NCBI RefSeq assembly: GCF_900176605.1
Contig: NZ_FXLP01000005.1
Span: forward strand, 744,001-808,000
Reading direction: 5' to 3'
Origin: Peptoniphilus vaginalis
Lineage (GTDB): Bacteria > Bacillota > Clostridia > Tissierellales > Peptoniphilaceae
DNA: 64,000 bases
This document shows positions 1 to 64,000 of this stretch, piece after piece. The notes beneath the pieces were generated by a model that was not told the DNA's origin, made no database searches, and worked only from the letters and a program-made list of their open reading frames with translations. Made by a program: the position numbers and the translations under genes. How positions within the stretch are numbered: the stretch's first letter is position 1; each line of letters begins with the position of its first letter.

Positions 1-273
1 CATTTCTACAAATTGTACTAGGGATGCAATTACAAGTATAAATGCAATTGTTTGTAAATACTCAAGTCCAAATTTATCTAATACAAAAATTTGAATTAGC
101 CATGTTATTGCAGATGCAAGTACAACTACAAAGGTTACGGCTATTCCCATTCCAAGGGCAGTCTCTGTCTTGGAAGATACACCTAAGAAGGGACATATTC
201 CTAAGAACTGAGCAAAAACATAGTTATTTACAAGTATTGTTGAGATTAAAATAGTTAAAATACTTTCTAACAT
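1..273 (-). CDS. rnfA: RnfA, ion-translocating oxidoreductase membrane subunit (partial)
   Basis: Integral membrane subunit of the Rnf complex, which couples ferredoxin:NAD+ electron transfer to Na+ or H+ transport across the cytoplasmic membrane. Only the first ~91 codons lie in the window; the gene continues past base 1. The N-terminus reads as typical RnfA, with the conserved segment LVNNYVFAQFLGICPFLGVS around residues 14-33, followed by hydrophobic membrane helices. Its ATG overlaps the rnfE stop codon (TAATG), so the two are translationally coupled. The usual order CDGEAB predicts rnfB just beyond the left edge. Confidence 0.93.
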   Translation of the reverse strand, partial: MLESILTILISTILVNNYVFAQFLGICPFLGVSSKTETALGMGIAVTFVVVLASAITWLIQIFVLDKFGLEYLQTIAFILVIASLVQFVEM

Positions 274-869
274 TAGTCTGCCCTCCTATTTAATAATATT
301 TTAAATCCTGCTATTAAGAATCCAAGAAGTATGAAGGCGCCTGCTGGAGCTCCCATAATTCCAATTCCTGGATAGGCTTCTGGAAGAATGTTCTTTCCAA
401 ATAGTGTCCCGTAACCGAAGAATTCACGTACAAGTCCCATTGAAAGAACTGCTATTGTGTAGCCTACTCCTGTTCCTATTCCGTCAACTATTGATGGGAT
501 AAGTTTGTTTTTGTAGGCGAAACCTTCTGCTTCACCAAGTATACAGCAGTTAACTACGATTAGTGGTAGGAAGATACCAAGTGCTGCATAAATTGATTGG
601 GCATATGCTTGAAGGATCATTTGTACTAGGGTTACGAAAGTTGCAATTACTACGATAAAGCAAGGAATTCTTATTTTATCAGGAATTACTTTTCTAAGGG
701 CAGATACTACACCGTTACTCATTATAAGTACGAAGGTAACTGCTATACCCATTGCTAGTGAGTTTGTTAAACTGTTTGTAATAGCCAGTGTTGAACAAAG
801 TCCTATAAGTTGTATGAATACAGGATTGTTTTTGAAAGCACCGTCTAAAAATACTTTAGATAATTTCAT
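273..869 (-). CDS. rnfE: RnfE, ion-translocating oxidoreductase membrane subunit
   Basis: Membrane subunit of the Rnf complex, homologous to RnfA and to NqrD. The 198-residue protein is almost wholly hydrophobic with about six membrane helices, and carries the family segment NPVFIQLIGLCSTLAITN at residues 15-32 plus a cysteine-containing helix (VNCCILGEAEGFA) that corresponds to the second half of the inverted repeat typical of the family. It starts 11 bp after rnfG with a good Shine-Dalgarno (AAGGAGG) and ends overlapping rnfA. Length is normal for the family. Confidence 0.95.
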   Translation of the reverse strand: MKLSKVFLDGAFKNNPVFIQLIGLCSTLAITNSLTNSLAMGIAVTFVLIMSNGVVSALRKVIPDKIRIPCFIVVIATFVTLVQMILQAYAQSIYAALGIFLPLIVVNCCILGEAEGFAYKNKLIPSIVDGIGTGVGYTIAVLSMGLVREFFGYGTLFGKNILPEAYPGIGIMGAPAGAFILLGFLIAGFKILLNRRAD

Positions 870-880
870 TTTAAACCTCC

Positions 881-1465
881 TTATTCATTCTTTAGAACTT
901 CGTTATAAACTTTGATGGCGTCATTGGAACCTGCAAGGGCACCCTTTGAAGAAATTGTTGCTGATGTTAGCCACATAACTTCATTGTCGGCCTTTGGATC
1001 CTTAGATATTTTTAATGGACCTGTAGCAGACTTGCCTTCATAGGATGGATAGTATTCATCAGTTGTGATTCTGGAACCAAATCCACTTGTTTCTCCATTG
1101 GATATATTTCTAAATCCAGCGATTTTATCACCGTCTAGTAGAAATCCAATGGCGTTAACCATAGCTCCACCATAACCATTTGATTTTACATTTACACCGT
1201 ATCCAACAACATCTTGTCCCTTTTTGGCAACAAAGATTTTTTCGATGTTTGGATATTTTTCTTTTATTGCATTTAACTTAGCTTCATCGTATTCTTCGAA
1301 ACTATCTGCATTATCACCAAAAATAACTTCATAGGATGCAAGTGTATTTTTAAGTTCAGTTTCTGCAATTACTGGAGCAGTGAAACTATTTACAGCTGCA
1401 AGTAGACCTGCTGATAGGGCACAGAATACTAAAAGTATTATTCCAAATTTTACTGGTTCTTTCAT
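881..1465 (-). CDS. rnfG: RnfG, FMN-binding Rnf subunit
   Basis: RnfG carries covalently bound FMN on the outer face of the membrane and passes electrons within the Rnf complex. The 194-residue protein has one N-terminal membrane helix (about residues 8-28) and an FMN_bind domain with the GYGGAMVNAIGF segment. The flavinylation motif, normally S/T-G-A-T-x-S, reads TSATISS here: the glycine is a serine while the acceptor threonine is kept. It starts directly after the rnfD stop codon. Confidence 0.94.
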   Translation of the reverse strand: MKEPVKFGIILLVFCALSAGLLAAVNSFTAPVIAETELKNTLASYEVIFGDNADSFEEYDEAKLNAIKEKYPNIEKIFVAKKGQDVVGYGVNVKSNGYGGAMVNAIGFLLDGDKIAGFRNISNGETSGFGSRITTDEYYPSYEGKSATGPLKISKDPKADNEVMWLTSATISSKGALAGSNDAIKVYNEVLKNE

Positions 1466-2470
1466 TTACTTCGCCTCCCCATATGCACTTGATACTGTAA
1501 GTTTGTCAATTAATGGTGTTGCGAGGTTCATAAGACATATTGCGTATGAAACACCTTCAGGAAGTGATGCCTTAACCCTAATAACTGCTGTTAAGATACC
1601 ACATCCAAGGGCAAAAATAATTCTTCCCTTTTTGTTTATTGGGTTTGTAGTGTAGTCAGTTGCCATAAAGATAGCACCAAGTAACAAACCACCTGCAAGT
1701 AGTTCATAAGGTAGTAGTTCCATTGGGATTCCAAGAACAAATAGACATACTGCAGTAGTTGCTACATAGATAACTGGAATTTCCCAAGTAATTACCCTTC
1801 TTGCTACTAGGTAAACAAAGCCAATTAGAAGTGCAATTGCAGAAGTTTCTCCTATTACACCACCAATATTTCCCATAAACATATCTCCCATTGATGGAAG
1901 ATTTGAAAAATCGCCAGAAGCAATTATTTGAAGAGGTGTTGCAAAAGATATTCCATCCACTGCTGCAGATGATGTTGTAATACCTTGCTTCAATATTTCT
2001 GGTGAAATATAATCTGTAATTTGTTTTGGCCAAGATGTCATAAGTACAAGTCTTGCTGCAAGGGCTGGGTTCATAAAGTTGAAACCAATACCACCAAAAC
2101 ATTCTTTAACTACTAATATTGCAAAAACTGATCCGAAAGCTGCCATCCATAATGGGAAAGACTGGGGCATATTAAGTGCAATCAATATCCCTGTAACAAC
2201 AGCAGATAAATCAGCGATTTGTACAGTTTTCTTTAGGCATTTTTGTGTAATAAGTTCAGTAAATACACAAGAGCCAACACATACTGCCAAAAGAGCTATA
2301 GCTCTTGTTCCAAAGAAATAAACAGAAGCAATCATTGCAGGAACAAGTGCAATAATAACATCAAGCATAATCTTTCTAACAGTGTCATTTGACCTAATAT
2401 GAGGAGCTAGTGAAACAAAGCGTGCCTCATTTGCTGTCATCGGATCCTTATTAATTTTATTATTTTCCAA
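1466..2470 (-). CDS. rnfD: RnfD, FMN-binding ion-translocating membrane subunit
   Basis: RnfD is a polytopic membrane protein of the NqrB/RnfD family with covalent FMN, part of the ion-pumping core. The 334 residues show about nine hydrophobic helices and family blocks such as FGGIGFNFMNPALAARLVL (about 125-143), ending in an AICLMNLATPLID block near the C-terminus. It lies 11 bp downstream of rnfC and abuts rnfG, consistent with one transcript. Confidence 0.95.
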   Translation of the reverse strand: MENNKINKDPMTANEARFVSLAPHIRSNDTVRKIMLDVIIALVPAMIASVYFFGTRAIALLAVCVGSCVFTELITQKCLKKTVQIADLSAVVTGILIALNMPQSFPLWMAAFGSVFAILVVKECFGGIGFNFMNPALAARLVLMTSWPKQITDYISPEILKQGITTSSAAVDGISFATPLQIIASGDFSNLPSMGDMFMGNIGGVIGETSAIALLIGFVYLVARRVITWEIPVIYVATTAVCLFVLGIPMELLPYELLAGGLLLGAIFMATDYTTNPINKKGRIIFALGCGILTAVIRVKASLPEGVSYAICLMNLATPLIDKLTVSSAYGEAK

Positions 2471-2481
2471 ATTGATCCCTC

Positions 2482-3816
2482 CTATCTCTTTTGATTAGCT
2501 CTGATTTCTCGTTTAGCTAATTTAATAGATGCTGTAAGATGTCTCTTGGCTGGACATACAAAGGAACATATACCACATTCCATACATTGATCAGCGTGAA
2601 GAGCCATACATATATCCACATCGCCCTTTAATATCGCATGATTAATATCAGTTGGATTTATATGAGCTGGACAGTGGTCAACACATCTTGAACATCTAAT
2701 ACATGGAGACTCAATTCTTTCTGTGACTTCTTCTTCAGTGAAAACTAAGATACCAGAAGTAGTCTTAGTAACTGGAGAGTCAAGATTAAATACAGACTTA
2801 CCAGTCATAGGACCGCCACAGATGATTTCCTTGAAGTTGTCTTTAACTCCCCCACAGAAGTCTAGGATATCTCCTACAGGAGTACCAATTTTAACGAGAA
2901 TATTCTTAGGTTCCTTAATACCAGAACCAGAAACAGTTATAACTCTTTCATAGGAAGGCTTACCTTCAATCATAGCTTCATAGAAGGCTAGAGTAGTACC
3001 AACATTTGTTAGGAATACTCCAACATCATTTGTTACACCATTTTGTGGAACAATTCTGCCAACTACAGCTTCAGAAAGTCTCTTTGAATCACCTTGTGGA
3101 TACTTAGTTTGACATCCAACAACCTTTAAGTGATTCCAATTAGGATTTTCTTTTATAACTTCTTCCATTTTAGCAATTGCATCAGGTTTATTTTCTTCAA
3201 TTGCCATATAGGAAGCTTCCTTGTTGTAATAATATGAGAAGATATCGAGACCTTCTAATATTTCCTTAGTTTTTTCTAGCATAATTCTATGGTCACATGT
3301 AAGGAAAGGCTCACATTCTGCCCCATTGATTATACATTCATCTAAAGCTGGATCTTCACTCTTTAACTTAGCGTGAAGTGGGAAACCAGCACCCCCCATT
3401 CCTACGATTCCCTTTTCTTTAATAAAAGGAATTAAATCGTCAATTGGATGATCTTTATAATCCTTAAAAGATTTAAGGTCATCAGTCATTTCATCCTTGC
3501 CATCGTTTTCGATAACGACGCAATCACAATACCTTCCATCAGCTGTATACATTTTTTTAATCTCTTTAACTGTACCTGATACAGAAGAGTGTATAGCTGC
3601 TGAAATAAAAGCATCAGAATTCCCAACAATTTGACCAACCTTAACAGAATCGCCCTTAGACACAAGAGGTGAGCATGGTGCTCCAATGTGTTGTGACATA
3701 GGTATGTAGGCAATCTTTGGACTTGGCATCCTTTCAATTGCTATTTTTTCTGTCAAAGTTTTGTGTTCGTCCATGTGAACTCCACCTACGGAAAAAGTGA
3801 GATTTCTTGAACTCAT
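2482..3816 (-). CDS. rnfC: RnfC, NADH/FMN and Fe-S binding Rnf subunit
   Basis: Peripheral cytoplasmic subunit that binds NAD(H) and FMN and carries two [4Fe-4S] clusters; first gene of the operon. The 444 residues contain an N-terminal biotinyl/lipoyl-like region, the FMN/NADH-binding segment GMGGAGFPLHAKL (about 140-152), a SLBB-like region, and two ferredoxin motifs near the C-terminus: CIRCSRCVDHCP and CMECGICSFVCP. The Shine-Dalgarno AAGGGGTGA precedes the ATG. The upstream region carries a palindrome over a possible -10 box. Confidence 0.96.
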   Translation of the reverse strand: MSSRNLTFSVGGVHMDEHKTLTEKIAIERMPSPKIAYIPMSQHIGAPCSPLVSKGDSVKVGQIVGNSDAFISAAIHSSVSGTVKEIKKMYTADGRYCDCVVIENDGKDEMTDDLKSFKDYKDHPIDDLIPFIKEKGIVGMGGAGFPLHAKLKSEDPALDECIINGAECEPFLTCDHRIMLEKTKEILEGLDIFSYYYNKEASYMAIEENKPDAIAKMEEVIKENPNWNHLKVVGCQTKYPQGDSKRLSEAVVGRIVPQNGVTNDVGVFLTNVGTTLAFYEAMIEGKPSYERVITVSGSGIKEPKNILVKIGTPVGDILDFCGGVKDNFKEIICGGPMTGKSVFNLDSPVTKTTSGILVFTEEEVTERIESPCIRCSRCVDHCPAHINPTDINHAILKGDVDICMALHADQCMECGICSFVCPAKRHLTASIKLAKREIRANQKR

Positions 3817-3859
3817 AAAACTTCACCCCTTAATTGGCATAAGCCTATTTTTTTACCAT

Positions 3860-3877
3860 TTGTTATAATTATAACAC
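3860..3877. promoter_or_regulatory. Rex-like palindrome at the rnf promoter
   Basis: TTGTTATAATTATAACAC contains a perfect 16-bp palindrome (3861-3876). It overlaps a TATAAT -10 candidate read on the minus strand towards rnfC, about 45 bp upstream of the start codon. The spacing and outer half-sites match the Rex consensus TTGTTAA-N4-TTAACAA at most positions (three mismatches in the specified positions). Rex senses NADH/NAD+, which fits an Rnf operon, but the regulator assignment is inference and no clear -35 box was found. Confidence 0.4.
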
Positions 3878-4179
3878 CAAATTTTATTAAAGTACATTAT
3901 TATACTTAAAAAACTCAATTTAGGAAATCTTTATCATCATTTAAAAATGGTCATTCTTAATGCTTAGTTTTTGATATTTCTTATCAAAAATAAATTTATA
4001 AAAAACTTTATTTTATTTCACTATTAGACTTTTTTAAGTAGCTTAAATCCTTATAATTCAAGTAAAATAAATTATTTATTGCAAAAGAAATCTTGATAAA
4101 AAAAACTTTTTTCATTTCATTAATTTAAGAAATCAAAAATTTTTTTATTTTGTGTCTATTGTAAAATATATATAAGAAA

Positions 4180-4256
4180 GCGACCTCACAAGTAGGAGGT
4201 CGCATACATTATAAATTTAAAGAGACCAGACCTAAGTCTAGCCTCAATAAATTTTT
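4180..4256 (+). ncRNA. Candidate small structured RNA (two hairpins and T-run)
   Basis: Two consecutive stem-loops (4180-4203, perfect 8-bp stem; 4222-4244, 8 of 10 pairs) followed by T6 could form a short plus-strand transcript ending at an intrinsic terminator. A weak -10-like box (TATAAG or TATATA, about 4167-4176) lies just upstream, without a clear -35. The first hairpin might instead be a back-up terminator for minus-strand transcription. No known RNA family was recognised. Confidence 0.2.
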
Positions 4257-4299
4257 TCATCTTGCATTTTTTAATTTAATTTATAATTTATCACTTTTT

Positions 4300-4505
4300 A
4301 ATTTTTATAAACTTGCAAAAAATTGTTAGCTCATAGCCTAGAATAAGCTTGTAAAAATTTTCTACTTCATAAATTCTTACAAGTTCGTAAAAACTTCCCT
4401 GCTTCATAACTCTTTACAAGTTTACAAAAACTCCCTGCTTCATAACTTCATAAAAGTTTACAAAAATTTTTCAACTCAGAGAAACTTATAAAGTTTTAAA
4501 AAATT
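4300..4505. repeat. Degenerate A/T-rich intergenic repeats
   Basis: Imperfect repeats of about 40-50 bp, best seen as two neighbouring copies of a CTCCCTGCTTCATAAC / TTTACAAAAA unit around 4390-4470, with similar motifs on both sides (acTTgTAAaAAttTT). The same motif style recurs at 26500-26745 and 61140-61330. Confidence 0.5.
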
Positions 4506-4563
4506 TTTAACTTGGTCTTAATAATAATCTTCCTAACAAATGATTTTTCCATAAAAATTTATA

Positions 4564-4594
4564 CAAAAAAAGTAGGCCTATCTCTAAGCCTACT
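4564..4594 (-). terminator. Intrinsic terminator of rpoBC
   Basis: On the minus strand a 10-bp stem (AGTAGGCTTA / TAGGCCTACT, one G-U pair) with a GAGA loop is followed by T7, 17 bp after the rpoC stop codon. Confidence 0.9.
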
Positions 4595-4610
4595 TCTAAT
4601 TTATAAAATT

Positions 4611-7600
4611 TTATTCTTCTTCAACTGTTTCAAGTTCAATTTTAACATCATCATTTGTAATAACTTCAGAGTCTTCTAGGATATTGTAATCTTCTCTTAG
4701 GCTTTCGTCGATTCCAATTTGAACCTTGGAATTAATACGAGCACCTGTACCTGCTGGTATAAGTTGTCCAATTATAATATTTTCCTTTAGACCTTCAAGC
4801 CTATCTTCCTTACCCTTGATTGCTGCATCTGTAAGAACCCTTGTAGTTTCTTGGAAGGATGCTGCTGATAAGAAGGATTCTGTTGCAAGGGAAGCCTTTG
4901 TTATACCAAGTAAATTGATTTGACCAATTGCTGGTTCCTTACCTGCTTCAATAGCTTCTTGGTTTGCTCTCTTGTAGTCAACAACATTTACAAGGGATCC
5001 TGGAAGTAAGTCTGTGTCTCCAGCATCTTCTATCTTGCACTTTGATAGCATTTGTCTAACAATGATTTCAATGTGCTTATCGTTGATGTCTACCCCTTGA
5101 AGTCTATAAACTCTTTGAACTTCTTTTACAATGTATTCTTGTACACCCTTTTCGCCCTTAACACGTAGTAGGTCTTGTGGATATACAGAACCTTGTGTAA
5201 GTTCATCTCCTGCTTCAACTTCATCGCCTGCTTTAACCTTTAGTCTTGATCCATAAACGATGTTGTAGGTGTCTACTGTCCCATCTTCAGCTGTAATAAG
5301 AACTTCTCTCTTCTTGTTAGTTTCTTTAACGTCAACTACCCCAGCACGTTCTGCAATAACTGCAAGACCCTTTGGCTTTCTAGCTTCGAAAAGTTCTTCA
5401 ACTCTTGGAAGACCTTGAGTGATATCGGCAGCTGCCGCTACACCACCAGTGTGGAAGGTTCTCATTGTAAGTTGTGTACCTGGTTCACCAATTGATTGGG
5501 CAGCAATTACACCAACTGCTTCACCAATTCCAATGTGTGATCCTGTTGCAAGGTTTCTACCATAGCAGTGGGCACATACTCCAGTCTTACTCTTACATCC
5601 AAGGATTGATCTAACCTTAACTTCTTCTATTCCTAGAGATTCAATTAGGGCTGCATCGTCATCAGAGATGGCTTCATTAGCTCCAACAATCAACTCTCCA
5701 GTTTCTGGGTTAAATATATCTTCAAAGGAATATCTTCCTTCGATTCTATCTGCAAGAGATTCTATTAATTCTTTTCCATCTTTAAAGGCTCTAGCTACAA
5801 GATATTCATCTGTACCACAGTCTTCTTCAGAGATAATAACTTGTTGTGAAACGTCTACTAGTCTTCTTGTCAAGTAACCAGAGTCAGCAGTTCTTAGAGC
5901 TGTATCGGCAAGACCCTTTCTAGAACCATGGGCTGACATATAAAATTCAAGTACTGAAAGACCTTCTCTAAAGTTTGAAGTGATTGGAACTTCGATAGTT
6001 CTACCTGATGGTGATGCCATAAGTCCACGCATACCTGCAAGTTGTCTAATTTGGTTCTTAGAACCTCTGGCTCCAGAGTCTGCCATGATGTAGATGTTGT
6101 TTAGGGCATCGAAGCCGTCCATTACATCATCAGTTAGGTCATCTGTTGCCTTGTTCCAAATTTCAATTACCTTTTCATATCTTTCTTCATCAGAGATAAG
6201 ACCTTTTCTAAAGGCTTTTTCGTACTTAGCTACTTCTTGTTCAGCTGCTGCCAAGATTTCTGGTTTAGAATCAGGAATTTGTACGTCACCCATTGAAATT
6301 GATATAGCTCCAATAGTTGAGTAGTGGTATCCTGTTGCCTTGATGTTGTCAAGAAGTTCAGCAGTTTTTATATTTCCATGTTTTTTGTAAGTTTTTTCGA
6401 TTATTTTTCCAAGAAGTTTCTTGTCTACGACTTGGTCTATTTCAAGTGAATATTTATCTTCATCCCTGTTAACAAAGCCTAGGTCTTGTGGGATAAACTC
6501 ATTCATAATAAATCTACCCACAGTTGATGGGACAATCTTACCCCTCTTATCATTTTCATCTGCATATCTTCTTACAGATACCTTAGATTGAAGGTGTAGG
6601 AATCCTGATTCATAAGCGTGGAACATTTCATCATAGTTTCTATAAACTGATCCGTCACCCTTTAGCTTATCTTCTCTCATAAGAGTTAGATAATATGAAC
6701 CAAGAACCATATCTTGTGTAGGAGTAGTAATTGGCTTACCATCCTTTAGTGCCAAGATATTGTTAGTTGAAAGCATTAATAACCTTGCTTCAGCTTGTGC
6801 TTCAGTTGATAGTGGTAAATGGACAGCCATTTGGTCACCATCGAAGTCGGCGTTATATGCTGTACAAGAAAGTGGATGAAGCTTAATAGCCTTTCCTTCT
6901 ACAAGGACAGGTTCAAAGGCTTGGATACCAAGTCTGTGAAGTGTCGGTGCACGGTTAAGAAGAACTGGGTGATCTTTTATAACTTCTTCAAGTACATCCC
7001 AAACTTCTTCTTTTCCTCTTTCAACCATTCTCTTTGCAGATTTAATGTTGTAAGTTAGGCCTCTAGAAACAAGTTCCTTCATTACAAAAGGTTTAAAGAG
7101 TTCTAGTGCCATATTCTTTGGAAGTCCACATTGGTAAAATTTAAGGTCTGGTCCAACTACGATTACAGAACGACCAGAGTAGTCAACTCTCTTACCAAGT
7201 AAGTTTTGACGGAAACGACCTTGCTTACCCTTTAACATTTCTGATAAAGATTTAAGTGGTCTGTTTCCTGGTCCTGTAACAGGTCTTCCACGTCTACCGT
7301 TGTCGATAAGAGCATCTACAGATTCTTGTAGCATTCTCTTTTCATTTCTAACGATAATATCTGGAGCATTTATGTCCATTAACTTCTTAAGTCTGTTGTT
7401 TCTGTTTACAATTCTTCTATATAAATCATTTAAGTCACTTGTTGCAAATCTTCCACCATCAAGTTGTACCATTGGTCTTAGGTCTGGTGGTATAACAGGA
7501 ATTGCATCAAGAATCATCCATTCAGGCTTGTTGTCTGATTGGATAAAGGCATCAATAACTTCTAGCCTTCTTGTGATTCTAATTTTCTTTTGTCCAGTTG

Positions 7601-8198
7601 CATCTTGAAGCTCTTCTGTTAGTTCATCATTTTCCTTTTGAAGGTCGACTTTTTCTAGAAGGTCTCTAATAGCTTCTGCACCCATCTTTGCAGTGAACTT
7701 GTCCCCATATTCTCTCTTGAATTCCCTATATTCAATTTCTGATAATAGTTGCTTTTCATAAAGAGTTGTTTCGCCTGGTTCAACATAAGTTACTACATAA
7801 GACGCAAAGTAAAGTACCTTTTCAAGGGCCCTAGGGCTCATATCTAGTACAAGACCCATCCTTGAAGGGATTCCCTTGAAGTACCAAATGTGTGATACTG
7901 GAGCAGCAAGTTCAATATGACCCATTCTTTCACGACGAACCTTAGCCTTTGTGACTTCAACGCCACATTTTTCGCAGACTACTCCCTTGTATCTTACTCT
8001 TTTATATTTTCCACAGGAACATTCCCAGTCCTTAGTAGGTCCAAATATTTTTTCGCAAAATAGACCTTCTTTTTCAGGCTTTAATGTCCTGTAATTTATA
8101 GTTTCCGGTTTTTTAACTTCTCCATAAGACCAGGATCTGATCTTTTGAGGTGAAGCTAGTCCAATTTTTATTGAATGGAATAATTCATGTTCGCTCAA
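4611..8198 (-). CDS. rpoC: DNA-directed RNA polymerase subunit beta'
   Basis: Largest catalytic subunit of RNA polymerase, 1195 residues, a normal length for Firmicutes. The N-terminal zinc ribbon has Cys60, Cys62, Cys75 and Cys78. The catalytic Mg2+ loop [12 protein letters not shown] sits around residue 450. The second zinc site (CGTDEY...[13 protein letters not shown]) and the trigger-loop segment [17 protein letters not shown] follow in the C-terminal half. The tail is acidic. It begins 36 bp after rpoB and shares its transcript; a strong terminator follows. Confidence 0.98.
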
Positions 8199-8234
8199 GG
8201 AGCACTTCTCCTTTCATATTAATTAAAATAATAA

Positions 8235-11200
8235 TTAATCTTCAGATTCATCGGATTCATCATCGTCTTCATAGTCACCGTCTTCGTCTTCATAGAAGTG
8301 ACTGTTTTCAAAAGACTCAACTTCATCAGTTGAAATTGTTCTGATTCCAATATTTGCAGTTCCAGTTTGTTCTATTAGTTCCTTTAATTCATCGTCGTCT
8401 GATTTTGTATTATTATCATCGATGTTATCAATCTTTGTTAGTTCATCTTCATCAACTTCAAGGTCGACTTCATTTCCTTTTTCATCAAGAACTTGAATTT
8501 CAAGAGCTAGTGCTTGAAGTTCTTTTATTAGAACCTTAAAGGATTCAGGAACTCCTGGTTGTGGAATATTTTCGCCCTTAACAATAGCTTCGTAAGTCTT
8601 AACACGACCAACGATATCGTCAGACTTAACTGTAAGCATTTCTTGTAGGGTATGGCTGGCACCATAGGCTTCTAAAGCCCAAACTTCCATTTCTCCAAAT
8701 CTTTGTCCACCGAATTGTGCCTTACCTCCAAGAGGTTGTTGTGTAACAAGTGAGTAAGGTCCAGTGGAACGAGCGTGGATCTTTTCATCAACCAAGTGGT
8801 GAAGTTTCAACATATACATGTAACCAACTGTTACAGGATGGTCGAATTCTTCTCCGGTTCTACCATCTCTTAGTTGAATTTTTCCATCTCTAGAATATCC
8901 AGCTTCTTCAAGTGTATCAAAAATGTCATTTTCATTAGCACCATCAAATACTGGTGTGGCAACGTGCCATCCAAGTTTTTTGGCAGCAAGTCCCAAGTGA
9001 ACTTCTAGTACTTGCCCAAGATTCATACGAGAAGGAACCCCAAGTGGGTTAAGAACAATTTGGATTGGCGTACCATCTGGCATGTAAGGCATATCTTCCT
9101 TTGGCATAACCCTAGAGATAACACCCTTGTTACCGTGACGACCACACATCTTATCTCCAACTTGAATCTTTCTCTTTGTAGCAACAAAGACTCTTACCAT
9201 TTCGTTAACACCTGGTTGAAGTTCGTCTCCTTCAGACCTGTTAAATGTCTTAACATCAACAACAATACCATGTTCACCATGAGGAAGTCTTAGGGAAGTA
9301 TCTCTTACTTCTCTTGCCTTTTCGCCAAAGATTGAACGAAGAAGTCTTTCTTCTGCAGAAAGTTCAGTTTCTCCCTTTGGAGTTACCTTACCAACTAGGA
9401 TATCTCCTGGTTTAACTTCTGCACCAATTCTTATAATACCTCTGTCATCAAGGTCCTTTAACATATCTTCCCCAACATTAGGGATGTCTCTTGTAATTTC
9501 TTCAGGTCCAAGTTTTGTATCTCTTGCTTCTGATTCGTATTCTTCAATGTGAAGTGAAGTTAATACATCGTCAATAACAAGCTCTTGGCTTACAAGCATG
9601 GCATCTTCGTAGTTATATCCTTCCCAGTTCATAAAGGCTATTAGGATATTTTTACCAAGAGCCATTTCTCCCATATCAGTTGATGGACCATCAGCAATGA
9701 TTTCGCCTGCTTCTACAAGGTCTCCTTCTTTGACAATAGGTCTTTGGTTAATTGTAGTTCCTTGGTTACCACCCATAAACTTGTGAAGTTTATAGTTGTC
9801 AATTCCCTTGTCAGATTCTCTTTCCACTTCAATGTGAACGGAATCAACTTTTTTAATTTTACCCTTGTTCTTAGAAACAATTACAACACCTGAGTCCTTT
9901 GCTGCTCTGTATTCAATCCCAGTTCCAACAACAGGAGCCTCAGTCTTTAATAGAGGCACTGCTTGACGTTGCATGTTGGCACCCATTAGGGCTCTGTTGG
10001 CGTCGTCGTTTTCCAAGAAAGGAATCATGGAAGTACCTACAGCAACAATTTGTTGAGGAGAAACGTCCATGTAGTTTACATCTTTAATGTCGAAAATATC
10101 GGCATTACCGCCATGACCTCTGGCAGCAATTCTATCTTCAACGAATCTATTATTTTCATCAAGTCTTTCGTCAGCTTGAGCAATGATTTGTTCGTACTCA
10201 ACGTCGGCAGTTAGATAATCAATTTGATCAGTTACAACTCCGTTAACAACCTTCCTATATGGAGTCTCAATAAATCCATAGTCATTGATTCTTGCGTAAG
10301 TTGTAAGTGATGTGATAAGTCCAATGTTTGGACCTTCTGGTGTCTCAATAGGACACATTCTTCCGTAGTGTGAATTATGGACGTCACGCACTTCAAATCC
10401 AGCTCTATCTCTGCTCAACCCACCAGGTCCTAGTGCAGATAACCTTCTCTTATGAGTTAATTCTGATAGAGGATTATTTTGGTCCATAAATTGTGAAAGT
10501 TGTGAAGAGCCAAAGAATTCTTTTATGGCTGCTGTAACAGGTCTTATGTTTATTAGTGATTGTGGTGTTGTTGCATCAACATCTTGAACAGTCATCCTTT
10601 CGCGGATAACTCTTTCCATTCTTGAAATACCAATTCTAAATTGGTTTTGAAGAAGTTCACCAACAGATCTAATTCTTCTATTCCCAAGATGGTCGATGTC
10701 GTCAACGGATCCCACGTTATTCATAAGTCCAAATTGATAATTTATACCAGCAATAATATCGTCGATTAAAATATTTTTTGGAGATAATTCTCTATGAGCC
10801 TTTACTAGCTCTTCCTTAAACTTTTCTGTGTTTTCAGAATATTCTTCATAAAGTTCATCAAAAAGTGGTCTATAAACTTTTTCTTTAAAGCCAAGTTCTT
10901 CCATATCGAAGTCTAGTTCATAGGCATCAACAAAAGTGAAGTTGTTACCAATTACTATTGTGTTTTCACTGGCATGTTCATAGTTTTCATCAGTTTTTAT
11001 TAGAACTTGGTTAACACCAGCTGCTTCAATCTTTTCAGCCTTTGCCCTATTTAGTAGTTCGCCAGCTTCTGCTAAGATTTCCCCAGTCATTGGGTCAACT
11101 ATGTCTTCAGCAGGTATATTGCCTTCAAGTCTTGCAGAAATTCCTAACTTCTTGTTGAATTTATATCTACCAACTTTAGCAAGGTCATATCTTCTATCGT

Positions 11201-11978
11201 CGAAGAACATATTCTCAAATAGTGATTGAGCTGAGTCAATAGTAGGTGGCTCGCCTGGTCTTAATTTTTTATAAATTTCAAGTAAAGCTTCATTCTTATT
11301 TGTAGTAGTATCTTTTTCAATTGTCTTTAGTACAGCTTCACTTTCTCCAATTACGTCCATAATCTCTTGGTTAGATTCAATACCAAGAGCTCTTAATAAG
11401 ATAGTAATTGGAATTTTTCTTGTCCTATCAATTCTTACATTGATAACGCCTTGAGCATCAGTTTCAAATTCAAGCCAAGCTCCCCTATTTGGTATAAGTG
11501 TTGCCGAATAGATTTTCTTACCTGTCTTGTCTCTTTCTTCCTTATAATATGCTCCTGGACTTCTTACAAGTTGTGAAACGACTACACGCTCTGCCCCATT
11601 TATTACAAATGTGCCAGTTGGTGTCATAAGTGGAAGGTCGCCCATAAAGACTTCTTGTTCCTTAACTTCGCCAGTTTCACTGTTAATAAGTCTTACCTTT
11701 GCCTTTAATGGCGCAGAATAATTTGTATCTCTCTGTTTAGATTCGTCTATATCATATTTGATTTCATCAGATAAATGATAGTCCACAAATTCTAAAATTA
11801 AATTTCCAGAGTAATCCTCGATAGGAGATACGTCATCAAAAACTTCCTTCAATCCTTCTTCAATCAACCATTTGTATGAAGAAGTCTGCACGTCAAGAAG
11901 ATTTGGTAGTGACATAACTTCGTCTACACGAGAAAAACTCATTCTCTCACGTTTCCCATATTTAACAGGATGTACCAT
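8235..11978 (-). CDS. rpoB: DNA-directed RNA polymerase subunit beta
   Basis: Second catalytic subunit of RNA polymerase, about 1247 residues. Diagnostic blocks are the rifampicin region with [20 protein letters not shown] and [16 protein letters not shown], then [17 protein letters not shown], and the C-terminal [20 protein letters not shown]. The ATG at 11978 ([12 protein letters not shown]) is preferred because AGGGTGA lies 8 nt upstream and homologues start this way; an in-frame GTG at 11990 would add four residues. The C-terminus has an extended acidic tail. Unusually, rplJ/rplL are not directly upstream; rpoB has its own promoter. Confidence 0.97.
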
Positions 11979-12061
11979 TAATTTTCTCACCCTAGCCTTT
12001 CAAATGAGTGTATCCAATTAGAGTCCAAATCACCACTCTAATCATTATTATGCAAATAGGT

Positions 12062-12090
12062 ATTTTATCATTTTTCCTGAAACTTTGCAA
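12062..12090 (-). promoter_or_regulatory. rpoBC promoter
   Basis: TTGCAA (12085-12090), 17-bp spacer, TAAAAT (12062-12067) read on the minus strand, about 80 bp upstream of rpoB and just after the terminator of the preceding gene. Confidence 0.7.
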
Positions 12091-12101
12091 GTTGTTTAAA
12101 T

Positions 12102-12136
12102 AAAAAAATCCTGCCAAAAGGCAGAATTCTTTTTTT
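12102..12136. terminator. Bidirectional terminator between the DsrE-like gene and rpoB
   Basis: Stem TCCTGCC / GGCAGAA with an AAAA loop is flanked by A7 on one side and T7 on the other. It ends minus-strand transcription from the DsrE-like gene, whose stop codon it touches, and separates that gene from rpoBC. Confidence 0.85.
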
Positions 12137-12458
12137 AAAGTCTAATGTATGCGTAACCTTCATTTTGAAGTTTTACGATTTTTGTTATTACTAGGTCCTC
12201 AACTTTTATTTCTGAAGGAATTAGATCTGGTGTAAGCCTATTTTCTTCTAATCCTCTCTTACCAATTGTAATATTTACCTTTGGGTTTCCTATGATACCT
12301 TGGAAGTCCACTCCTGAATATCTGTTAAATAATGCAGCAGCTTTAGCCATTGCAATTATTTCAACTTGGATGTCTTCAAAGCTATCTAACAAGTCTCTTA
12401 CGTTTGATATTACAGAAGACCATTTGTCTTGTTCTACTACGTGAAAAATTACCTTCAT
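12135..12458 (-). CDS. DsrE/DsrF-like family protein
   Basis: A 107-residue soluble alpha/beta protein resembling the DsrE-like (COG1416) group: MKVIFHVVEQDKW at the N-terminus, then VEIIAMAKAAALFNRYSG and a C-terminal strand-rich segment. DsrE-fold proteins often take part in sulfur-relay or sulfur sensing, but this one shows no cysteine at a catalytic position, so its function is not assignable. The start at ATG 12458 has AAGGAG 8 nt upstream; a GTG three codons earlier is less well placed. It lies 72 bp after the MurJ-like gene start region on the upstream side of rpoB and ends at a strong terminator. Confidence 0.75.
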   Translation of the reverse strand: MKVIFHVVEQDKWSSVISNVRDLLDSFEDIQVEIIAMAKAAALFNRYSGVDFQGIIGNPKVNITIGKRGLEENRLTPDLIPSEIKVEDLVITKIVKLQNEGYAYIRL

Positions 12459-12529
12459 ATGTATCACTCCTTACTTAGTTAATATTTTACACTAATAAAG
12501 AGAAAAAGGGAAGCTTATTAGAGAAATTC

Positions 12530-14029
12530 CTACTTTTTCAATATTATTTTTAAAATTTCTTTAACTTCATCAACCTTTAAAACAATAAGAAGGATAAGAT
12601 AAATTCCACCAGCTACAATTATAGAAAGAAGAAGAGATAAATTTATGCTAAGACTTTTTGTAAGCACTTCATAAACTAATTTTGATCCAAGAGCCATAAG
12701 TCCTGATGAAATTATAATCTTTATTAAGTTCATCAAAAGCTTCTTGTCAAAAACATTTCCTATTAATCTTATTGAAGAGAAGTACATTGTAAGAGCTCCC
12801 ACAATAAAAGAAATTGAAGTTGCAAGGGCAATTCCTCTTATACCAATTAGTTTTGAAAGTAAAAGTGCAAGGGCAACATTGACTCCAAGTATAATTACTG
12901 AATTATAAACTGGAGTCTTGTTGTCGCCAAGAGAATAAAAAGCTCTGGAAATAATTTCACGAACTCCAATACCTATTACACCAAAGGCAAAGAAGGATAA
13001 AACTGTGGCAGTTATCTTGGCATCTTCAACAGAAAATTCTCCTCCAACAAACAAAAGATTTACTATCGGGAAGGAAAAAATGTAAAGACCAAAGGCTGCC
13101 GGCACTACAAGTATTAGCATATTGGAAAGACCTTCTGACAAGGCAGATTTTAAATTTACCAAGTCCTTTTTGGATCCAAACTTGGCAAGCTTAGGATAAG
13201 TTGCAGTGATAATTGAAGTTACAACTATTCCCGTTACAAAACTTTGTAGCTTGTAAGAATAATTTAAAATTGAAATCCCACCAGCATAGGCTCCCGATGC
13301 AAAAGAACGTGAAATAATAAAGTTTATCTCAATGGCAGAAGTTGAAATCAAAATTGGAAGTATAGAAGTGAATAAGTTCTTAATGTCTTTGTTGAAATCA
13401 ATTTTTAAAGAATGCTTGTAGCCAAGCTTCTTAATTGGTCTGATAAAAATTCCATATTGAAGGACAAAAGCTAAAAGAATTCCCACTGCAAGATAATTTA
13501 TTCCCATCTTGTAGGCAAGGCCCATGGAAATAATAATTATGATGTTCATAATTATTGAGTGAAGAACAGAAATTACAAACTTTTCATGGATTTGTAAGTA
13601 GGCCTTATAAATTGAACTCACTGCAGTGACAGCAATTGATAGCATAGCAAGTCTTGATACAAAAATTGCAAGCTCAAGCTTTTCTCCAGAGAAGCCTTCA
13701 GCCATTAACTTGACAAGAGGTCTTGCAAACACAATTGAAAGTATTGTCACAAAAGTAAAGGCTACAAAGATAATGTTAGAGAGATTGGCAGTGAACTTGT
13801 CGGCAAATTTTTTATCCTCTCTCTCCCTTATGTAGTCGTACATAGGAATGAATCCATTAGCAACTGCACCACTAATGACATTGGTAAAAGTCATAGGAAG
13901 TTGAAAGGCAATTAAAAATATATCTGCTACCATACCAACTCCAAAGAAGTAAGCAAGGGCCTTCTCCCTCAAGAGTCCAAAGACCTTGGAAAGGATTGTG
14001 ATTATCATAAGTATATAAGAAGTTTTCAT
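12530..14029 (-). CDS. murJ: MurJ-type lipid II flippase (MATE/MviN superfamily)
   Basis: Polytopic membrane protein of 499 residues with about 14 hydrophobic helices, matching the MviN/MurJ family that flips lipid-linked peptidoglycan precursors across the membrane. The N-terminal helix-turn block (ITILSKVFGLLREKALAYFF, about 10-29) is the family signature with its conserved R-E-x. A Shine-Dalgarno AAAGGAG precedes the ATG. A terminator for the upstream ATPase gene lies just before it, so murJ probably has its own promoter. Members of this family also export other polysaccharides. Confidence 0.88.
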   Translation of the reverse strand: MKTSYILMIITILSKVFGLLREKALAYFFGVGMVADIFLIAFQLPMTFTNVISGAVANGFIPMYDYIREREDKKFADKFTANLSNIIFVAFTFVTILSIVFARPLVKLMAEGFSGEKLELAIFVSRLAMLSIAVTAVSSIYKAYLQIHEKFVISVLHSIIMNIIIIISMGLAYKMGINYLAVGILLAFVLQYGIFIRPIKKLGYKHSLKIDFNKDIKNLFTSILPILISTSAIEINFIISRSFASGAYAGGISILNYSYKLQSFVTGIVVTSIITATYPKLAKFGSKKDLVNLKSALSEGLSNMLILVVPAAFGLYIFSFPIVNLLFVGGEFSVEDAKITATVLSFFAFGVIGIGVREIISRAFYSLGDNKTPVYNSVIILGVNVALALLLSKLIGIRGIALATSISFIVGALTMYFSSIRLIGNVFDKKLLMNLIKIIISSGLMALGSKLVYEVLTKSLSINLSLLLSIIVAGGIYLILLIVLKVDEVKEILKIILKK

Positions 14030-14044
14030 TTTTTCTCCTTTAAA

Positions 14045-14071
14045 TAAAAAAACTTGGGTTAAACCCCAAGT
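14045..14071 (-). terminator. Intrinsic terminator of the DUF4143 ATPase gene
   Basis: Minus-strand stem ACTTGGG / CCCAAGT followed by T7, about 55 bp after the ATPase stop codon and directly before murJ. Confidence 0.85.
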
Positions 14072-14124
14072 AATTATATAGTTAATTAATTTTATTTACA
14101 AGCTCACTTCTATTGTGAAAAAAA

Positions 14125-15333
14125 TTATTTCTCACTCTCTAACAAGAAATCAATTATGTTTTTGTGAATGATGCCTCTTTGTGAAAAATCAAGTTTATCC
14201 ATAGAGAGGACATACTTTGGATAATTGTCTTTTATTAAATCATAAACTCCAAACTCCCTATCCCTAGTTTTTTCATTCTCCATTAGATAGGCAACTTGAA
14301 AATAAAAAATCTCCTCTCCCTTTTTTGCTACAAAATCAATTTCTCTATCTTTTACTTTTCCAATTTTTACATCAAATCCTCGTGACAAAAGTTCAATGTA
14401 GACAATATTTTCTAAAGTTCTTTCAATATCTTTCACATTATAAAAACCCATGGACTGTCTAAATCCATGATCTGTCAAATAATATTTTTCATCAACTTTT
14501 AAAAGTTTTTTGCCTCCTAAATCAAATCTTGGAACTTTTTTTAAGACAAAGGCTCTACTGCAATATTCCAAATAATTTAAAACAGTATCTACTGAAATAT
14601 TTCTATTTTCGCTCTTTAAATAATTTTTTATGGCACTAGCAGAAAAAGTTGCCCCAATATTTTGCATTGCAAAGCTGAGAATCCTATTAAAAATATCCAC
14701 GTCTCTTAAATTATTATAATTTAAAACATCCTTTACAAGTACTGTGTTGTAAATATCATTTAAGTATTTTTGAGAAACTTCTTCTTCGAGATTGAAATAT
14801 TTTAAACCAGGCATACCACCAATTTTTATAAATTTTTGAAACAATTCATCTAGGTTTAAATTTAAATTTTTATAAATTTGAGAAAACTCATCAAAGGTAA
14901 AGGGTTGGATTTCAAATTCAACATATCTACCTGCAAGAAGTGTCGCCAAGTCACCAGAAATTAATTTTGAATTGGATCCAGTAATGTAAATGTCTGAATC
15001 AAAGCTCACCCTTAAAGCATTTATGACATTCTCCCAATCTTCGACTAGCTGAATTTCATCAAAGAAAAAATAAACTTTTCCCTCTTTGTCCTTCAAATTT
15101 TCATTTAAATAATTTTTTAATAACGCTGCATCCTTAATTTCAAAAAATTCAAAGGATTCAAAATTCATATAAATTTTATTCTCTTCAGGAATATCCTTTA
15201 AGACATCATCCTTGATAATATTTAGAATAGTAGATTTCCCAACACGCCTCATGCCAGTCATAATTTTTACAATTGGTTTATCAATAAAATTTTTAATTCT
15301 TTCTATGTACTTAGCTCTAAAAATATAATCCAT
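14125..15333 (-). CDS. AAA ATPase with DUF4143 domain (COG1373 family)
   Basis: A 402-residue protein with an N-terminal P-loop ATPase domain: Walker A GMRRVGKST at residues 27-35, Walker B VYFFFDEIQ around residue 90, then a winged-helix region and a C-terminal DUF4143 domain. The last part (REIDFVAKKGEEIFYFQVAY) resembles a restriction-endonuclease-like core. Family members are often accessory genes of unknown role. The ATG at 15333 is chosen because GGAGGG lies 7 nt upstream; a longer reading to 15390 would run through the promoter. Two identical 16-bp palindromes overlap the promoter. Confidence 0.85.
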   Translation of the reverse strand: MDYIFRAKYIERIKNFIDKPIVKIMTGMRRVGKSTILNIIKDDVLKDIPEENKIYMNFESFEFFEIKDAALLKNYLNENLKDKEGKVYFFFDEIQLVEDWENVINALRVSFDSDIYITGSNSKLISGDLATLLAGRYVEFEIQPFTFDEFSQIYKNLNLNLDELFQKFIKIGGMPGLKYFNLEEEVSQKYLNDIYNTVLVKDVLNYNNLRDVDIFNRILSFAMQNIGATFSASAIKNYLKSENRNISVDTVLNYLEYCSRAFVLKKVPRFDLGGKKLLKVDEKYYLTDHGFRQSMGFYNVKDIERTLENIVYIELLSRGFDVKIGKVKDREIDFVAKKGEEIFYFQVAYLMENEKTRDREFGVYDLIKDNYPKYVLSMDKLDFSQRGIIHKNIIDFLLESEK

Positions 15334-15351
15334 TTGAATCCCTCCATTCAT

Positions 15352-15406
15352 TTCGAGTATACTCGAATCAAATTTATTTTTCAAGTACATTTCGAGTATA
15401 CTCGAA
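15352..15406 (-). promoter_or_regulatory. Promoter with twin 16-bp palindromic operators
   Basis: Two exact copies of the perfect palindrome TTCGAGTATACTCGAA lie at 15352-15367 and 15391-15406, 39 bp apart. The minus-strand promoter is TTGAAA (15379-15384), 17 bp, TATACT (15356-15361), so the -10 box is the centre of the proximal palindrome and the distal copy lies just upstream of the -35. This is the geometry of a repressor operator pair. The binding factor is not known. Confidence 0.75.
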
Positions 15407-15493
15407 ATGATTTAATATTTTTTATTTATTTCTATTATAATCGAAAGTCTTGATTTTTATTTGTGATAGCTTATAAGATCATGTCACGCACAA

Positions 15494-15523
15494 ATAAAAA
15501 AGCCTTGAGCCTAAACTCAAAGC
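15494..15523 (-). terminator. Intrinsic terminator of the two-component/ABC cluster
   Basis: Minus-strand stem AGCTTTGAG / CTCAAGGCT (one G-U pair) followed by T6, downstream of the small membrane protein gene. Confidence 0.85.
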
Positions 15524-15569
15524 TTGTGATTTTATATGAAACTGTTAATTAGCATAACGATAGGGAAAA

Positions 15570-15794
15570 TTATAATTTAATTAACAAAAAATTTAATATC
15601 CCAAACAAAACTGACTTATCTTTGATTGCGAAGACAAGACCAATAAGTCCTATTATCCTGCAGACAAATAAACTCGTAAGACCTGTGGGTCTTAGGTTTG
15701 TAAAATTTCCAAAAATATCCACTGGCAATAAATAAGAAATTATAAAAACTCCTATACCAAGGAAAAATAAATACTTGCTAATATTCTTTCTCAT
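15570..15794 (-). CDS. Small membrane protein of an ABC transporter cluster
   Basis: A 74-residue protein with two clear hydrophobic segments (about 7-25 and 41-60). No family was recognised. It starts 9 bp after the permease gene and is the last gene before the terminator, so it probably belongs functionally to the response regulator / kinase / ABC unit, for example as an accessory subunit. That role is inferred from position only. Confidence 0.65.
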   Translation of the reverse strand: MRKNISKYLFFLGIGVFIISYLLPVDIFGNFTNLRPTGLTSLFVCRIIGLIGLVFAIKDKSVLFGILNFLLIKL

Positions 15795-15803
15795 GATTAC
15801 CTC

Positions 15804-18281
15804 CTAGTCAAATCCTCTTATTAAATCAATTGGGTCAATCTTTAAAATCCCTTTTAAGGTTAAATTGTAGATTAATATAATTATACCATAAATCAAAATT
15901 GCAAAAGCAAGGAAATATTTATATTCAAAATAAGACAACAAAATTTTTATATCCATTGTTGGTGAAATTTTTGCAATTATAAATAAAGAAGCAAAACTTA
16001 CTATTAAAACTATTGCCAGAGATTTAATTTCTTCTAATATGAAATCCCTTATAAATTTATTTTTAAGTTCTTCCTCATCTATTCCACAAGACATTAAAGA
16101 TCCAATTTCTTTTTTCCTTGCCATTAAACTTAAATTAATGGAAGAATATCCATTTGTTATATTTAAAATGAAAATTATACTTGCAATAGAAATTATCATA
16201 AGTCCAAAAGTTTTTACGTCTTTCATCCGATTTGCTTCTTCATCTTTTCTTGTAGTTAAATTATAAGTTTCATTATAGGCAATGGAAGAATCTAATCTAT
16301 CTTTAATTTCATTCTTTATATCGTCTAACTTATTTTCATCAACTTGCATTGAGAGTTCGTAGGTGTTTCTTCTCAAGTCATTGTTGTTTTTTAAATAATA
16401 TTTATTCCACTCATCTAAAAGTTTAAAGTATGTGTCAAAGTCAACATATAAATACACATAGAAAGGTAGCCTTCTTTGCCTAAAGTCCTTTGTGTCATCA
16501 ATTAGTTTATCTACCTTGATTGAATAATTGTAATCTTTATCTTCTTTTATAGAGTAATTTAAAATATCCATATTTTCAAAATATTTTGTTGTTTCTGATC
16601 CATCAATTGGTGCATTTGGATTAACTTGGACCCTATTTAATAGCAAAACTTCTCCCTTTTTGCCACCTATCTTTTCAAAAGTTTGGTCATCTAAGGCCGT
16701 AATAATTCCATCTAGATAAAAATCTTCGCCACCATCATAATATTTTCGCATTTTTTCATCTAAATTAAAATGCTTAAACTCATCTGAATAATTTTGATCC
16801 TTACTAAGAGAAATATATTTTTCAGTTGAAAGGAAGGCTCTGTCATTTTTTGTAGTCTTCATTACATCTTTTAATACATCAGGAACTTCAGCCTCATTTG
16901 AATGAATTAGTATATTTATATTCCTATTATAAGTATAAGTATTTTTCACCCTATTGTACTTTGCCATAGAGAAAACTATCAAAAAAATTGAGACAATTAT
17001 CATTCCAATTGCAGAAATATATCTCTGAGAAGAAATAGTTTTTAAATTATTTATCTTTAATTCTTTCCAAATATCTTTATTCCTCTTTAATTTTATATTT
17101 TTGTCATTAAAGTTGCCCTTTATACCATCAATTATATTTATCTTTGCGATTTTTTTAGCTGGAGCAAGTATTGCTATAAAAATTATAAAAAAGCAAATTA
17201 ATAAAACTACAAGTGAAAGCCTTGGCGAAAATTCTATAAACTCAAATTTTTCTTCTTTCTCAACAATTTTTTGAAGGCCAAGATAGAGGAGGTTGATTCC
17301 TCCATATCCGAAAATATGTCCTAAAACTATTGGTAAAAGAGAAATTTTTAATCCATCTTTTAAAAGCAATTTATAAATTTGATAATCTGTTGATCCAATG
17401 GACTTGTACATTGAAACTTCTCTTATCTTTCTTAGTCCCCAAACTGTAAAAATGTTTTTTACAAAAAATATAAAAATAAGGATTGTAACAAAAATTAAAA
17501 GAGTGTCTACAATCACCTGCCTATTTTGTTGTAAAAGACTTCCATCCATATTATAGTAATCTTTCATTATCTCGCTAAATTCAAGTTCTACTTTATCTTT
17601 ATTCAATGCAGATGCAAGATCTTTTTCTAAATTATCTTTATTATTGTAGGCTTTTCTAAAATTATGAAATCTTACAAAGCTATTGGTCTTTGCATCCTTT
17701 CCTATGGCAGTAGAAGCATAAAAAATCTTCATATTCTCATTGTAAAGATTTCTTGTGAGACCACTTATTACATATTCCTTAATATCTTTTCTTGCAAATT
17801 CTTCATCTTTAGTAACACTTGAAACTGCCTTTATAAGCTTTCCATCAACCAATCTATTTCCAAATTCTACTTTTATCTTATCCCCAATTTTTAAATTTTC
17901 TTTTTTTGCAAGACTTTTTGGTATGGTAATTTCGTTATCTTTTGTGGCAAAGCTTCCCTCTTTTAACATATTATCTTCTAACATCTTATTAAAACCCTGG
18001 TCTGTGTAATTTACCACTAAGACATTTTGAGATAGCTTGGCAGAATTATTTTCTACTGCAACTTCTCCCACTTCTTTAATGTTTTTTATTTCTTTTAATT
18101 TACTTGAGTCACCAGAAACTGTATCAGGTATAATTCTAGCATCATAAATGGATCTGTTCCTAAAATATTCATAATTGAACTTATTATTTACATATCCAAA
18201 GTAAACACAAAATGTAAAGAAAATTGCAGTTATAAAAAACGAAAGGGAAATTGAGAGATTTTTCTTATTCATTTTTCTCAT
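15804..18281 (-). CDS. ABC transporter permease, FtsX/MacB-like
   Basis: An 825-residue permease with an N-terminal membrane helix (about 11-29), a large extracellular domain (about 30-255), a block of three helices (about 260-375) and, after a second helix at about 422-440 and another extracellular domain, a C-terminal three-helix FtsX block. This duplicated FtsX layout is typical of MacB/LolCE-type and peptide-resistance permeases. Its start overlaps the end of the ABC ATPase gene by 17 bp, so the pair is translationally coupled. The upstream two-component genes suggest a role in sensing or resisting an envelope-active peptide; the substrate is unknown. Confidence 0.88.
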   Translation of the reverse strand: MRKMNKKNLSISLSFFITAIFFTFCVYFGYVNNKFNYEYFRNRSIYDARIIPDTVSGDSSKLKEIKNIKEVGEVAVENNSAKLSQNVLVVNYTDQGFNKMLEDNMLKEGSFATKDNEITIPKSLAKKENLKIGDKIKVEFGNRLVDGKLIKAVSSVTKDEEFARKDIKEYVISGLTRNLYNENMKIFYASTAIGKDAKTNSFVRFHNFRKAYNNKDNLEKDLASALNKDKVELEFSEIMKDYYNMDGSLLQQNRQVIVDTLLIFVTILIFIFFVKNIFTVWGLRKIREVSMYKSIGSTDYQIYKLLLKDGLKISLLPIVLGHIFGYGGINLLYLGLQKIVEKEEKFEFIEFSPRLSLVVLLICFFIIFIAILAPAKKIAKINIIDGIKGNFNDKNIKLKRNKDIWKELKINNLKTISSQRYISAIGMIIVSIFLIVFSMAKYNRVKNTYTYNRNINILIHSNEAEVPDVLKDVMKTTKNDRAFLSTEKYISLSKDQNYSDEFKHFNLDEKMRKYYDGGEDFYLDGIITALDDQTFEKIGGKKGEVLLLNRVQVNPNAPIDGSETTKYFENMDILNYSIKEDKDYNYSIKVDKLIDDTKDFRQRRLPFYVYLYVDFDTYFKLLDEWNKYYLKNNNDLRRNTYELSMQVDENKLDDIKNEIKDRLDSSIAYNETYNLTTRKDEEANRMKDVKTFGLMIISIASIIFILNITNGYSSINLSLMARKKEIGSLMSCGIDEEELKNKFIRDFILEEIKSLAIVLIVSFASLFIIAKISPTMDIKILLSYFEYKYFLAFAILIYGIIILIYNLTLKGILKIDPIDLIRGFD

Positions 18282-18945
18282 CTCCCACTACTTTCCCATC
18301 AACAATTGTTATTACTCTTTCTGCCTCTAGGGCTATAGACTCATCATGAGTTATTACTATAATTGTCTGTTTTAAAGTCCTATTAAAATATTTTAAAATT
18401 TCAATTATTTCTCTTGAATTTTCTCGATCCAAGTTTCCCGTCGGCTCATCGGCAAGTACAAGAGACGGAGAATAGATAAGACTTCTTGCTATGGCAACCC
18501 TTTGTTGCTGGCCTCCTGATAATTCACTTGGAAAAGAATCCAACTTGTTCTCTATTCCTAGCTTTCTAACTATATCTAGTAGAGATTCCTCATTGATTTT
18601 TCTCTTATCAAGTTTTAGGGGCAACTCAATGTTATGCCTAACAGTTAAATTTGGGATTAAATTATAAAATTGATAAATTAGCCCTACTTTTCTCCTCCTA
18701 AAAAGTGCTAATTCTTTTGATGTATATTTTGAGATGTCATTGCCGTCTATAAATATTTTCCCTGAACTTGGATTGTCCACTCCACCCAACAAGTGAAGAA
18801 GAGTTGACTTGCCTGATCCACTTGGTCCAACAATTGCAATAAATTCTCCCTTTTCTATTTTTAAATTAACATTATCAATTGCTTTTACAAGATTTTCTCC
18901 ACTTCCATAAGTTTTTGATAAATTTTCAGTTCTAACAATTTCCAT
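18265..18945 (-). CDS. ABC transporter ATP-binding protein (MacB/LolD-type)
   Basis: A 226-residue ATPase that energises the downstream permease. Walker A GPSGSGKST at about 40-48, Q-loop YQFYNLIP near 91, signature LSGGQQQRVAIARSL at about 142, Walker B LVLADEPTGNLD at about 162, and the H-loop VITHD. Closest by motif to the LolD/MacB/BceA group. It follows the kinase gene by 47 bp with a Shine-Dalgarno GAGGGAGG; a TATTAT/TTATAA-like element in that gap could provide a separate regulated promoter. Confidence 0.93.
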   Translation of the reverse strand: MEIVRTENLSKTYGSGENLVKAIDNVNLKIEKGEFIAIVGPSGSGKSTLLHLLGGVDNPSSGKIFIDGNDISKYTSKELALFRRRKVGLIYQFYNLIPNLTVRHNIELPLKLDKRKINEESLLDIVRKLGIENKLDSFPSELSGGQQQRVAIARSLIYSPSLVLADEPTGNLDRENSREIIEILKYFNRTLKQTIIVITHDESIALEAERVITIVDGKVVGDEKNE

Positions 18946-18992
18946 ATGTACCTCCCTCTATTTGTCTTTATAATAAAGGGTTAAAATGACTT

Positions 18993-19856
18993 TTAAGTGA
19001 CATTGTAAAATTTAATTTTAAAAATCGCACCATCTTTTCCATTTTCCACAGAGATATCTCCATTGTTTGCCTCAACAATAGATTTTGCCATGGCAAGTCC
19101 TATGCCAAATCCCTTAGAGTCAGGACTTTTATAAAATCTTTCAAATATTTTTTTAAAGTTTTCTTTCTTAATACCTCCACCGTCATCTTCAATTGTTATC
19201 TCTGTATAAATTGGATTTTTATTTGTAGAAATTTTAATTTTTGTAAGATCATCAAGGCTTAAGGCATTCTTTATAATATTTATTAAAGCTTCAGAAGTCC
19301 AATAATAATCAACTTTAACCTCATAATCCTCGTAGTCACAAATAACCTTCACCTTTTTTTCTTCAATTGATTTCCTCAAAATATCCAAAGCATAGTCAAG
19401 TATTTCTGAAATCAAAACCTCTCTCTTCTCCATCTTGTCTATATTTGCATCAAGGCTAGATAGCTTTAATAAAATATCAGCAAGAGAGTTAAGCCTTTCG
19501 AGTTGGAGGTCAAGCCCCTCAAGCTCTTTTTTATTTTCTTCAGTCTTATCAATTGTTTCCAAGTCAAAGACCATTGAAGTAATTGGAGTCTTTATTTGAT
19601 GGGCAATGTCTTCTAGGTTTTGCCTTTGCTTTTTTGAATTTATCTCAAGGCTTTCTCTCGCCTCAACAAGTTCTATAAAAATCTTATAAATCTTATCTTC
19701 CAGTATTGAAAAGTCATCTTGAACCATGGGAATAGAATAGTTCTTTTCTCCCAATCTATCTATAAGATTTTCCAAGTCCTTAATCCTTTTCTTTTGTCTT
19801 CTCTTTAAAAAATAATAAAGTAGCAATAAGCTCGCAGGGTAAAATAAATAAATCAT
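18993..19856 (-). CDS. Sensor histidine kinase
   Basis: A 287-residue membrane kinase with a very short N-terminal membrane segment (about 2-16) and no extracellular sensor domain, so stimulus detection may depend on the partner transporter, as in Bce-type systems. The phosphoacceptor is His86 in EDIAHQIKTPITS. The ATPase part shows the N-box NIIKNALS, G1 DDGGGI and G2 GFGIGLAMAKSIVE. Its ATG overlaps the response regulator stop (TGATG), indicating translational coupling. Confidence 0.92.
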   Translation of the reverse strand: MIYLFYPASLLLLYYFLKRRQKKRIKDLENLIDRLGEKNYSIPMVQDDFSILEDKIYKIFIELVEARESLEINSKKQRQNLEDIAHQIKTPITSMVFDLETIDKTEENKKELEGLDLQLERLNSLADILLKLSSLDANIDKMEKREVLISEILDYALDILRKSIEEKKVKVICDYEDYEVKVDYYWTSEALINIIKNALSLDDLTKIKISTNKNPIYTEITIEDDGGGIKKENFKKIFERFYKSPDSKGFGIGLAMAKSIVEANNGDISVENGKDGAIFKIKFYNVT

Positions 19857-20503
19857 CAGTCCATCCTATAACCTATTCCACGTATTGTCTTAATAATATC
19901 TCTGCCACTTTTGTCTCTTATTCTTTTAATAGTAGCAGTAAGTGTATTATCATTTACAAACTTTTCTCGCCTATCCCAAAATCTCTCAAGTAAAAAATCC
20001 CTAGTAAAAATTCTATTGGGATTACTTATAAATAATTTCATAACTTCAAATTCTAATAAAGTTAAATCTAGTTTTTTATCTTTATAATAAAAGCTTCCTT
20101 CATTATTATTTAGACTTAAGTCTTTAAAGCTAATAATATCATCTTTAACGAGAGCAGTTCTAAGAGTTTTATCAATTCTTGCTCTTAAAATAGAAAGCTT
20201 AAAGGGTTTTGTAATATAATCATCAGCTCCATTGTCTAGGGCTCTAACGATAAATTTCTCATCGTTTTTTACTGTTGTGATTATTACTCTAACATCATTT
20301 TCTCTCAAAGTCTTCAACAAACCGATCCCATCTTTATCAGGCAAATTTATATCTAAGATTGCCAAGTCAAAAGAATTATTTATTTTTATCTTTGCTTCTT
20401 CAAAGCTTTTACGAGTTTCCACTTCAAAATCATTTTTTGATAAGTAGGACTCAATCCCTCTTGATAAAATTTCATCGTCTTCTATTAATAATATTTTTTT
20501 CAT
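19856..20503 (-). CDS. OmpR-family response regulator
   Basis: A 215-residue regulator with a receiver domain (acidic pair Asp9/Asp10, phosphoacceptor Asp51 in LAILDINLP, Lys99 in DYITKPF) and a C-terminal winged-helix DNA-binding domain (GIGYRMD end). First gene of the cluster RR-HK-ABC-permease-small membrane protein, all on the minus strand. It probably activates the cluster, perhaps through the short gap before the ABC ATPase gene. Confidence 0.93.
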   Translation of the reverse strand: MKKILLIEDDEILSRGIESYLSKNDFEVETRKSFEEAKIKINNSFDLAILDINLPDKDGIGLLKTLRENDVRVIITTVKNDEKFIVRALDNGADDYITKPFKLSILRARIDKTLRTALVKDDIISFKDLSLNNNEGSFYYKDKKLDLTLLEFEVMKLFISNPNRIFTRDFLLERFWDRREKFVNDNTLTATIKRIRDKSGRDIIKTIRGIGYRMD

Positions 20504-20599
20504 TTAATCACCTAACACAATCTTGTAAACAAATTCTATCACACTTTAGTTTTTAAAAGAATTCTTAATCATTTTGGGTTCTTTTAAATCTTCCCAACA

Positions 20600-20624
20600 A
20601 AAAAGCACCAGCTTTTGCCAGTGC
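20600..20624 (-). terminator. Intrinsic terminator of the FMN-binding lipoprotein gene
   Basis: On the minus strand an 8-bp stem (GCACTGGC / GCTGGTGC, two G-U pairs) with an AAAA loop is followed by T6. Confidence 0.85.
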
Positions 20625-20655
20625 GTGTGATTTTAAATCTTTTAATTTTTAAAAA

Positions 20656-21141
20656 TTATTTTGCTTGGTTGATTGCATCATTTGCTGCTTCAACGAATTG
20701 GTTGTAGGATTGTGTTGCGCCACTTACTGCTTCAACTTCTTCTACTGAACCCTTTTCTGTTAATTCTTTTCCGTAAGTTTGTGAAGCTTCAAGTGTCATT
20801 TGTGCTGTCTTGTGTCCTTCTTCGCCAGCTTCTTTACCGTAGTCTTCTCCCTTTTCACTTCCGTCTTTTTGAAGATTCTTAACTTCAGTTTCAGAAATTT
20901 TTCCATCAGCTACTGTAATTGTAACTTCCATGTGTCCACCGAAATCATCTTCTGATGACTTACCTGTGTAAGTTCCGTCTTTTAATGCTGCAGCTTCATC
21001 ACTTGTCTTTGCATTATTTGTTGCTTCTACCTTTGTAGAGTTTTCTTTAGCTGCGTTTTCTTTTGCATCATTTTTTGCTCCGCAGCCAACTAGTGTTAGT
21101 GATAAAAGAGCTACTGATGCTAGTGTAATTTTCTTATTCAT
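20656..21141 (-). CDS. FMN-binding domain lipoprotein
   Basis: A 161-residue secreted lipoprotein: signal peptide with lipobox LVGC (Cys20), a low-complexity Ala/Lys/Asn linker (about 21-50), then an FMN_bind domain ending in the flavinylation motif VSGATQSYNQF. Related single-domain lipoproteins such as Listeria PplA carry covalent FMN and serve extracellular electron transfer. The intact SGAT motif fits an ApbE substrate, although no apbE lies in the window. It is transcribed alone, between a hairpin upstream and a terminator downstream. Confidence 0.87.
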   Translation of the reverse strand: MNKKITLASVALLSLTLVGCGAKNDAKENAAKENSTKVEATNNAKTSDEAAALKDGTYTGKSSEDDFGGHMEVTITVADGKISETEVKNLQKDGSEKGEDYGKEAGEEGHKTAQMTLEASQTYGKELTEKGSVEEVEAVSGATQSYNQFVEAANDAINQAK

Positions 21142-21159
21142 TTTTCCTCCTAAAATAAT

Positions 21160-21197
21160 TTAATCCTCTCTTATTAAGGGTAACAAAAGAGGATTAA
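21160..21197 (-). terminator. Inverted repeat after sixA, possible terminator
   Basis: A perfect 10-bp inverted repeat (TTAATCCTCT / AGAGGATTAA) with an 18-bp loop lies between sixA and the lipoprotein gene, followed on the minus strand by an A/T-rich tract containing TTTT. It may end the glycolytic operon or act in the lipoprotein leader. Confidence 0.5.
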
Positions 21198-21217
21198 GAT
21201 TTCAAAATATTTATTTT

Positions 21218-22947
<1,730 letters not shown>

Positions 22948-22960
22948 CTAGTAAATTCTA

Positions 22961-24463
22961 TTAAAACAAAGACTTGCCAGTCATAAGTTCTGGCTGTTTT
23001 AAGCCCATGATTTTTAAAATTGTTGGTGACAAGTCGCAAAGGGCTCCGCCTGATCTTAATTTTTCATCCCTATTAAATAAAAATAGGGGGACAAGATTTG
23101 TGCTGTGGCTTGTAACAACATTGCCTTCATCATCAATCATATATTCACAGTTTCCATGGTCTGCAGTTATTATTGCTGCCCCGTCCTTTTCTTTTAAGAC
23201 TTTTAAAATTCTTCCAAGGTCATGGTCCACAGTTTCAACTGCTTTTATGGCTGCTTGTAAGTCTCCTGTGTGACCAACCATGTCTGGGTTTGCAAAGTTT
23301 AAAATTATTAGGCCGTACTTGTCCTTTTCCAAACTTTCAACAACCTTATCTGTAACTTCATTGGCAGACATTTCTGGCTTTAAGTCATAGGTTGCAACCT
23401 TTGGAGATGGAACTAGGATTCTGTCCTCGCCCTCAAAGGGTTTTTCACGTCCCCCGTTAAAGAAAAATGTAACGTGGGCATATTTTTCTGTCTCTGCAAT
23501 TCTAAGTTGCTTGATTTTATTTTTTTCAAGAACTTCTCCTAAGGTATCCTTTGGAATCTCGTCCTTAAAGGCAACAAATTTATTTTTTATTTCCTTGTCA
23601 TACTCTGTCATTGTAACAAGGACTGTGTTTATTTTTTCTCTTTCAAAACCTGTGAAGTCGTCATCAACAAGGGCTCTTGTAATTTGTCTAACCCTATCTG
23701 GTCTAAAGTTAAAAATAATTATTGAGTCCTTATCTTTAATTTCAGAATCTTTTATAAATTTAGCAGGTTCTAAAAATTCATCTGTGACATCTTTATCATA
23801 AGATGACTTTATATAGGAAAGGATGTCTTCTTCAGTGAAGTTCACATCACTTACTAGGTTGTCGTAGTATTTTTTAGTTCTTTCCCATCTCTTATCACGA
23901 TCCATGGCATAGTATCTGCCAGAAATTGTGGCAATTTTTCCATTTCCAACTTTTTTTATTTCTTCTTGAAGTTCTTTTATATCATCAAGGGCTGCGTGAG
24001 GGGAAACATCACGTCCATCTGTAATAGCATGGATATAAGTCTTTTCTATTCCCTCTTCCTTCATGAGTTTTATTAAGGCCTTTAAGTGGTCAAGGTGTGA
24101 GTGAACTCCTCCCTTGGATACAAGTCCAATGAGGTGAAGGCTTGAATTATTTTTCTTGGCATTGTCTATTGCCCTTTTAAATTCAGGATTTTCGAAAAAT
24201 TCTCCTGACTTAATTGACTCAGTAATTTTTGTCAAATTTTGGTAAATAACTCTACCTGCTCCAATGTTTAAGTGACCAACTTCAGAGTTTCCCATTTGCC
24301 CATGAGGAAGTCCAACATATTCTTCGCTGGCATAAATTTCTGTATGAGATGAAGTTTTATAAAGTTCATCAAGAACAGGAGTCTTGGCAAGTTTAACTGC
24401 GTTGCCAATTTTGCTTTCATTTATTCCGAATCCATCTAGGATTATTAACATTGTTGGTTTCAT
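22961..24463 (-). CDS. gpmI: 2,3-bisphosphoglycerate-independent phosphoglycerate mutase
   Basis: Interconverts 3- and 2-phosphoglycerate with a Mn2+ phosphatase-like mechanism. 500 residues, of the alkaline phosphatase superfamily: LIILDGFGI at the N-terminus, the nucleophile serine in MGNSEVGHLNIGAG (about 58-71), AITDGRDVSPHAA, FNFRPDRVRQ and metal ligands in NPDMVGHTGD and ITADHGNCE. Its ATG overlaps the tpiA stop by 4 bp. Confidence 0.97.
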   Translation of the reverse strand: MKPTMLIILDGFGINESKIGNAVKLAKTPVLDELYKTSSHTEIYASEEYVGLPHGQMGNSEVGHLNIGAGRVIYQNLTKITESIKSGEFFENPEFKRAIDNAKKNNSSLHLIGLVSKGGVHSHLDHLKALIKLMKEEGIEKTYIHAITDGRDVSPHAALDDIKELQEEIKKVGNGKIATISGRYYAMDRDKRWERTKKYYDNLVSDVNFTEEDILSYIKSSYDKDVTDEFLEPAKFIKDSEIKDKDSIIIFNFRPDRVRQITRALVDDDFTGFEREKINTVLVTMTEYDKEIKNKFVAFKDEIPKDTLGEVLEKNKIKQLRIAETEKYAHVTFFFNGGREKPFEGEDRILVPSPKVATYDLKPEMSANEVTDKVVESLEKDKYGLIILNFANPDMVGHTGDLQAAIKAVETVDHDLGRILKVLKEKDGAAIITADHGNCEYMIDDEGNVVTSHSTNLVPLFLFNRDEKLRSGGALCDLSPTILKIMGLKQPELMTGKSLF

Positions 24464-25203
24464 AGATTTTCACCAGCTTTTATTATTTCAATAAAGTCAC
24501 TAGCCTTTAGGCTTGCACCACCAACTAGGACTCCATCAATATTTTCCATGGATAAAATTTCTCCCGCATTAGATGGCTTAACAGATCCACCATAAAGGAT
24601 CCTCGTCTTTTGAGAAATCTCTCCGTATTTTTCATCAATTACCTTTCTTATTTCCCTACACATGATTTCTGCATCTTCTGATGAGCAAGTTTTTCCAGTT
24701 CCAATTGCCCAAATAGGTTCGTAAGCAAGGGTAACCTTTTCTATGTCTTTAACTCCATCAATAGAATTTAAAAGTTCTTCTCTTACAAAGTCAACTTCCT
24801 TACCCTCTTCTTTTATTTCAAGGGATTCTCCTATGCAAAGAATTACTGATAGACCATCTTCAAGAGCCTTTTTTACCTTGGAGTTTACAATCTCATCACT
24901 TTCCAAAAACTTTTCACGTCTTTCAGAGTGACCGATTATTACATCATCTACACCAATGTCTTTTAACATTGTAGTTGAAACTTCGCCAGTGTAGGCTCCC
25001 TCATCAAACTGAGAAACATTTTGCCCAGCCACTTTTATTTTATCTTTTAAATTTTTTCTTAAACTTTCTAGAGTTACAAAACTTGGTGCAAGAAGAACGT
25101 CAACCTTATTAAATTCAAATTCATTTATTTCTTTTGCAAATTCAAGGGCATCAGAAGATGTCTTATTCATCTTCCAATTCCCACAAATGTATTTTCTTCT
25201 CAT
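24460..25203 (-). CDS. tpiA: Triosephosphate isomerase
   Basis: Interconverts dihydroxyacetone phosphate and glyceraldehyde 3-phosphate. 247 residues with the N-terminal GNWKMNKT (Lys of the active site), catalytic histidine in IIGHSERRE, catalytic glutamate in AYEPIWAIGTG and the phosphate-binding ILYGGSVKPSNAGEI. Overlaps pgk and gpmI by 4 bp on each side, so it lies in a tightly coupled operon. Confidence 0.98.
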   Translation of the reverse strand: MRRKYICGNWKMNKTSSDALEFAKEINEFEFNKVDVLLAPSFVTLESLRKNLKDKIKVAGQNVSQFDEGAYTGEVSTTMLKDIGVDDVIIGHSERREKFLESDEIVNSKVKKALEDGLSVILCIGESLEIKEEGKEVDFVREELLNSIDGVKDIEKVTLAYEPIWAIGTGKTCSSEDAEIMCREIRKVIDEKYGEISQKTRILYGGSVKPSNAGEILSMENIDGVLVGGASLKASDFIEIIKAGENL

Positions 25204-26384
25204 GCTTCTTCAACTGCCTCGATACCTGGAAGTTTTTTTCCTTCAAGCATTTCAAGACTTGCTCCACCACCAGTTGAGATGTGAGTTAACTTGTCTGCAA
25301 CTCCTGCCTTTTCAACAGCAGCAACAGAGTCTCCACCGCCAACAATTACAGTGGCATCAAGTTTAGCCAAAATTTTTGCAAGCGCAACAGTTCCGTGAGA
25401 AAATTCTTCAATTTCAAAAACTCCACAAGGTCCATTTAAGACTACAGTCTTAGCCTTAGCAAGAGATCTTTCAATGTCCTTTAGACTTTCCCTTCCAATA
25501 TCAAGAATCATATCATCTTGACCAACATTTTCCACGTCTTTTAAAGTTCCCTTTGCATCATCAGATAATTCAGGAGCAACAATCACGTCCCTTGGAAGAA
25601 TTATCTCAACATGATTTTTTGCTGCCTTTGTCATAATTTCTCTCGCAAGGTCTAGCTTGTCATCTTCTACAAGAGATTTTCCAACTTCAAGTCCCTTGGA
25701 CTTTAGGAAGGTATTGGCCATGGCTCCAACAATTACAAGGACATCAACTTTTTCTAGTAGGTTTTCGATTACCCCTATCTTGTCAGATACCTTTGATCCA
25801 CCAAGAATTGCTGCAAAAGGTTTTTCTGGATTTTTTAAAGCATCTTCAAAATATTTAATTTCTTTTTCAACTAGAAGACCTACACATGATGGTAGGAATT
25901 CAGTCACACCAACATTTGATGCGTGAGCCCTGTGGGCAGTTCCAAAGGCATCATTTACAAAGATGTCCCCAAGAGATGCAAGCTTCTTTGCAAAGTCTTT
26001 GTCGTTTTTTTCCTCTCCCTTAACAAATCTCAAGTTTTCAAGAAGGGCAACTTGACCCTTTTCTAATTTCTTAACTTGATTTACAACTTCATCATCTACA
26101 ACTTCTTTAGAAGGAAGGAATTTTACATCCTTCTTTAAAAGTTCTGAAGCTCTTTTTGCAACTGGTTCAAGGGATAGGTCTTCCTTGTATTCGCCCTTAG
26201 GTCTACCTAGGTGACTCATAAGAACAACTTTAGCACCATTATCTATTAAGTAATCAATAGTTGGGATTGCCTTAATAATTCTGTCGTCGCCTGTTACCAC
26301 TCCATCCTTTAGGGGAACGTTGAAGTCCACCCTAACAAGGGCAGTTTTATCATTAAAATCAAAATCTCTAATAGTTTTTTTCAC
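25200..26384 (-). CDS. pgk: Phosphoglycerate kinase
   Basis: Makes ATP from 1,3-bisphosphoglycerate. 394 residues: VRVDFNVPLKDG at about 17, LMSHLGRPKGE, the lysine/nucleotide site AILGGSKVSDKIGV, and the C-terminal glycine loop VGGGDSVAAVEK. First gene of pgk-tpiA-gpmI-eno-sixA; glyceraldehyde-3-phosphate dehydrogenase, often upstream, is absent and replaced by repeats and the accessory island. Confidence 0.98.
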   Translation of the reverse strand: MKKTIRDFDFNDKTALVRVDFNVPLKDGVVTGDDRIIKAIPTIDYLIDNGAKVVLMSHLGRPKGEYKEDLSLEPVAKRASELLKKDVKFLPSKEVVDDEVVNQVKKLEKGQVALLENLRFVKGEEKNDKDFAKKLASLGDIFVNDAFGTAHRAHASNVGVTEFLPSCVGLLVEKEIKYFEDALKNPEKPFAAILGGSKVSDKIGVIENLLEKVDVLVIVGAMANTFLKSKGLEVGKSLVEDDKLDLAREIMTKAAKNHVEIILPRDVIVAPELSDDAKGTLKDVENVGQDDMILDIGRESLKDIERSLAKAKTVVLNGPCGVFEIEEFSHGTVALAKILAKLDATVIVGGGDSVAAVEKAGVADKLTHISTGGGASLEMLEGKKLPGIEAVEEA

Positions 26385-26429
26385 TTTACACCTCTTATTT
26401 TCGATTTATTACGTCAAATTATCACTTAA

Positions 26430-26435
26430 ATTATA
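26430..26435 (-). promoter_or_regulatory. -10 box of the glycolytic operon promoter
   Basis: Minus-strand TGG-TATAAT about 45 bp upstream of pgk. A -35 match is weak (CTTCAA region). The box sits at the edge of the repeat tract. Confidence 0.5.
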
Positions 26436-26499
26436 CCATAAATTGTTGAGAGTTGAAGTTTAAGGAAAGCTTTATGAATATAAATAAAAATATAATTTT

Positions 26500-26745
26500 T
26501 CTTAAGTCATAAGTTTTTATTAAGCTGTAAGTTTTTATTAAGCTGTAAGTTTTTATTAAGCTGTAAGTTTTTATTAAGCTGTAAGTTTTTATGAACTTGT
26601 AAATTTTTATTAACTTGCAAACTTTTATTAGGTCACAAAACATTACTAACTTGTAAGTCATTCTTGCTTTATAAACTTCTATTAACTTATAAATTTTTAT
26701 CAAGTCACAAACTTTTGCTAAGTCCTTAAAGCTTATTAAGACTTG
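26500..26745. repeat. 18-bp tandem repeat array, A/T-rich
   Basis: About five near-perfect tandem copies of the 18-bp unit TTAAGCTGTAAGTTTTTA (26510-26600), then decaying copies such as TTAACTTGTAAATTTTTA up to about 26745. Because 18 is a multiple of three, the minus strand stays open and reads as a SLIKTY repeat, but no ribosome-binding site or non-repetitive coding sequence supports a gene. Confidence 0.85.
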
Positions 26746-26763
26746 ACCCATAAAAAAGTCCAC

Positions 26764-26798
26764 AAAAAAAGACGATAGACTTTTTAATTTCTATCGCC
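26764..26798 (-). terminator. Terminator of the XRE/membrane pair (CGATAG family, copy A)
   Basis: Minus-strand stem GGCGATAG / CTATCGTC followed by T7. The hairpin is nearly identical in sequence to those at 30814-30848 and 32993-33027, and related to the one at 27570-27602. Confidence 0.85.
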
Positions 26799-26820
26799 TA
26801 ATACATTTACTATTATATTT

Positions 26821-27270
26821 TTAAATCTTTTTTGACCAATATACTTTTAATAATTTAGAAAATATTATTTGTACAAATGCAACTATCATTAAAGCTAAAA
26901 AGGCTTCATAACTAACATATGCTACAATTAAAGAAACAATTACAATAACCATTGAAAATATAGGTATTATATTTGCTCCTGACTTCATCTTTATTAATAT
27001 CATTCTTTCATCTGTTTCTTTAGTATACATCTTTTCCAATATATCTCTATTCCTATATGCTTTAATAAACATTGACATATAGAATACACATGCTAGTTCA
27101 AGTCCAATAAAAAATCCTACTACATAATCTGTCATATCTTCTTTTAATGGAAATTTATATTTTAAATAAAAATTGCCAATAACAACTGCGAGTAAGGCAA
27201 CTATACATAATAACAATAAAATATTAATTCTAAATCCTATTCCTTTTTTATATTTTTCTAATTTGTTCAT
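26821..27270 (-). CDS. Four-helix membrane protein paired with an XRE regulator
   Basis: About 149 residues with four hydrophobic segments in two pairs and, between them, a short cytoplasmic stretch containing TKETDERMILIKMKSG. This D-E-R motif between helix pairs resembles DUF2178-like proteins that are commonly coded next to small Cro/CI-type regulators. The ATG at 27270 has GGAGG 9 nt upstream inside the regulator gene; an earlier ATG at 27279 is too close to the ribosome-binding site. It overlaps the end of the regulator gene. Function is unknown. Confidence 0.75.
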   Translation of the reverse strand: MNKLEKYKKGIGFRINILLLLCIVALLAVVIGNFYLKYKFPLKEDMTDYVVGFFIGLELACVFYMSMFIKAYRNRDILEKMYTKETDERMILIKMKSGANIIPIFSMVIVIVSLIVAYVSYEAFLALMIVAFVQIIFSKLLKVYWSKKI

Positions 27271-27271
27271 A

Positions 27272-27472
27272 CTAATCATCCTCCTCTATACTAAATATTT
27301 CTTCAATACTCATATCAAAAAACTTAGCAATTTTAAAAGCCAACGGCAGGGACGCTATATATTTTCCAGTTTCAATGGAAGTTATGGTCTGTCTTGTTAC
27401 TCCAACTTCATTTGCCAATTCTTCTTGAGTTATTTTATGTTGTTTTCTTAATTGAGAAATTGTATTTTTCAT
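27272..27472 (-). CDS. XRE-family (Cro/CI-type) transcriptional regulator
   Basis: A 66-residue protein that is essentially one helix-turn-helix domain: QLRKQHKITQEELANEVGVT with recognition helix RQTITSIETGKY. First gene of a two-gene unit with a membrane protein. A consensus promoter with AGCAAGC repeats around its -10 suggests autoregulation. Confidence 0.9.
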   Translation of the reverse strand: MKNTISQLRKQHKITQEELANEVGVTRQTITSIETGKYIASLPLAFKIAKFFDMSIEEIFSIEEDD

Positions 27473-27486
27473 TTTCCTCCTCCAAT

Positions 27487-27537
27487 AGCAAGCTTGCTTT
27501 ACATATATAGTATAGCTTGCTTTGCTTTTTTTGTCAA
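27487..27537 (-). promoter_or_regulatory. Promoter and operator of the XRE/membrane unit
   Basis: TTGACA (27532-27537), 17 bp, TATACT (27509-27514) on the minus strand: near-perfect consensus. The palindrome AGCAAGCTTGCT (27487-27498) lies just downstream of the start site and a further GCAAGC half-site abuts the -10, a plausible operator arrangement for the XRE protein. Confidence 0.8.
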
Positions 27538-27569
27538 GCGTACTTTGCTTTTTTTATAATTTCTTAAAT

Positions 27570-27602
27570 AAAAAAGACGATAGATTTTTTACCATCTATC
27601 GT
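27570..27602 (-). terminator. Terminator after the VirD4/TraG remnant (CGATAG family, copy B)
   Basis: Perfect 9-bp minus-strand stem (ACGATAGAT / ATCTATCGT) followed by a T-run, 85 bp after the remnant's stop codon. Stem core matches the other CGATAG terminators; loop differs. Confidence 0.85.
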
Positions 27603-27686
27603 TTATTGCTATATTCAATCTTATAATTAGTTTTTTATATTTTTATTTTTAATACCTTAGATTTTGGAGTTGATTTAGCTTTATCC

Positions 27687-28040
27687 CTATTTTTCAAAAA
27701 AATCTTCAACATCAAACAAATTCTTTTTATCATAATCTTCAATTAACTTGTAATTTTTATGTTTTGTAATATCAAATTTATCAGACAAGAAAGGTCTTAC
27801 TCCCCTTAGTTGGTAAATACACTTACCACCATCCATTACAGTTATTTCATCTTGGCTCATAAGTTCCTTGCCAGTTTTTTGGTAATTTAGACCAAAAGAT
27901 TTTTGATTTGATCTTGTTTCTGAAGTGTTATATAGGTCTAAAGTAGAAACTACGTTTAATAATGTAGTATCAAGTTTAATATAAAAATCAAAAAAGCTAT
28001 GAGCAAGCTCAATACTAATCTTACTGGTAATAAAATTATT
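27687..28040 (-). pseudogene. C-terminal fragment of a VirD4/TraG-type conjugal coupling protein
   Basis: An open frame of 117 codons without a start. Translation gives segments characteristic of the C-terminus of type IV coupling proteins of Firmicutes conjugative elements: KSFGLNYQKTGKELMSQDEI, then VMDGGKCIYQLRGVRPFLSD, then KFDITKHKNYK. The ATPase domains are missing. The fragment begins 25 bp from the outer copy of the lysS 3' duplication, so the element was truncated at, or next to, the lysS junction. The first ~40 codons show no clear similarity and may be junction sequence. Confidence 0.8.
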
Positions 28041-28068
28041 TTAATTATTCATCTCATAAATACCTATA

Positions 28069-28104
28069 AAAATTAAACTGGGATTCATAACAAACCCCAG
28101 TTTA
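28069..28104 (-). terminator. Duplicated lysS terminator
   Basis: Second copy of the TAAACTGGG / CCCAGTTTA stem-loop followed by a T-run that ends lysS at 33100-33135. Confidence 0.8.
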
Positions 28105-28121
28105 ATAATTAGCGTATTCTT

Positions 28122-28571
28122 TTAATATAATTTTGCACCTGCTGGGATTTTGTCCTCTAGCATTACAAGATTTAATAATTCTTCTCCATCATAGTCGCAT
28201 ACTGCTGAAAGAAGCATACCGCAAGATTCTTCACCCATCATCTTTCTTGGTGGAAGGTTTGTTATTGCAACAAGAGTCTTGCCAATTAATTCTTCTGCTT
28301 CGTAGAAGTTTTTGATTCCTGATAGGATTGTTCTGTCTTGACCTGATCCATCATCAAGTGTGAACTTGAGAAGTTTTTTTGACTTTGGAACTTCTTCACA
28401 GTTCTTAACCTTTACAACTCTGAAGTCAGATTTTGAGAAGGTATCAAAATCAACCATATCTTCAAATAGAGGTTCAACCTTTACCTTTGACATGTCAATC
28501 TTTACACTTGCCTTTTCATCTGCAGCCTTGTTAGCTTTAATTTCAGCAACTTCAGCTCCAAGTGGTTTCAT
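28122..28571 (-). pseudogene. Duplicated 3' fragment of lysS encoding a Trbp111-like tRNA-binding domain
   Basis: Codes for 149 residues identical to the end of the full LysRS at 33153-35060. The fragment happens to begin with an ATG (codon 487 of LysRS) and includes the whole C-terminal EMAPII/Trbp111-type OB domain ([20 protein letters not shown] to the C-terminus), so it could still be made as a free tRNA-binding protein. AAAGGGGA lies about 12 nt upstream, rather far for efficient initiation. It is most simply the displaced original 3' end of lysS left after integration of a mobile element, hence the pseudogene call. Confidence 0.85.
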
Positions 28572-28644
28572 TGTTGGGAAAATCCCCTTTACCTTAGATA
28601 ATTGTCTAAATCTCTATAAAAGTCTATTTTATGGTACTTCTCCA

Positions 28645-28725
28645 TTTACGACAATTTGCTAACTCTCTATAAGTGCCCATAGATTTCTAGCAAATTGTCG
28701 TAAATTTGTCGTAAGCTGTCGTAAA
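28645..28725. repeat. Integrase arm-type repeats beside the att junction
   Basis: TGTCGTAA occurs three times in direct orientation with an exact 11-bp period (28696, 28707, 28718) and once inverted (28646-28653). The inverted and first direct copies sit in a perfect 17-bp inverted repeat (28645-28661 and 28688-28704) with a 26-bp loop. Position directly after the integrase stop codon and 65 bp from the 516-bp repeat fits arm-binding sites of a tyrosine recombinase. Confidence 0.7.
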
Positions 28726-28727
28726 TT

Positions 28728-29312
28728 CTAAAATATAAATTTCATTGCTTTTTCAAATTCTCCCATCTGTTCTATCTTAAAGTCTTCTGTTGCATCTACG
28801 TATATATCCATTGTTGTACTAATATCAGAATGACCTAGAATAGACTGCATTGCTTTTGTATTTATATTTTGTTCGTTAAGCCTTGTAGTAAAGGTATGTC
28901 TAAAAATGTGGTTGCTTAAGTGTGGAACTAATAGAATATCATTAGAGTTCGATTTATTTTTATCCATTATACTTAAATTGCAATCTCTAATAATTCTTCT
29001 TAAAGCTTTATTAAGTGTTCCATTATTGTGAACCTTTCCAAATCTATTTAAAAATACAAAATCTTTATACCCATCGATTGAATCACACCATTTGATTCCA
29101 AAAGTCTTTTGTAACTCTCTTTCCATAATAAAAGCATCTTTCACTTTTTTAACCATAGGAATACTTCGCTTACCTGATTCTATCTTCGGTGTATTAATAG
29201 CATATCTATTGTTTAATCCCTTACCTTTACTATAATATACCAAAGTCCTATTTACATTTATAAGACCATTATCAAAATCTAGATCGTCCCATTGCAATCC
29301 TGTGAATTGCAT
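28728..29312 (-). pseudogene. 5'-truncated tyrosine recombinase (Tn916-type integrase)
   Basis: A 194-residue catalytic-domain fragment of a phage-type integrase. It starts at TGLQWDDLDFDNG, just past the position of the first catalytic arginine, so Arg I and the N-terminal SAM-like/arm-binding domains (about 200 residues) are missing. The rest of the active site is present: HIFRHTF (H-x-x-R), LGHSDISTTMDIYVD (His/Tyr). Upstream in-frame codons show no similarity, and an XRE gene abuts it. Probably inactive, although it has an ATG and a weak AGGAAA ribosome-binding site. Confidence 0.85.
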
Positions 29313-29341
29313 ATTATATTTCCTAAATTAAATTGTGTGCC

Positions 29342-29545
29342 TCAATCATCTGTAAATTCAAATAAATCTTCTACGCTAACATCAAACACTTTTGCAATAT
29401 CCATAGCTAATTTTAATGACGGATTATATTTTCCATTTTCAAGATGTACAATAGTTTCTCTTCTGGCATTTACCATTTCCGCAAGTTCAGATTGTTTATA
29501 TTTTTCCTTTTCTCTATATTCCTTAACTTTTGTTATTAGTGCCAC
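29342..29545 (-). CDS. XRE-family (Cro/CI-type) transcriptional regulator
   Basis: A 67-residue single-domain helix-turn-helix protein: KEKYKQSELAEMVNARRETI followed by VHLENGKYNPSLKLAMDIAK. It is the second gene of a pair, 2 bp after a membrane protein gene, the reverse order of the pair at 26821-27472. Likely autorepressor acting at the three repeated sites upstream of the pair. Confidence 0.9.
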   Translation of the reverse strand: MALITKVKEYREKEKYKQSELAEMVNARRETIVHLENGKYNPSLKLAMDIAKVFDVSVEDLFEFTDD

Positions 29546-29547
29546 AA

Positions 29548-29964
29548 TTATACCCCTTTAGAATCCATAATTATAAACATAATCGTACGAAGTATTGTAA
29601 TTGTAATTACTGTTCCAATAATTAGCCATCCCATCAACGCTGTTGAAATTCCGTTTACATGACCTAAAATCCCTCCTAAATACGCTATAATAACTATTAA
29701 CACGCAAAAAATTTTTAAGCATATTGAATCACATCTGTGTAGATTTTTTTCCGCAAATTCATCAAAGTATTCTTTCTTATACTTTTTTACTCTAAAATAA
29801 TGCACTATCAGCATCAAAAATAGAATAAAACCCCAATAGCTTGAAAACTGTTGGTATTCAGGCTGATAGTCGCTTCTGCTCCACAACCAATAATATCCCG
29901 CAATTAAAATTGCAATAATAATTTTTGTTGCAACAACTTCTCGTATAGATACTTTGTTTTTCAT
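29548..29964 (-). CDS. Membrane protein paired with an XRE regulator
   Basis: A 138-residue protein with four hydrophobic segments in two pairs (about 12-28, 41-58, 84-102, 110-132). The connecting loop carries FAEKNLHRCDSIC, equivalent in position to the D-E-R loop of the membrane protein at 26821. No catalytic motif is seen. First gene of the pair; Shine-Dalgarno AAGGAGA. Function is unknown, and the genetic pairing suggests control by or of the small regulator. Confidence 0.75.
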   Translation of the reverse strand: MKNKVSIREVVATKIIIAILIAGYYWLWSRSDYQPEYQQFSSYWGFILFLMLIVHYFRVKKYKKEYFDEFAEKNLHRCDSICLKIFCVLIVIIAYLGGILGHVNGISTALMGWLIIGTVITITILRTIMFIIMDSKGV

Positions 29965-29992
29965 GTCAAATTCTCCTTACGTATAATTTAAA

Positions 29993-30071
29993 GTGATATA
30001 TTTCTAACTTGATGTTATAAATATATCACACAAAAAACCGGATATCAATGCTTAAGTTATAAATATTTCAC
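29993..30071 (-). promoter_or_regulatory. Promoter with three 16-bp operator copies
   Basis: TTGATA (30043-30048), 17 bp, TATATT (30020-30025) on the minus strand. Three copies of GTGAWATATTTMTAAC surround it: 29993-30008 on the plus strand, 30014-30029 and 30056-30071 on the minus strand. The first two form an 11-bp perfect inverted repeat that covers the -10 and start site; the third lies upstream of the -35. This is a typical multi-site repressor region. Confidence 0.75.
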
Positions 30072-30079
30072 TTTTGTTT

Positions 30080-30298
30080 TTATTGGTCTAACTCGTTCTG
30101 TTTTACCTGTGATAGTCGTTTTTCTTGTTCCTGTAACAGCTCTATGCAAGTCTTAACTTTTTCTGTTTGTTCAACTTCTTCTCATATCCCTAATATTTGA
30201 TTGTAAAGGTTATTTTCTCTTTCTTCATAGTGGCAAATTACGATTTCCATTGAGATATATTTAAGATCTTGCTTTCTCCTAAGTATTCTTTCAGATAT
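30080..30298 (-). pseudogene. Short degraded coiled-coil gene with an in-frame stop
   Basis: Reading on the minus strand gives about 72 Glu/Lys/Gln-rich codons (for example NNLYNQILGI, then EEVEQTEKVKTCIELLQEQE) interrupted by one TGA at 30182-30184. Heptad-like spacing suggests a coiled coil. A possible ATG is at 30250. No family was recognised; it lies between the XRE operator region and the DUF3847 gene and is probably a decayed mobile-element gene. The rest of 29965-30369 holds no other gene. Confidence 0.45.
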
Positions 30299-30369
30299 TT
30301 CTTAAAAATTTTAAACAAAATAAGTTATGCAGTATGCTCATTTTAAAAATCTTCCTGTTTATTTTTTTT

Positions 30370-30792
30370 TTAATTTTCGCTCATTATTTTTAGTGTTTCT
30401 TTAAATTCTTTTGTCTTTTTTGCTTTTTCTAGTAGGATTTTTATTTCTTCATCTGTTAGTTCTTCTGCATTTTCTATAAGGCTTTCTAAGATTGGTCTTC
30501 TTGTTATGAGTCTATGAGTTCTTTCTTTTCTTCTTGTTATGAGTCTATGAGTTCTTTCTTTTCTTCTTGTTATGAGTCTATGAGTTCTTTCTTTTCTTCT
30601 TGTTATGAGTCTATGAGTTCTTTCTTTTCTTCTTGTTATGAGTCTATGAGTTCTTTCTTTTCTTCTTTTTATTATGTCTTGTTTTAATATTTTCTTTTCT
30701 TGGTTTTTTAGTTGCCTTAATCTTTCTTCTGTATCGTCAATTTTATCTTTTATTTCTTTTGACTCTTGTCTTATTTGTTTTAGTTTTTTCAT
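30370..30792 (-). CDS. DUF3847-like mobile-element protein with expanded RTHRLIT repeat
   Basis: A 140-residue, highly charged protein: an N-terminal coiled coil (about 1-42), then five exact copies of the 11-residue unit RRKERTHRLIT, then PILESLIENAEELTDEEIK and a helical tail. Proteins of the DUF3847 family, typical of conjugative-element mobilisation regions, carry a single KARTHRLITRGA-like motif followed by a similar acidic segment; here that motif has been multiplied in frame. Function of the family is unknown; its usual neighbour, a relaxase, is absent. Shine-Dalgarno AAAGGAG precedes the ATG. Confidence 0.7.
   Translation of the reverse strand: MKKLKQIRQESKEIKDKIDDTEERLRQLKNQEKKILKQDIIKRRKERTHRLITRRKERTHRLITRRKERTHRLITRRKERTHRLITRRKERTHRLITRRPILESLIENAEELTDEEIKILLEKAKKTKEFKETLKIMSEN
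30496..30660. repeat. Five perfect 33-bp tandem repeats inside the DUF3847-like gene
   Basis: The 33-bp unit occurs five times with no visible difference between copies, followed by the start of a sixth. Each unit encodes RRKERTHRLIT on the minus strand and keeps the reading frame. Exact identity suggests recent expansion by slippage or recombination. Confidence 0.95.
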
Positions 30793-30813
30793 GCAAAACT
30801 CCTTTCTTGTATT

Positions 30814-30848
30814 AAAAAAAAACGATAGAGTTTTTTAATTTCTATCGC
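30814..30848 (-). terminator. Terminator of the GntR/ABC operon (CGATAG family, copy C)
   Basis: Minus-strand stem GCGATAG / CTATCGT followed by T9, about 140 bp after the permease stop. Loop sequence is nearly the same as in copies A and D. Confidence 0.85.
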
Positions 30849-30987
30849 CTAAGATATCCATGTTTTAATATTTTTCTACTTAATAAGTTTTTATCTCCAT
30901 ACTACAAGACTATATTTTAATCCTAGCAGATCTGAATCTTATTATAATCACTTATTACACTTATTAATTCTATATCTATCATTTATC

Positions 30988-31632
30988 CTAAATGTCTAAC
31001 TTTAGATTTTCCATTTTCTTTGAGTTCAATGCAAAAGACATTGAAAATATTACCAAGTATATTATACAAAGTACAATATTTCCATCTGACTTAGAAAATC
31101 CAAGCCTATTTACTGCAAATATTTCTATTGATACTAGCATTATAGACCCAATCAAGCCTAAAACTATCCACAAGTCACCTTTCTCTAAATCAATAAAGTA
31201 CAAGGCTAAGTAGAAGATTGATACTAATTGTAATATAAGAGCTAATAGGACATTTAACAAAGTTATTAAGTCAGACGATCCATAATCAAAATAATTCTTA
31301 CCTAGATAAATTGATATATAATTCAAAATAATCAACATCAATATAGAAAAGAGAATTATAACTACTTGAATTATATATTTTGATAAGACTATATTTTTAC
31401 TTTTTATTGGTAGCATGAATTCATATTTGTATAATTTTAAATCATAATCTATTCTTTGAGATAAAAGGACCAATAAACTGTTAGTGAAGATTACTGCTGC
31501 AAAATACGCAAAAACAATCATTTGTATGTCAGCAAATAAATTTATTAGAATCCATACTAGAATTAAAAACGCATTCATTATATAAAAATTTTTAATGTTT
31601 TTATAATATATTTCTAACATCAACCCTTTCAT
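30988..31632 (-). CDS. ABC-2-type membrane permease
   Basis: A 214-residue protein with six hydrophobic segments, typical of small ABC-2 permeases coded after YtrB/BcrA-like ATPases. It follows the ATPase gene by 3 bp. No exporter-specific motif allows a substrate to be named; such GntR/ABC units often respond to cell-wall-active antibiotics or peptides. Confidence 0.8.
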   Translation of the reverse strand: MKGLMLEIYYKNIKNFYIMNAFLILVWILINLFADIQMIVFAYFAAVIFTNSLLVLLSQRIDYDLKLYKYEFMLPIKSKNIVLSKYIIQVVIILFSILMLIILNYISIYLGKNYFDYGSSDLITLLNVLLALILQLVSIFYLALYFIDLEKGDLWIVLGLIGSIMLVSIEIFAVNRLGFSKSDGNIVLCIIYLVIFSMSFALNSKKMENLKLDI

Positions 31633-31635
31633 TTA

Positions 31636-32514
31636 TTAGTCCTCCTTTCCTGTTAATATTAATAACATTTCATCAAAATTTGGTTTATTCACAACAAATT
31701 CTTTATACTTATTCTTTATCTTAGATATATCTTTTACTAAAATATCTACCCTTCCAAATTCTTTCCTGTACGAAATGATATCCGTTTTTTCCACTTTTTC
31801 TAGTTCTGTATCAGTACAACGAAGTATCCCATAATTATATAATAATTCGTCCTTTTCTTCACTTAACACAACCCTACCATCATCCATGAAAACTATATAG
31901 TCAGCTATTTTTTCCAAATCTGTTGTAATGTGTGATGATATATATACCGAGTGTTCTGGATTTTCTATGAATTCTAATAATATACATAAAATTTCATCTC
32001 TACTTACTGGATCTAACCCTGAAGTAATTTCATCTAATATGAGAAGTTTTGTTTCGTGAGACAATGCTATAGCCAACGATAACTTTTTCTTCATTCCAAA
32101 TGAAAATTGCTTAGTTTTCTTGTCTATTGGTAAATTAAATTGATTCAAATAATTTTTAAAACTATCTTCTTCCCAATTACTATAATTAAATTTCATTACC
32201 TCATTTATCTCATTAGGAGTTAATAATAATGAAAAGTTTGGATCATCTAAAACAAGACCTATGTGTTTTTTAATATCTATTTGATTACAATATTCAGTAC
32301 CAAATATCTCTACTTTTCCCTCATCTTTTTGAAACATTCCAAGAATACAAGAAATAGTAGTGCTTTTCCCTGCTCCATTTCTTCCTATATTTCCTACAAT
32401 AGAACCATAAGGTACTTCAATATTTATATTTTTCAAAGAAAAATCATTTGTTTTATTATTTTTATTTAATCCAGATACCTTTAATGCTAATTCATTTTCA
32501 TAAGAATCCATCAT
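31636..32514 (-). CDS. ABC transporter ATP-binding protein (YtrB-like)
   Basis: A 292-residue ATPase: Walker A GRNGAGKST at about 43-51, signature region QFSFGMKKKLSLAIALSH, Walker B LLILDEITSGLDPVSR, H-loop SSHITTD. The C-terminal ~70 residues extend past the ATPase core. Its start overlaps the GntR regulator stop by 4 bp (ATG within the end of that gene), and the permease follows directly: a GntR-ATPase-permease operon. Confidence 0.9.
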   Translation of the reverse strand: MMDSYENELALKVSGLNKNNKTNDFSLKNINIEVPYGSIVGNIGRNGAGKSTTISCILGMFQKDEGKVEIFGTEYCNQIDIKKHIGLVLDDPNFSLLLTPNEINEVMKFNYSNWEEDSFKNYLNQFNLPIDKKTKQFSFGMKKKLSLAIALSHETKLLILDEITSGLDPVSRDEILCILLEFIENPEHSVYISSHITTDLEKIADYIVFMDDGRVVLSEEKDELLYNYGILRCTDTELEKVEKTDIISYRKEFGRVDILVKDISKIKNKYKEFVVNKPNFDEMLLILTGKED

Positions 32515-32888
32515 TGTCCCTCCTCATATATCTTTTTTATTAAATCTATTAAGTCATCTATTGAAATAGAACTTGATTGTATGCTCTTGACAATTTTCTT
32601 AGCTAAATCTTCCACTTCTTTATATGTTTCTATTTTTTGTAATTCAATATTCCTTGCTGATATAAAACTGCCTTTGCCATGAATAGTTTCAATAAATCCA
32701 TCTTTTTGTAAATTTTCATAAGCCTTTTGAACTGTAATTACAGCTACCTTAAGATTTCTAGCCAATACTCTCATAGATGGTATAGAATCTCCAGTTTTCA
32801 AATCTTCATTCATAATTTGTTTTTTTATCTGATTTTCGATTTGTTCATAAATCGGTTCGCTAGAATCGGTATTTATTATAATATTGAT
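32511..32888 (-). CDS. GntR-family (YtrA-type) regulator with non-standard start
   Basis: A short winged-helix GntR regulator of about 125 residues: EPIYEQIENQI (first helix), GDSIPSMRVLARNLKVAVIT (helix-turn-helix), KGSFIS wing, and a short YtrA-like helical tail. Family members begin about two residues into MNIIIN; here that reading starts at ATC (32886-32888), 6 nt after a perfect AGGAGG. No ATG or GTG exists in frame before 32813, and starting there would delete the first DNA-binding helix. Initiation at ATC or ATT, or a start-codon mutation, is likely. Confidence 0.75.
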   Translation of the reverse strand: MNIIINTDSSEPIYEQIENQIKKQIMNEDLKTGDSIPSMRVLARNLKVAVITVQKAYENLQKDGFIETIHGKGSFISARNIELQKIETYKEVEDLAKKIVKSIQSSSISIDDLIDLIKKIYEEGQ

Positions 32889-32908
32889 ATTGCACCTCCT
32901 GTTTCAAA

Positions 32909-32965
32909 AGTGTACTTATGTGTACTTATCGATTTAATAATACCACCAATAAAAATTTTTTTCAA
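32909..32965 (-). promoter_or_regulatory. Promoter and GntR operator of the ABC operon
   Basis: TTGAAA (32960-32965), 17 bp, TATTAT (32937-32942) on the minus strand. Immediately downstream are two tandem GTGTACTTAT motifs (32909-32929, plus strand reading), overlapping the expected start of transcription, as in autoregulated YtrA-type operons. Confidence 0.75.
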
Positions 32966-32992
32966 CCCCCTTAATTTCCTAATTTTGAGTAT

Positions 32993-33027
32993 AAAAAAAG
33001 ACGATAGCATTTTTAATTTCTATCGCC
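32993..33027 (-). terminator. Orphan terminator (CGATAG family, copy D)
   Basis: Minus-strand stem GGCGATAG / CTATCGTC followed by T7. It lies between the lysS terminator and the GntR promoter with no gene of its own, suggesting that the gene it served was lost when the element inserted or decayed. Confidence 0.8.
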
Positions 33028-33095
33028 AGTTATTATCTAATATTTTTCTCTTTAAATTGATTTTATTGTATTGCTTAATAATTCCATTAATCCAT

Positions 33096-33611
33096 TATAA
33101 AAATTAAACTGGGATTCATAACAAACCCCAGTTTAATAATTAGCGTATTCTTTTAATATAATTTTGCACCTGCTGGGATTTTGTCCTCTAGCATTACAAG
33201 ATTTAATAATTCTTCTCCATCATAGTCGCATACTGCTGAAAGAAGCATACCGCAAGATTCTTCACCCATCATCTTTCTTGGTGGAAGGTTTGTTATTGCA
33301 ACAAGAGTCTTGCCAATTAATTCTTCTGCTTCGTAGAAGTTTTTGATTCCTGATAGGATTGTTCTGTCTTGACCTGATCCATCATCAAGTGTGAACTTGA
33401 GAAGTTTTTTTGACTTTGGAACTTCTTCACAGTTCTTAACCTTTACAACTCTGAAGTCAGATTTTGAGAAGGTATCAAAATCAACCATATCTTCAAATAG
33501 AGGTTCAACCTTTACCTTTGACATGTCAATCTTTACACTTGCCTTTTCATCTGCAGCCTTGTTAGCTTTAATTTCAGCAACTTCAGCTCCAAGTGGTTTC
33601 ATTGTTGGGAA
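33096..33611. repeat. 516-bp direct repeat, inner copy (functional lysS 3' end)
   Basis: Identical by eye to 28065-28580. This copy is continuous with the full lysS gene. The 4515 bp between the copies (28581-33095) is the accessory segment. Confidence 0.95.
33100..33135 (-). terminator. Terminator of greA-lysS
   Basis: Minus-strand stem TAAACTGGG / CCCAGTTTA followed by A/T and T5, 18 bp after the lysS stop codon. Confidence 0.8.
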
Positions 33612-35060
33612 TAGAAGTACGTCTCTAATGCTTGGCTGGTCTGTTAGAAGGACAATCATCCTGTCAACACCAATACCAAGTCCACCTGTTGGAGGTAGAC
33701 CAACCTCAATTGCGTTGATGAAGTCTGAATCCATTGGGTGAGCTTCGTCATCTCCTGCTGCCTTTTCTGCAACTTGAGCTTCAAATCTTTGTCTTTGATC
33801 TATTGGATCATTAAGTTCTGAAAAGGCATTTGCAAATTCCCAAGTGTTAATGAAGGCTTCAAATCTTTGTGTAAGTCTTGGGTCTTTAGGGTTTCTCTTT
33901 GCAAGTGGAGAAACATCTACTGGGTGACCAATTACAAAAGTTGGTTCAACAAGGTGCTCTTCACAGAATTCTTCAAACATTTCTGAAAGAATTTTCCCCC
34001 AAGTGTCCTTTTCATGAACTTCGATGCCCTTTTCTCTTGCAATTTCTCTTGCCTTTTCGTCTGTATCAATTTCGTTAAAGTCAACGTCAGCATATTTTTT
34101 AACTGCATCAATCATGGTAATTCTCTTCCAAGGTGCCTTTAGGCAAATTTCTGTTCCTTGGTAGTTAATTGTATCTGTTCCAAGAACTTCAAGAGCTACG
34201 TATTCAAATAGGTCTTCAGTAATCCTCATCATTTCTTCGTAGTCAACATAGGCTTGGTAAAGCTCGATGTTTGTAAATTCTGGATTGTGTCTTGTATCCA
34301 TTCCTTCGTTTCTAAACATCTTGCCCATTTCATAAACCTTGTCGAAGCCACCAACAATTAGTCTCTTTAGGAATAATTCATTGGCAATTCTAAGTTGCAT
34401 ATCAATGTCAAGAGTATTGTGGTGAGTGTAGAAAGGTCTTGCGTTTGCTCCACCTGCTACAGTGCCAAGGATTGGTGTTTCAACTTCTAGGAAGTCTTTG
34501 TTGTCTAAGAATTCTCTAATCTTCTTGATAATTTTATTTCTCTTAATAAATACATCCTTAACTTCAGGATTTACAATTAAGTCAACATATCTTTGTCTGT
34601 ATCTTAGGTCTGGGTCTTTAAGTCCGTGGAATTTTTCTGGAAGAATTTGTAGGGACTTTGAAAGTAGAGTTATGTCAGTTGCACGAACTGTGATTTCTCC
34701 AGCTTCTGTCTTAAATACAATTCCCTTAACACCAACAATATCTCCAATGTCAATGCCCTTAACATCTTCGTACTTGTCTTCAAGGACATCCTTCCTTGCG
34801 AAAACTTGGATGTTGCCTTCTGAATCTCTAAGGTCTAGGAAGCAAATTTTTCCGTGACGTCTCTTGCTCATAATACGTCCAGCAATAGAAACTTCTCTTT
34901 CATCTGCTTCGTTGAATTCTTCTTTGATTCCCACTGAATGTGCAGTTACATCATAAGTTTCGTTGACAAAGGGGTCCTTGCCTTCTTTTTTTAATTCATC
35001 AAGCTTTTGTCTCTTTAACAAAAGCATTTCATTTAGATTTGCATCTTCTGTTTTCTTCAC
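33153..35060 (-). CDS. lysS: Lysyl-tRNA synthetase (class II) with C-terminal tRNA-binding domain
   Basis: Charges tRNA-Lys. Residues ~50-170 form the anticodon-binding OB fold ([24 protein letters not shown]); the class II catalytic core follows, with motif 2 [18 protein letters not shown] and motif 3 [20 protein letters not shown]. At 635 residues it is about 140 longer than the usual ~495: residues ~530-635 are an EMAPII/Trbp111-like tRNA-binding domain as found at the C-terminus of MetRS. Follows greA by 10 bp. The last 149 codons are duplicated at 28122-28571, so this may be a hybrid of chromosomal 5' and element-supplied 3' sequence. Confidence 0.96.
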
Positions 35061-35070
35061 AAACTGCCTC

Positions 35071-35544
35071 CTAAATTGTTATTCCACAAATTTCATACTT
35101 GATAATTCCATCTGGAACTTCAACTTCAACTACATCGCCAACACGGTTGCCAATAAGTTTTGAACCAACTGGTGATTCGTTAGAAATTTTTCCTTCAAGT
35201 GGATCTGCTTCTGCTGAACCAACAATTGTGTACTCGTCTTCTTCCATTGTGTCAAGTTCTCTAACTTTTACGTTGGATCCTATGTTAACAACATCAGTAT
35301 TTAAATCTTTTTCATCTATGATTTTAGCATTACGAACCATCATTTCAAGCTTAGCTATTCTTTCTTCAACTTGTGCTTGTTCGTTTTTAGCTTCGTCATA
35401 CTCAGAGTTTTCAGAAAGGTCACCATAGCCAAGAGCTACCTTAATTCTTTCAGAAACTTCTTTTCTTCTAACTGTTTTTAAATACTCAATTTCATTTTCG
35501 ATTTTTTCTAAACCTTCCGGTGTAAAAAATATATCTTTTTCCAA
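35071..35544 (-). CDS. greA: Transcription elongation factor GreA
   Basis: Rescues backtracked RNA polymerase by stimulating transcript cleavage. 157 residues: N-terminal coiled coil ([20 protein letters not shown], acidic tip [20 protein letters not shown]) and a C-terminal FKBP-like domain ([21 protein letters not shown]). First gene of greA-lysS. A consensus promoter and a terminator-like hairpin lie upstream. Confidence 0.97.
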
Positions 35545-35565
35545 AACTCTCTCTCCCTCAATTAT

Positions 35566-35591
35566 ATAAAAAATAAGGCGTCAGCCGCCTT
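35566..35591 (-). terminator. Terminator-like hairpin in the greA leader
   Basis: Minus-strand stem AAGGCG / CGCCTT with a 5-nt loop followed by ATTTTTT. It lies about 18 nt after the predicted greA transcription start and ends about 20 nt before the greA start codon, so it would act on greA mRNA itself as an attenuator rather than end an upstream operon, which has its own terminator at 35692. Confidence 0.6.
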
Positions 35592-35615
35592 TCACAAAAC
35601 CTTTTAATCTAAGCC

Positions 35616-35644
35616 ATTATAATTTATAGGCTGCTAAATGTCAA
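35616..35644 (-). promoter_or_regulatory. greA-lysS promoter (perfect consensus)
   Basis: TTGACA (35639-35644), 17 bp, TATAAT (35616-35621) on the minus strand: exact sigma-A consensus in both boxes. Confidence 0.9.
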
Positions 35645-35691
35645 GAAGATTAAGTGCCTATAAGACTTTCATCAATTTTATTAAAATTTAT

Positions 35692-35725
35692 AAAAAAAAT
35701 AAACTCTGCAAAGCTTACAGAGTTT
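35692..35725 (-). terminator. Terminator of coaX-dus
   Basis: Minus-strand stem AAACTCTG / CAGAGTTT followed by a T-run, directly after the dus stop codon. Confidence 0.8.
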
Positions 35726-35731
35726 AAAAAT

Positions 35732-36658
35732 TTAAATTTTTTCTATATAGTCACTTATAATTTTTAAAATTTCTTCCTTGTCCCTTAAGTTGTTTAACTT
35801 GTTTCTAACTTCTTTGGAGTCCTTCATTCCCTTAAAATATTCTGCATAGACCTTTCTCATTTCAAGTATGCCAAGCTTCTCTCCCTTGTAAGAAATTTTT
35901 CTTTCAAGCTCGTCAACCATTAAAAGTAATTTTTCTTTGTTGCTTGGCTTATAGTAGTCGCCAGTCTTTATAAGTTCTTCGATTTGATTAAAGATATAAG
36001 GATTACCTATTGCGCCACGACCTATTGCTAGTCCATCAACCTTGGAGTAGTTTATTTTTTCTATGGCATCTTCTGGACTATCAACGTCTCCATTTCCAAT
36101 GACAGGAATTTTTACACTTTCCTTTACTTCTTTTATGAAGTCCCAGTCAGCCTTGCCTGTGTAGTATTCTTCTCTAGTTCTTCCATGAACTGTGACAAAG
36201 CTTGCCCCTGCAGCCTCAATGTTTTTTATGGCCTTCATAGAAGACCTTCCACCTATTCCCTTGCGGACCTTTGCAGTGACAGGCTTGTTAGAATTTTTTA
36301 CGACAGACTTTACAATGTCGTAGACCAATGATGGGTCACTTAGAAGATGGGATCCTGAATTATTTTTTACAATCTTTGGTGCAGGACAGCCCATATTTAT
36401 ATCTACATAAGAAAAGTCGTAATCATTTAAAATTCTTGCAGCTTCGCCCATGACATCTGGGTCGCTGCCAAAAATTTGGACTGCAACTTTCTTTTCTTTG
36501 GGAGATATGTCCAAGAGGTCTATAGTTTTTTTGTTTTCATATACAAGTGCCATGGCCGACACCATTTCAGTTACAGTTATGTCTGCACCCTTTTCAGTAG
36601 CCACTTCCCTAAAGGCTATGTCTGTATAACCTGCCATGGGAGCTAAAATCTTTAACAA
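35732..36658 (-). CDS. dus: tRNA-dihydrouridine synthase
   Basis: FMN-dependent reductase that makes dihydrouridine in tRNA. 308 residues, TIM barrel: LAPMAGYTDIAFREVA at the N-terminus, the active-site region VDINMGCPAPKIVKNNSGSH with catalytic Cys, VTVHGRTREEYYTGKADWDF, and FMN phosphate site GNGDVDSPEDA / IGRGAIGNPYIF. DusB type by overall pattern. It follows coaX by 10 bp. Confidence 0.95.
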   Translation of the reverse strand: MLKILAPMAGYTDIAFREVATEKGADITVTEMVSAMALVYENKKTIDLLDISPKEKKVAVQIFGSDPDVMGEAARILNDYDFSYVDINMGCPAPKIVKNNSGSHLLSDPSLVYDIVKSVVKNSNKPVTAKVRKGIGGRSSMKAIKNIEAAGASFVTVHGRTREEYYTGKADWDFIKEVKESVKIPVIGNGDVDSPEDAIEKINYSKVDGLAIGRGAIGNPYIFNQIEELIKTGDYYKPSNKEKLLLMVDELERKISYKGEKLGILEMRKVYAEYFKGMKDSKEVRNKLNNLRDKEEILKIISDYIEKI

Positions 36659-36668
36659 AAAATCACTC

Positions 36669-37460
36669 TCAATCTATTCCTTCAAGTTTGTTGTTCTTTT
36701 CATAAATAATTTTTAAACCTTCAAGTGTCAAAAACTTGTTAATAATAAAATTATATTTTGAATCCTTAGTTAACATTGTGGAGAAGCCACCAGTTGAAAT
36801 AATATTAGTGTCTTCTTCCTTCCAATTTAATTCCTTTAGTAGCTTTGCAACAATTCCATCAATCATTTCAGTGTAGCCGTAATAAAGTCCTGCTTGCATT
36901 GCACCAACTGTATCAGCTTGAATAACTTTTTTTGGAGCAATTATTTCTATCTTAGGAAGCTTTGATGTCATCATAAAAAGAGCTTCAGCAGAAATCCCAA
37001 TACCCGGCATAATAAGTCCACCAAGATAATTTCTTTCTTTATCTACAACACAAAAAGTCATAGCAGTTCCAATGTCAACTATAATTGATTGCTCGCCATA
37101 AAGTTCTATAGCCCCAACAGCATTTACAATTCTATCTGCCCCAACTTGTTTTGGATTGTCGTATTTAATATTAAGTCCAAGTTCAAGGTCTGTGCTTACG
37201 ACCATTGGGCTCTTGTTAAAGTATTTTATAATCATGGAAGGAAGTGTGTGCATAAGGTTTGGCACAACTGAAGAAATAATAACATCTTCAATATCTTGTG
37301 GATCTATGTTGGCATGAAGAAGAGTATTTATAAAGATAAGACCATACTCGTCAGATGTCCTAGTTTTCACAGTGGAAGTCCTAAAATCATTGACCAGCTC
37401 TCCTCCCTTAAAGACACCCCAAGTTATGGAAGTATTTCCTACATCTATTACTAATAACAT
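36669..37460 (-). CDS. coaX: Type III pantothenate kinase
   Basis: First step of CoA synthesis, phosphorylating pantothenate. About 263 residues of the acetate/sugar kinase fold: MLLVIDVGNTSITWGVFKG (phosphate loop), DRIVNAVGAIELYG, DIGTAMTFCVVD and GGLIMPGIGIS. The ATG at 37460 has AGAGGTG upstream and the standard MLLVIDVGNT start. Coded upstream of dus in one operon. Confidence 0.95.
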   Translation of the reverse strand: MLLVIDVGNTSITWGVFKGGELVNDFRTSTVKTRTSDEYGLIFINTLLHANIDPQDIEDVIISSVVPNLMHTLPSMIIKYFNKSPMVVSTDLELGLNIKYDNPKQVGADRIVNAVGAIELYGEQSIIVDIGTAMTFCVVDKERNYLGGLIMPGIGISAEALFMMTSKLPKIEIIAPKKVIQADTVGAMQAGLYYGYTEMIDGIVAKLLKELNWKEEDTNIISTGGFSTMLTKDSKYNFIINKFLTLEGLKIIYEKNNKLEGID

Positions 37461-37565
37461 TTTTACACCTCTATTTAACAAATTGTATTCATTATATATT
37501 TTAAGACCAACACTTTCAACTAATTATTTTCTTAAGATTGATAAATAAAGCCTTGCAACAAATTA

Positions 37566-37608
37566 TTAGGTTAACCTTATTGACACTTAGGTAAACATTG
37601 TGTAAGAT
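37566..37608 (+). promoter_or_regulatory. bioY promoter with probable BirA operator
   Basis: TTGACA (37580-37585), 17 bp, TAAGAT (37603-37608). GTTAACC (37570-37576) and GGTAAAC (37590-37596) form an inverted pair spaced 13 bp that straddles the -35, resembling BirA half-sites GTTAACC/GGTTAAC. The same bases can also be read as a TTAGGTWAAC direct repeat. Confidence 0.65.
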
Positions 37609-37625
37609 ATCTTTGGAGGTTAAAA

Positions 37626-38162
37626 ATGAAAATACAAACAAAAGACACAACAAAGATAGCACTCTTAGTAGCACTTATAGCAGTGGGAGCTTTTATTTCT
37701 ATTCCCATTGGACCAGTTCCCTTTACATTACAAAGCTTTTTTGTATTTATGGCTGGACTTTTACTTACACCCTTTTACGCAGGACTTACAGTTTTTATTT
37801 ACGTCCTACTTGGCCTAATTGGTGCGCCAATTTTTGCAGGTTTCACTGGTGGTGTCCAATCTGTATTAAAACCAAGCTTTGGTTTTTTAATTGCTTTTAT
37901 AATTGGAGCTGCATTTATATCTAAGTTTGCTCACGGCGAAAAAAACTTTGGAAAGATTATGGTGGTCTTAGTTCTTGCAGAAGTTATCTTCTATGCAATT
38001 GGACTTCCATACATGTACTACATCTTAAATGTTGTCATGGGTAATGCCATGGACATTTCAAAAGTTTTTTCTGTTGGAATGATTCCTTTCATTATACCTG
38101 ACATGGCAAAGGCTATAGTAGCTGCTATTATTGCCCCAAGAATTTTAAAGGCAATCAAATAA
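37626..38162 (+). CDS. bioY: Biotin transporter BioY (ECF S-component)
   Basis: Substrate-binding membrane component for biotin uptake. 178 residues, about six helices, with the family patterns VGAFISIPIGPVPFTLQSFF, AGLLLTPFYAGLTVFIYVLL and GLIGAPIFAGFTGG. GGAGG precedes the ATG. Single-gene transcript between a biotin-type operator and a strong terminator; the energising EcfAT modules are elsewhere. Confidence 0.95.
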   Translation: MKIQTKDTTKIALLVALIAVGAFISIPIGPVPFTLQSFFVFMAGLLLTPFYAGLTVFIYVLLGLIGAPIFAGFTGGVQSVLKPSFGFLIAFIIGAAFISKFAHGEKNFGKIMVVLVLAEVIFYAIGLPYMYYILNVVMGNAMDISKVFSVGMIPFIIPDMAKAIVAAIIAPRILKAIK

Positions 38163-38195
38163 TTTAATTCATGATTAATAGAATAACTTCGAAAG

Positions 38196-38222
38196 AACCT
38201 CGCTTCGCGGCGAGGTTTTTTT
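38196..38222 (+). terminator. Terminator of bioY
   Basis: Perfect 8-bp stem AACCTCGC / GCGAGGTT followed by T7. Confidence 0.92.
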
Positions 38223-38257
38223 CATTTATATTTATAGTTATATGCTAAGAATTCTGA

Positions 38258-38263
38258 TATAAT
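38258..38263 (+). promoter_or_regulatory. Extended -10 box upstream of the PBP gene
   Basis: TGA-TATAAT 20 bp upstream of the start codon; no good -35 is visible, consistent with an extended -10 promoter. Confidence 0.5.
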
Positions 38264-38282
38264 AACAAAATAGGAGGTTGTT

Positions 38283-40757
38283 ATGAAAGACAATAGAAAC
38301 AATAAACCTCGTGGAATGATAAAACTTTCAAGCGTAATAAAAATACTTCTCTTAATTGTTGCGGCTGCAATTATTATTTTAGGCTCACTTGTCGCATCAA
38401 TTGTGTTAGGTATTTTTAAAAAAGCTCCTGTGATAGATCCATCAGAATATAGATCACAACTTTCTGAAACTTCTAGGATCTATTCAAGTGATGGAAAGCT
38501 AATTGAATCACTTATCTCTGATCAGTTTAGCGAATTCGTTCCCTACGAGGACATACCTAAGAACTTAGTAAATGCCATAGTGGCAATAGAAGACGAGAGG
38601 TTTTTTGAACATAATGGCGTTGACTACAAGAGAGTCGCTGGTGCCATAGTTCACGACTTAAAAACTAGGTCTTTTGAACAAGGTGCATCAACTATAACAA
38701 TGCAGCTTGCCAAAAACTTATACACTTCCTTCTCAAAAAGTGTAATGAGAAAAATAACTGACATTTACTATTCTTATCAAATAGAAGAAAAACTTTCTAA
38801 GGAACAAATCCTTGAAGCTTACTTAAACTCTGCAGGCTTCTCCAAGGGAACTGTTGGAGTCCAAGCTGCTGCAAAAACTTTCTTTAACAAAGACGTATCA
38901 GAGCTTGACCTTGCTGAGTGTGCCCTTATAGCTGGTGTAACAAACCTTCCAGAAAAGTACACTCCTTACAACACAAAAAATATAGAAGACTCAGATGACT
39001 TAGGAAACATTGAAGTTGTTCTTCTTCCAAAAAGTGAAAACTCTGAGCCAAACTCTGACAGGATTATAAAAATTGCCAAGAACTTAAACGAACTTGGACA
39101 AATTGATAACTTTGATTTAATTCAAATTCAAAACGACATGTTAGTCCCTGTTAAGGCTGTCTTTAATGAAACTTCACAAGAAAGACAAAGACTTGTATTA
39201 AAGAGGATGCTCGCTCAAGGACTAATTACTAAAGAAGATCACGACAAGGCTTTAAATGAAAAAATTGAAATCAACATTGGCTCTCGTAAGGAAAGCGGAA
39301 TTTCTTCTTTCTATACAGACGTTGTTCAAAAGAATGCTATAAAAATCTTAAAAGAATCTGGATACTCAAAGGAAGAAGCTACAAACAAACTCTTTAATGG
39401 AGGTCTAAAAATTTATACTCCAATGGATATAAATATGCAAAGGACTCTTGAAGAAGTTGTTTCCAATCCAAAATATTATTATGGTGGCTTCACAGACAAG
39501 AATGGAATTATCCAACCACAAGTTGCATCTGTCATCATCGACCAAAAAACTCACGAAGTTAAGGCCCTTGTTGGCGGTAGAAATGTAAGTGGTGGTAGAC
39601 TTTTAAACAGGGCTCTTGTTCCAAGACAACCTGGTTCATCAATTAAGCCTATTTCAGTTTACCTTACAGCTCTTAACAACGGAGCAACTGCAGGGGATGT
39701 TTACCTAGACCAAAAGATGCCAGAAAAATTATTTGGCCACTCACCTAAGAACGCAGGCAACTACTATCAAGGTTGGACAACTATAAGAAATCTTCTTCGT
39801 CAATCATCAAACGTTGGTGCCTACCAAGTTGCTAGAGATATTTCTGCCGACAAGGATGCAAAAGTAAATAAAAATTCAACTTATTCTAAGGCCTATAACG
39901 ATGAAGAATCTCTTAGTAAGATGGTTGATACTTTAAAATCAATTGGAGTTTCTACAATAGTTGAGAAGAAGGACAACCCTACATGGAATGACATAGACTA
40001 TGCCCCTCTTACACTTGGCGGCATGAGTTATGGAATAAGTCCTTTTGAAATGGCTGGCGCCTTCACTGCAATTGCCAACGAAGGAAAGTACGCCAACCCT
40101 TATGTAATTACAAAAATCGAATCAAACACTGGCGATGTAATTTACCAAGTTAATCCTAAGGAGAGAGAAATTACCACTCCACAAAATGCTTACATCTTAA
40201 CAGATATGTTAAAGGATGTTGTAAGACGTGGTACAGGTAGGAACGCCTCCTTCCCTGGTCAAGAAGTTGCCGGCAAGACTGGTACAACAAGTGACAAGAA
40301 GGACGTTTGGTTTGTTGGTTACACTCCTTACTACACTTGTTCAGTTTGGATTGGTAACGACAAAAATCAAAAGCTTGCCTTTGGATCAACTCAATCAGCT
40401 TATCTTTGGAAGCAAATTATGAGGTCTGTTCACCAAGATCTTGACAGCAAAAAGTTCGAAGAACCTGAAGGTATCTACACTAAGTATTCAGGTGGTAGAA
40501 GAGAAATCTTTGCTGACGGAACTAAGCCTCACTACGTTAATAAGTACAGCTTCTACAGAGCTTCTGAAGAAAAGAGTAGAGAAGATAAGAAGAAGGACAA
40601 TAATAATAACAATAACAATAACAACAACGATAATAATAATGGCGACAAGAAGAAGAAGAAGAGAAAAAAGAAATCATCAAATAATGAAAACAACAGCAAC
40701 AAGCCAAGTAAAAAGAAGAAAAAATCTTCTAAGTCAATTATTAATAATGAGGATTAA
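38283..40757 (+). CDS. Class A penicillin-binding protein (PBP1A-type)
   Basis: Bifunctional peptidoglycan glycosyltransferase/transpeptidase anchored by one N-terminal helix (about 17-41). The GT51 domain carries AIEDERFFEHNGVDYKRV and QGASTITMQLAKNLYTS. The transpeptidase domain has the SxxK serine in PGSSIKPIS, the SxN motif in RQSSNVGAYQ and KTG in VAGKTGTTSDKKDVWFVGYT. 824 residues. The C-terminus is low-complexity: a run of Asn/Asp followed by Lys/Ser-rich sequence, likely extended through the cell wall. An IS1182-family element begins 2 bp after the stop codon. Confidence 0.95.
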   Translation: MKDNRNNKPRGMIKLSSVIKILLLIVAAAIIILGSLVASIVLGIFKKAPVIDPSEYRSQLSETSRIYSSDGKLIESLISDQFSEFVPYEDIPKNLVNAIVAIEDERFFEHNGVDYKRVAGAIVHDLKTRSFEQGASTITMQLAKNLYTSFSKSVMRKITDIYYSYQIEEKLSKEQILEAYLNSAGFSKGTVGVQAAAKTFFNKDVSELDLAECALIAGVTNLPEKYTPYNTKNIEDSDDLGNIEVVLLPKSENSEPNSDRIIKIAKNLNELGQIDNFDLIQIQNDMLVPVKAVFNETSQERQRLVLKRMLAQGLITKEDHDKALNEKIEINIGSRKESGISSFYTDVVQKNAIKILKESGYSKEEATNKLFNGGLKIYTPMDINMQRTLEEVVSNPKYYYGGFTDKNGIIQPQVASVIIDQKTHEVKALVGGRNVSGGRLLNRALVPRQPGSSIKPISVYLTALNNGATAGDVYLDQKMPEKLFGHSPKNAGNYYQGWTTIRNLLRQSSNVGAYQVARDISADKDAKVNKNSTYSKAYNDEESLSKMVDTLKSIGVSTIVEKKDNPTWNDIDYAPLTLGGMSYGISPFEMAGAFTAIANEGKYANPYVITKIESNTGDVIYQVNPKEREITTPQNAYILTDMLKDVVRRGTGRNASFPGQEVAGKTGTTSDKKDVWFVGYTPYYTCSVWIGNDKNQKLAFGSTQSAYLWKQIMRSVHQDLDSKKFEEPEGIYTKYSGGRREIFADGTKPHYVNKYSFYRASEEKSREDKKKDNNNNNNNNNNDNNNGDKKKKKRKKKSSNNENNSNKPSKKKKKSSKSIINNED

Positions 40758-40792
40758 AAGGGGCTGTTGCAAAAGTCCCATCATAGAAAAAA

Positions 40793-40824
40793 GACGAGGA
40801 AACATAAAAATCCTCGTCTTTTTT
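40793..40824 (+). terminator. Terminator hairpin in the IS left end
   Basis: Perfect 8-bp stem GACGAGGA / TCCTCGTC followed by T6, flanked by A6 on the other side. It would end transcription entering from the PBP gene and shield the transposase from read-through. Confidence 0.85.
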
Positions 40825-40838
40825 GATACAATGTATTT

Positions 40839-42398
40839 ATGAAAACCGCTAAAAATACATCATCATTAACTAACTATACACTAGTTAATGATACAATTCA
40901 ACTAAGATTAAACTTTAATACAGAAATATATATAAAAGATGATGTTAAACTAAGGCTTGTAAAAAATATAATTGAAAGGATGAATCTATCAGAACTAAAA
41001 AAAGTCTACTCATCACTTGGAAGAAAACCTACTGTAAATCCAGTAACAATGCTTCAAATAATAATATTCTGCTATTCAGAAGGAATATTTTCATCAAGAG
41101 AAATAGAAAAATCATGCAAATATGATTTAAGAATTAAGTACCTACTCGATACAGAACAACCACCAGACCATAGCACAATAAATAGATTTAGACAGAAAAT
41201 ACAAGAACTAACACCAGAACTACTAAATCAAATGGTACAAATACTGATAGAAGAAAAACAGATAGACCTATCAAGCATCTATATAGATGGAACAAAGATA
41301 GAAGCCTATGCCAACAGATATAGTTTTGTATGGAGAGGAAGTATAGAAAAATGGCAAGAAAAATTAATAGAAAAAATAAAAGAAGAACTAGGACTAAGTA
41401 AAAGTCTAATTCCAGGCCAAGTACTTCAAGCAGTAACAACAATCTTTAAGCAATTGAGAAAATACTGCAAAGAGAAAAAAATAAAATTCGTTTATGGAAA
41501 AGGAAAAAGAAAAACAAAAGAACAAAGAGACTATGAACATTTAAAAGAATGGAAAGAAAAACTAGAAAGCTACAAGAAACATCTAGAAATAATGGGAGAC
41601 AACAGAAACTCCTACTCAAAAACAGACCATGATGCAACCTTCATGAGAATGAAAGAAGACCACATGAAAAATGGTCAACTAAAACCAGCCTACAATATCC
41701 AATTAGCAAGTGCATCAGGCTTCATCATAGGAGAAAACATATCCCACCATCCATCTGATATGTACACCCTAAAACCATTCTTAAAAGACCTTCTAGAAAA
41801 AAATCCAAACAAGCTAAACAAGATAGTAGCAGATGCAGGATACGAAAGCGAAGAAAACTATGTATATCTAGCAGAAAATAATTTAACATCCTACATAAAA
41901 CCATCAAACTATGAAAAGTCAAAAACACGAAAATATAAAAAAGAGCAAGAATTTAAGAAAAGCTTAAAATACGATGAAAGACAAGACAAATACACATCAC
42001 AAGAAGGCAAAGAATTCATAAGATGCAGTGACAGATACAGAAAAAGAAAAAGTGGATACGTAACAACAACAAAAGTCTACAGATGCTTCGATTGGAACAA
42101 AGAAGGACAAAAAACCAAAGGAATCTACATATCAGAAACATTTCAAAAATATAGAGAAGAATCCTTAAAAAACATAAAATCCGACCAAGGAATAGAAGAA
42201 AGAATAAATAGATCAATACAAGCCGAAGGAGCATTCTCCAAAATAAAATCAGGCTTAAACTACAACAGATTCCACCACAGAGGAAAAGAAAATATAAAAA
42301 GTGAGATATGCCTCATATCAATAGCACTAAACTTAAATAAACTGACATCAAAAATAGAAAATAATAACCTAGAAATCATAAAATACAAAGCTGCTTAA
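40839..42398 (+). CDS. IS1182-family transposase
   Basis: 519 residues. N-terminal DUF772-like domain (VNPVTMLQIIIFCYSEGIFS, SREIEKSCKYDLRIKYLL, PPDHSTINRFRQKI), first DDE aspartate in SSIYIDGTKIEAYANRYSFV, second in KIVADAGYESEENY, and a C-terminal helical region with QAEGAFSKIKSGLNYNRFHH carrying the glutamate. Frame is intact. No good ribosome-binding site precedes the ATG, as is common for weakly expressed transposases. Confidence 0.93.
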   Translation: MKTAKNTSSLTNYTLVNDTIQLRLNFNTEIYIKDDVKLRLVKNIIERMNLSELKKVYSSLGRKPTVNPVTMLQIIIFCYSEGIFSSREIEKSCKYDLRIKYLLDTEQPPDHSTINRFRQKIQELTPELLNQMVQILIEEKQIDLSSIYIDGTKIEAYANRYSFVWRGSIEKWQEKLIEKIKEELGLSKSLIPGQVLQAVTTIFKQLRKYCKEKKIKFVYGKGKRKTKEQRDYEHLKEWKEKLESYKKHLEIMGDNRNSYSKTDHDATFMRMKEDHMKNGQLKPAYNIQLASASGFIIGENISHHPSDMYTLKPFLKDLLEKNPNKLNKIVADAGYESEENYVYLAENNLTSYIKPSNYEKSKTRKYKKEQEFKKSLKYDERQDKYTSQEGKEFIRCSDRYRKRKSGYVTTTKVYRCFDWNKEGQKTKGIYISETFQKYREESLKNIKSDQGIEERINRSIQAEGAFSKIKSGLNYNRFHHRGKENIKSEICLISIALNLNKLTSKIENNNLEIIKYKAA

Positions 42399-42528
42399 GA
42401 AAAAAATATTCATTAAAGCCAGCTTTATTAAGTGCACCCATTTTTATATGAAACAAGATAAATCTATCCAGAAAATAACTTAAAAGCAAAAAACATAATG
42501 GCTAAACTTAAATATTTGATAAAAAAAT

Positions 42529-42564
42529 GATGTCGCAGAGTAGAATCATCTATTCTGCAACATC
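42529..42564 (+). terminator. Hairpin at the IS right end
   Basis: A 16-bp stem (two non-Watson-Crick positions) with ATCA loop, 42529-42544 paired with 42549-42564, followed by a T-run that continues into the flank. It overlaps the terminal inverted repeat and can end transposase transcription. Confidence 0.75.
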
Positions 42565-42567
42565 ACC

Positions 42568-42925
42568 TTTTTGTTGCAAGTTTTAATACTACACATCTTA
42601 TTTGAAATTTTAATTTTTAATTATATTTTCATTCACAAATCATCTTTAAAAAATATTATTTGAATTAATATGCATTATATTATTTCTCATTAATTCATCT
42701 TAAATACATTTAAAGAGTTATATTACTGGTCCATACTATGTAATTAAAATTCAAAATTACTATTTTAATAAGCAAGTTATACTTCTAAATTCCTTTCTTA
42801 GGACTTGTGACTTAAGTATAAATTAATTATTTTATCGATTAAGCAAATCAATAATATTAAAATTTAAAATATATTACACATAATTCAAGCCCTCCAATGG
42901 CATAGCTATTAAAAATTGACAAAAT
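42568..42925. other. A/T-rich intergenic DNA
   Basis: No gene, RNA or repeat is recognised between the IS and the ftsH terminator. The stretch is very A/T-rich with stop codons in all frames. Confidence 0.6.
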
Positions 42926-42945
42926 AAAAAGCCCCTATCGGAGCT
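42926..42945 (-). terminator. Terminator of the hpt-ftsH operon
   Basis: Minus-strand stem AGCTCC / GGGGCT (one G-U pair), loop GATA, followed by T5; A-run on the other side makes it bidirectional. Confidence 0.8.
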
Positions 42946-42964
42946 TTTTTTGTTTTATAAGATT

Positions 42965-44941
42965 TTATAAACTTTCACTATCTTCTGAATTTTTCTTATC
43001 AACTTCATCCTTCTTATCACCTTTATCATTTTTTTGGATGAGTTCTTTTGCTTCATCGGATAAGTCATCTTCATTTATTGTGTCATCAAGGTCAATAGAT
43101 TCTTCATCAAGCTTTTCGCCATTGAAGATTTTTTCAAAGTCCTTGGAGTAAATTGTTTCCTTTTCCAATAGGGCATCTGATAATGCGAGCAACTTGTCTA
43201 AGTTATCACTTAAAAGTTGTTTACACTTTGCATAAGCCTCGTTTATAATTCTTGTAACTTCATCATCAATCTCTGCTGCAGTTCTTTCAGAATAATCTCT
43301 TGAACGTCCCAAGTCTCTTCCTATAAAGACTTCATTTTCTGATGAGTCGTAGTTAATTGTCCCAAGCTTTTCACTCATTCCATAGTGGGTTACCATAGCA
43401 CGAGCAATTTTTGTAGCCCTCTCAATGTCATTTGATGCGCCAGTTGAAATGTCATCAAGGACAAGGGACTCGGCAACTCTTCCACCAAGAAGAGATACAA
43501 TGGAAGCTTCCATCTTCTTCTTTGTCATAAAAGAAACATCATCTTCAGGTAGGTAGGCAGTAAAACCACCGGCCATTCCCCTTGGAATAATTGTAATCAT
43601 ATGAACTGAGTCTTCTTCTGGAAGAAGTCTTGATACAATTGCGTGACCAGATTCGTGAACTGCTGTTAACTTTCTTTCCTTTTCTGAAACAACACGAGAT
43701 TTCTTTGCAGGACCTGCTTGGACCTTTATTGATGCTTCATCAACATCTTCCATAGAGATTGCATTTTCGCTACGTCTTGCAGCAAGTAGGGCTGATTCAT
43801 TCATTAAGTTTTCAAGATCTGCTGGAGTAAAGCCTGGAGTTCTCTTTGCAATTACTTCAAGATTTACCTCATCTGCAAGCTTCTTGCCCCTAGAATGAAT
43901 TTCAAGTATTGCCTTTCTTGCACGAACATCTGGCTTACCAACATAAACTGTCCTGTCAAATCTACCTGGTCTTAGGATTGCTGGGTCAAGTATGTCTGCC
44001 CTATTTGTTGCAGCCATAACTATAACACCTTCGTTAGTTCCAAAACCATCCATCTCAACAAGAAGTTGGTTAAGAGTTTGTTCTCTTTCGTCATGACCTC
44101 CGCCAAGACCTGTTCCTCTTTTTCTTCCCACTGCATCAATTTCATCAATAAAAATAATACAAGGTGCATTTTTCTTTGCAGATTCAAAAAGGTCTCTTAC
44201 TCTTGATGCACCAACACCAACAAACATTTCTACGAAATCAGATCCACTCATTATAAAGAAAGGAACTCCTGCTTCGCCAGCAACAGCCTTTGAAAGATAA
44301 GTTTTACCAGTCCCTGGAGGACCTACTAGTAGGACTCCCTTAGGAATTCTAGCTCCCATATCTATAAATTTCTTAGGATTTTTTAAGAAGTCAACAACTT
44401 CTTCCAGTTCTTCCTTTTCTTCTTCTAAGCCTGCAACATCCTTAAACTTAACTAGATTTTTGCCATCTTCTTTGTTAATTAGTTTTGCCTTGCTCTTGCC
44501 GAAGGAACTCATCTTTCCTCCGCCACCAGTTTGTTGCATCATCCTGTACCAGAAGAAAACAATTAGGACAAACATAAGAAGAGTTGGAATCCACTCAACT
44601 AAGAAAGAAGTTTGCTTAGTTGGACTTGAAACTACATTAATAGTACCAGCATCAGATTTTTCCTTTAGGTAATCCTTATAAAAAGTATCTGCTGCCTCTT
44701 GTGGTATTATAGTCTTAAAAGTGTCGCCATCTTTTAATTTTACGCTGGCAATGGAGTCAATTCCATTTTGCAAGCTTACGGACTTTACATTGTCCTTTTC
44801 AAGTTCAGTTACAAACTCTGTAAAAGATTTTTCTTCCACAACATTTGCTGGTGGTCCAAAAAACTTAATAGATAGTATTAACACAAGGATCAGGACAATA
44901 TAAAATCCTGCTCCTCCAAATTTTTTATTCAATAATATCAC
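42965..44941 (-). CDS. ftsH: ATP-dependent zinc metalloprotease FtsH
   Basis: Membrane AAA+ protease for quality control. 658 residues: two N-terminal helices (about 11-29 and 112-132) flanking an extracytoplasmic domain, AAA module with Walker A GPPGTGKT and Walker [20 protein letters not shown] region [18 protein letters not shown], and the zinc motif HESGH around residue 420. The C-terminus is Asp/Lys/Glu-rich. Its start overlaps the hpt stop by 4 bp. Confidence 0.97.
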
Positions 44942-45480
44942 TCCTCACTATTAGAATAGACAGACTCATCTAGTATTCCAATGTAAGGAAGTCCTCTGAA
45001 TCTCTCGTTGTAGTCCATTCCATAACCAATTACAAAGTGGTCATCTATTTCATATCCATTGTATTTAACAGGTAGGTCAACCTTTCTCCTAGATGGCTTT
45101 GAAAGCATAGTTACAATTTCTATGGACCTTGCTCCCCTTGACTTCAAAAGTTTAGTCAAGTAAGAAAGAGTCACACCTGTATCAATTATGTCTTCAACGA
45201 TTAGTATATCCTTGTCAACTATTGAAATGGAAATATCCTTTAGGATCCTAACTTCACCCATAGACCTTGTGCCTTGGTAGCTAGAAACATCCATAAAGTC
45301 ATATTCAAGCTCTAAGTCAATACTTCTCATAATATCTGCCATAAAGGGAACACATCCCTTTAAGATTCCAAGCAAGAATAAATTTTTATCCTTGTAGTCC
45401 TCTGTTATTCTTTCACCAAGCTCTTTAACCTTTGCTCTGATTTCTTCTTCAGAATAAAGAGCTGCTTTAATGTCTGACAT
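44938..45480 (-). CDS. hpt: Hypoxanthine phosphoribosyltransferase
   Basis: Purine salvage: hypoxanthine or guanine plus PRPP to IMP/GMP. 180 residues with the PRPP motif [17 protein letters not shown] (about 96-112) and the flexible-loop region [13 protein letters not shown]. Overlaps tilS by 14 bp and ftsH by 4 bp: the tilS-hpt-ftsH order is conserved in Firmicutes. Confidence 0.95.
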
Positions 45481-46801
45481 TCTTAACCTCCAAAACGAGT
45501 TTGCTTTTTGTGTTTTTATCTATCTTAACATCTTCTGAGATATCCATCCCAAGTATGTAGATGATTTTTTCGTCATCACATATAAGACCTATTTCATCCC
45601 TTAAAAGCCTGTCAACTTTTCTATCAATAAAATAGTCCTTTAGCTTTTTATTATTTTTCATACCCAGTGGTTTAAACCTATCCCCTGGGGCTCTCTTCCT
45701 AATGCTAAGACTACCCTTTATTTTATCATAGTCTATTACTTTTATAAAGGAATCCTCATGACTTTCTTCTCCATCTCTTGCGATAAAAATTTCTCCAAAG
45801 TCTGTTACGTTTCTTCCAAGACTTAAGTCCTTCTTTGTCTTTTCTTCTTGGTCAATCACTTCTTCTATATAAATCTTATCGTAGGACCTTCTAGCAGAAA
45901 TATTTTTGCCAAGATCAATTTGTCTTCCAGAGTCGCCAAGGCATAAGTCATAAATAGCAAGTATGTTGGGCCTACTTAAAATATTTTCACTATAAAAATT
46001 CTCTTCTAAGTATTTTTTTATTACTTCTTGACCTATAAACTTTTTTAATTTTATTATCTCAGATGGAATTAAAAAATTATCTCCCAGGCAATTATTATAA
46101 TTTTCTTCTAGAATTTCTCCTATAAAGTCATTAGCTTCTTCTGCATTCTCAGAAAGTCTAAGAAGAGAATTGATTATGTCTGGATTGAATTTTTTAAGTT
46201 GTGGTATAAGTCCAAGCCTAATTTTATTTCTAGTGTAGATTTCTTCAAAGTTTGTTTCATCATCAAAGTATGGAAGCTTATTCTTATGAAGGTAGTCTTC
46301 GATCTCTTCCCTCTTAATATTTATGAGGGGTCTATAGATGTCTTTATTGACATAAGTTATACCTGAAAGACCCTTTAGACCTGTCCCTCTCATAATATTA
46401 AAAAGAAGTGTCTCCACCCTGTCATTGGCATTGTGGGCTGTTAAAATCTTCCTGCCTTGCGAGTTTTCTCTAAAGAATTCATACCTTAAAATCCTTCCAG
46501 CCTCTTCTGATGAAATTTTTTCTTTTCTTGCAAATTCATCCATGTTCACTGTCTTGCTTATGAATTTTATTCCATAAGCTTGACAAGATTTTTTTACAAA
46601 CTCTTCATCCCTATTTGCAGTCTCTCTTATGCCATGATTTAGGTGGCAAACTATTATATCAAGATTCCATTCTTCTTTTAAATCCATAAAATTATAAAAG
46701 AGATACATAGAGTCAGCTCCACCAGATACACCAAGACTTAGCTTGTCAGATTTTTTTATAATATTTAGTTTTTTTAAGTTCTCGTAAAATATCTTATCCA
46801 T
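45467..46801 (-). CDS. tilS: tRNA(Ile)-lysidine synthetase TilS
   Basis: Converts C34 of tRNA-Ile(CAU) to lysidine. 444 residues: PP-loop LGVSGGADSMYLFY at about 22-35, the N-terminal catalytic domain with CHLNHGIRETANRDEEFV and AHNANDRVETLLFNIMRG, and a C-terminal TilS domain (IRKRAPGDRFKPLGMKNNKK). Own ATG follows a strong terminator of the yabR-like gene, so a promoter must lie in the short gap or read-through occurs. Confidence 0.95.
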   Translation of the reverse strand: MDKIFYENLKKLNIIKKSDKLSLGVSGGADSMYLFYNFMDLKEEWNLDIIVCHLNHGIRETANRDEEFVKKSCQAYGIKFISKTVNMDEFARKEKISSEEAGRILRYEFFRENSQGRKILTAHNANDRVETLLFNIMRGTGLKGLSGITYVNKDIYRPLINIKREEIEDYLHKNKLPYFDDETNFEEIYTRNKIRLGLIPQLKKFNPDIINSLLRLSENAEEANDFIGEILEENYNNCLGDNFLIPSEIIKLKKFIGQEVIKKYLEENFYSENILSRPNILAIYDLCLGDSGRQIDLGKNISARRSYDKIYIEEVIDQEEKTKKDLSLGRNVTDFGEIFIARDGEESHEDSFIKVIDYDKIKGSLSIRKRAPGDRFKPLGMKNNKKLKDYFIDRKVDRLLRDEIGLICDDEKIIYILGMDISEDVKIDKNTKSKLVLEVKNVRH

Positions 46802-46810
46802 TGTTAAAAT

Positions 46811-46847
46811 AAAAAAAGTGGCAAACTATCAAAAGATAGTTACCACT
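46811..46847 (-). terminator. Terminator of the S1-domain protein gene
   Basis: Long minus-strand stem (AGTGG...ACTATC / GATAGT...CCACT, 13 pairs with one bulge), TTTT loop, then T7, ending 10 bp before the tilS start codon. Confidence 0.9.
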
Positions 46848-46848
46848 A

Positions 46849-47226
46849 CTAATTTCTAGAATTCTTCTTCTTTGTCTTTTGATTGTATCTTGCTCTAGCT
46901 TCGTCAAGCTTTGTATTGCTTTCCTTGAGGAACTTGCTCAAGATGTCTTCGAATCTTTGGTCTACTTTTTCATCCTTAGGCTCTTCCTTTTTTTCAATGG
47001 CATCCTTAATTGAAAGGGCAATCTTTCCCTTTTCGTCAATGCTAAGAACCTTGACCTTAACCTCATCACCTTCTGAAATGTGATTATTGATGTCCTTAAC
47101 AAAAGTATCTGCAATTTCAGAAATATGTACTAGACCACTCTTGCCATCTTTTAAATCTACAAAGGCTCCAAATTTAGCAACCTTAGTAACTACACCTTCA
47201 ACTATATCGCCTGGCGATAAATCCAT
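46849..47226 (-). CDS. S1 domain RNA-binding protein (YabR-like)
   Basis: A 125-residue protein with one N-terminal S1 OB-fold domain (GDIVEGVVTKVAKFGAFVDL, GLVHISEIAD, GDEVKVKVLSIDEKGKIALS) and a charged C-terminal tail. Position between divIC and tilS matches yabR of Bacillus. Probably binds RNA or ribosomes; specific role not evident. Confidence 0.9.
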   Translation of the reverse strand: MDLSPGDIVEGVVTKVAKFGAFVDLKDGKSGLVHISEIADTFVKDINNHISEGDEVKVKVLSIDEKGKIALSIKDAIEKKEEPKDEKVDQRFEDILSKFLKESNTKLDEARARYNQKTKKKNSRN

Positions 47227-47247
47227 AACTTCCTCCTAAATTTTATT

Positions 47248-47562
47248 TTAAATATCCTTATCGGTATTTGTAGTCTTATCCTTGTTCTTATCAACATAGA
47301 TAACTTCTCTTGGTTTAACCATTCCCAAATCTTCTCTTGCTACCTTTTCAATAAAATCAGTAGAGGAAGAATTTTTAAGTTCAGAATTTAGATTATCTAT
47401 TTCAAGTTTTAAATTAGAAATTTCTCTATTGTTGGCAGAAATAATCTCAAGTTTTTGATTTCTTAGAGCTATTGACTTGCCAATTTTTACAGATCCAAAA
47501 AGTACAGACCCTATAATTATAATGGCAAGAGCCAAGGGAAACCTTCTTCTTTTTACCTTCAT
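47248..47562 (-). CDS. Septum formation initiator family protein (FtsB/DivIC)
   Basis: A 104-residue division protein: basic N-terminus, one membrane helix (about 7-24) and an extracytoplasmic coiled coil (about 35-65) ending with FIEKVAREDLGMVKPREVIY, the DivIC/FtsB signature. ATG 47562 is chosen because GGGAGAG lies just upstream. Located between the yabO- and yabR-like genes as in Firmicutes. Confidence 0.9.
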   Translation of the reverse strand: MKVKRRRFPLALAIIIIGSVLFGSVKIGKSIALRNQKLEIISANNREISNLKLEIDNLNSELKNSSSTDFIEKVAREDLGMVKPREVIYVDKNKDKTTNTDKDI

Positions 47563-47604
47563 AAGTCTCTCCCACCTTATATACAATTAGATCAAAAGTC
47601 TCAA

Positions 47605-47847
47605 TTAATCTATTCTCTCATAAAGAGTCTCTGCATCCTTCTTGGAATTCACATCAGAAATATCCTTAACCTTGACCCTAATTTTTCTCTCGCCAAGTTG
47701 GAGTGAAATAATGTCATCAATGTTAACAGAATCTGATGGTTTGGCAAGCTTGTCGTTAATTTCGACAAGGCCCTTTTCGCAAGCTTCCTTTGCTAGAGTT
47801 CTTCTTTTTATAAGTCTTGAGTTTTTTAAAAATTTATCTAATCTCAT
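47605..47847 (-). CDS. S4 domain RNA-binding protein (YabO/RqcP-like)
   Basis: An 80-residue protein consisting of one S4 domain: MRLDKFLKNSRLIKRRTLAKE, then GLVEINDKLAKPSDSVNIDD. RqcP (YabO) acts with RqcH in C-terminal tailing of stalled nascent chains on 50S subunits. The ATG at 47847 has TGGAG 8 nt upstream. Gene order hup-yabO-divIC supports the assignment. Confidence 0.9.
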   Translation of the reverse strand: MRLDKFLKNSRLIKRRTLAKEACEKGLVEINDKLAKPSDSVNIDDIISLQLGERKIRVKVKDISDVNSKKDAETLYERID

Positions 47848-47915
47848 ATTATACTCCAAATAAAAATATATCAAAAAAACTAGAAAATTTCAATACTATG
47901 AAGAAATTTGAGTAT

Positions 47916-47938
47916 AAAAAAAGAAGGCCTTGCCTTCT
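47916..47938 (-). terminator. Terminator of hup
   Basis: Minus-strand stem AGAAGGC / GCCTTCT, 3-nt loop, followed by T7. Confidence 0.88.
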
Positions 47939-47954
47939 CTTTTCTTTTCTTTTC

Positions 47955-48233
47955 TTACTTATTAACAGCTTCTTTAAGAGCTTTACCTGATCTGAAAACT
48001 GGAGCTTTAGATGCAGGAATCTTAATAACTTCTTCTGGATTTCTAGGGTTTCTACCTTCTCTAGCTTTTCTTTGTCTTACTTCGAAAGTTCCAAATCCAA
48101 CTAATTGAACTTTTTCTCCGTCTGCAAGAGCTTCTTGAACTGAAGAAATAAATCCGTTTAAAGCTTGTTCAGCGTCTTTTTTAGTAAGACCTGATTTTTC
48201 TGCAATGCTTGCTACTAATTCTGATTTGTTCAT
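47955..48233 (-). CDS. hup: HU-family nucleoid DNA-binding protein
   Basis: A 92-residue bacterial histone-like protein: MNKSELVASIAEKSGLTKKD, GFGTFEVRQRKAREGRNPRN (DNA-binding arm) and VPxF-type segment PASKAPVFRSGKALKEAV. Strong Shine-Dalgarno AAGGAGG. Flanked by its own promoter and terminator, so it is expressed separately from yabN. Confidence 0.97.
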   Translation of the reverse strand: MNKSELVASIAEKSGLTKKDAEQALNGFISSVQEALADGEKVQLVGFGTFEVRQRKAREGRNPRNPEEVIKIPASKAPVFRSGKALKEAVNK

Positions 48234-48339
48234 TTTATATCCTCCTTGAAGAATTCTCTATAGTCTTTCCTTAGTTACAAAACCCTATAAGTCTTTGATA
48301 TGTAAGGCCTACTAGAGCTCTATTGCTAAGACTGTTACA

Positions 48340-48368
48340 ATTATAACCTAAGTTGGCTTTATTTTCTA
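48340..48368 (-). promoter_or_regulatory. hup promoter
   Basis: TAGAAA (48363-48368), 17 bp, TATAAT (48340-48345) on the minus strand, just before the end of the yabN-like gene, giving a leader of about 100 nt. Confidence 0.6.
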
Positions 48369-48371
48369 CAT

Positions 48372-49289
48372 TTATTTTAAAATAATCGCTATTTTATCCA
48401 ATTTTTTATAGATTTCATCAAATATTTCACGAAAATCCACTAAACCCTCTCTCTCCTTTAAGAAAAGCATCAATAAAGACAGGATTAAGGTGTCAATTTC
48501 ATCTTCATAGTCCATGGAAATCTCCTTAGATTTTTCCATTAATAGATTTTTAATTCTATCAAAATTTTCATCATCTAAGTAAAGTTCCTTGTCTTCTAAA
48601 ATATTTTCTAGCTGGTCCATAATTATTTGGAAGTTTTTGCCACTTGTCCTTGGGATGTAGATGCAGGATTGGTGGTTGTAGTCATCAAGTCTTGGAAGTT
48701 TATAAATCTCGACCTTTCTCACCATCTCATCATCAAGACCTGCGTTGGTAATAACATAAGCCATGTCCTCTTCTTTGTAGACTTCTTGGAGAAGAAGTGA
48801 TAGGTCTGATGCAATCCTCTTGTTGTAAACTTGAGTTATCAGTGTGTCACGTCTTGTGTCAAAGTCAAACTTCTTTGCATCAGAATCTAAAAATAAAAGT
48901 CCATCAACAGCATCTCGTCCAACTCCTGCAAGAACTGGTTCAATAAAAGAAATTCCATTTACAATATTTATGTCTTCCTTCTTATCGATTAAAAGTTTTA
49001 CAGTTTTTTCTGCAACTAATGGAGTGCCTGGCACAAAATAATTTATATCTTCCTTCTTAGATTCTTCTATTAATATTTCTACAATTTTATTATAAACTTG
49101 GTCGAAGCTTTCCATCTCATCGTACAAGTAGTCAAAGGACTGGTAAGCTATTTTGTTTTCTTTAAAAAAAGAAAGGGCTTCATGCCTGTAAGTCCTCAAA
49201 AAGTTTTTATTCCCATTTTTCATAATTTTTACTGCTTCAAGGGTAAGGTCTCTTGAAGAAGTGGATCCAAGTCCAACAACATTTATCAT
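48372..49289 (-). CDS. YabN-like tetrapyrrole methylase-fold protein with reduced MazG region
   Basis: 305 residues. The N-terminal part (1-~215) matches the tetrapyrrole-methylase domain found in MazG-fusion proteins: INVVGLGSTSSRDLTLEAVK, YFVPGTPLVAEKTVKLL, NGISFIEPVLAGVGRD, VYKEEDMAYVITNAG. Bacillus YabN continues into a full MazG nucleotide pyrophosphohydrolase domain (about 490 residues in total); here only a short helical stretch (about 240-305) remains without recognisable E-x-x-E metal motifs. Gene position upstream of hup matches yabN. Confidence 0.85.
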   Translation of the reverse strand: MINVVGLGSTSSRDLTLEAVKIMKNGNKNFLRTYRHEALSFFKENKIAYQSFDYLYDEMESFDQVYNKIVEILIEESKKEDINYFVPGTPLVAEKTVKLLIDKKEDINIVNGISFIEPVLAGVGRDAVDGLLFLDSDAKKFDFDTRRDTLITQVYNKRIASDLSLLLQEVYKEEDMAYVITNAGLDDEMVRKVEIYKLPRLDDYNHQSCIYIPRTSGKNFQIIMDQLENILEDKELYLDDENFDRIKNLLMEKSKEISMDYEDEIDTLILSLLMLFLKEREGLVDFREIFDEIYKKLDKIAIILK

Positions 49290-49484
49290 TCAAATCACCT
49301 GATAACATTATACACATAAAGTCTTAGTGTTTATAAAAAATTTTTTATTATCTCTTTGCTTTGCAAGTGGAAATGATTTTTTACTTTAGCCTATCTTGTA
49401 GAAAAATATTTTAAGCTTACTAATAAGAAAAAAATTATTTTTCAAAGACTTCAAGTTTTTCAAATTTTGTATCTTTAAATTTTG

Positions 49485-49509
49485 CAAAAAAAGAAGGGGT
49501 TGCCCCCTC
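49485..49509 (-). terminator. Terminator of the DapF-like gene
   Basis: Minus-strand 7-bp stem GAGGGGG / CCCCTTC (one G-U pair), CAA loop, followed by T7. Confidence 0.85.
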
Positions 49510-49519
49510 CTCATAAGGA

Positions 49520-50476
49520 TTAATCAAATCCAAATTTTTCTCTCATTATTTTAAGTTCTTCATCAGTTAAGTCGTTTTCGTCAACTGGCTCTTTATTTTC
49601 TTCTTCAGCCATTTTCTTTTTGTGCTCTTCAACAATCTTATCGTGCTCAGCTATAACTGCTAGGGCAACGTCTTGTGGGATTTCAATAGATTTCTTTTCT
49701 ACTTCAGAAAGTTCAACCTTGCCACCAACGCAGAATTTCTTTCCATTTTCAAATTCATAAACAAAGACTTCAAGTTCTCCTGCTGGGTTTTTTATTGCAA
49801 TCTTGTAATCTTCATCAAGCTTTTCAATGTCGCTTTCAAGATAATTAACTACAGCTACAGTTCCTGATCCACAGGAGCCTTCTCTAAATAAAGTTTCAGA
49901 ACCTTCTACATAAACGTAAGGAATCATTTCAAGCTTTTCCTTGTTGAAGAAAAGAACTCCATAGGCATCATCCTTGTAATCTTTTTTAAGGACTTCAAGT
50001 GCCTTATCTACAAAGTCTCTGTCTTCTTCTCCTTCAACAACTAAGTGACTAATTCCATGAAGTTTAATAAGAGTGCAGTCCTTGCCATCTATTGTCAAGT
50101 TTTCTCTTTCAATAGGACCATCAAGGGCAACATATGCCTTTTGATTTTTAACATCTGCAATTACATCAGTTGTTCCTTTATGACCACTTACATAAACTTC
50201 AATATCAACAAGCCCATCTGTGTCGTAGAAGCCTGCAGAGTAAAGTCCATAAGCTCTTGTAGCGTTGGCACAAAATTCTCCACCCATCATATCCATCCTA
50301 AGGGGTGCACCTTCATAAGCTGGAGAAATAAATCCAACTTGTTCAACGTCCTTATCTATTTGTTCAATAATGCAGTCTGTGTAGGCCTTTCTATAGCCTG
50401 GATAAACAGGAGCAACAACAAAGCCTGTTATATTTCCACATGGGTTCGCTCTAAAATAATTAAAAGTTTTCTTCAT
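49520..50476 (-). CDS. DapF-like amino-acid racemase/epimerase
   Basis: A 318-residue cofactor-independent racemase of the diaminopimelate-epimerase fold. The two catalytic cysteines are visible: Cys69 in MGGEFCANATRAYG and Cys202 in REGSCGSGTVAVV. The substrate-specific N-terminus (NYFRANPCGNITGF) resembles DapF relatives that act on other amino acids (for example the histidine racemases) more than the DapF motif N-D-F-V-x-x-D. A C-terminal extension of ~50 charged residues (EEENKEPVDENDLTDEELK) is unusual. No lysine-pathway genes are nearby. Substrate uncertain. Confidence 0.82.
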   Translation of the reverse strand: MKKTFNYFRANPCGNITGFVVAPVYPGYRKAYTDCIIEQIDKDVEQVGFISPAYEGAPLRMDMMGGEFCANATRAYGLYSAGFYDTDGLVDIEVYVSGHKGTTDVIADVKNQKAYVALDGPIERENLTIDGKDCTLIKLHGISHLVVEGEEDRDFVDKALEVLKKDYKDDAYGVLFFNKEKLEMIPYVYVEGSETLFREGSCGSGTVAVVNYLESDIEKLDEDYKIAIKNPAGELEVFVYEFENGKKFCVGGKVELSEVEKKSIEIPQDVALAVIAEHDKIVEEHKKKMAEEENKEPVDENDLTDEELKIMREKFGFD

Positions 50477-50590
50477 AACCATCCTCTTCTCGACTCTAAA
50501 AATAAATTTGCTCTTTAATTATAGCATACTAAGTTAGTATTTTTTAACAGCTAATCCTATCTTACCCGAAATTTAATTTTTAACTCAGTC

Positions 50591-51763
50591 TTACTTTAGA
50601 TACTTCTTAAGGTCTTCTACCCTATCTGTCCTTTCCCAAGGAAGGTCTAGATCATTTCTACCAAAGTGACCATAGGATGCAGTTTGTCTGTAGATTGGTC
50701 TCAATAGGTCTAGGTCACGAATAATTGCAGCTGGTCTCATGTCGAAGTTTTCCATAATAATTTTTTCGATTTCTTCATGAGATAGTTTACCAGTGCCAAA
50801 AGTTTCTACATAAACTGAAGTTGGTCTTGCAATACCAATTGCATAGGCAAGTCCAATTTCAACTTTATCTGCAAGTCCTGCTGCCACTAAATTTTTTGCA
50901 ATGTACCTTGCGTAGTAGGCACCTGACCTGTCAACCTTTGTTGGATCCTTTCCTGAAAAAGCTCCACCGCCGTGTCTTCCAAAGCCGCCATAGGTATCAA
51001 CAATTATTTTTCTACCAGTAAGTCCTGCATCAGCCATTGGTCCACCAATAACAAATCTACCAGTTGGGTTAATGAAAAATTCTGTGTCTTTGTCAATGAA
51101 TTCTTTTGGCACAACTTTTTCAACTACTTCTCTAATTATGTCTTCCCTAATTTGTTCCATAGCTACATCTGGAGCGTGTTGGGATGATACTACAACATTT
51201 TTAAGTCTTACTGGCTTGTCTTCTTCATACTCAACTGTAACTTGAGTCTTGCCATCTGGTCTTAGATAGTCAAGTGTACCATTCTTTCTTACTTCAGTTA
51301 ATCTTCTTGATAACTTGTGGGCAAGTGAAATTGGAAGTGGCATTAACTCTTCAGTTTCATTGCAGGCAAAACCAAACATAATACCTTGGTCTCCTGCTCC
51401 AAAGGAATCAAGTTCGTCTACTCCTTCTTCCTTAAACCTGTCAACACCCATGGCTATGTCAGAAGATTGTTCCTTGATTGCAGAAAGGACTGCACAAGTT
51501 CTTCCATCGAAACCAAACTTTGCTCTGTTGTATCCAATATCTTCTAGGACTTCTCTTGCAGTTTTTTCGAAGTCCACATAAGTTTCTGTTGAGATTTCTC
51601 CAGTTATAACTATCATTCCTGTGGATGCCATAGTTTCGCATGCCACTCTCGCATTTTTATCTTCTGCCAAAATCTTATCTAAGATGGCATCTGATATTTG
51701 GTCGCAAACTTTATCAGGATGTCCTTCTGTAACGGACTCTGAACTAAATTGCCATTTTTTCAT
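50591..51763 (-). CDS. metK: S-adenosylmethionine synthetase
   Basis: Makes SAM from methionine and ATP. 390 residues: [20 protein letters not shown] at the N-terminus, [16 protein letters not shown], the signature [20 protein letters not shown], and [16 protein letters not shown] at the end. The ATG at 51763 gives the standard [11 protein letters not shown] start, with GGAGG upstream. A SAM-I riboswitch with terminator precedes it, so SAM represses synthesis. Confidence 0.98.
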
Positions 51764-51866
51764 TTTATTTCTTTCCTCCATTTTAAATACCTTGATTTAA
51801 TGTATGAATTTATTTTCTCTTTTCTATTTGGTCAAATTTATAAAGTCATATAAAATTTTAATCCAT

Positions 51867-51995
51867 AAAAAAATCCCCACGCAAAAAGTGAGGACCATTA
51901 AACCTCATCTTCCAGATAAAAATCTGTGGGATTTAGCACCAACTAGGTTGCCGGGTTTCAAAGTGCCCATTCACTCCACCACTCTCAATAAGGTA
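51867..51995 (-). promoter_or_regulatory. SAM-I (S-box) riboswitch with terminator, upstream of metK
   Basis: Reading the minus strand, the aptamer begins around 51995 with CTTATTGAGAGTGGTGGAG, then the GGGCA...GAAACCCGGCAACC core, GGTGCTAA and GATGAGG (near 51903), the conserved S-box blocks. The expression platform is a terminator at 51867-51894 (CCTCAC / GTGGGG stem and T7), whose 5' arm can alternatively pair with aptamer sequence. Confidence 0.95.
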
Positions 51996-52017
51996 TTATT
52001 TATATTTTGTAATTTTG

Positions 52018-52046
52018 ATTATAGCACTTAAATTTTTTTAGTGCAA
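52018..52046 (-). promoter_or_regulatory. metK promoter
   Basis: TTGCAC (52041-52046), 17 bp, TATAAT (52018-52023) on the minus strand. The -35 box lies inside the last codons of the AEC transporter gene. Confidence 0.8.
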
Positions 52047-52991
52047 CAAGTTAAAATAGTTCATTATGGATATGCCCACTGGGTAGGTAATAATACTCAT
52101 GATAAAAGAAAGAGTGATTACCTTTGATGCAAATTCATAATCGGACTTCATTTGCTTTGTAAAGATAAAGCAGTTGGCTGCACAAGGAGTTGCCCAAAAT
52201 ATATAGGCTATTCCCAACTCCATATTTGTAAAGCCAAGCTTAACTCCTATTGGTATAAGCATAAGTGGAGCTAAAACTGTCTTGATAAAGGCTGCTATAA
52301 ACATAAATTTAAAATCATCCTTTGATGATTCAAAGTTTAGACTTGCCCCAATTAATATAAGTGACATTGGTGTTGAAATCTTTGCCACCATTTCTATTGC
52401 CTTATCAATTCCTTGATAAACTGGTATGTTTAAAAAGTTAAAAATTGAACCAAAGACTACACCAGCAATCATTGGGTTCTTTATTATCTTTATAAGAATA
52501 TTAGCAACAGAAATTGATTTATCTTCTACCTCAGAATAATAAGTCAAGATTACAATAGCAGCTATGTTATAAAGAGTAAGACCAAAGGCAATTATTACTA
52601 TCATGTGTTCCATTGAAGGAGCACCATTATAAATTATGTCTAGGATGGGAAAGCCAACATAGACAAAGTTTGACCTGTAGGCACAGTGAATAAAGGCAGA
52701 TAATTTTCTCTTGTCTTTAATCCTCAAAGTCTTTCCTATTATAAGAGAAATAAAAATTATAAAAATAATTCCCAATAAGATGTAGGCAACATATTTTGGA
52801 TGAAGGGATTCAATCCTTGCATTCTTTATGTCGTAAAATAATTTAAAGGGCAAGGCCATGTAAAAGACTATCCAGGTTCCCTTGTCTACGAAGTTGTTGT
52901 CAATGTATCCTTTTTGTTTTGCAAAGTATCCCAGTAGCAAAACTATAAACACGGGCGATACAATATTAAAACCCATAAGTAAGTTACTCAT
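52038..52991 (-). CDS. AEC-family transporter
   Basis: A 317-residue membrane protein with ten hydrophobic segments in two halves of five, typical of auxin-efflux-carrier (AEC) family permeases (SPVFIVLLLGYFAKQKGYI near the N-terminus; ISTPMSLILIGASL in the middle; WATPCAANCFIFTKQ near the C-terminus). Bacterial members move organic acids or amino acids; the substrate is not evident. It precedes metK but the riboswitch lies after its stop codon. Confidence 0.85.
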   Translation of the reverse strand: MSNLLMGFNIVSPVFIVLLLGYFAKQKGYIDNNFVDKGTWIVFYMALPFKLFYDIKNARIESLHPKYVAYILLGIIFIIFISLIIGKTLRIKDKRKLSAFIHCAYRSNFVYVGFPILDIIYNGAPSMEHMIVIIAFGLTLYNIAAIVILTYYSEVEDKSISVANILIKIIKNPMIAGVVFGSIFNFLNIPVYQGIDKAIEMVAKISTPMSLILIGASLNFESSKDDFKFMFIAAFIKTVLAPLMLIPIGVKLGFTNMELGIAYIFWATPCAANCFIFTKQMKSDYEFASKVITLSFIMSIITYPVGISIMNYFNLLH

Positions 52992-53029
52992 AAAATCACC
53001 TTATTAAATTATAGGTTAAATATTTGGTC

Positions 53030-53058
53030 TTGTCGAGGGCAATCTTTTAAAATACAAT
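53030..53058 (+). promoter_or_regulatory. Promoter of the copper-amine-oxidase-like domain gene
   Basis: TTGTCG, 17 bp, TACAAT. The predicted start of transcription would fall at or next to the AGGAGG (53065-53070), giving an extremely short leader. Confidence 0.5.
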
Positions 53059-53077
53059 AGACCTAGGAGGTCGTGTT

Positions 53078-53980
53078 ATGAAAAAAATAATTTCTATAGG
53101 GCTTACATCCCTAGTTTTAATTACAAATGTATTTGCTAGCGCAAAAGTTTCTAGTCAAAGCGTCTTAGTTGATGGAAAGGACACAGGCGTTAAGGGCTAC
53201 AACATTGCCGACAGCAACTACTTTAAGTTAAGAGACATTGCAGCTCTTCTTGATGAAAAGGACGCTGAGTTTAATGTATCTTACGACAGCGACAGAGAAG
53301 CTGTCATCATCACTAGCAAGTCTGACTACAAGAAAACTGAAAATGATCTTGTACCTTTAAAGGACAGCGACAGTGAAGTAAAAAGTTCAACTCACAAGGT
53401 CTTTGTAAATGGAGTTAGACATTCTTTTAGCGTGTACACAATTGACGGCTATAATTATTTTCAATTGAGGCAACTTGGTAAGACAATTGGTTTCAGTGTT
53501 AACTTCGACGAAAAAAATAATTCTGTCCAAATTGATTCAAAATCAATTCCTGGTCGCTCTCTTGTCAACAACCAAGTCAATGTAAAAATTGTTGACTACG
53601 TAACTGACTACGAAGAGAAGAGCTTAGACATTTTAAAGGACCCTCTTCTTGACATTTCAAAATTTCTTGCTAATATAAAGAACGAAGTACTTGCAACATC
53701 TGAAGAAGGCAAGCTAAGTGGAGAGTCAACCTATGTTAAGTCAGAAAATATTGTTGAAGTCCTACCAACTTCTGCTAAGTACCATGGCAAGCTAGTGTAC
53801 ACTCCTTATATAAAGATTGAGCAAGGAGATAAGTCGGAAGTCTTCCCTTATGAGAAGGGATTTGAAGTTGCAAAAACTTTAACATCAAAGGGCTTCGACT
53901 CCACAAGTGAATTTGAAATTAGCCTTGGAACAAAAAGCAAGGACCATTTTGTTAAGTACTCATCTTTTAAGTATAAATAA
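53078..53980 (+). CDS. Secreted protein with copper amine oxidase N-terminal-like domain
   Basis: A 300-residue exported protein: signal peptide 1-~20 (KKIISIGLTSLVLITNVFAS), then two related halves with the Cu_amine_oxidN1 pattern: VLVDGKDTGVKGYNIADSNY-FKLRDIAALL and VFVNGVRHSFSVYTIDGYNY-FQLRQLGKTIG. The domain is common in surface proteins of anaerobic Firmicutes and is not an oxidase by itself. Residues ~165-300 are unassigned. AGGAGG precedes the ATG; DUF1858 follows by 33 bp. Confidence 0.82.
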   Translation: MKKIISIGLTSLVLITNVFASAKVSSQSVLVDGKDTGVKGYNIADSNYFKLRDIAALLDEKDAEFNVSYDSDREAVIITSKSDYKKTENDLVPLKDSDSEVKSSTHKVFVNGVRHSFSVYTIDGYNYFQLRQLGKTIGFSVNFDEKNNSVQIDSKSIPGRSLVNNQVNVKIVDYVTDYEEKSLDILKDPLLDISKFLANIKNEVLATSEEGKLSGESTYVKSENIVEVLPTSAKYHGKLVYTPYIKIEQGDKSEVFPYEKGFEVAKTLTSKGFDSTSEFEISLGTKSKDHFVKYSSFKYK

Positions 53981-54013
53981 TTTTGGGTATATTAATCAGG
54001 GAGGTGTTAGTAA

Positions 54014-54223
54014 ATGAAAATTAAAAAAGAAATGTTAATCGGACAAATTCTTTCAGAAAAACCAGAATCAATTGGTACTCTAATGAGTTTTGGAATGGGA
54101 TGCATTATGTGCCCATCTTCTCAAATGGAAAGTCTTGAAGAAGCAGCAATGGTTCATGGTATAGATCCCAATATGCTTGTAGCTGCTCTTAATGAAGATA
54201 GCAAAGAAGAAGCAGATGCTTAA
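54014..54223 (+). CDS. DUF1858 domain protein
   Basis: A 69-residue soluble protein matching the DUF1858 pattern: ITKEMLIGQIL-like start, then TLMSFGMGCIMCPSSQMESL with a C-x-x-C pair, then VHGIDPNMLVAALN. Such proteins are found alone or fused to redox enzymes in anaerobes; the cysteines suggest a thiol or metal role. GGGAGGTG precedes the ATG, and a strong terminator follows. Confidence 0.88.
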   Translation: MKIKKEMLIGQILSEKPESIGTLMSFGMGCIMCPSSQMESLEEAAMVHGIDPNMLVAALNEDSKEEADA

Positions 54224-54239
54224 TCTAAAGCTTAATTTT

Positions 54240-54266
54240 GAAGAGGCAGAGCCTCTTCTTTTTTTT
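54240..54266 (+). terminator. Terminator after the DUF1858 gene
   Basis: Perfect 8-bp stem GAAGAGGC / GCCTCTTC, AGA loop, followed by T9. Confidence 0.95.
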
Positions 54267-54302
54267 ACATAAATACTTTAACGATTTACAAAGGAGAAAA
54301 AT

Positions 54303-56300
54303 ATGAAAAAGAAAATAATTTATGCACTCTCCCTAGCCCTTCTCGTGGGACCAGTTGTGGCTTCAGTTGAAAAGACAAATTACACTCCTACTGATGAGGC
54401 AGTGGCAGTTGACATAACAAAGAAGGAAAAGGAAAAAGTTAAAGAGATAAAAGAATTGTTTAATATCAGAGAAGCCTATGAAGATTTTAATTTGATTAAG
54501 GATCCTATTAATTCTGACTCAGGTTCTACTTACTTAAATAATAAAGCAAAGAATAAAACTATTGACTCCTACCAATGGTCTGATGAAAACTTAGGAAACT
54601 TACAAGTTGCCTACACAAGTGATGGCGACTTCTATTCCTATTCAAAGTGGAGCAAGGATCAAGATGACAATAAAAATTCCAAAAAAAATTCAAAAGACCA
54701 GGCTCAAAAAATTGTAGAAGAAAAGTTAGCAAAGCTTATTCCCGACTTTTCTAAAAAATATAAATAAAGAGATTTTTCATTCTTAGATGATGGAAAGGAA
54801 TTAAATTTTTTATATGATAGTATAATACATGGAATACCACTTGCGTCAGACTCTCTTTATGTAAACATCTCCCTTACTTCTAAAGAAATTGGAAATATGG
54901 GAATCAACTCCGACTTCGGTCCTGCTACTTCCTTCTTAAGTGACAAGGACTTTAAAGACAAGGCCAAGCTAAGTCAAGAAGAAGCAGAAAAAATATTTAG
55001 AGAAAAGTTTCCACTTAGGCTTTCCTACAAGATTTCCAATGATGGCAAGTCCGTAGCCAAGGTCTACCACTCAGAAATTTTTGATATAGATGCAGAAGAT
55101 GGTAAGCTTGTAAAAAATAATAATTTGGGACTTATGCCCTATGAGATGGATAAAGCTGCCAAGGCTGAAGGCCTAACCGATGTGGAAATTAAAAAGATTG
55201 AGGGTCTAAAGGACTTAAAGGAAAAATCACAAGCCAAGAAAAGAGCCTATGAAATTGCTGGCGATGGTTACCAAATTACATCAATTTCTTTAGACTCCGA
55301 CAAGGAAAACTTCTACTACAATATAAGCCTAGAGAAAGATAAAAATTATGGCAGACTCACGCTAAATGCCAAGAACTTAAATCTTATTTCCCTAGACCTA
55401 TGGACTGACAAAAAAGTTTACAACAACAAGCTTAAAGAAGCAGATGCAAAAAAGCTTGCCCTTGACTTTCTGAAAAAATATGGTGACAAGACTGAGCTCA
55501 ACCTAGATAAAATTTCTATTGAGTCATCAAAGATGGGGACTTCTATCTACATCCCAAGATATGTAAATAAACTCCCTGTCCTAAAAGAAGGAGTGAATAT
55601 TTTTGTAGACCAAGATAAAAAAATTTCATCTTATGAAAGGACTTCAACAAAAATTGATTTCTCTAAGGCAAGTGACAATAGCTTGACTCAAGAAGAAGCC
55701 AACAAGATCTTCTTATCCTCTAAAAACTTTGGACTAAAGTATGTAATAACTGACAAGGGACCTAAACTTTTCTACGGCAAGATAAGGGACTTCGACCCAG
55801 TCATTGGTCAAGATAAAATTCTAAGGGACTACAATGGCGAGATTATTAACTTTAAAGAACAAATATCCTATCCAGACCTTAACAAGGCAAGGGACAAGGA
55901 AGCAATTCTTTATCTAAAGGACATGGGCATTGGTTTCATTGGAAGAAAACTTTCAGACAAGATTAACTATCAAGACTTTGTTAAACTTCTAAATGGCCCT
56001 AATGGAATGAACTCCTCCTACATGGATAATTTTGGACTTGACCTTGAAAAATTAAAGGACAAAAATATTTTAGAAAAAGATGTAGTCAAGATTCTTGTTA
56101 CAAAAAATAATCTTGAAAGATTTACAAAAGCCAAGGGAATTTTTAAAGAGGACATCTTTAAAAATCAAAAGTCTTTAGGCGATTATGAATCTTATTATAT
56201 AATCGCCAAGGGCTTCGCCTATATTAATGGCGACATAGACCCCAATAAGGAAATGACCCTCGAAGAAGTTCTATATTTAATCTATAACTCAATGAAGTAA
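54303..56300 (+). pseudogene. Secreted YcdB/YcdC-domain protein split by an in-frame TAA
   Basis: One continuous reading frame of 665 codons broken by a single TAA at 54765-54767 (codon 155). The N-terminal part has a signal peptide (KKKIIYALSLALLVGPVVAS) and domain start; after the stop the same frame continues directly with RDFSFLDDGKELNFLYDSII and GIPLASDSLYVNIS, then YcdB/YcdC-like repeats (KLSQEEAEKIFREKF; EADAKKLALDFLKKYGDKTE; TQEEANKIF) and a C-terminal SLH-like end. The downstream piece has an ATG at 54897 but no signal peptide. Probably a nonsense mutation. Confidence 0.85.
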
Positions 56301-56326
56301 TTGTAATTCTTTTGTAATTGCATCTT

Positions 56327-56363
56327 ACCTCCCACTGATGTATATTATCACTGGGAGGTTTTT
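56327..56363 (+). promoter_or_regulatory. Hairpin that sequesters the deacetylase ribosome-binding site
   Basis: Stem ACCTCCCA (56327-56334) / TGGGAGGT (56352-56359), extended by TGAT/ATCA inside, followed by T6 and the ATG at 56365. The 3' arm is the Shine-Dalgarno GGGAGG itself, so one hairpin can act as terminator of the upstream gene and block translation of the next on read-through RNA. Confidence 0.75.
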
Positions 56364-56364
56364 T

Positions 56365-57375
56365 ATGACCCAAACAAACTACGATAGAAGAAAAAGATTA
56401 AGAAGACAAAGGGCTAGACGAAAGAAGAGAATAAGACAAACTATTTCAATTTCAATTTTTGTCTTAATACTTATTTTTATATTTTCAAAAATCTTTTCTG
56501 GAATAAAAAACTCAAAAGACACAGAAGTTTCACCTGCCCTAATGTGGTACTACACAAATGAAATTTATAAGGACAGGCCAAGACCAATCTTTTATGAAAA
56601 AGAATACATCTCTAATGTTGTCTTGGACAAACTAGGTCAAATGGAAGATGAATTCATAGTCAAGGGATCCAACCACCTAAAGAAGGTTGACAAGTATGCC
56701 TATGACGCAAAAAAAATTCGTGACTTCACAGTCCACCAAAACTACAAGGGCAAAAAGAAAATTGTATTCTTGACCTTTGACGATGGACCAAATAATGAAA
56801 TCACTCCACAAGTTCTAGATACCTTAAAGAAGGAAAATGCTCGTGCAACTTTCTTCCTTGTCGGCAAGTCTATTGGTGACAAAACTGCAGGACGTATAAG
56901 AGAAATTCTAGCAAATGGTAACGCCATTGGTACTCACTCCTTCACCCACGACTACGACTACCTCTACCCAGGAAGAACTGTAAATGTGGAAAGAGTTTAT
57001 GATGAAATAGAAAAGACTAATGAAAGACTAAAAAATATTTTAGGCGATGATTTTCATTCAAAGGTCTTTAGGTATCCAGGTGGCGAAATGTCATGGAACA
57101 ATATTGAAGCTTGCGATTCATATCTAGCATCAAAAGATATAAATTGGATTGACTGGAACTGCCTTGTTGGTGATGCAGAGAAAAAATCTGTGAGACCAAC
57201 AACAATCCAAGGTCAAATCGAATATCTTGACAAGAGCTTAAACGAAAACAAGAACACAAAAATTGCCGTCGTACTTTCTCACGACGCAATAAACAAACAA
57301 CTAACAGCCGACTCCCTATCAGAAGTTATAAAATACTTCAGAGACAGGGACTATGAATTTGGACTTTTAAAATAA
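56365..57375 (+). CDS. Membrane-anchored polysaccharide deacetylase (NodB family)
   Basis: A 336-residue protein: very basic cytoplasmic N-terminus (RRKRLRRQRARRKKRIR), one membrane helix (about 26-44), a stalk, and a NodB deacetylase domain with motif 1 VFLTFDDGPNNE (metal and catalytic Asp), motif 2 GTHSFTHDYDY (His-x-x-x-His), motif 3 RYPGGEMSWN, and the late DWNCLVGD and VVLSHDA segments. Typical of PgdA-like enzymes that deacetylate peptidoglycan GlcNAc and give lysozyme resistance. ATG 56365 follows GGGAGG with 6-nt spacing. Confidence 0.92.
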   Translation: MTQTNYDRRKRLRRQRARRKKRIRQTISISIFVLILIFIFSKIFSGIKNSKDTEVSPALMWYYTNEIYKDRPRPIFYEKEYISNVVLDKLGQMEDEFIVKGSNHLKKVDKYAYDAKKIRDFTVHQNYKGKKKIVFLTFDDGPNNEITPQVLDTLKKENARATFFLVGKSIGDKTAGRIREILANGNAIGTHSFTHDYDYLYPGRTVNVERVYDEIEKTNERLKNILGDDFHSKVFRYPGGEMSWNNIEACDSYLASKDINWIDWNCLVGDAEKKSVRPTTIQGQIEYLDKSLNENKNTKIAVVLSHDAINKQLTADSLSEVIKYFRDRDYEFGLLK

Positions 57376-57405
57376 CTTTAATTTTTAACAAGTTTATAAA
57401 AATTT

Positions 57406-57437
57406 AGAGGACTGATTTATTTTCAGTCCTCTTTTTA
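57406..57437 (+). terminator. Terminator of the deacetylase gene
   Basis: 10-bp stem AGAGGACTGA / TCAGTCCTCT followed by T5. Confidence 0.88.
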
Positions 57438-57483
57438 TTTGCCTTAAGTCATTATAAATTAAAACAAGATTATTAATTTTATA

Positions 57484-57825
57484 TTAAACTAAGTCCTTTT
57501 TTATTAAGTAGATTAAAATAAATAGGCTGATAAAGGCCAAGATGTAAGAAGATAATATATATACAATAAATAAAGACTTTCCACTTTTCTCATCTAGACT
57601 TCCAACAATAAGAAGGCTGGGTAAAAAAGATAGAAAACTGAGATAAGTATAGATAATAAGACAAACTTTAATAAAAGTAATATTTATATTATCAATAAAA
57701 ATATAAGCCCAACCCAAGCTTAAAAATATTATAAAGGCATGAATTAAAATCCTATAAATTATATTAGATTTTTTAGGATACTGCCAAAAGATTACCTTCA
57801 AAAATTTTTTTATATTTGTTGTCAA
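57484..57825 (-). CDS. Four-helix membrane protein of unknown function
   Basis: A 113-residue hydrophobic protein with four predicted helices (about 22-44, 48-62, 66-78, 86-108). It uses a TTG start (57823-57825) 5 nt after GGTGGGGGA; no in-frame ATG exists nearby. No family was recognised. It stands alone between the deacetylase and gltX terminators. Confidence 0.6.
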   Translation of the reverse strand: MTTNIKKFLKVIFWQYPKKSNIIYRILIHAFIIFLSLGWAYIFIDNINITFIKVCLIIYTYLSFLSFLPSLLIVGSLDEKSGKSLFIVYILSSYILAFISLFILIYLIKKDLV

Positions 57826-57935
57826 CTATATCCCCCACCTAAAAAATACTTGTAATAATATTATAGTTTATAAAATAAAAAAATATCTATCATTAAAAAT
57901 TATTTTTTAGAAAAATTTAGGTCTCAATCTTTAAA

Positions 57936-57964
57936 CAAAAAGGACTAATCTCTATGACTAGTCC
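57936..57964 (-). terminator. Terminator of gltX
   Basis: Minus-strand 8-bp stem GGACTAGT / ATTAGTCC (one G-U pair) followed by T5. Confidence 0.85.
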
Positions 57965-57975
57965 AATTTTTTTAA

Positions 57976-59451
57976 TTAAAGTGAATTTTTAATTTTTTCT
58001 GCTCTTTCAATTAACTTGTCTTTGCCTAAGAGGTAAAGGATATTTTGCATTTCTGGTCCGTGAACATTTCCAGAGATTGCTGCTCTTACTGGCATGTAAA
58101 GTTGCTTGCCCTTGACGCCAGAGTCCTTTTGAACTTCTTTCATAAGTCCCTTGGCAGTTTCCATGTCAATTTCATCGTGTGACTTTACAATCTTTATAAA
58201 GGAGTCAAGAAGTGCAGGCACGTGTTCTTGTGCTAGCTCTTCCTTAGCTTGGTCTTCTGTGATTTCTATGTCGCCAAATAAGAACTTAATGTGTCCAGGA
58301 ATGTCTTCTAACTTGTCACAAGCTTCTCTCACTGTATCAATTAAGATCTTGTACCATTCAAAGTTGTTTCTAATTTCTTCTTCACTTAGTAGACCTGACT
58401 CAGTTACAAATGGTATAGCAAGTTCAGCAAGTTTTTCTAAGTCGTAGGACTTCATGTAGTGAGAGTTAACCCAGTTTAACTTGTCAGTGTCAAAGATTCC
58501 GCCAGACTTTCCTACTCTGTCGAAGGAGAACTTTTCTACTAGCTCATCTAGGGACATAATTTCTTCTCCATCTTCCGGAGACCAGCCAACAAGTGCAAGG
58601 TAGTTTACAATACCTTCTGGTAGGTAGCCCCTCTTCTTGAAGTCTTCTACAGAAACATCTCCTTGTCTCTTGGAAAGTTTTTTTCTGTCCTTGTTTAAAA
58701 CTGTTGGAAGGTGAACAAATTCTGGTGCTTCCCAGCCAAGACATTCATAAAGATAAACGTGCTTTGGAGTAGATGGAAGCCATTCTTCCCCTCTTACAAT
58801 GTGAGTTATACCCATTAGGTGGTCGTCAACAATTACAGCCATGTGGTAAGTTGGAAAACCATCTGATTTCATTAGGACTTGGTCGTCAATTTCGTCAGTG
58901 TTAATTGTAACTTTTCCACGAACTGCATCCATAAAAGTGATGTCCTTGTTCTTTGGAAGTTTAAGTCTTACAACATAGTCTTCTCCAGCCGCAACTCTCT
59001 TCTTAGCTTCTTCAAGAGGAATTCCACGGCAAAGCCCATCATACTTAGGCACCTTTCCCTTAATTCTTTGTTCTTCCCTAAGATTATCTAGTCTGTCCTT
59101 AGAACAGAAGCAGTAGTAAGCGTGGCCATCTTCAATTAATTTATCAACATATTTTTTGTAGATGTCAAGTCTCTCTGATTGGATGTAAGGACCACAGTCG
59201 CCAACTTCTGTTAGCTTGCCGTCCTTAACAATAACACCTTCGTCATGAGTTATGCCTGCCCATTCAAGAGATTCAATTAGGTTTTCTATGGCACCTTCAA
59301 CATATCTTGTCCTATCTGTATCTTCGATTCTCAAGACAAATTTGCCGCCATTTTTCTTTGCGAATAAGTAATTGTAAAGAGCTGTTCTCAAACCTCCAAT
59401 GTGAAGGTAACCTGTTGGTGATGGTGCAAATCTTAATTTAATATCTGACAT
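57976..59451 (-). CDS. gltX: Glutamyl-tRNA synthetase
   Basis: Class I synthetase that charges tRNA-Glu (and tRNA-Gln where GatCAB is used). 491 residues: HIGH motif in RFAPSPTGYLHIGGLRTALY, cysteine segment YYCFCSKDRLD, KMSKS equivalent KLSKRQGDVSVEDF, and a helical anticodon-binding C-terminus. It follows the SLH protein gene by 17 bp and may share its transcript. Confidence 0.97.
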   Translation of the reverse strand: MSDIKLRFAPSPTGYLHIGGLRTALYNYLFAKKNGGKFVLRIEDTDRTRYVEGAIENLIESLEWAGITHDEGVIVKDGKLTEVGDCGPYIQSERLDIYKKYVDKLIEDGHAYYCFCSKDRLDNLREEQRIKGKVPKYDGLCRGIPLEEAKKRVAAGEDYVVRLKLPKNKDITFMDAVRGKVTINTDEIDDQVLMKSDGFPTYHMAVIVDDHLMGITHIVRGEEWLPSTPKHVYLYECLGWEAPEFVHLPTVLNKDRKKLSKRQGDVSVEDFKKRGYLPEGIVNYLALVGWSPEDGEEIMSLDELVEKFSFDRVGKSGGIFDTDKLNWVNSHYMKSYDLEKLAELAIPFVTESGLLSEEEIRNNFEWYKILIDTVREACDKLEDIPGHIKFLFGDIEITEDQAKEELAQEHVPALLDSFIKIVKSHDEIDMETAKGLMKEVQKDSGVKGKQLYMPVRAAISGNVHGPEMQNILYLLGKDKLIERAEKIKNSL

Positions 59452-59468
59452 TTTTTATTCCTTTCTGT

Positions 59469-61031
59469 TTACTTTGCTGTAATTTCTATAACTTGATAAT
59501 ATGCCCAGTGGTCCCTGTTTAGGTCCTTAAAGGGGTTGCTTGAATATTTATCTAAGAAAGACTTGTTAATCTTCCTATACAAAATCTTGTTGAAAATTGT
59601 GGCAGCTTCTGCCCTTGTAATCTTGTCATTTGGTTTGAATTCATTTTTTGACTTTCCAACCATAATTCCATTACTTGACAAGGCATTTATAGCATCACTT
59701 GCCCAATAATTTCCCTTTACGTCCTTGAAATCAATTGGGTGGTTGCCCACATTCAATTTTAAATAATTTGCCATCATGCTGGCAAACTGTGCCCTAGTCA
59801 TTGGCTCATTTGGTCTAAAAGTTCCATCTTCATAACCAGCTATTAGGCCCTGCCTTTCTATAAAGACAATATTGTCATAGAACCATTGGCCCTCCTTCAA
59901 GTCACTAAAGTTAGTCTCTCCATTGGCCTTGGCCTTGTCATTAATCAACCTCTTTAAAACTGAAGCAGCCTCTGCCCTAGTTATTTTTTCGTTTGGAGCG
60001 AATTTATCACTTGATATACCTGACATATATGGGAGTCTAACAAGACTTATGGACTTCTGAAGCTCCTCAAGAGACTTATTTACTTCATCAGTTGAAACTT
60101 CGCTTTTTACTACAACATATTCAGCTGAGGCAATGGCTGCACGAAGTCTCCTTTCATTTTGGATACCTGCCTTGGCAGTGGAAAGATTTTTCGCAAAGTC
60201 AACATAGTCAGTTAACTTTTCAAGAGTTTTTATTGTGCTATAAGTTTCTAGTTCAACGTTATTTTCATTTACAAGTTCTGTTGATTTTTTTGCCTCAAGC
60301 TTGGCCTTTACCAAATAGTCAAGGCTTGCTTCCTTGTCCTTTGTCCTTGCAACTATTCTGAGAAAAGATCCTTCTTTTAAGTCAAGCCCTTGGAATCTAA
60401 AGTTCCCCTTTTCATCTGCCTTAGTAGTTGCCACAAGTTTTTTATCAATAGCAAGTCTTAAATCAGCATTTTTTTCTGTTGTACCTTGGATTTCACTTGC
60501 CCCATCGTAAAGGTCCTTGATAATCAAAACTCCATTTTGAGTTTTTGTTGAGGACTCAAGATTTTTTTGGTCACTCTTAGTGTCCCCTTCCTTATCTACA
60601 TAGGATAGGACAAAGGAGTTTTTCAAGTTGGAGCTTGATCCAACATCATTCTTTACCCTAGTGCTAATTTCTAGGTTTAGTCTGTCGCCCTTTATAACAG
60701 ATAAGTCGTTAGCATTGATTGTGACGATGCTTTGTTCCTTGCCCTTAATAGAAGTTTCCCTAATATCTAGCTTACCAGTTACTTCCTTCTCATCAATTAA
60801 CTTTGTTTCCTTGACCTCAAGTGCCTTATCCAACAAAAGAGTCACAGAAAAAGATGAATACTTCTCCTTGTAATCTCTTGGCAAATTTACAATTAAATTA
60901 TACTTTAGGCTGTCTCCACTCTTTGCCTGAGATAAACCAGGTTGTTCTAGGACAACTTGAATGTCTTCAGCGGCAAAAACATTTACAAAAAGAGTAAAAG
61001 CCATAAGAATGTATAAAAACATTTTTTTCAT
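59469..61031 (-). CDS. S-layer homology (SLH) domain surface protein
   Basis: A 520-residue exported protein: signal peptide 1-~21 (MKKMFLYILMAFTLFVNVFA), a beta-rich cohesin- or adhesin-like region (residues ~25-170), a carboxypeptidase-regulatory-like stretch (GNFRFQGLDLKEGSFLRIVA), a helical linker, and three C-terminal SLH repeats (~330-520) with KITRAEAASVLKRLI, PMTRAQFASMMANYL and KITRAEAATIFNKIL. SLH repeats bind pyruvylated secondary cell-wall polymer, so this is a cell-wall-anchored protein. Length and layout are normal; ligand unknown. Confidence 0.9.
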   Translation of the reverse strand: MKKMFLYILMAFTLFVNVFAAEDIQVVLEQPGLSQAKSGDSLKYNLIVNLPRDYKEKYSSFSVTLLLDKALEVKETKLIDEKEVTGKLDIRETSIKGKEQSIVTINANDLSVIKGDRLNLEISTRVKNDVGSSSNLKNSFVLSYVDKEGDTKSDQKNLESSTKTQNGVLIIKDLYDGASEIQGTTEKNADLRLAIDKKLVATTKADEKGNFRFQGLDLKEGSFLRIVARTKDKEASLDYLVKAKLEAKKSTELVNENNVELETYSTIKTLEKLTDYVDFAKNLSTAKAGIQNERRLRAAIASAEYVVVKSEVSTDEVNKSLEELQKSISLVRLPYMSGISSDKFAPNEKITRAEAASVLKRLINDKAKANGETNFSDLKEGQWFYDNIVFIERQGLIAGYEDGTFRPNEPMTRAQFASMMANYLKLNVGNHPIDFKDVKGNYWASDAINALSSNGIMVGKSKNEFKPNDKITRAEAATIFNKILYRKINKSFLDKYSSNPFKDLNRDHWAYYQVIEITAK

Positions 61032-61057
61032 TAGAATGCCCCCTTAATATATTTATA

Positions 61058-61086
61058 ATTATACTAAAGGGGCTTTAACAATTCAA
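61058..61086 (-). promoter_or_regulatory. Promoter of the SLH protein-gltX unit
   Basis: TTGAAT (61081-61086), 17 bp, TATAAT (61058-61063) on the minus strand, 27 bp upstream of the start codon. Confidence 0.8.
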
Positions 61087-61139
61087 TAAACTCGGCTTTT
61101 TTTAATGTAAGGAGGTCATCCTAAATAAAAAATAAATTT

Positions 61140-61330
61140 TTACTAAAAAGCTTTCATAAAAAATTATTTTCATAGAACTTTGTAAAAATTTATGACTTAA
61201 TAAATATTTACGACTTCAAAAAAATTTAAAGCTACATAAATAATTACGACTTTATAAATAATTGCGACTTCATAAAAAATTATAACTTCATAAAAATTTA
61301 TCACTTACAAATTAAAAATCACTCATAAAA
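61140..61330. repeat. Degenerate A/T-rich intergenic repeats
   Basis: About seven imperfect copies of a 17-20 bp ACTTCATAAAAAATTA-like unit (variants GACTTTATAAATAATTGC, GACTTAATAAATATTTAC). No gene is visible between the SLH promoter and the permease terminator. The unit resembles the repeats at 4300-4505 and 26500-26745. Confidence 0.6.
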
Positions 61331-61363
61331 AAAATAGGACTCCAAAATAATTTTTGAAGTCCT
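61327..61363 (-). terminator. Terminator of the purine permease gene
   Basis: Minus-strand stem AGGACTTCAAAAA / ATTTTGGAGTCCT (near perfect) followed by T8. Confidence 0.88.
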
Positions 61364-61383
61364 AAAAATTTACTATAAATTTC

Positions 61384-62709
61384 TTATAAAGGTAGAATTG
61401 GTCTTAGGTATCTTATTGTAAAGATAAGAGCCAATAGGTACATAACAGGTGAAACTTCTTTTCCACGTCCTGTTGCTACTTTTAAAATTACATAAGAGAT
61501 CATTCCAACAGAAATACCTTCTGCAATTGAATATGCAAAGGGCATTGTCACCATTGTCAAAAAGGCTGGAACTGATTCTGTGTAGTCATCTAATTTTATT
61601 TGATTAATTGGACTAATCATAAAAAGTCCTACCATTACAAGAGCAGCCGATGTTGCTTGTGCTGGCACAATTGAAAAAATTGGGAATAAAAATAGTGATA
61701 TAAAGAAGAAGAAGGCACATGATATAGTTGTAAGTCCAGTTCTTCCTCCGTCTGCAACACCTGATGCTGATTCAACAAAAGTTGTAACAGTAGATGTACC
61801 TAGTAGGGCACCAACAACTGTACCAATGGCATCAGATAAGAGTGCACGACCAACTCCTGGTAGGTTTCCATCTTCATCAATTAGGTCTGCCTTAGTTGCA
61901 ACTCCAGTAAGAGTTCCCACTGTGTCAAATAAGTCTACGAATAAGAATGTAAACATAACAGAGAACATATCAAAAGTGAAGATGTCTCCCCAGTGAAGTT
62001 TAAAGGCAACAGGGCTAAGTGATGGTGGAAGTGAAAATAACATTCCATCAGGCAAGTGACTAACTCCTAAGATAAGAGCAAGTACAGTTCCTGTTATAAT
62101 TCCATATAAAAGTGCTCCCTTGACTTTTTTTGCAGTAAGAAATGCCATAACCATTAGTGATACTATGAATACAAAGGATGGTCTTGATGCAATTTCTCCA
62201 AGAGAAATTAGAGTTGCATCATTATTTACAATAATTCCTGCTGATGTAAGTCCAACTAGGGTTATAAATAAGCCTATACCAACAGATACTGCATTCTTAA
62301 GTGACATCGGTATTGAAGTAAATATTGCTTCACGAATGTTGAAGAAGCTCATCACTATAAATATGACACCTTCTACGAATACTGCCGTTAAGGCGTAGGA
62401 CCAATCGTGACCCATGCTTAATACAACTGTGTAAGTGAAGAAAGCATTAAGTCCCATTCCTGCTGAAAGTGCAAAGGGCAAGTTTGCATACAATCCCATA
62501 AAGATCATTGCAATGATTGACGAAATAATAGTCGCAGTGAAAACTCCACCCTTGTCCATTCCAGTTTCAGATAACATATTTGGATTTACAACAAGGATAT
62601 ATGACATTGTCATAAAAGTTGTAAGCCCTGCCAAAAACTCTGTCTTGGCATTAGTCTTTCTCTCATTAAGAGAAAATGTTCTTTCTAAAAAACTTGAATT
62701 TGTTTCCAT
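61384..62709 (-). CDS. NCS2-family purine permease (AzgA/PbuG-like)
   Basis: A 441-residue transporter with about 12-14 helices. Diagnostic AzgA-like blocks: FLAGLTTFMTMSYILVVNPN near residue 25-44, LSAGMGLNAFFTYTVVLSMG, and FLFVDLFDTVGTLTGVATKA with GTSTVTTFVESASGVADGGR. Family members import guanine, hypoxanthine or adenine with protons. Single gene; no purine riboswitch is seen upstream, only a possible hairpin (ATCACA/TGTGAT-type) at about 62735-62780. Confidence 0.93.
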   Translation of the reverse strand: METNSSFLERTFSLNERKTNAKTEFLAGLTTFMTMSYILVVNPNMLSETGMDKGGVFTATIISSIIAMIFMGLYANLPFALSAGMGLNAFFTYTVVLSMGHDWSYALTAVFVEGVIFIVMSFFNIREAIFTSIPMSLKNAVSVGIGLFITLVGLTSAGIIVNNDATLISLGEIASRPSFVFIVSLMVMAFLTAKKVKGALLYGIITGTVLALILGVSHLPDGMLFSLPPSLSPVAFKLHWGDIFTFDMFSVMFTFLFVDLFDTVGTLTGVATKADLIDEDGNLPGVGRALLSDAIGTVVGALLGTSTVTTFVESASGVADGGRTGLTTISCAFFFFISLFLFPIFSIVPAQATSAALVMVGLFMISPINQIKLDDYTESVPAFLTMVTMPFAYSIAEGISVGMISYVILKVATGRGKEVSPVMYLLALIFTIRYLRPILPL

Positions 62710-62845
62710 TTTTTCCTCCTCATATAAAATACATTTTTTATTCTATCACATTGCAAGACAAATGAAAGTGTGATGATAATATTTTTTTTATTTTCTTTTA
62801 TTTAATTTTAAGTAATAAAAAAAGACTCTTGAAGTGGGTGATATG

Positions 62846-62880
62846 TACCCTCTTTACTGGACAAACCAGTAAGGAGGGTA
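62846..62880 (+). promoter_or_regulatory. Hairpin sequestering the orfA ribosome-binding site
   Basis: An almost perfect 15-bp stem (TACCCTC...TTACTGG / CCAGTAA...GAGGGTA, one T-G pair) with ACAAA loop, whose 3' arm contains the orfA Shine-Dalgarno GGAGGG. Transcripts entering from outside would be folded and poorly translated, a known way IS elements avoid activation. Confidence 0.75.
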
Positions 62881-62886
62881 TTTTTT

Positions 62887-63453
62887 ATGAAATATAGTTA
62901 TGAATTCAAAAAAGAATGTGTACAGTTGTATAGAGAAGGTAAATGGCCCAATACACCTGAAGGAACAAAAGAAAAAATCTTTCATAATTCAATTAGAATA
63001 TGGTTTAAGTTAGAAGAACTTCATGGACCAGAAATTTTAAAACATGGAAATAATATCAATTGGACACCTGATGAGAAATTAGAAATGGTATCTAAAGTGT
63101 TAGCTGGAAATTCAATAAAGTCCATAGCAATTGAATATGGAATTAATGATGGACAACTCTATTCATGGGTTAACAAGTATAAAAATTATGGATATAATGG
63201 TCTTGTTAATAAAAAGAAAGGTCGTAAATCCAAAAATCCAAGCATGAAAAGTAAAAATAACCATAAAGCAAAAGAACTTAATGAATCTGAAAGAGAAGAG
63301 CTAATAAAACTTAGAGCAGAAAATGAATATATAAAGGCAGAAAATGAAATAATAAAAAAAGAGATCGCCTTGAGAGAAGAACGCTACGCTGCGCAACTCA
63401 AGGCGAAAAAGCAGCGATTGTCAAAGAACTCAAAGAAAAAGGATACAGACTAA
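62887..63453 (+). CDS. IS150-like transposase OrfA
   Basis: A 188-residue DNA-binding subunit: two helix-turn-helix units (YEFKKECVQLYREG...; DEKLEMVSKVLAGNSIKSIA-IEYGINDGQLYSWVNKY), a basic linker (KKKGRKSKNPSMKSKNN) and a coiled-coil C-terminus (ELIKLRAENEYIKAENEIIK). The OrfAB fusion is made by -1 slippage at A7 (63354-63360). Confidence 0.9.
   Translation: MKYSYEFKKECVQLYREGKWPNTPEGTKEKIFHNSIRIWFKLEELHGPEILKHGNNINWTPDEKLEMVSKVLAGNSIKSIAIEYGINDGQLYSWVNKYKNYGYNGLVNKKKGRKSKNPSMKSKNNHKAKELNESEREELIKLRAENEYIKAENEIIKKEIALREERYAAQLKAKKQRLSKNSKKKDTD
63354..63405 (+). promoter_or_regulatory. Programmed -1 frameshift site of the IS150-like element
   Basis: Slippery A-AAA-AAA at 63354-63360, in phase with orfA codons, 5 nt before a perfect 9-bp stem CGCCTTGAG (63366-63374) / CTCAAGGCG (63397-63405) with a 22-nt loop. 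Shifting back one base opens the orfB frame. Confidence 0.85.
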
Positions 63454-64000
63454 AATATCTTTTAATAGCTATTGATATGCCAAGGTCAACATACTATTTT
63501 GAAATAAATAAAATTGATAAAATAAAAATTAAGAATAGTCATGTGGCAGATAAAATAACTCAAATATTTAACTTACACAAAGGAAGACATGGAGTAAGAA
63601 GAGTATATATGGAGTTGCTAAGTCAAGGTTATGTCATAAATCATAAAAGAGTTCAAAGGATAATGCATGAGTTAAAACTATTCGGAAAAAGATCTAAGGA
63701 AAAATATCACTCATATAAGGGTAAGATAGGGAAAGTAGCTGATAATATAATAAATAGAGATTTCAAGGCAGATAGACCTCTGCAAAAATGGACCACTGAT
63801 GTATCAGAGTTTAAATTTTCTTGGGGTAAATGCTACATATCTCCAATACTTGATATGTATACAAATGAGATAATCTCTTATGACTTATCCTTACACCCTA
63901 ATTTAAAACAAATATCCAATATGCTAGAAAAAGCATTTAACAAATTTCCAAAACTAAATAATCTAATACTGCATTCAGATCAAGGATGGCAATACCAACA
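63360..64000 (+). CDS. IS150-like transposase OrfB (partial)
   Basis: Catalytic half, read in the -1 frame. Visible segments: EKAAIVKELKEKGYRLKYLL, MPRSTYYFEI, HKGRHGVRRVYMEL (HTH_21), then the DDE integrase core with first Asp in LQKWTTDVSEFKF and second Asp in NLILHSDQGWQYQ. It continues beyond base 64000, so the final Glu is not in the window. No independent start codon with a ribosome-binding site is obvious, consistent with expression by frameshift. Confidence 0.9.

Follow-up and report, generated by a model that had tools for sequence, protein, structure and literature searches.

The locus considered here raises a simple question: which protein reads the two perfect palindromes lying over the promoter of an ATPase gene of Peptoniphilus vaginalis? 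The initial annotation of the window (here, the whole 64,000-nucleotide stretch of contig NZ_FXLP01000005.1 that was analysed) proposed tight repression, with either the ATPase itself or a factor coded elsewhere as the possible repressor. The parts of the promoter region are as follows.

15340-15345, minus strand: ribosome-binding site GGAGGG, preceding ATG 15333
15352-15367: putative proximal operator, a perfect 16-bp dyad TTCGAGTATACTCGAA that contains the -10
15356-15361, minus strand: -10 TATACT, within the proximal dyad, with a spacer of 17 to the -35
15379-15384, minus strand: -35 TTGAAA, between both exact copies and 6 bp from the distal one
15388-15409: putative distal operator, a perfect 22-bp dyad with the core TTCGAGTATACTCGAA at 15391-15406
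15430-15445: putative third operator copy, degenerate (3 mismatches), 39 bp beyond the distal copy

The two 16-bp palindromes reported initially were found again at 15352-15367 and 15391-15406, and the promoter is placed as had been described, with the TATACT box (15361-15356) inside the proximal copy and the distal copy flanking the -35 TTGAAA at 6 bp. The start-to-start step between the two exact copies is 39 bp, the same step leads to the third copy, and this degenerate copy is also present in two relatives (L010 and L012). Allowing up to 3 mismatches, the palindrome has 3 matches in the window compared with a mean of 0.26 in 100 shuffled sequences. TTGAAA-17-TATACT was the top minus-strand promoter match preceding the gene (region 14000-15850; 10/12 agreement with the consensus). 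Translation starts at ATG 15333, and the mechanically called open reading frame begins further out, within the operator region. As judged from these letters, repression would follow from the position of the -10 box inside the palindrome.

A widespread repeat away from promoters had been named as the observation that would count against an operator, and a search of the genome for further copies had been proposed. Across the whole genome (1,877,211 bases) the exact TTCGAGTATACTCGAA occurs at two sites only, both at the ATPase promoter. Sites with up to 3 mismatches number 7, compared with 5 for the palindrome pattern reversed, and the weaker matches are therefore at chance level. That the palindromes arose by chance, or act as an RNA hairpin or terminator that has no DNA-binding partner, is scarcely credible: the distal dyad is indeed terminator-like on the plus strand and the genome is AT-rich, but, given a -10 placed within the proximal dyad, transcription would be expected to begin downstream of both exact copies, and chance would not be expected to give the layout in 98 homologues, the covariation and the held-out result described below.

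The coding features that bear on the identity of the binding protein are the following.

14125-15333, minus strand: AAA_14-DUF4143 ATPase gene (402 aa, P0001), PDC-S01 candidate defence (Pfam, PADLOC)
14473-14700, minus strand: codons of the predicted winged helix, residues 212-287 (structure model; coordinates counted from ATG 15333)
14554-14592, minus strand: codons of the predicted recognition helix, residues 248-260, with D249 at 14589-14587 (structure model)
14128-14472, minus strand: codons of the PD-(D/E)XK-like C-terminal domain, residues 288-402 (fold matches)

The protein was matched by the Pfam models AAA_14 (PF13173; E-value 8.3e-33, 113.6 bits against a cut-off of 27) and DUF4143 (PF13635; 4.4e-15, 56.2 bits against a cut-off of 28.1), being the sole DUF4143 match of the genome, and by the PADLOC model PDLC04787 (PDC-S01) with an E-value of 9.8e-150 over residues 2-400. 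PF01637, which we take to be the family of SSO1545-type ATPases, was absent from the 5 Pfam families matching at E-values up to 1. There was no match in NCBIfam at E-values up to 1 and none in the PDB when the single sequence was used as query; Phrogs returned four weak matches only, of unknown function (E-value 0.047 or worse), and a scan of viral contigs returned one relative, 27% identical.

A structure model built from 12 sequences (mean pLDDT 89.0) comprises an ATPase domain, a winged helix (helices 212-224, 232-241 and 248-260, then strands) and a C-terminal domain. The top fold matches of residues 1-297 were 2FNA (Z 17.9, rmsd 3.1, 265 residues aligned) and 2QEN (Z 17.6, rmsd 3.2, 266 aligned), followed by NLR and CED-4 structures, and by fold the protein has the layout of the STAND/SSO1545 type, an AAA+ core and then a winged helix. 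At the sequence level a profile of 12 family members reached 2FNA only at an E-value of 0.0013. The C-terminal part modelled alone (pLDDT 88.5) matched 1Y88 (Z 9.8, rmsd 3.3, 100 aligned) and then Can2/Card1, restriction enzymes and Hjc (best Foldseek E-value 9.2e-4). E308, D333 and Q346 are kept at 99-100% in 235 relatives. The canonical PD-(D/E)XK catalytic lysine belongs to an E/QxK motif; two positions after Q346, at position 348, the same 235 relatives have A (42%), S (29%), T (15%) or C (13%) and no lysine; the activity of the nuclease-like domain may be lost or altered.

Homologous genes, the upstream regions of which had also been proposed for inspection, were found to carry different dyads that occupy the same position with the same spacing. 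Visual inspection of 30 loci from the bacterial family showed doubled dyads upstream of the gene that are specific to the lineage. Doubled dyads were also sought de novo in the 215 bp upstream of each gene against dinucleotide shuffles (z>=4), and among loci from the protein search only they were detected for 37/87 family genes and 4/73 controls (Fisher p 4e-8). None of the 44 ORFs of at least 150 aa in the window had an array at z>=4 upstream of its mechanical start; the ATPase gene itself was missed in this test because its mechanical start falls inside the array. Searches by protein or by murJ yielded 328 homologues; upstream of 131 of these a significant dyad pair (z>=4) was present, with a spacing of 39-41 bp in 98 of the 131 (40 bp in 58, 39 bp in 28 and 41 bp in 12), where about 4.5 of 131 would be expected by chance (3/87 spacings). 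Control upstream regions, taken as one per locus from the longest other ORF and possibly overlapping coding sequence, had a pair in 3/97, none at 39-41 bp, and in 1/97 when the finder was restricted to that spacing. The remaining 197/328 homologues had no significant pair, so that the layout is either not universal or not always detectable.

The sequence of the dyads varies between clades and lineages, and their place and spacing are constant, archaeal members included. A second group of relatives (L023-L035, L194, L219 and L220) has other dyads about 67-79 bp apart (6/131 pairs) with a promoter-like stretch between them. Among 107 genes of the clean set that have arrays, TATA stands at 89/214 dyad centres, and for 35% of the 107 a third copy one more 39-41 bp step away scored above the 95th percentile of null offsets. 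In 43 bacterial arrays with a TATA centre in the proximal dyad, the mean match to TTGACA at the predicted offset of -25 was second best (2.63; mean over offsets 1.77, sd 0.41), the best offset being -37 (2.72), which is read as lying inside the distal dyad.

Covariation between protein and dyad was analysed on a clean set limited to genes obtained through protein or murJ searches, 236 of 270 distinct genes (231 testable, 106 with arrays), by comparing 351 protein columns with half-site positions -7 to -3 over 70 clusters at 70% identity. Residue 249, located near the N-terminus of the predicted recognition helix, and position -6 formed the top pair by z (14.5; the next was I40 with 12.5 and 0.29 bit) and had the highest information excess among the 22 pairs listed (0.65 bit; next L96, 0.41 bit). 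In the 70 clusters the base at -6 was C in 12, A in 4 and T in 2 where residue 249 is D or E; G in 9 and A in 1 for K; G in 5 and A in 4 for R; T in 6 and A in 2 for N; and A in 12, T in 9, C in 3 and G in 1 for other residues. With 30 clusters at 50% identity the pair was fifth by z (4.2) and again had the top information among the pairs listed (0.58 bit). In a raw ranking of matched pairs it was 6th of 3366, the five above it being nearly invariant columns.

The association was also present when proteins of comparable relatedness were compared. At 35-45% protein identity the overlap at -6 was 0.55 for pairs with the same residue 249 (271 pairs) and 0.20 for pairs of different class (2935), and at 45-55% it was 0.70 (128 pairs) and 0.24 (700), whereas at the other half-site positions between 35 and 55% identity the gap was at most 0.16 and its direction not constant. 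At 55-70% identity (132 and 46 pairs) the values at -6 were 0.60 and 0.42, and position -5 separated more (0.67 and 0.22). Among disjoint pairs the overlap at -6 was 0.28 for 38 that differ in class and 0.55 for 42 with the same residue (p 1.4e-4), the mean protein identities being 0.51 and 0.57, respectively. At least 20 changes of residue-249 class are needed on a tree from which the winged helix was excluded; tree-independent pairs went in the expected direction (2.8 to 0.2, 4.3 to 0.1, 2.7 to 0.1 and 4.3 to 0.5) and were too few for individual significance. Similarity of the whole operator followed the identity of protein regions weakly (Spearman 0.08-0.24 for the half-site core, best for helices a2 and a3) in a comparison of 49 arrays, many of which had been chosen by a TTCGA pattern scan.

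The link between D249 and TTCGA half-sites was first noticed in a set that included loci selected for TTCGA. Among 124 genes from outside that scan, TTCGAN6TCGAA (at most 1 mismatch, within 230 bp upstream) preceded 11/15 genes with D249 and 1/109 others, and without three loci in genomes reached through the scan (L232, L241 and L244) it preceded 9/12 of the D249 genes.

A rule was fixed before new loci were collected, in which D or E at residue 249 predicts C at -6, K or H predicts G, R predicts G or A, N or Q predicts T, and other residues predict A or T. The held-out set comprised 110 new loci with 109 genes, 99 of them less than 90% identical to earlier ones, 97 testable and 44 with arrays; a second source, the family of G280, gave one new locus only. 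The rule was obeyed in 30/44 arrays (permuted 16.0, sd 3.0; p 0.0002, the lowest value that the 5000 permutations run could give, 1000 having been foreseen), in 25/36 clusters (permuted 13.0, sd 2.8) and in 17/24 clusters less than 60% identical to any training gene (permuted 9.4, sd 2.2; p 0.0012). Read at -7, -4 or -3 of the full held-out set it did no better than permuted, and at -5 there was some signal (19 compared with 13.2, sd 2.8). It broke in 14/44 arrays, namely 7/13 with E249, 2/2 with N249, 2/2 with T249, 2/5 with K249 and 1/11 with D249. In 5/7 of the E249 exceptions C stands at -5 and the dyad is shorter by two. Five E249 loci (L438 and L440-L443) have STETIYNY-type helices together with a dyad shorter by two, of the TTCGATATATCGAA type, and C at -5.

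Since residue 249 predicts a letter of the dyad in many relatives, we consider the dyads to be the ATPase's own operators, through which it would repress its own promoter, with a probability of about 0.8; binding itself is deduced from the covariation. The operator overlaps the gene's own promoter and covaries, with exceptions, with the predicted DNA-reading residue of the gene's own product. The mechanism we infer comprises binding, repression, oligomer contact, ATP coupling and a defence role. Two winged-helix recognition helices, supplied by a dimer or by a dimeric unit within a larger oligomer, would occupy the TTCGA half-sites of each dyad, where residue 249 would read the base pair lying six positions away from the centre. 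As the proximal dyad covers the -10 and the -35 falls between the two dyads, their occupancy would exclude RNA polymerase and thereby give negative autoregulation. The fixed spacing of 39-41 bp suggests contact between adjacent dimers, probably by way of the AAA+/STAND-type ATPase domain, and as this distance is not a whole number of helical turns the complex would be twisted or flexible. Nucleotide state or a sensed signal could link release of the DNA with induction of the gene and with the switching on of the nuclease-like domain.

The same promoter geometry bears on the sign of the regulation. MalT and IniR are STAND regulators that act as activators, and the ATPase could by this precedent bind the dyads and activate its own promoter; we regard this as highly improbable, given that a -10 within the proximal dyad and a -35 between the dyads is the typical position of a repressor site and that a -35/-10 pair of this quality (10/12) is good enough to work unaided.

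With regard to the two sources of repression originally offered, the evidence favours the protein itself and disfavours a factor from elsewhere, on account of the private site, the dyads of homologues at the same spacing and the covariation with residue 249. A host repressor or activator coded elsewhere would have precedents in the separate regulators that run many defence genes, as described in the available portions of reports on WYL-domain proteins (PMC9122601), RptR (PMC12255303) and CapK/CapS (PMC13373217), and arrays that have no adjoining gene also speak for it. Such a regulator is nevertheless very unlikely, because the exact site has no other copy in the genome, sites differ between paralogues of the same genome and follow the residue 249 of each ATPase, and the TTCGA type at 39-41 bp accompanies the gene across several bacterial phyla and an archaeon. 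Half-sites of same-genome paralogues were no more alike (0.40, n = 31 pairs) than those of random genes (0.41), which argues against a shared host regulator. The entropy of residue 249 is 3.28 bit compared with 0.47 bit for the adjoining, near-invariant T250; a fast-changing residue beside a constant one would fit selection for private addresses among paralogues.

Arrays were also collected irrespective of genes by scanning species genomes for pairs of TTCGAN6TCGAA sites separated by 8-38 bp, which gave at least 119 stretches. Among the 119 listed, whose titles include Bacteroidales, a spirochaete, Firmicutes and a Thermoplasmata archaeon, a family gene lay within the stretch in 13, all 13 having a start-to-start spacing of 39-41 bp; this spacing was found in 28 of the stretches listed, and none of the other 91 had a family gene. 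In one further case (L098) the family gene lies just beyond the stretch (seen in G094), which brings the count to 14/28 among the stretches listed. The doubled sites that accompany a gene thus all keep the 39-41 bp spacing, but some arrays of that kind are geneless. Four doubled or tripled arrays with 40-bp steps (L057, 2216-2271; L118, 5047-5102; L129, 5685-5740; L134, 1179-1274) look like true arrays that have no adjoining gene; in 3/4 of their genomes there was no homologue at an E-value of 1e-20, and one genome had two elsewhere. Among the remaining stretches at 39-41 bp, some belong to another type or stop at the array itself (L142). The geneless TTCGA arrays would be either scars or sites regulated from elsewhere.

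The genus of the window shows how scars might come about. A murJ-like neighbour was present in 14/14 genus genomes searched, and an ATPase gene 87-100% identical to that of the window adjoins it in 5/14, one of the five being broken by a frame break near the N-terminus with its dyads intact (L011, in G022). The layout, the -35/-10 and the 39-bp spacing are kept in the genus orthologues and also in a gene of 69% identity from a different locus. Three geneless genomes retain leftover dyads upstream of murJ (L267, L272 and L269; one dyad in G071, two in G052 and two in G088), and in the murJ-side stretch of the other six geneless genomes the dyad pattern was not found. Arrays can therefore outlive the gene, and this may explain the geneless arrays elsewhere.

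The gene also appears to move. Two distant genes, 69% and 67% identical, have TTCGA arrays in different surroundings (L012 and L227), which points to movement of the gene, possibly with its upstream stretch as a mobile unit. Transposon ends were considered and rejected, since these two loci share nothing with the window beyond the gene and its preceding stretch. Relatives occur on 243 plasmid records (175 from Acinetobacter) and 18 phage records, and in five plasmid or phage records the neighbours include recombinases, Fic proteins and a toxin-antitoxin pair. Around the window gene (10000-22000) no neighbourhood of defence genes was found; the neighbours, as judged from their ORFs, are presumably an RNA polymerase subunit, a MurJ-like protein, an ABC transporter, a two-component pair and enolase. 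Between the array and the ABC transporter permease lies a small membrane-protein-like ORF of 74 aa (15570-15794, minus strand), which is kept in L010. The minus-strand row at 15804-20503 (ABC permease, ABC ATPase, histidine kinase and response regulator) we take to resemble a peptide-resistance module.

These observations also bear on whether the array might primarily be a working site of the ATPase, iteron-, partition- or exchange-like as for Orc1/Cdc6 and plasmid initiators, with control of the promoter as a by-product. The fold near Orc1/Cdc6 and STAND proteins, the third copies that are commoner at a further 39-41 bp step than at other steps, the genes on plasmid and phage records and the arrays that outlive the gene in three genus genomes would suit such a role. 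We nonetheless judge it unlikely, as the arrays directly precede the gene, a -35-like word stands at the right distance in the bacterial TATA-centred arrays (a weak argument), and the window gene is chromosomal, beside murJ in 5/14 genus genomes, and has no partner genes.

An extension of the autorepressor reading in which the array is more than an operator is put forward tentatively, and taken jointly its parts are on balance doubtful. Each ATPase would form a guarding nucleoprotein complex on its own array of 40-bp spacing, with a private DNA address that the first turn of its recognition helix specifies, and binding would silence both the gene and the nuclease-like domain. Disturbance by an invader, through changes in DNA or nucleotides or through a competing site, would release and arm the complex, and paralogues would diversify their addresses to provide several single-gene switches per cell, in bacteria and archaea.

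PDC-S01 is a candidate system only, reported in the available portion of its description as the fourth most common defence across prokaryotes and as an ATPase fused to PD-(D/E)XK (PMC12988326). The putative private operator and its specificity residue are the first testable handle found for this family, covering the DNA bound, switching on by mutation of the array, and a residue to swap, and the family's protein-DNA pairs form a natural set from which winged-helix specificity could be learned. The gene, a very common antiviral candidate, would keep itself switched off, and in this STAND-like ATPase sensor, repressor and effector may be one polypeptide.

The window ATPase and PDC-S01 belong to the same protein family; the portion of the PDC-S01 description available (PMC12988326) treats abundance and phylogeny, operator or regulation being absent from it, and the window gene stands among housekeeping genes. 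We found no mention of operators for the AAA_14-DUF4143/PDC-S01 family in the open-licence literature. A plasmid-borne DUF4143 member of Thermus thermophilus, TT_P0211, is given with a 6.6-fold change in a plasmid-presence table within the part of the report available (PMC4406477). The archaeal AAA+ ATPases SSO1545 and PABY2304 (2FNA and 2QEN) are the best structural matches and have the ATPase and winged helix in common with the window protein, at about 20% identity, and the window protein has no PF01637 match. IniR is described, in the accessible part of its report, as an SSO1545-like regulator (PMC5760070). Orc1/Cdc6 (2QBY; Foldseek E-value 3.3e-7, Z 13.6, rmsd 9.5) likewise combines AAA+ and winged helix, but unlike Orc1/Cdc6 on origin DNA the sites of the window lie over a promoter and have no replication context. 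STAND regulators and immune receptors (MalT, CED-4, plant NLRs and Avs5) have the ATPase-winged-helix core in common by fold. In NLR-type proteins the winged helix is mostly a regulatory part, and MalT has a separate DNA-binding domain, whereas the winged helix of the window ATPase would itself read DNA. Rx1, a fold relative, binds DNA according to the portion of its report available (PMC4599002). RptR and the BrxR/CapW-type WYL regulators, as far as the accessible portions of their descriptions extend, act from direct repeats or palindromes over a defence promoter, as here, but they are separate regulator proteins, whereas at this locus the ATPase itself would be the repressor, with a site that changes along with its recognition helix.
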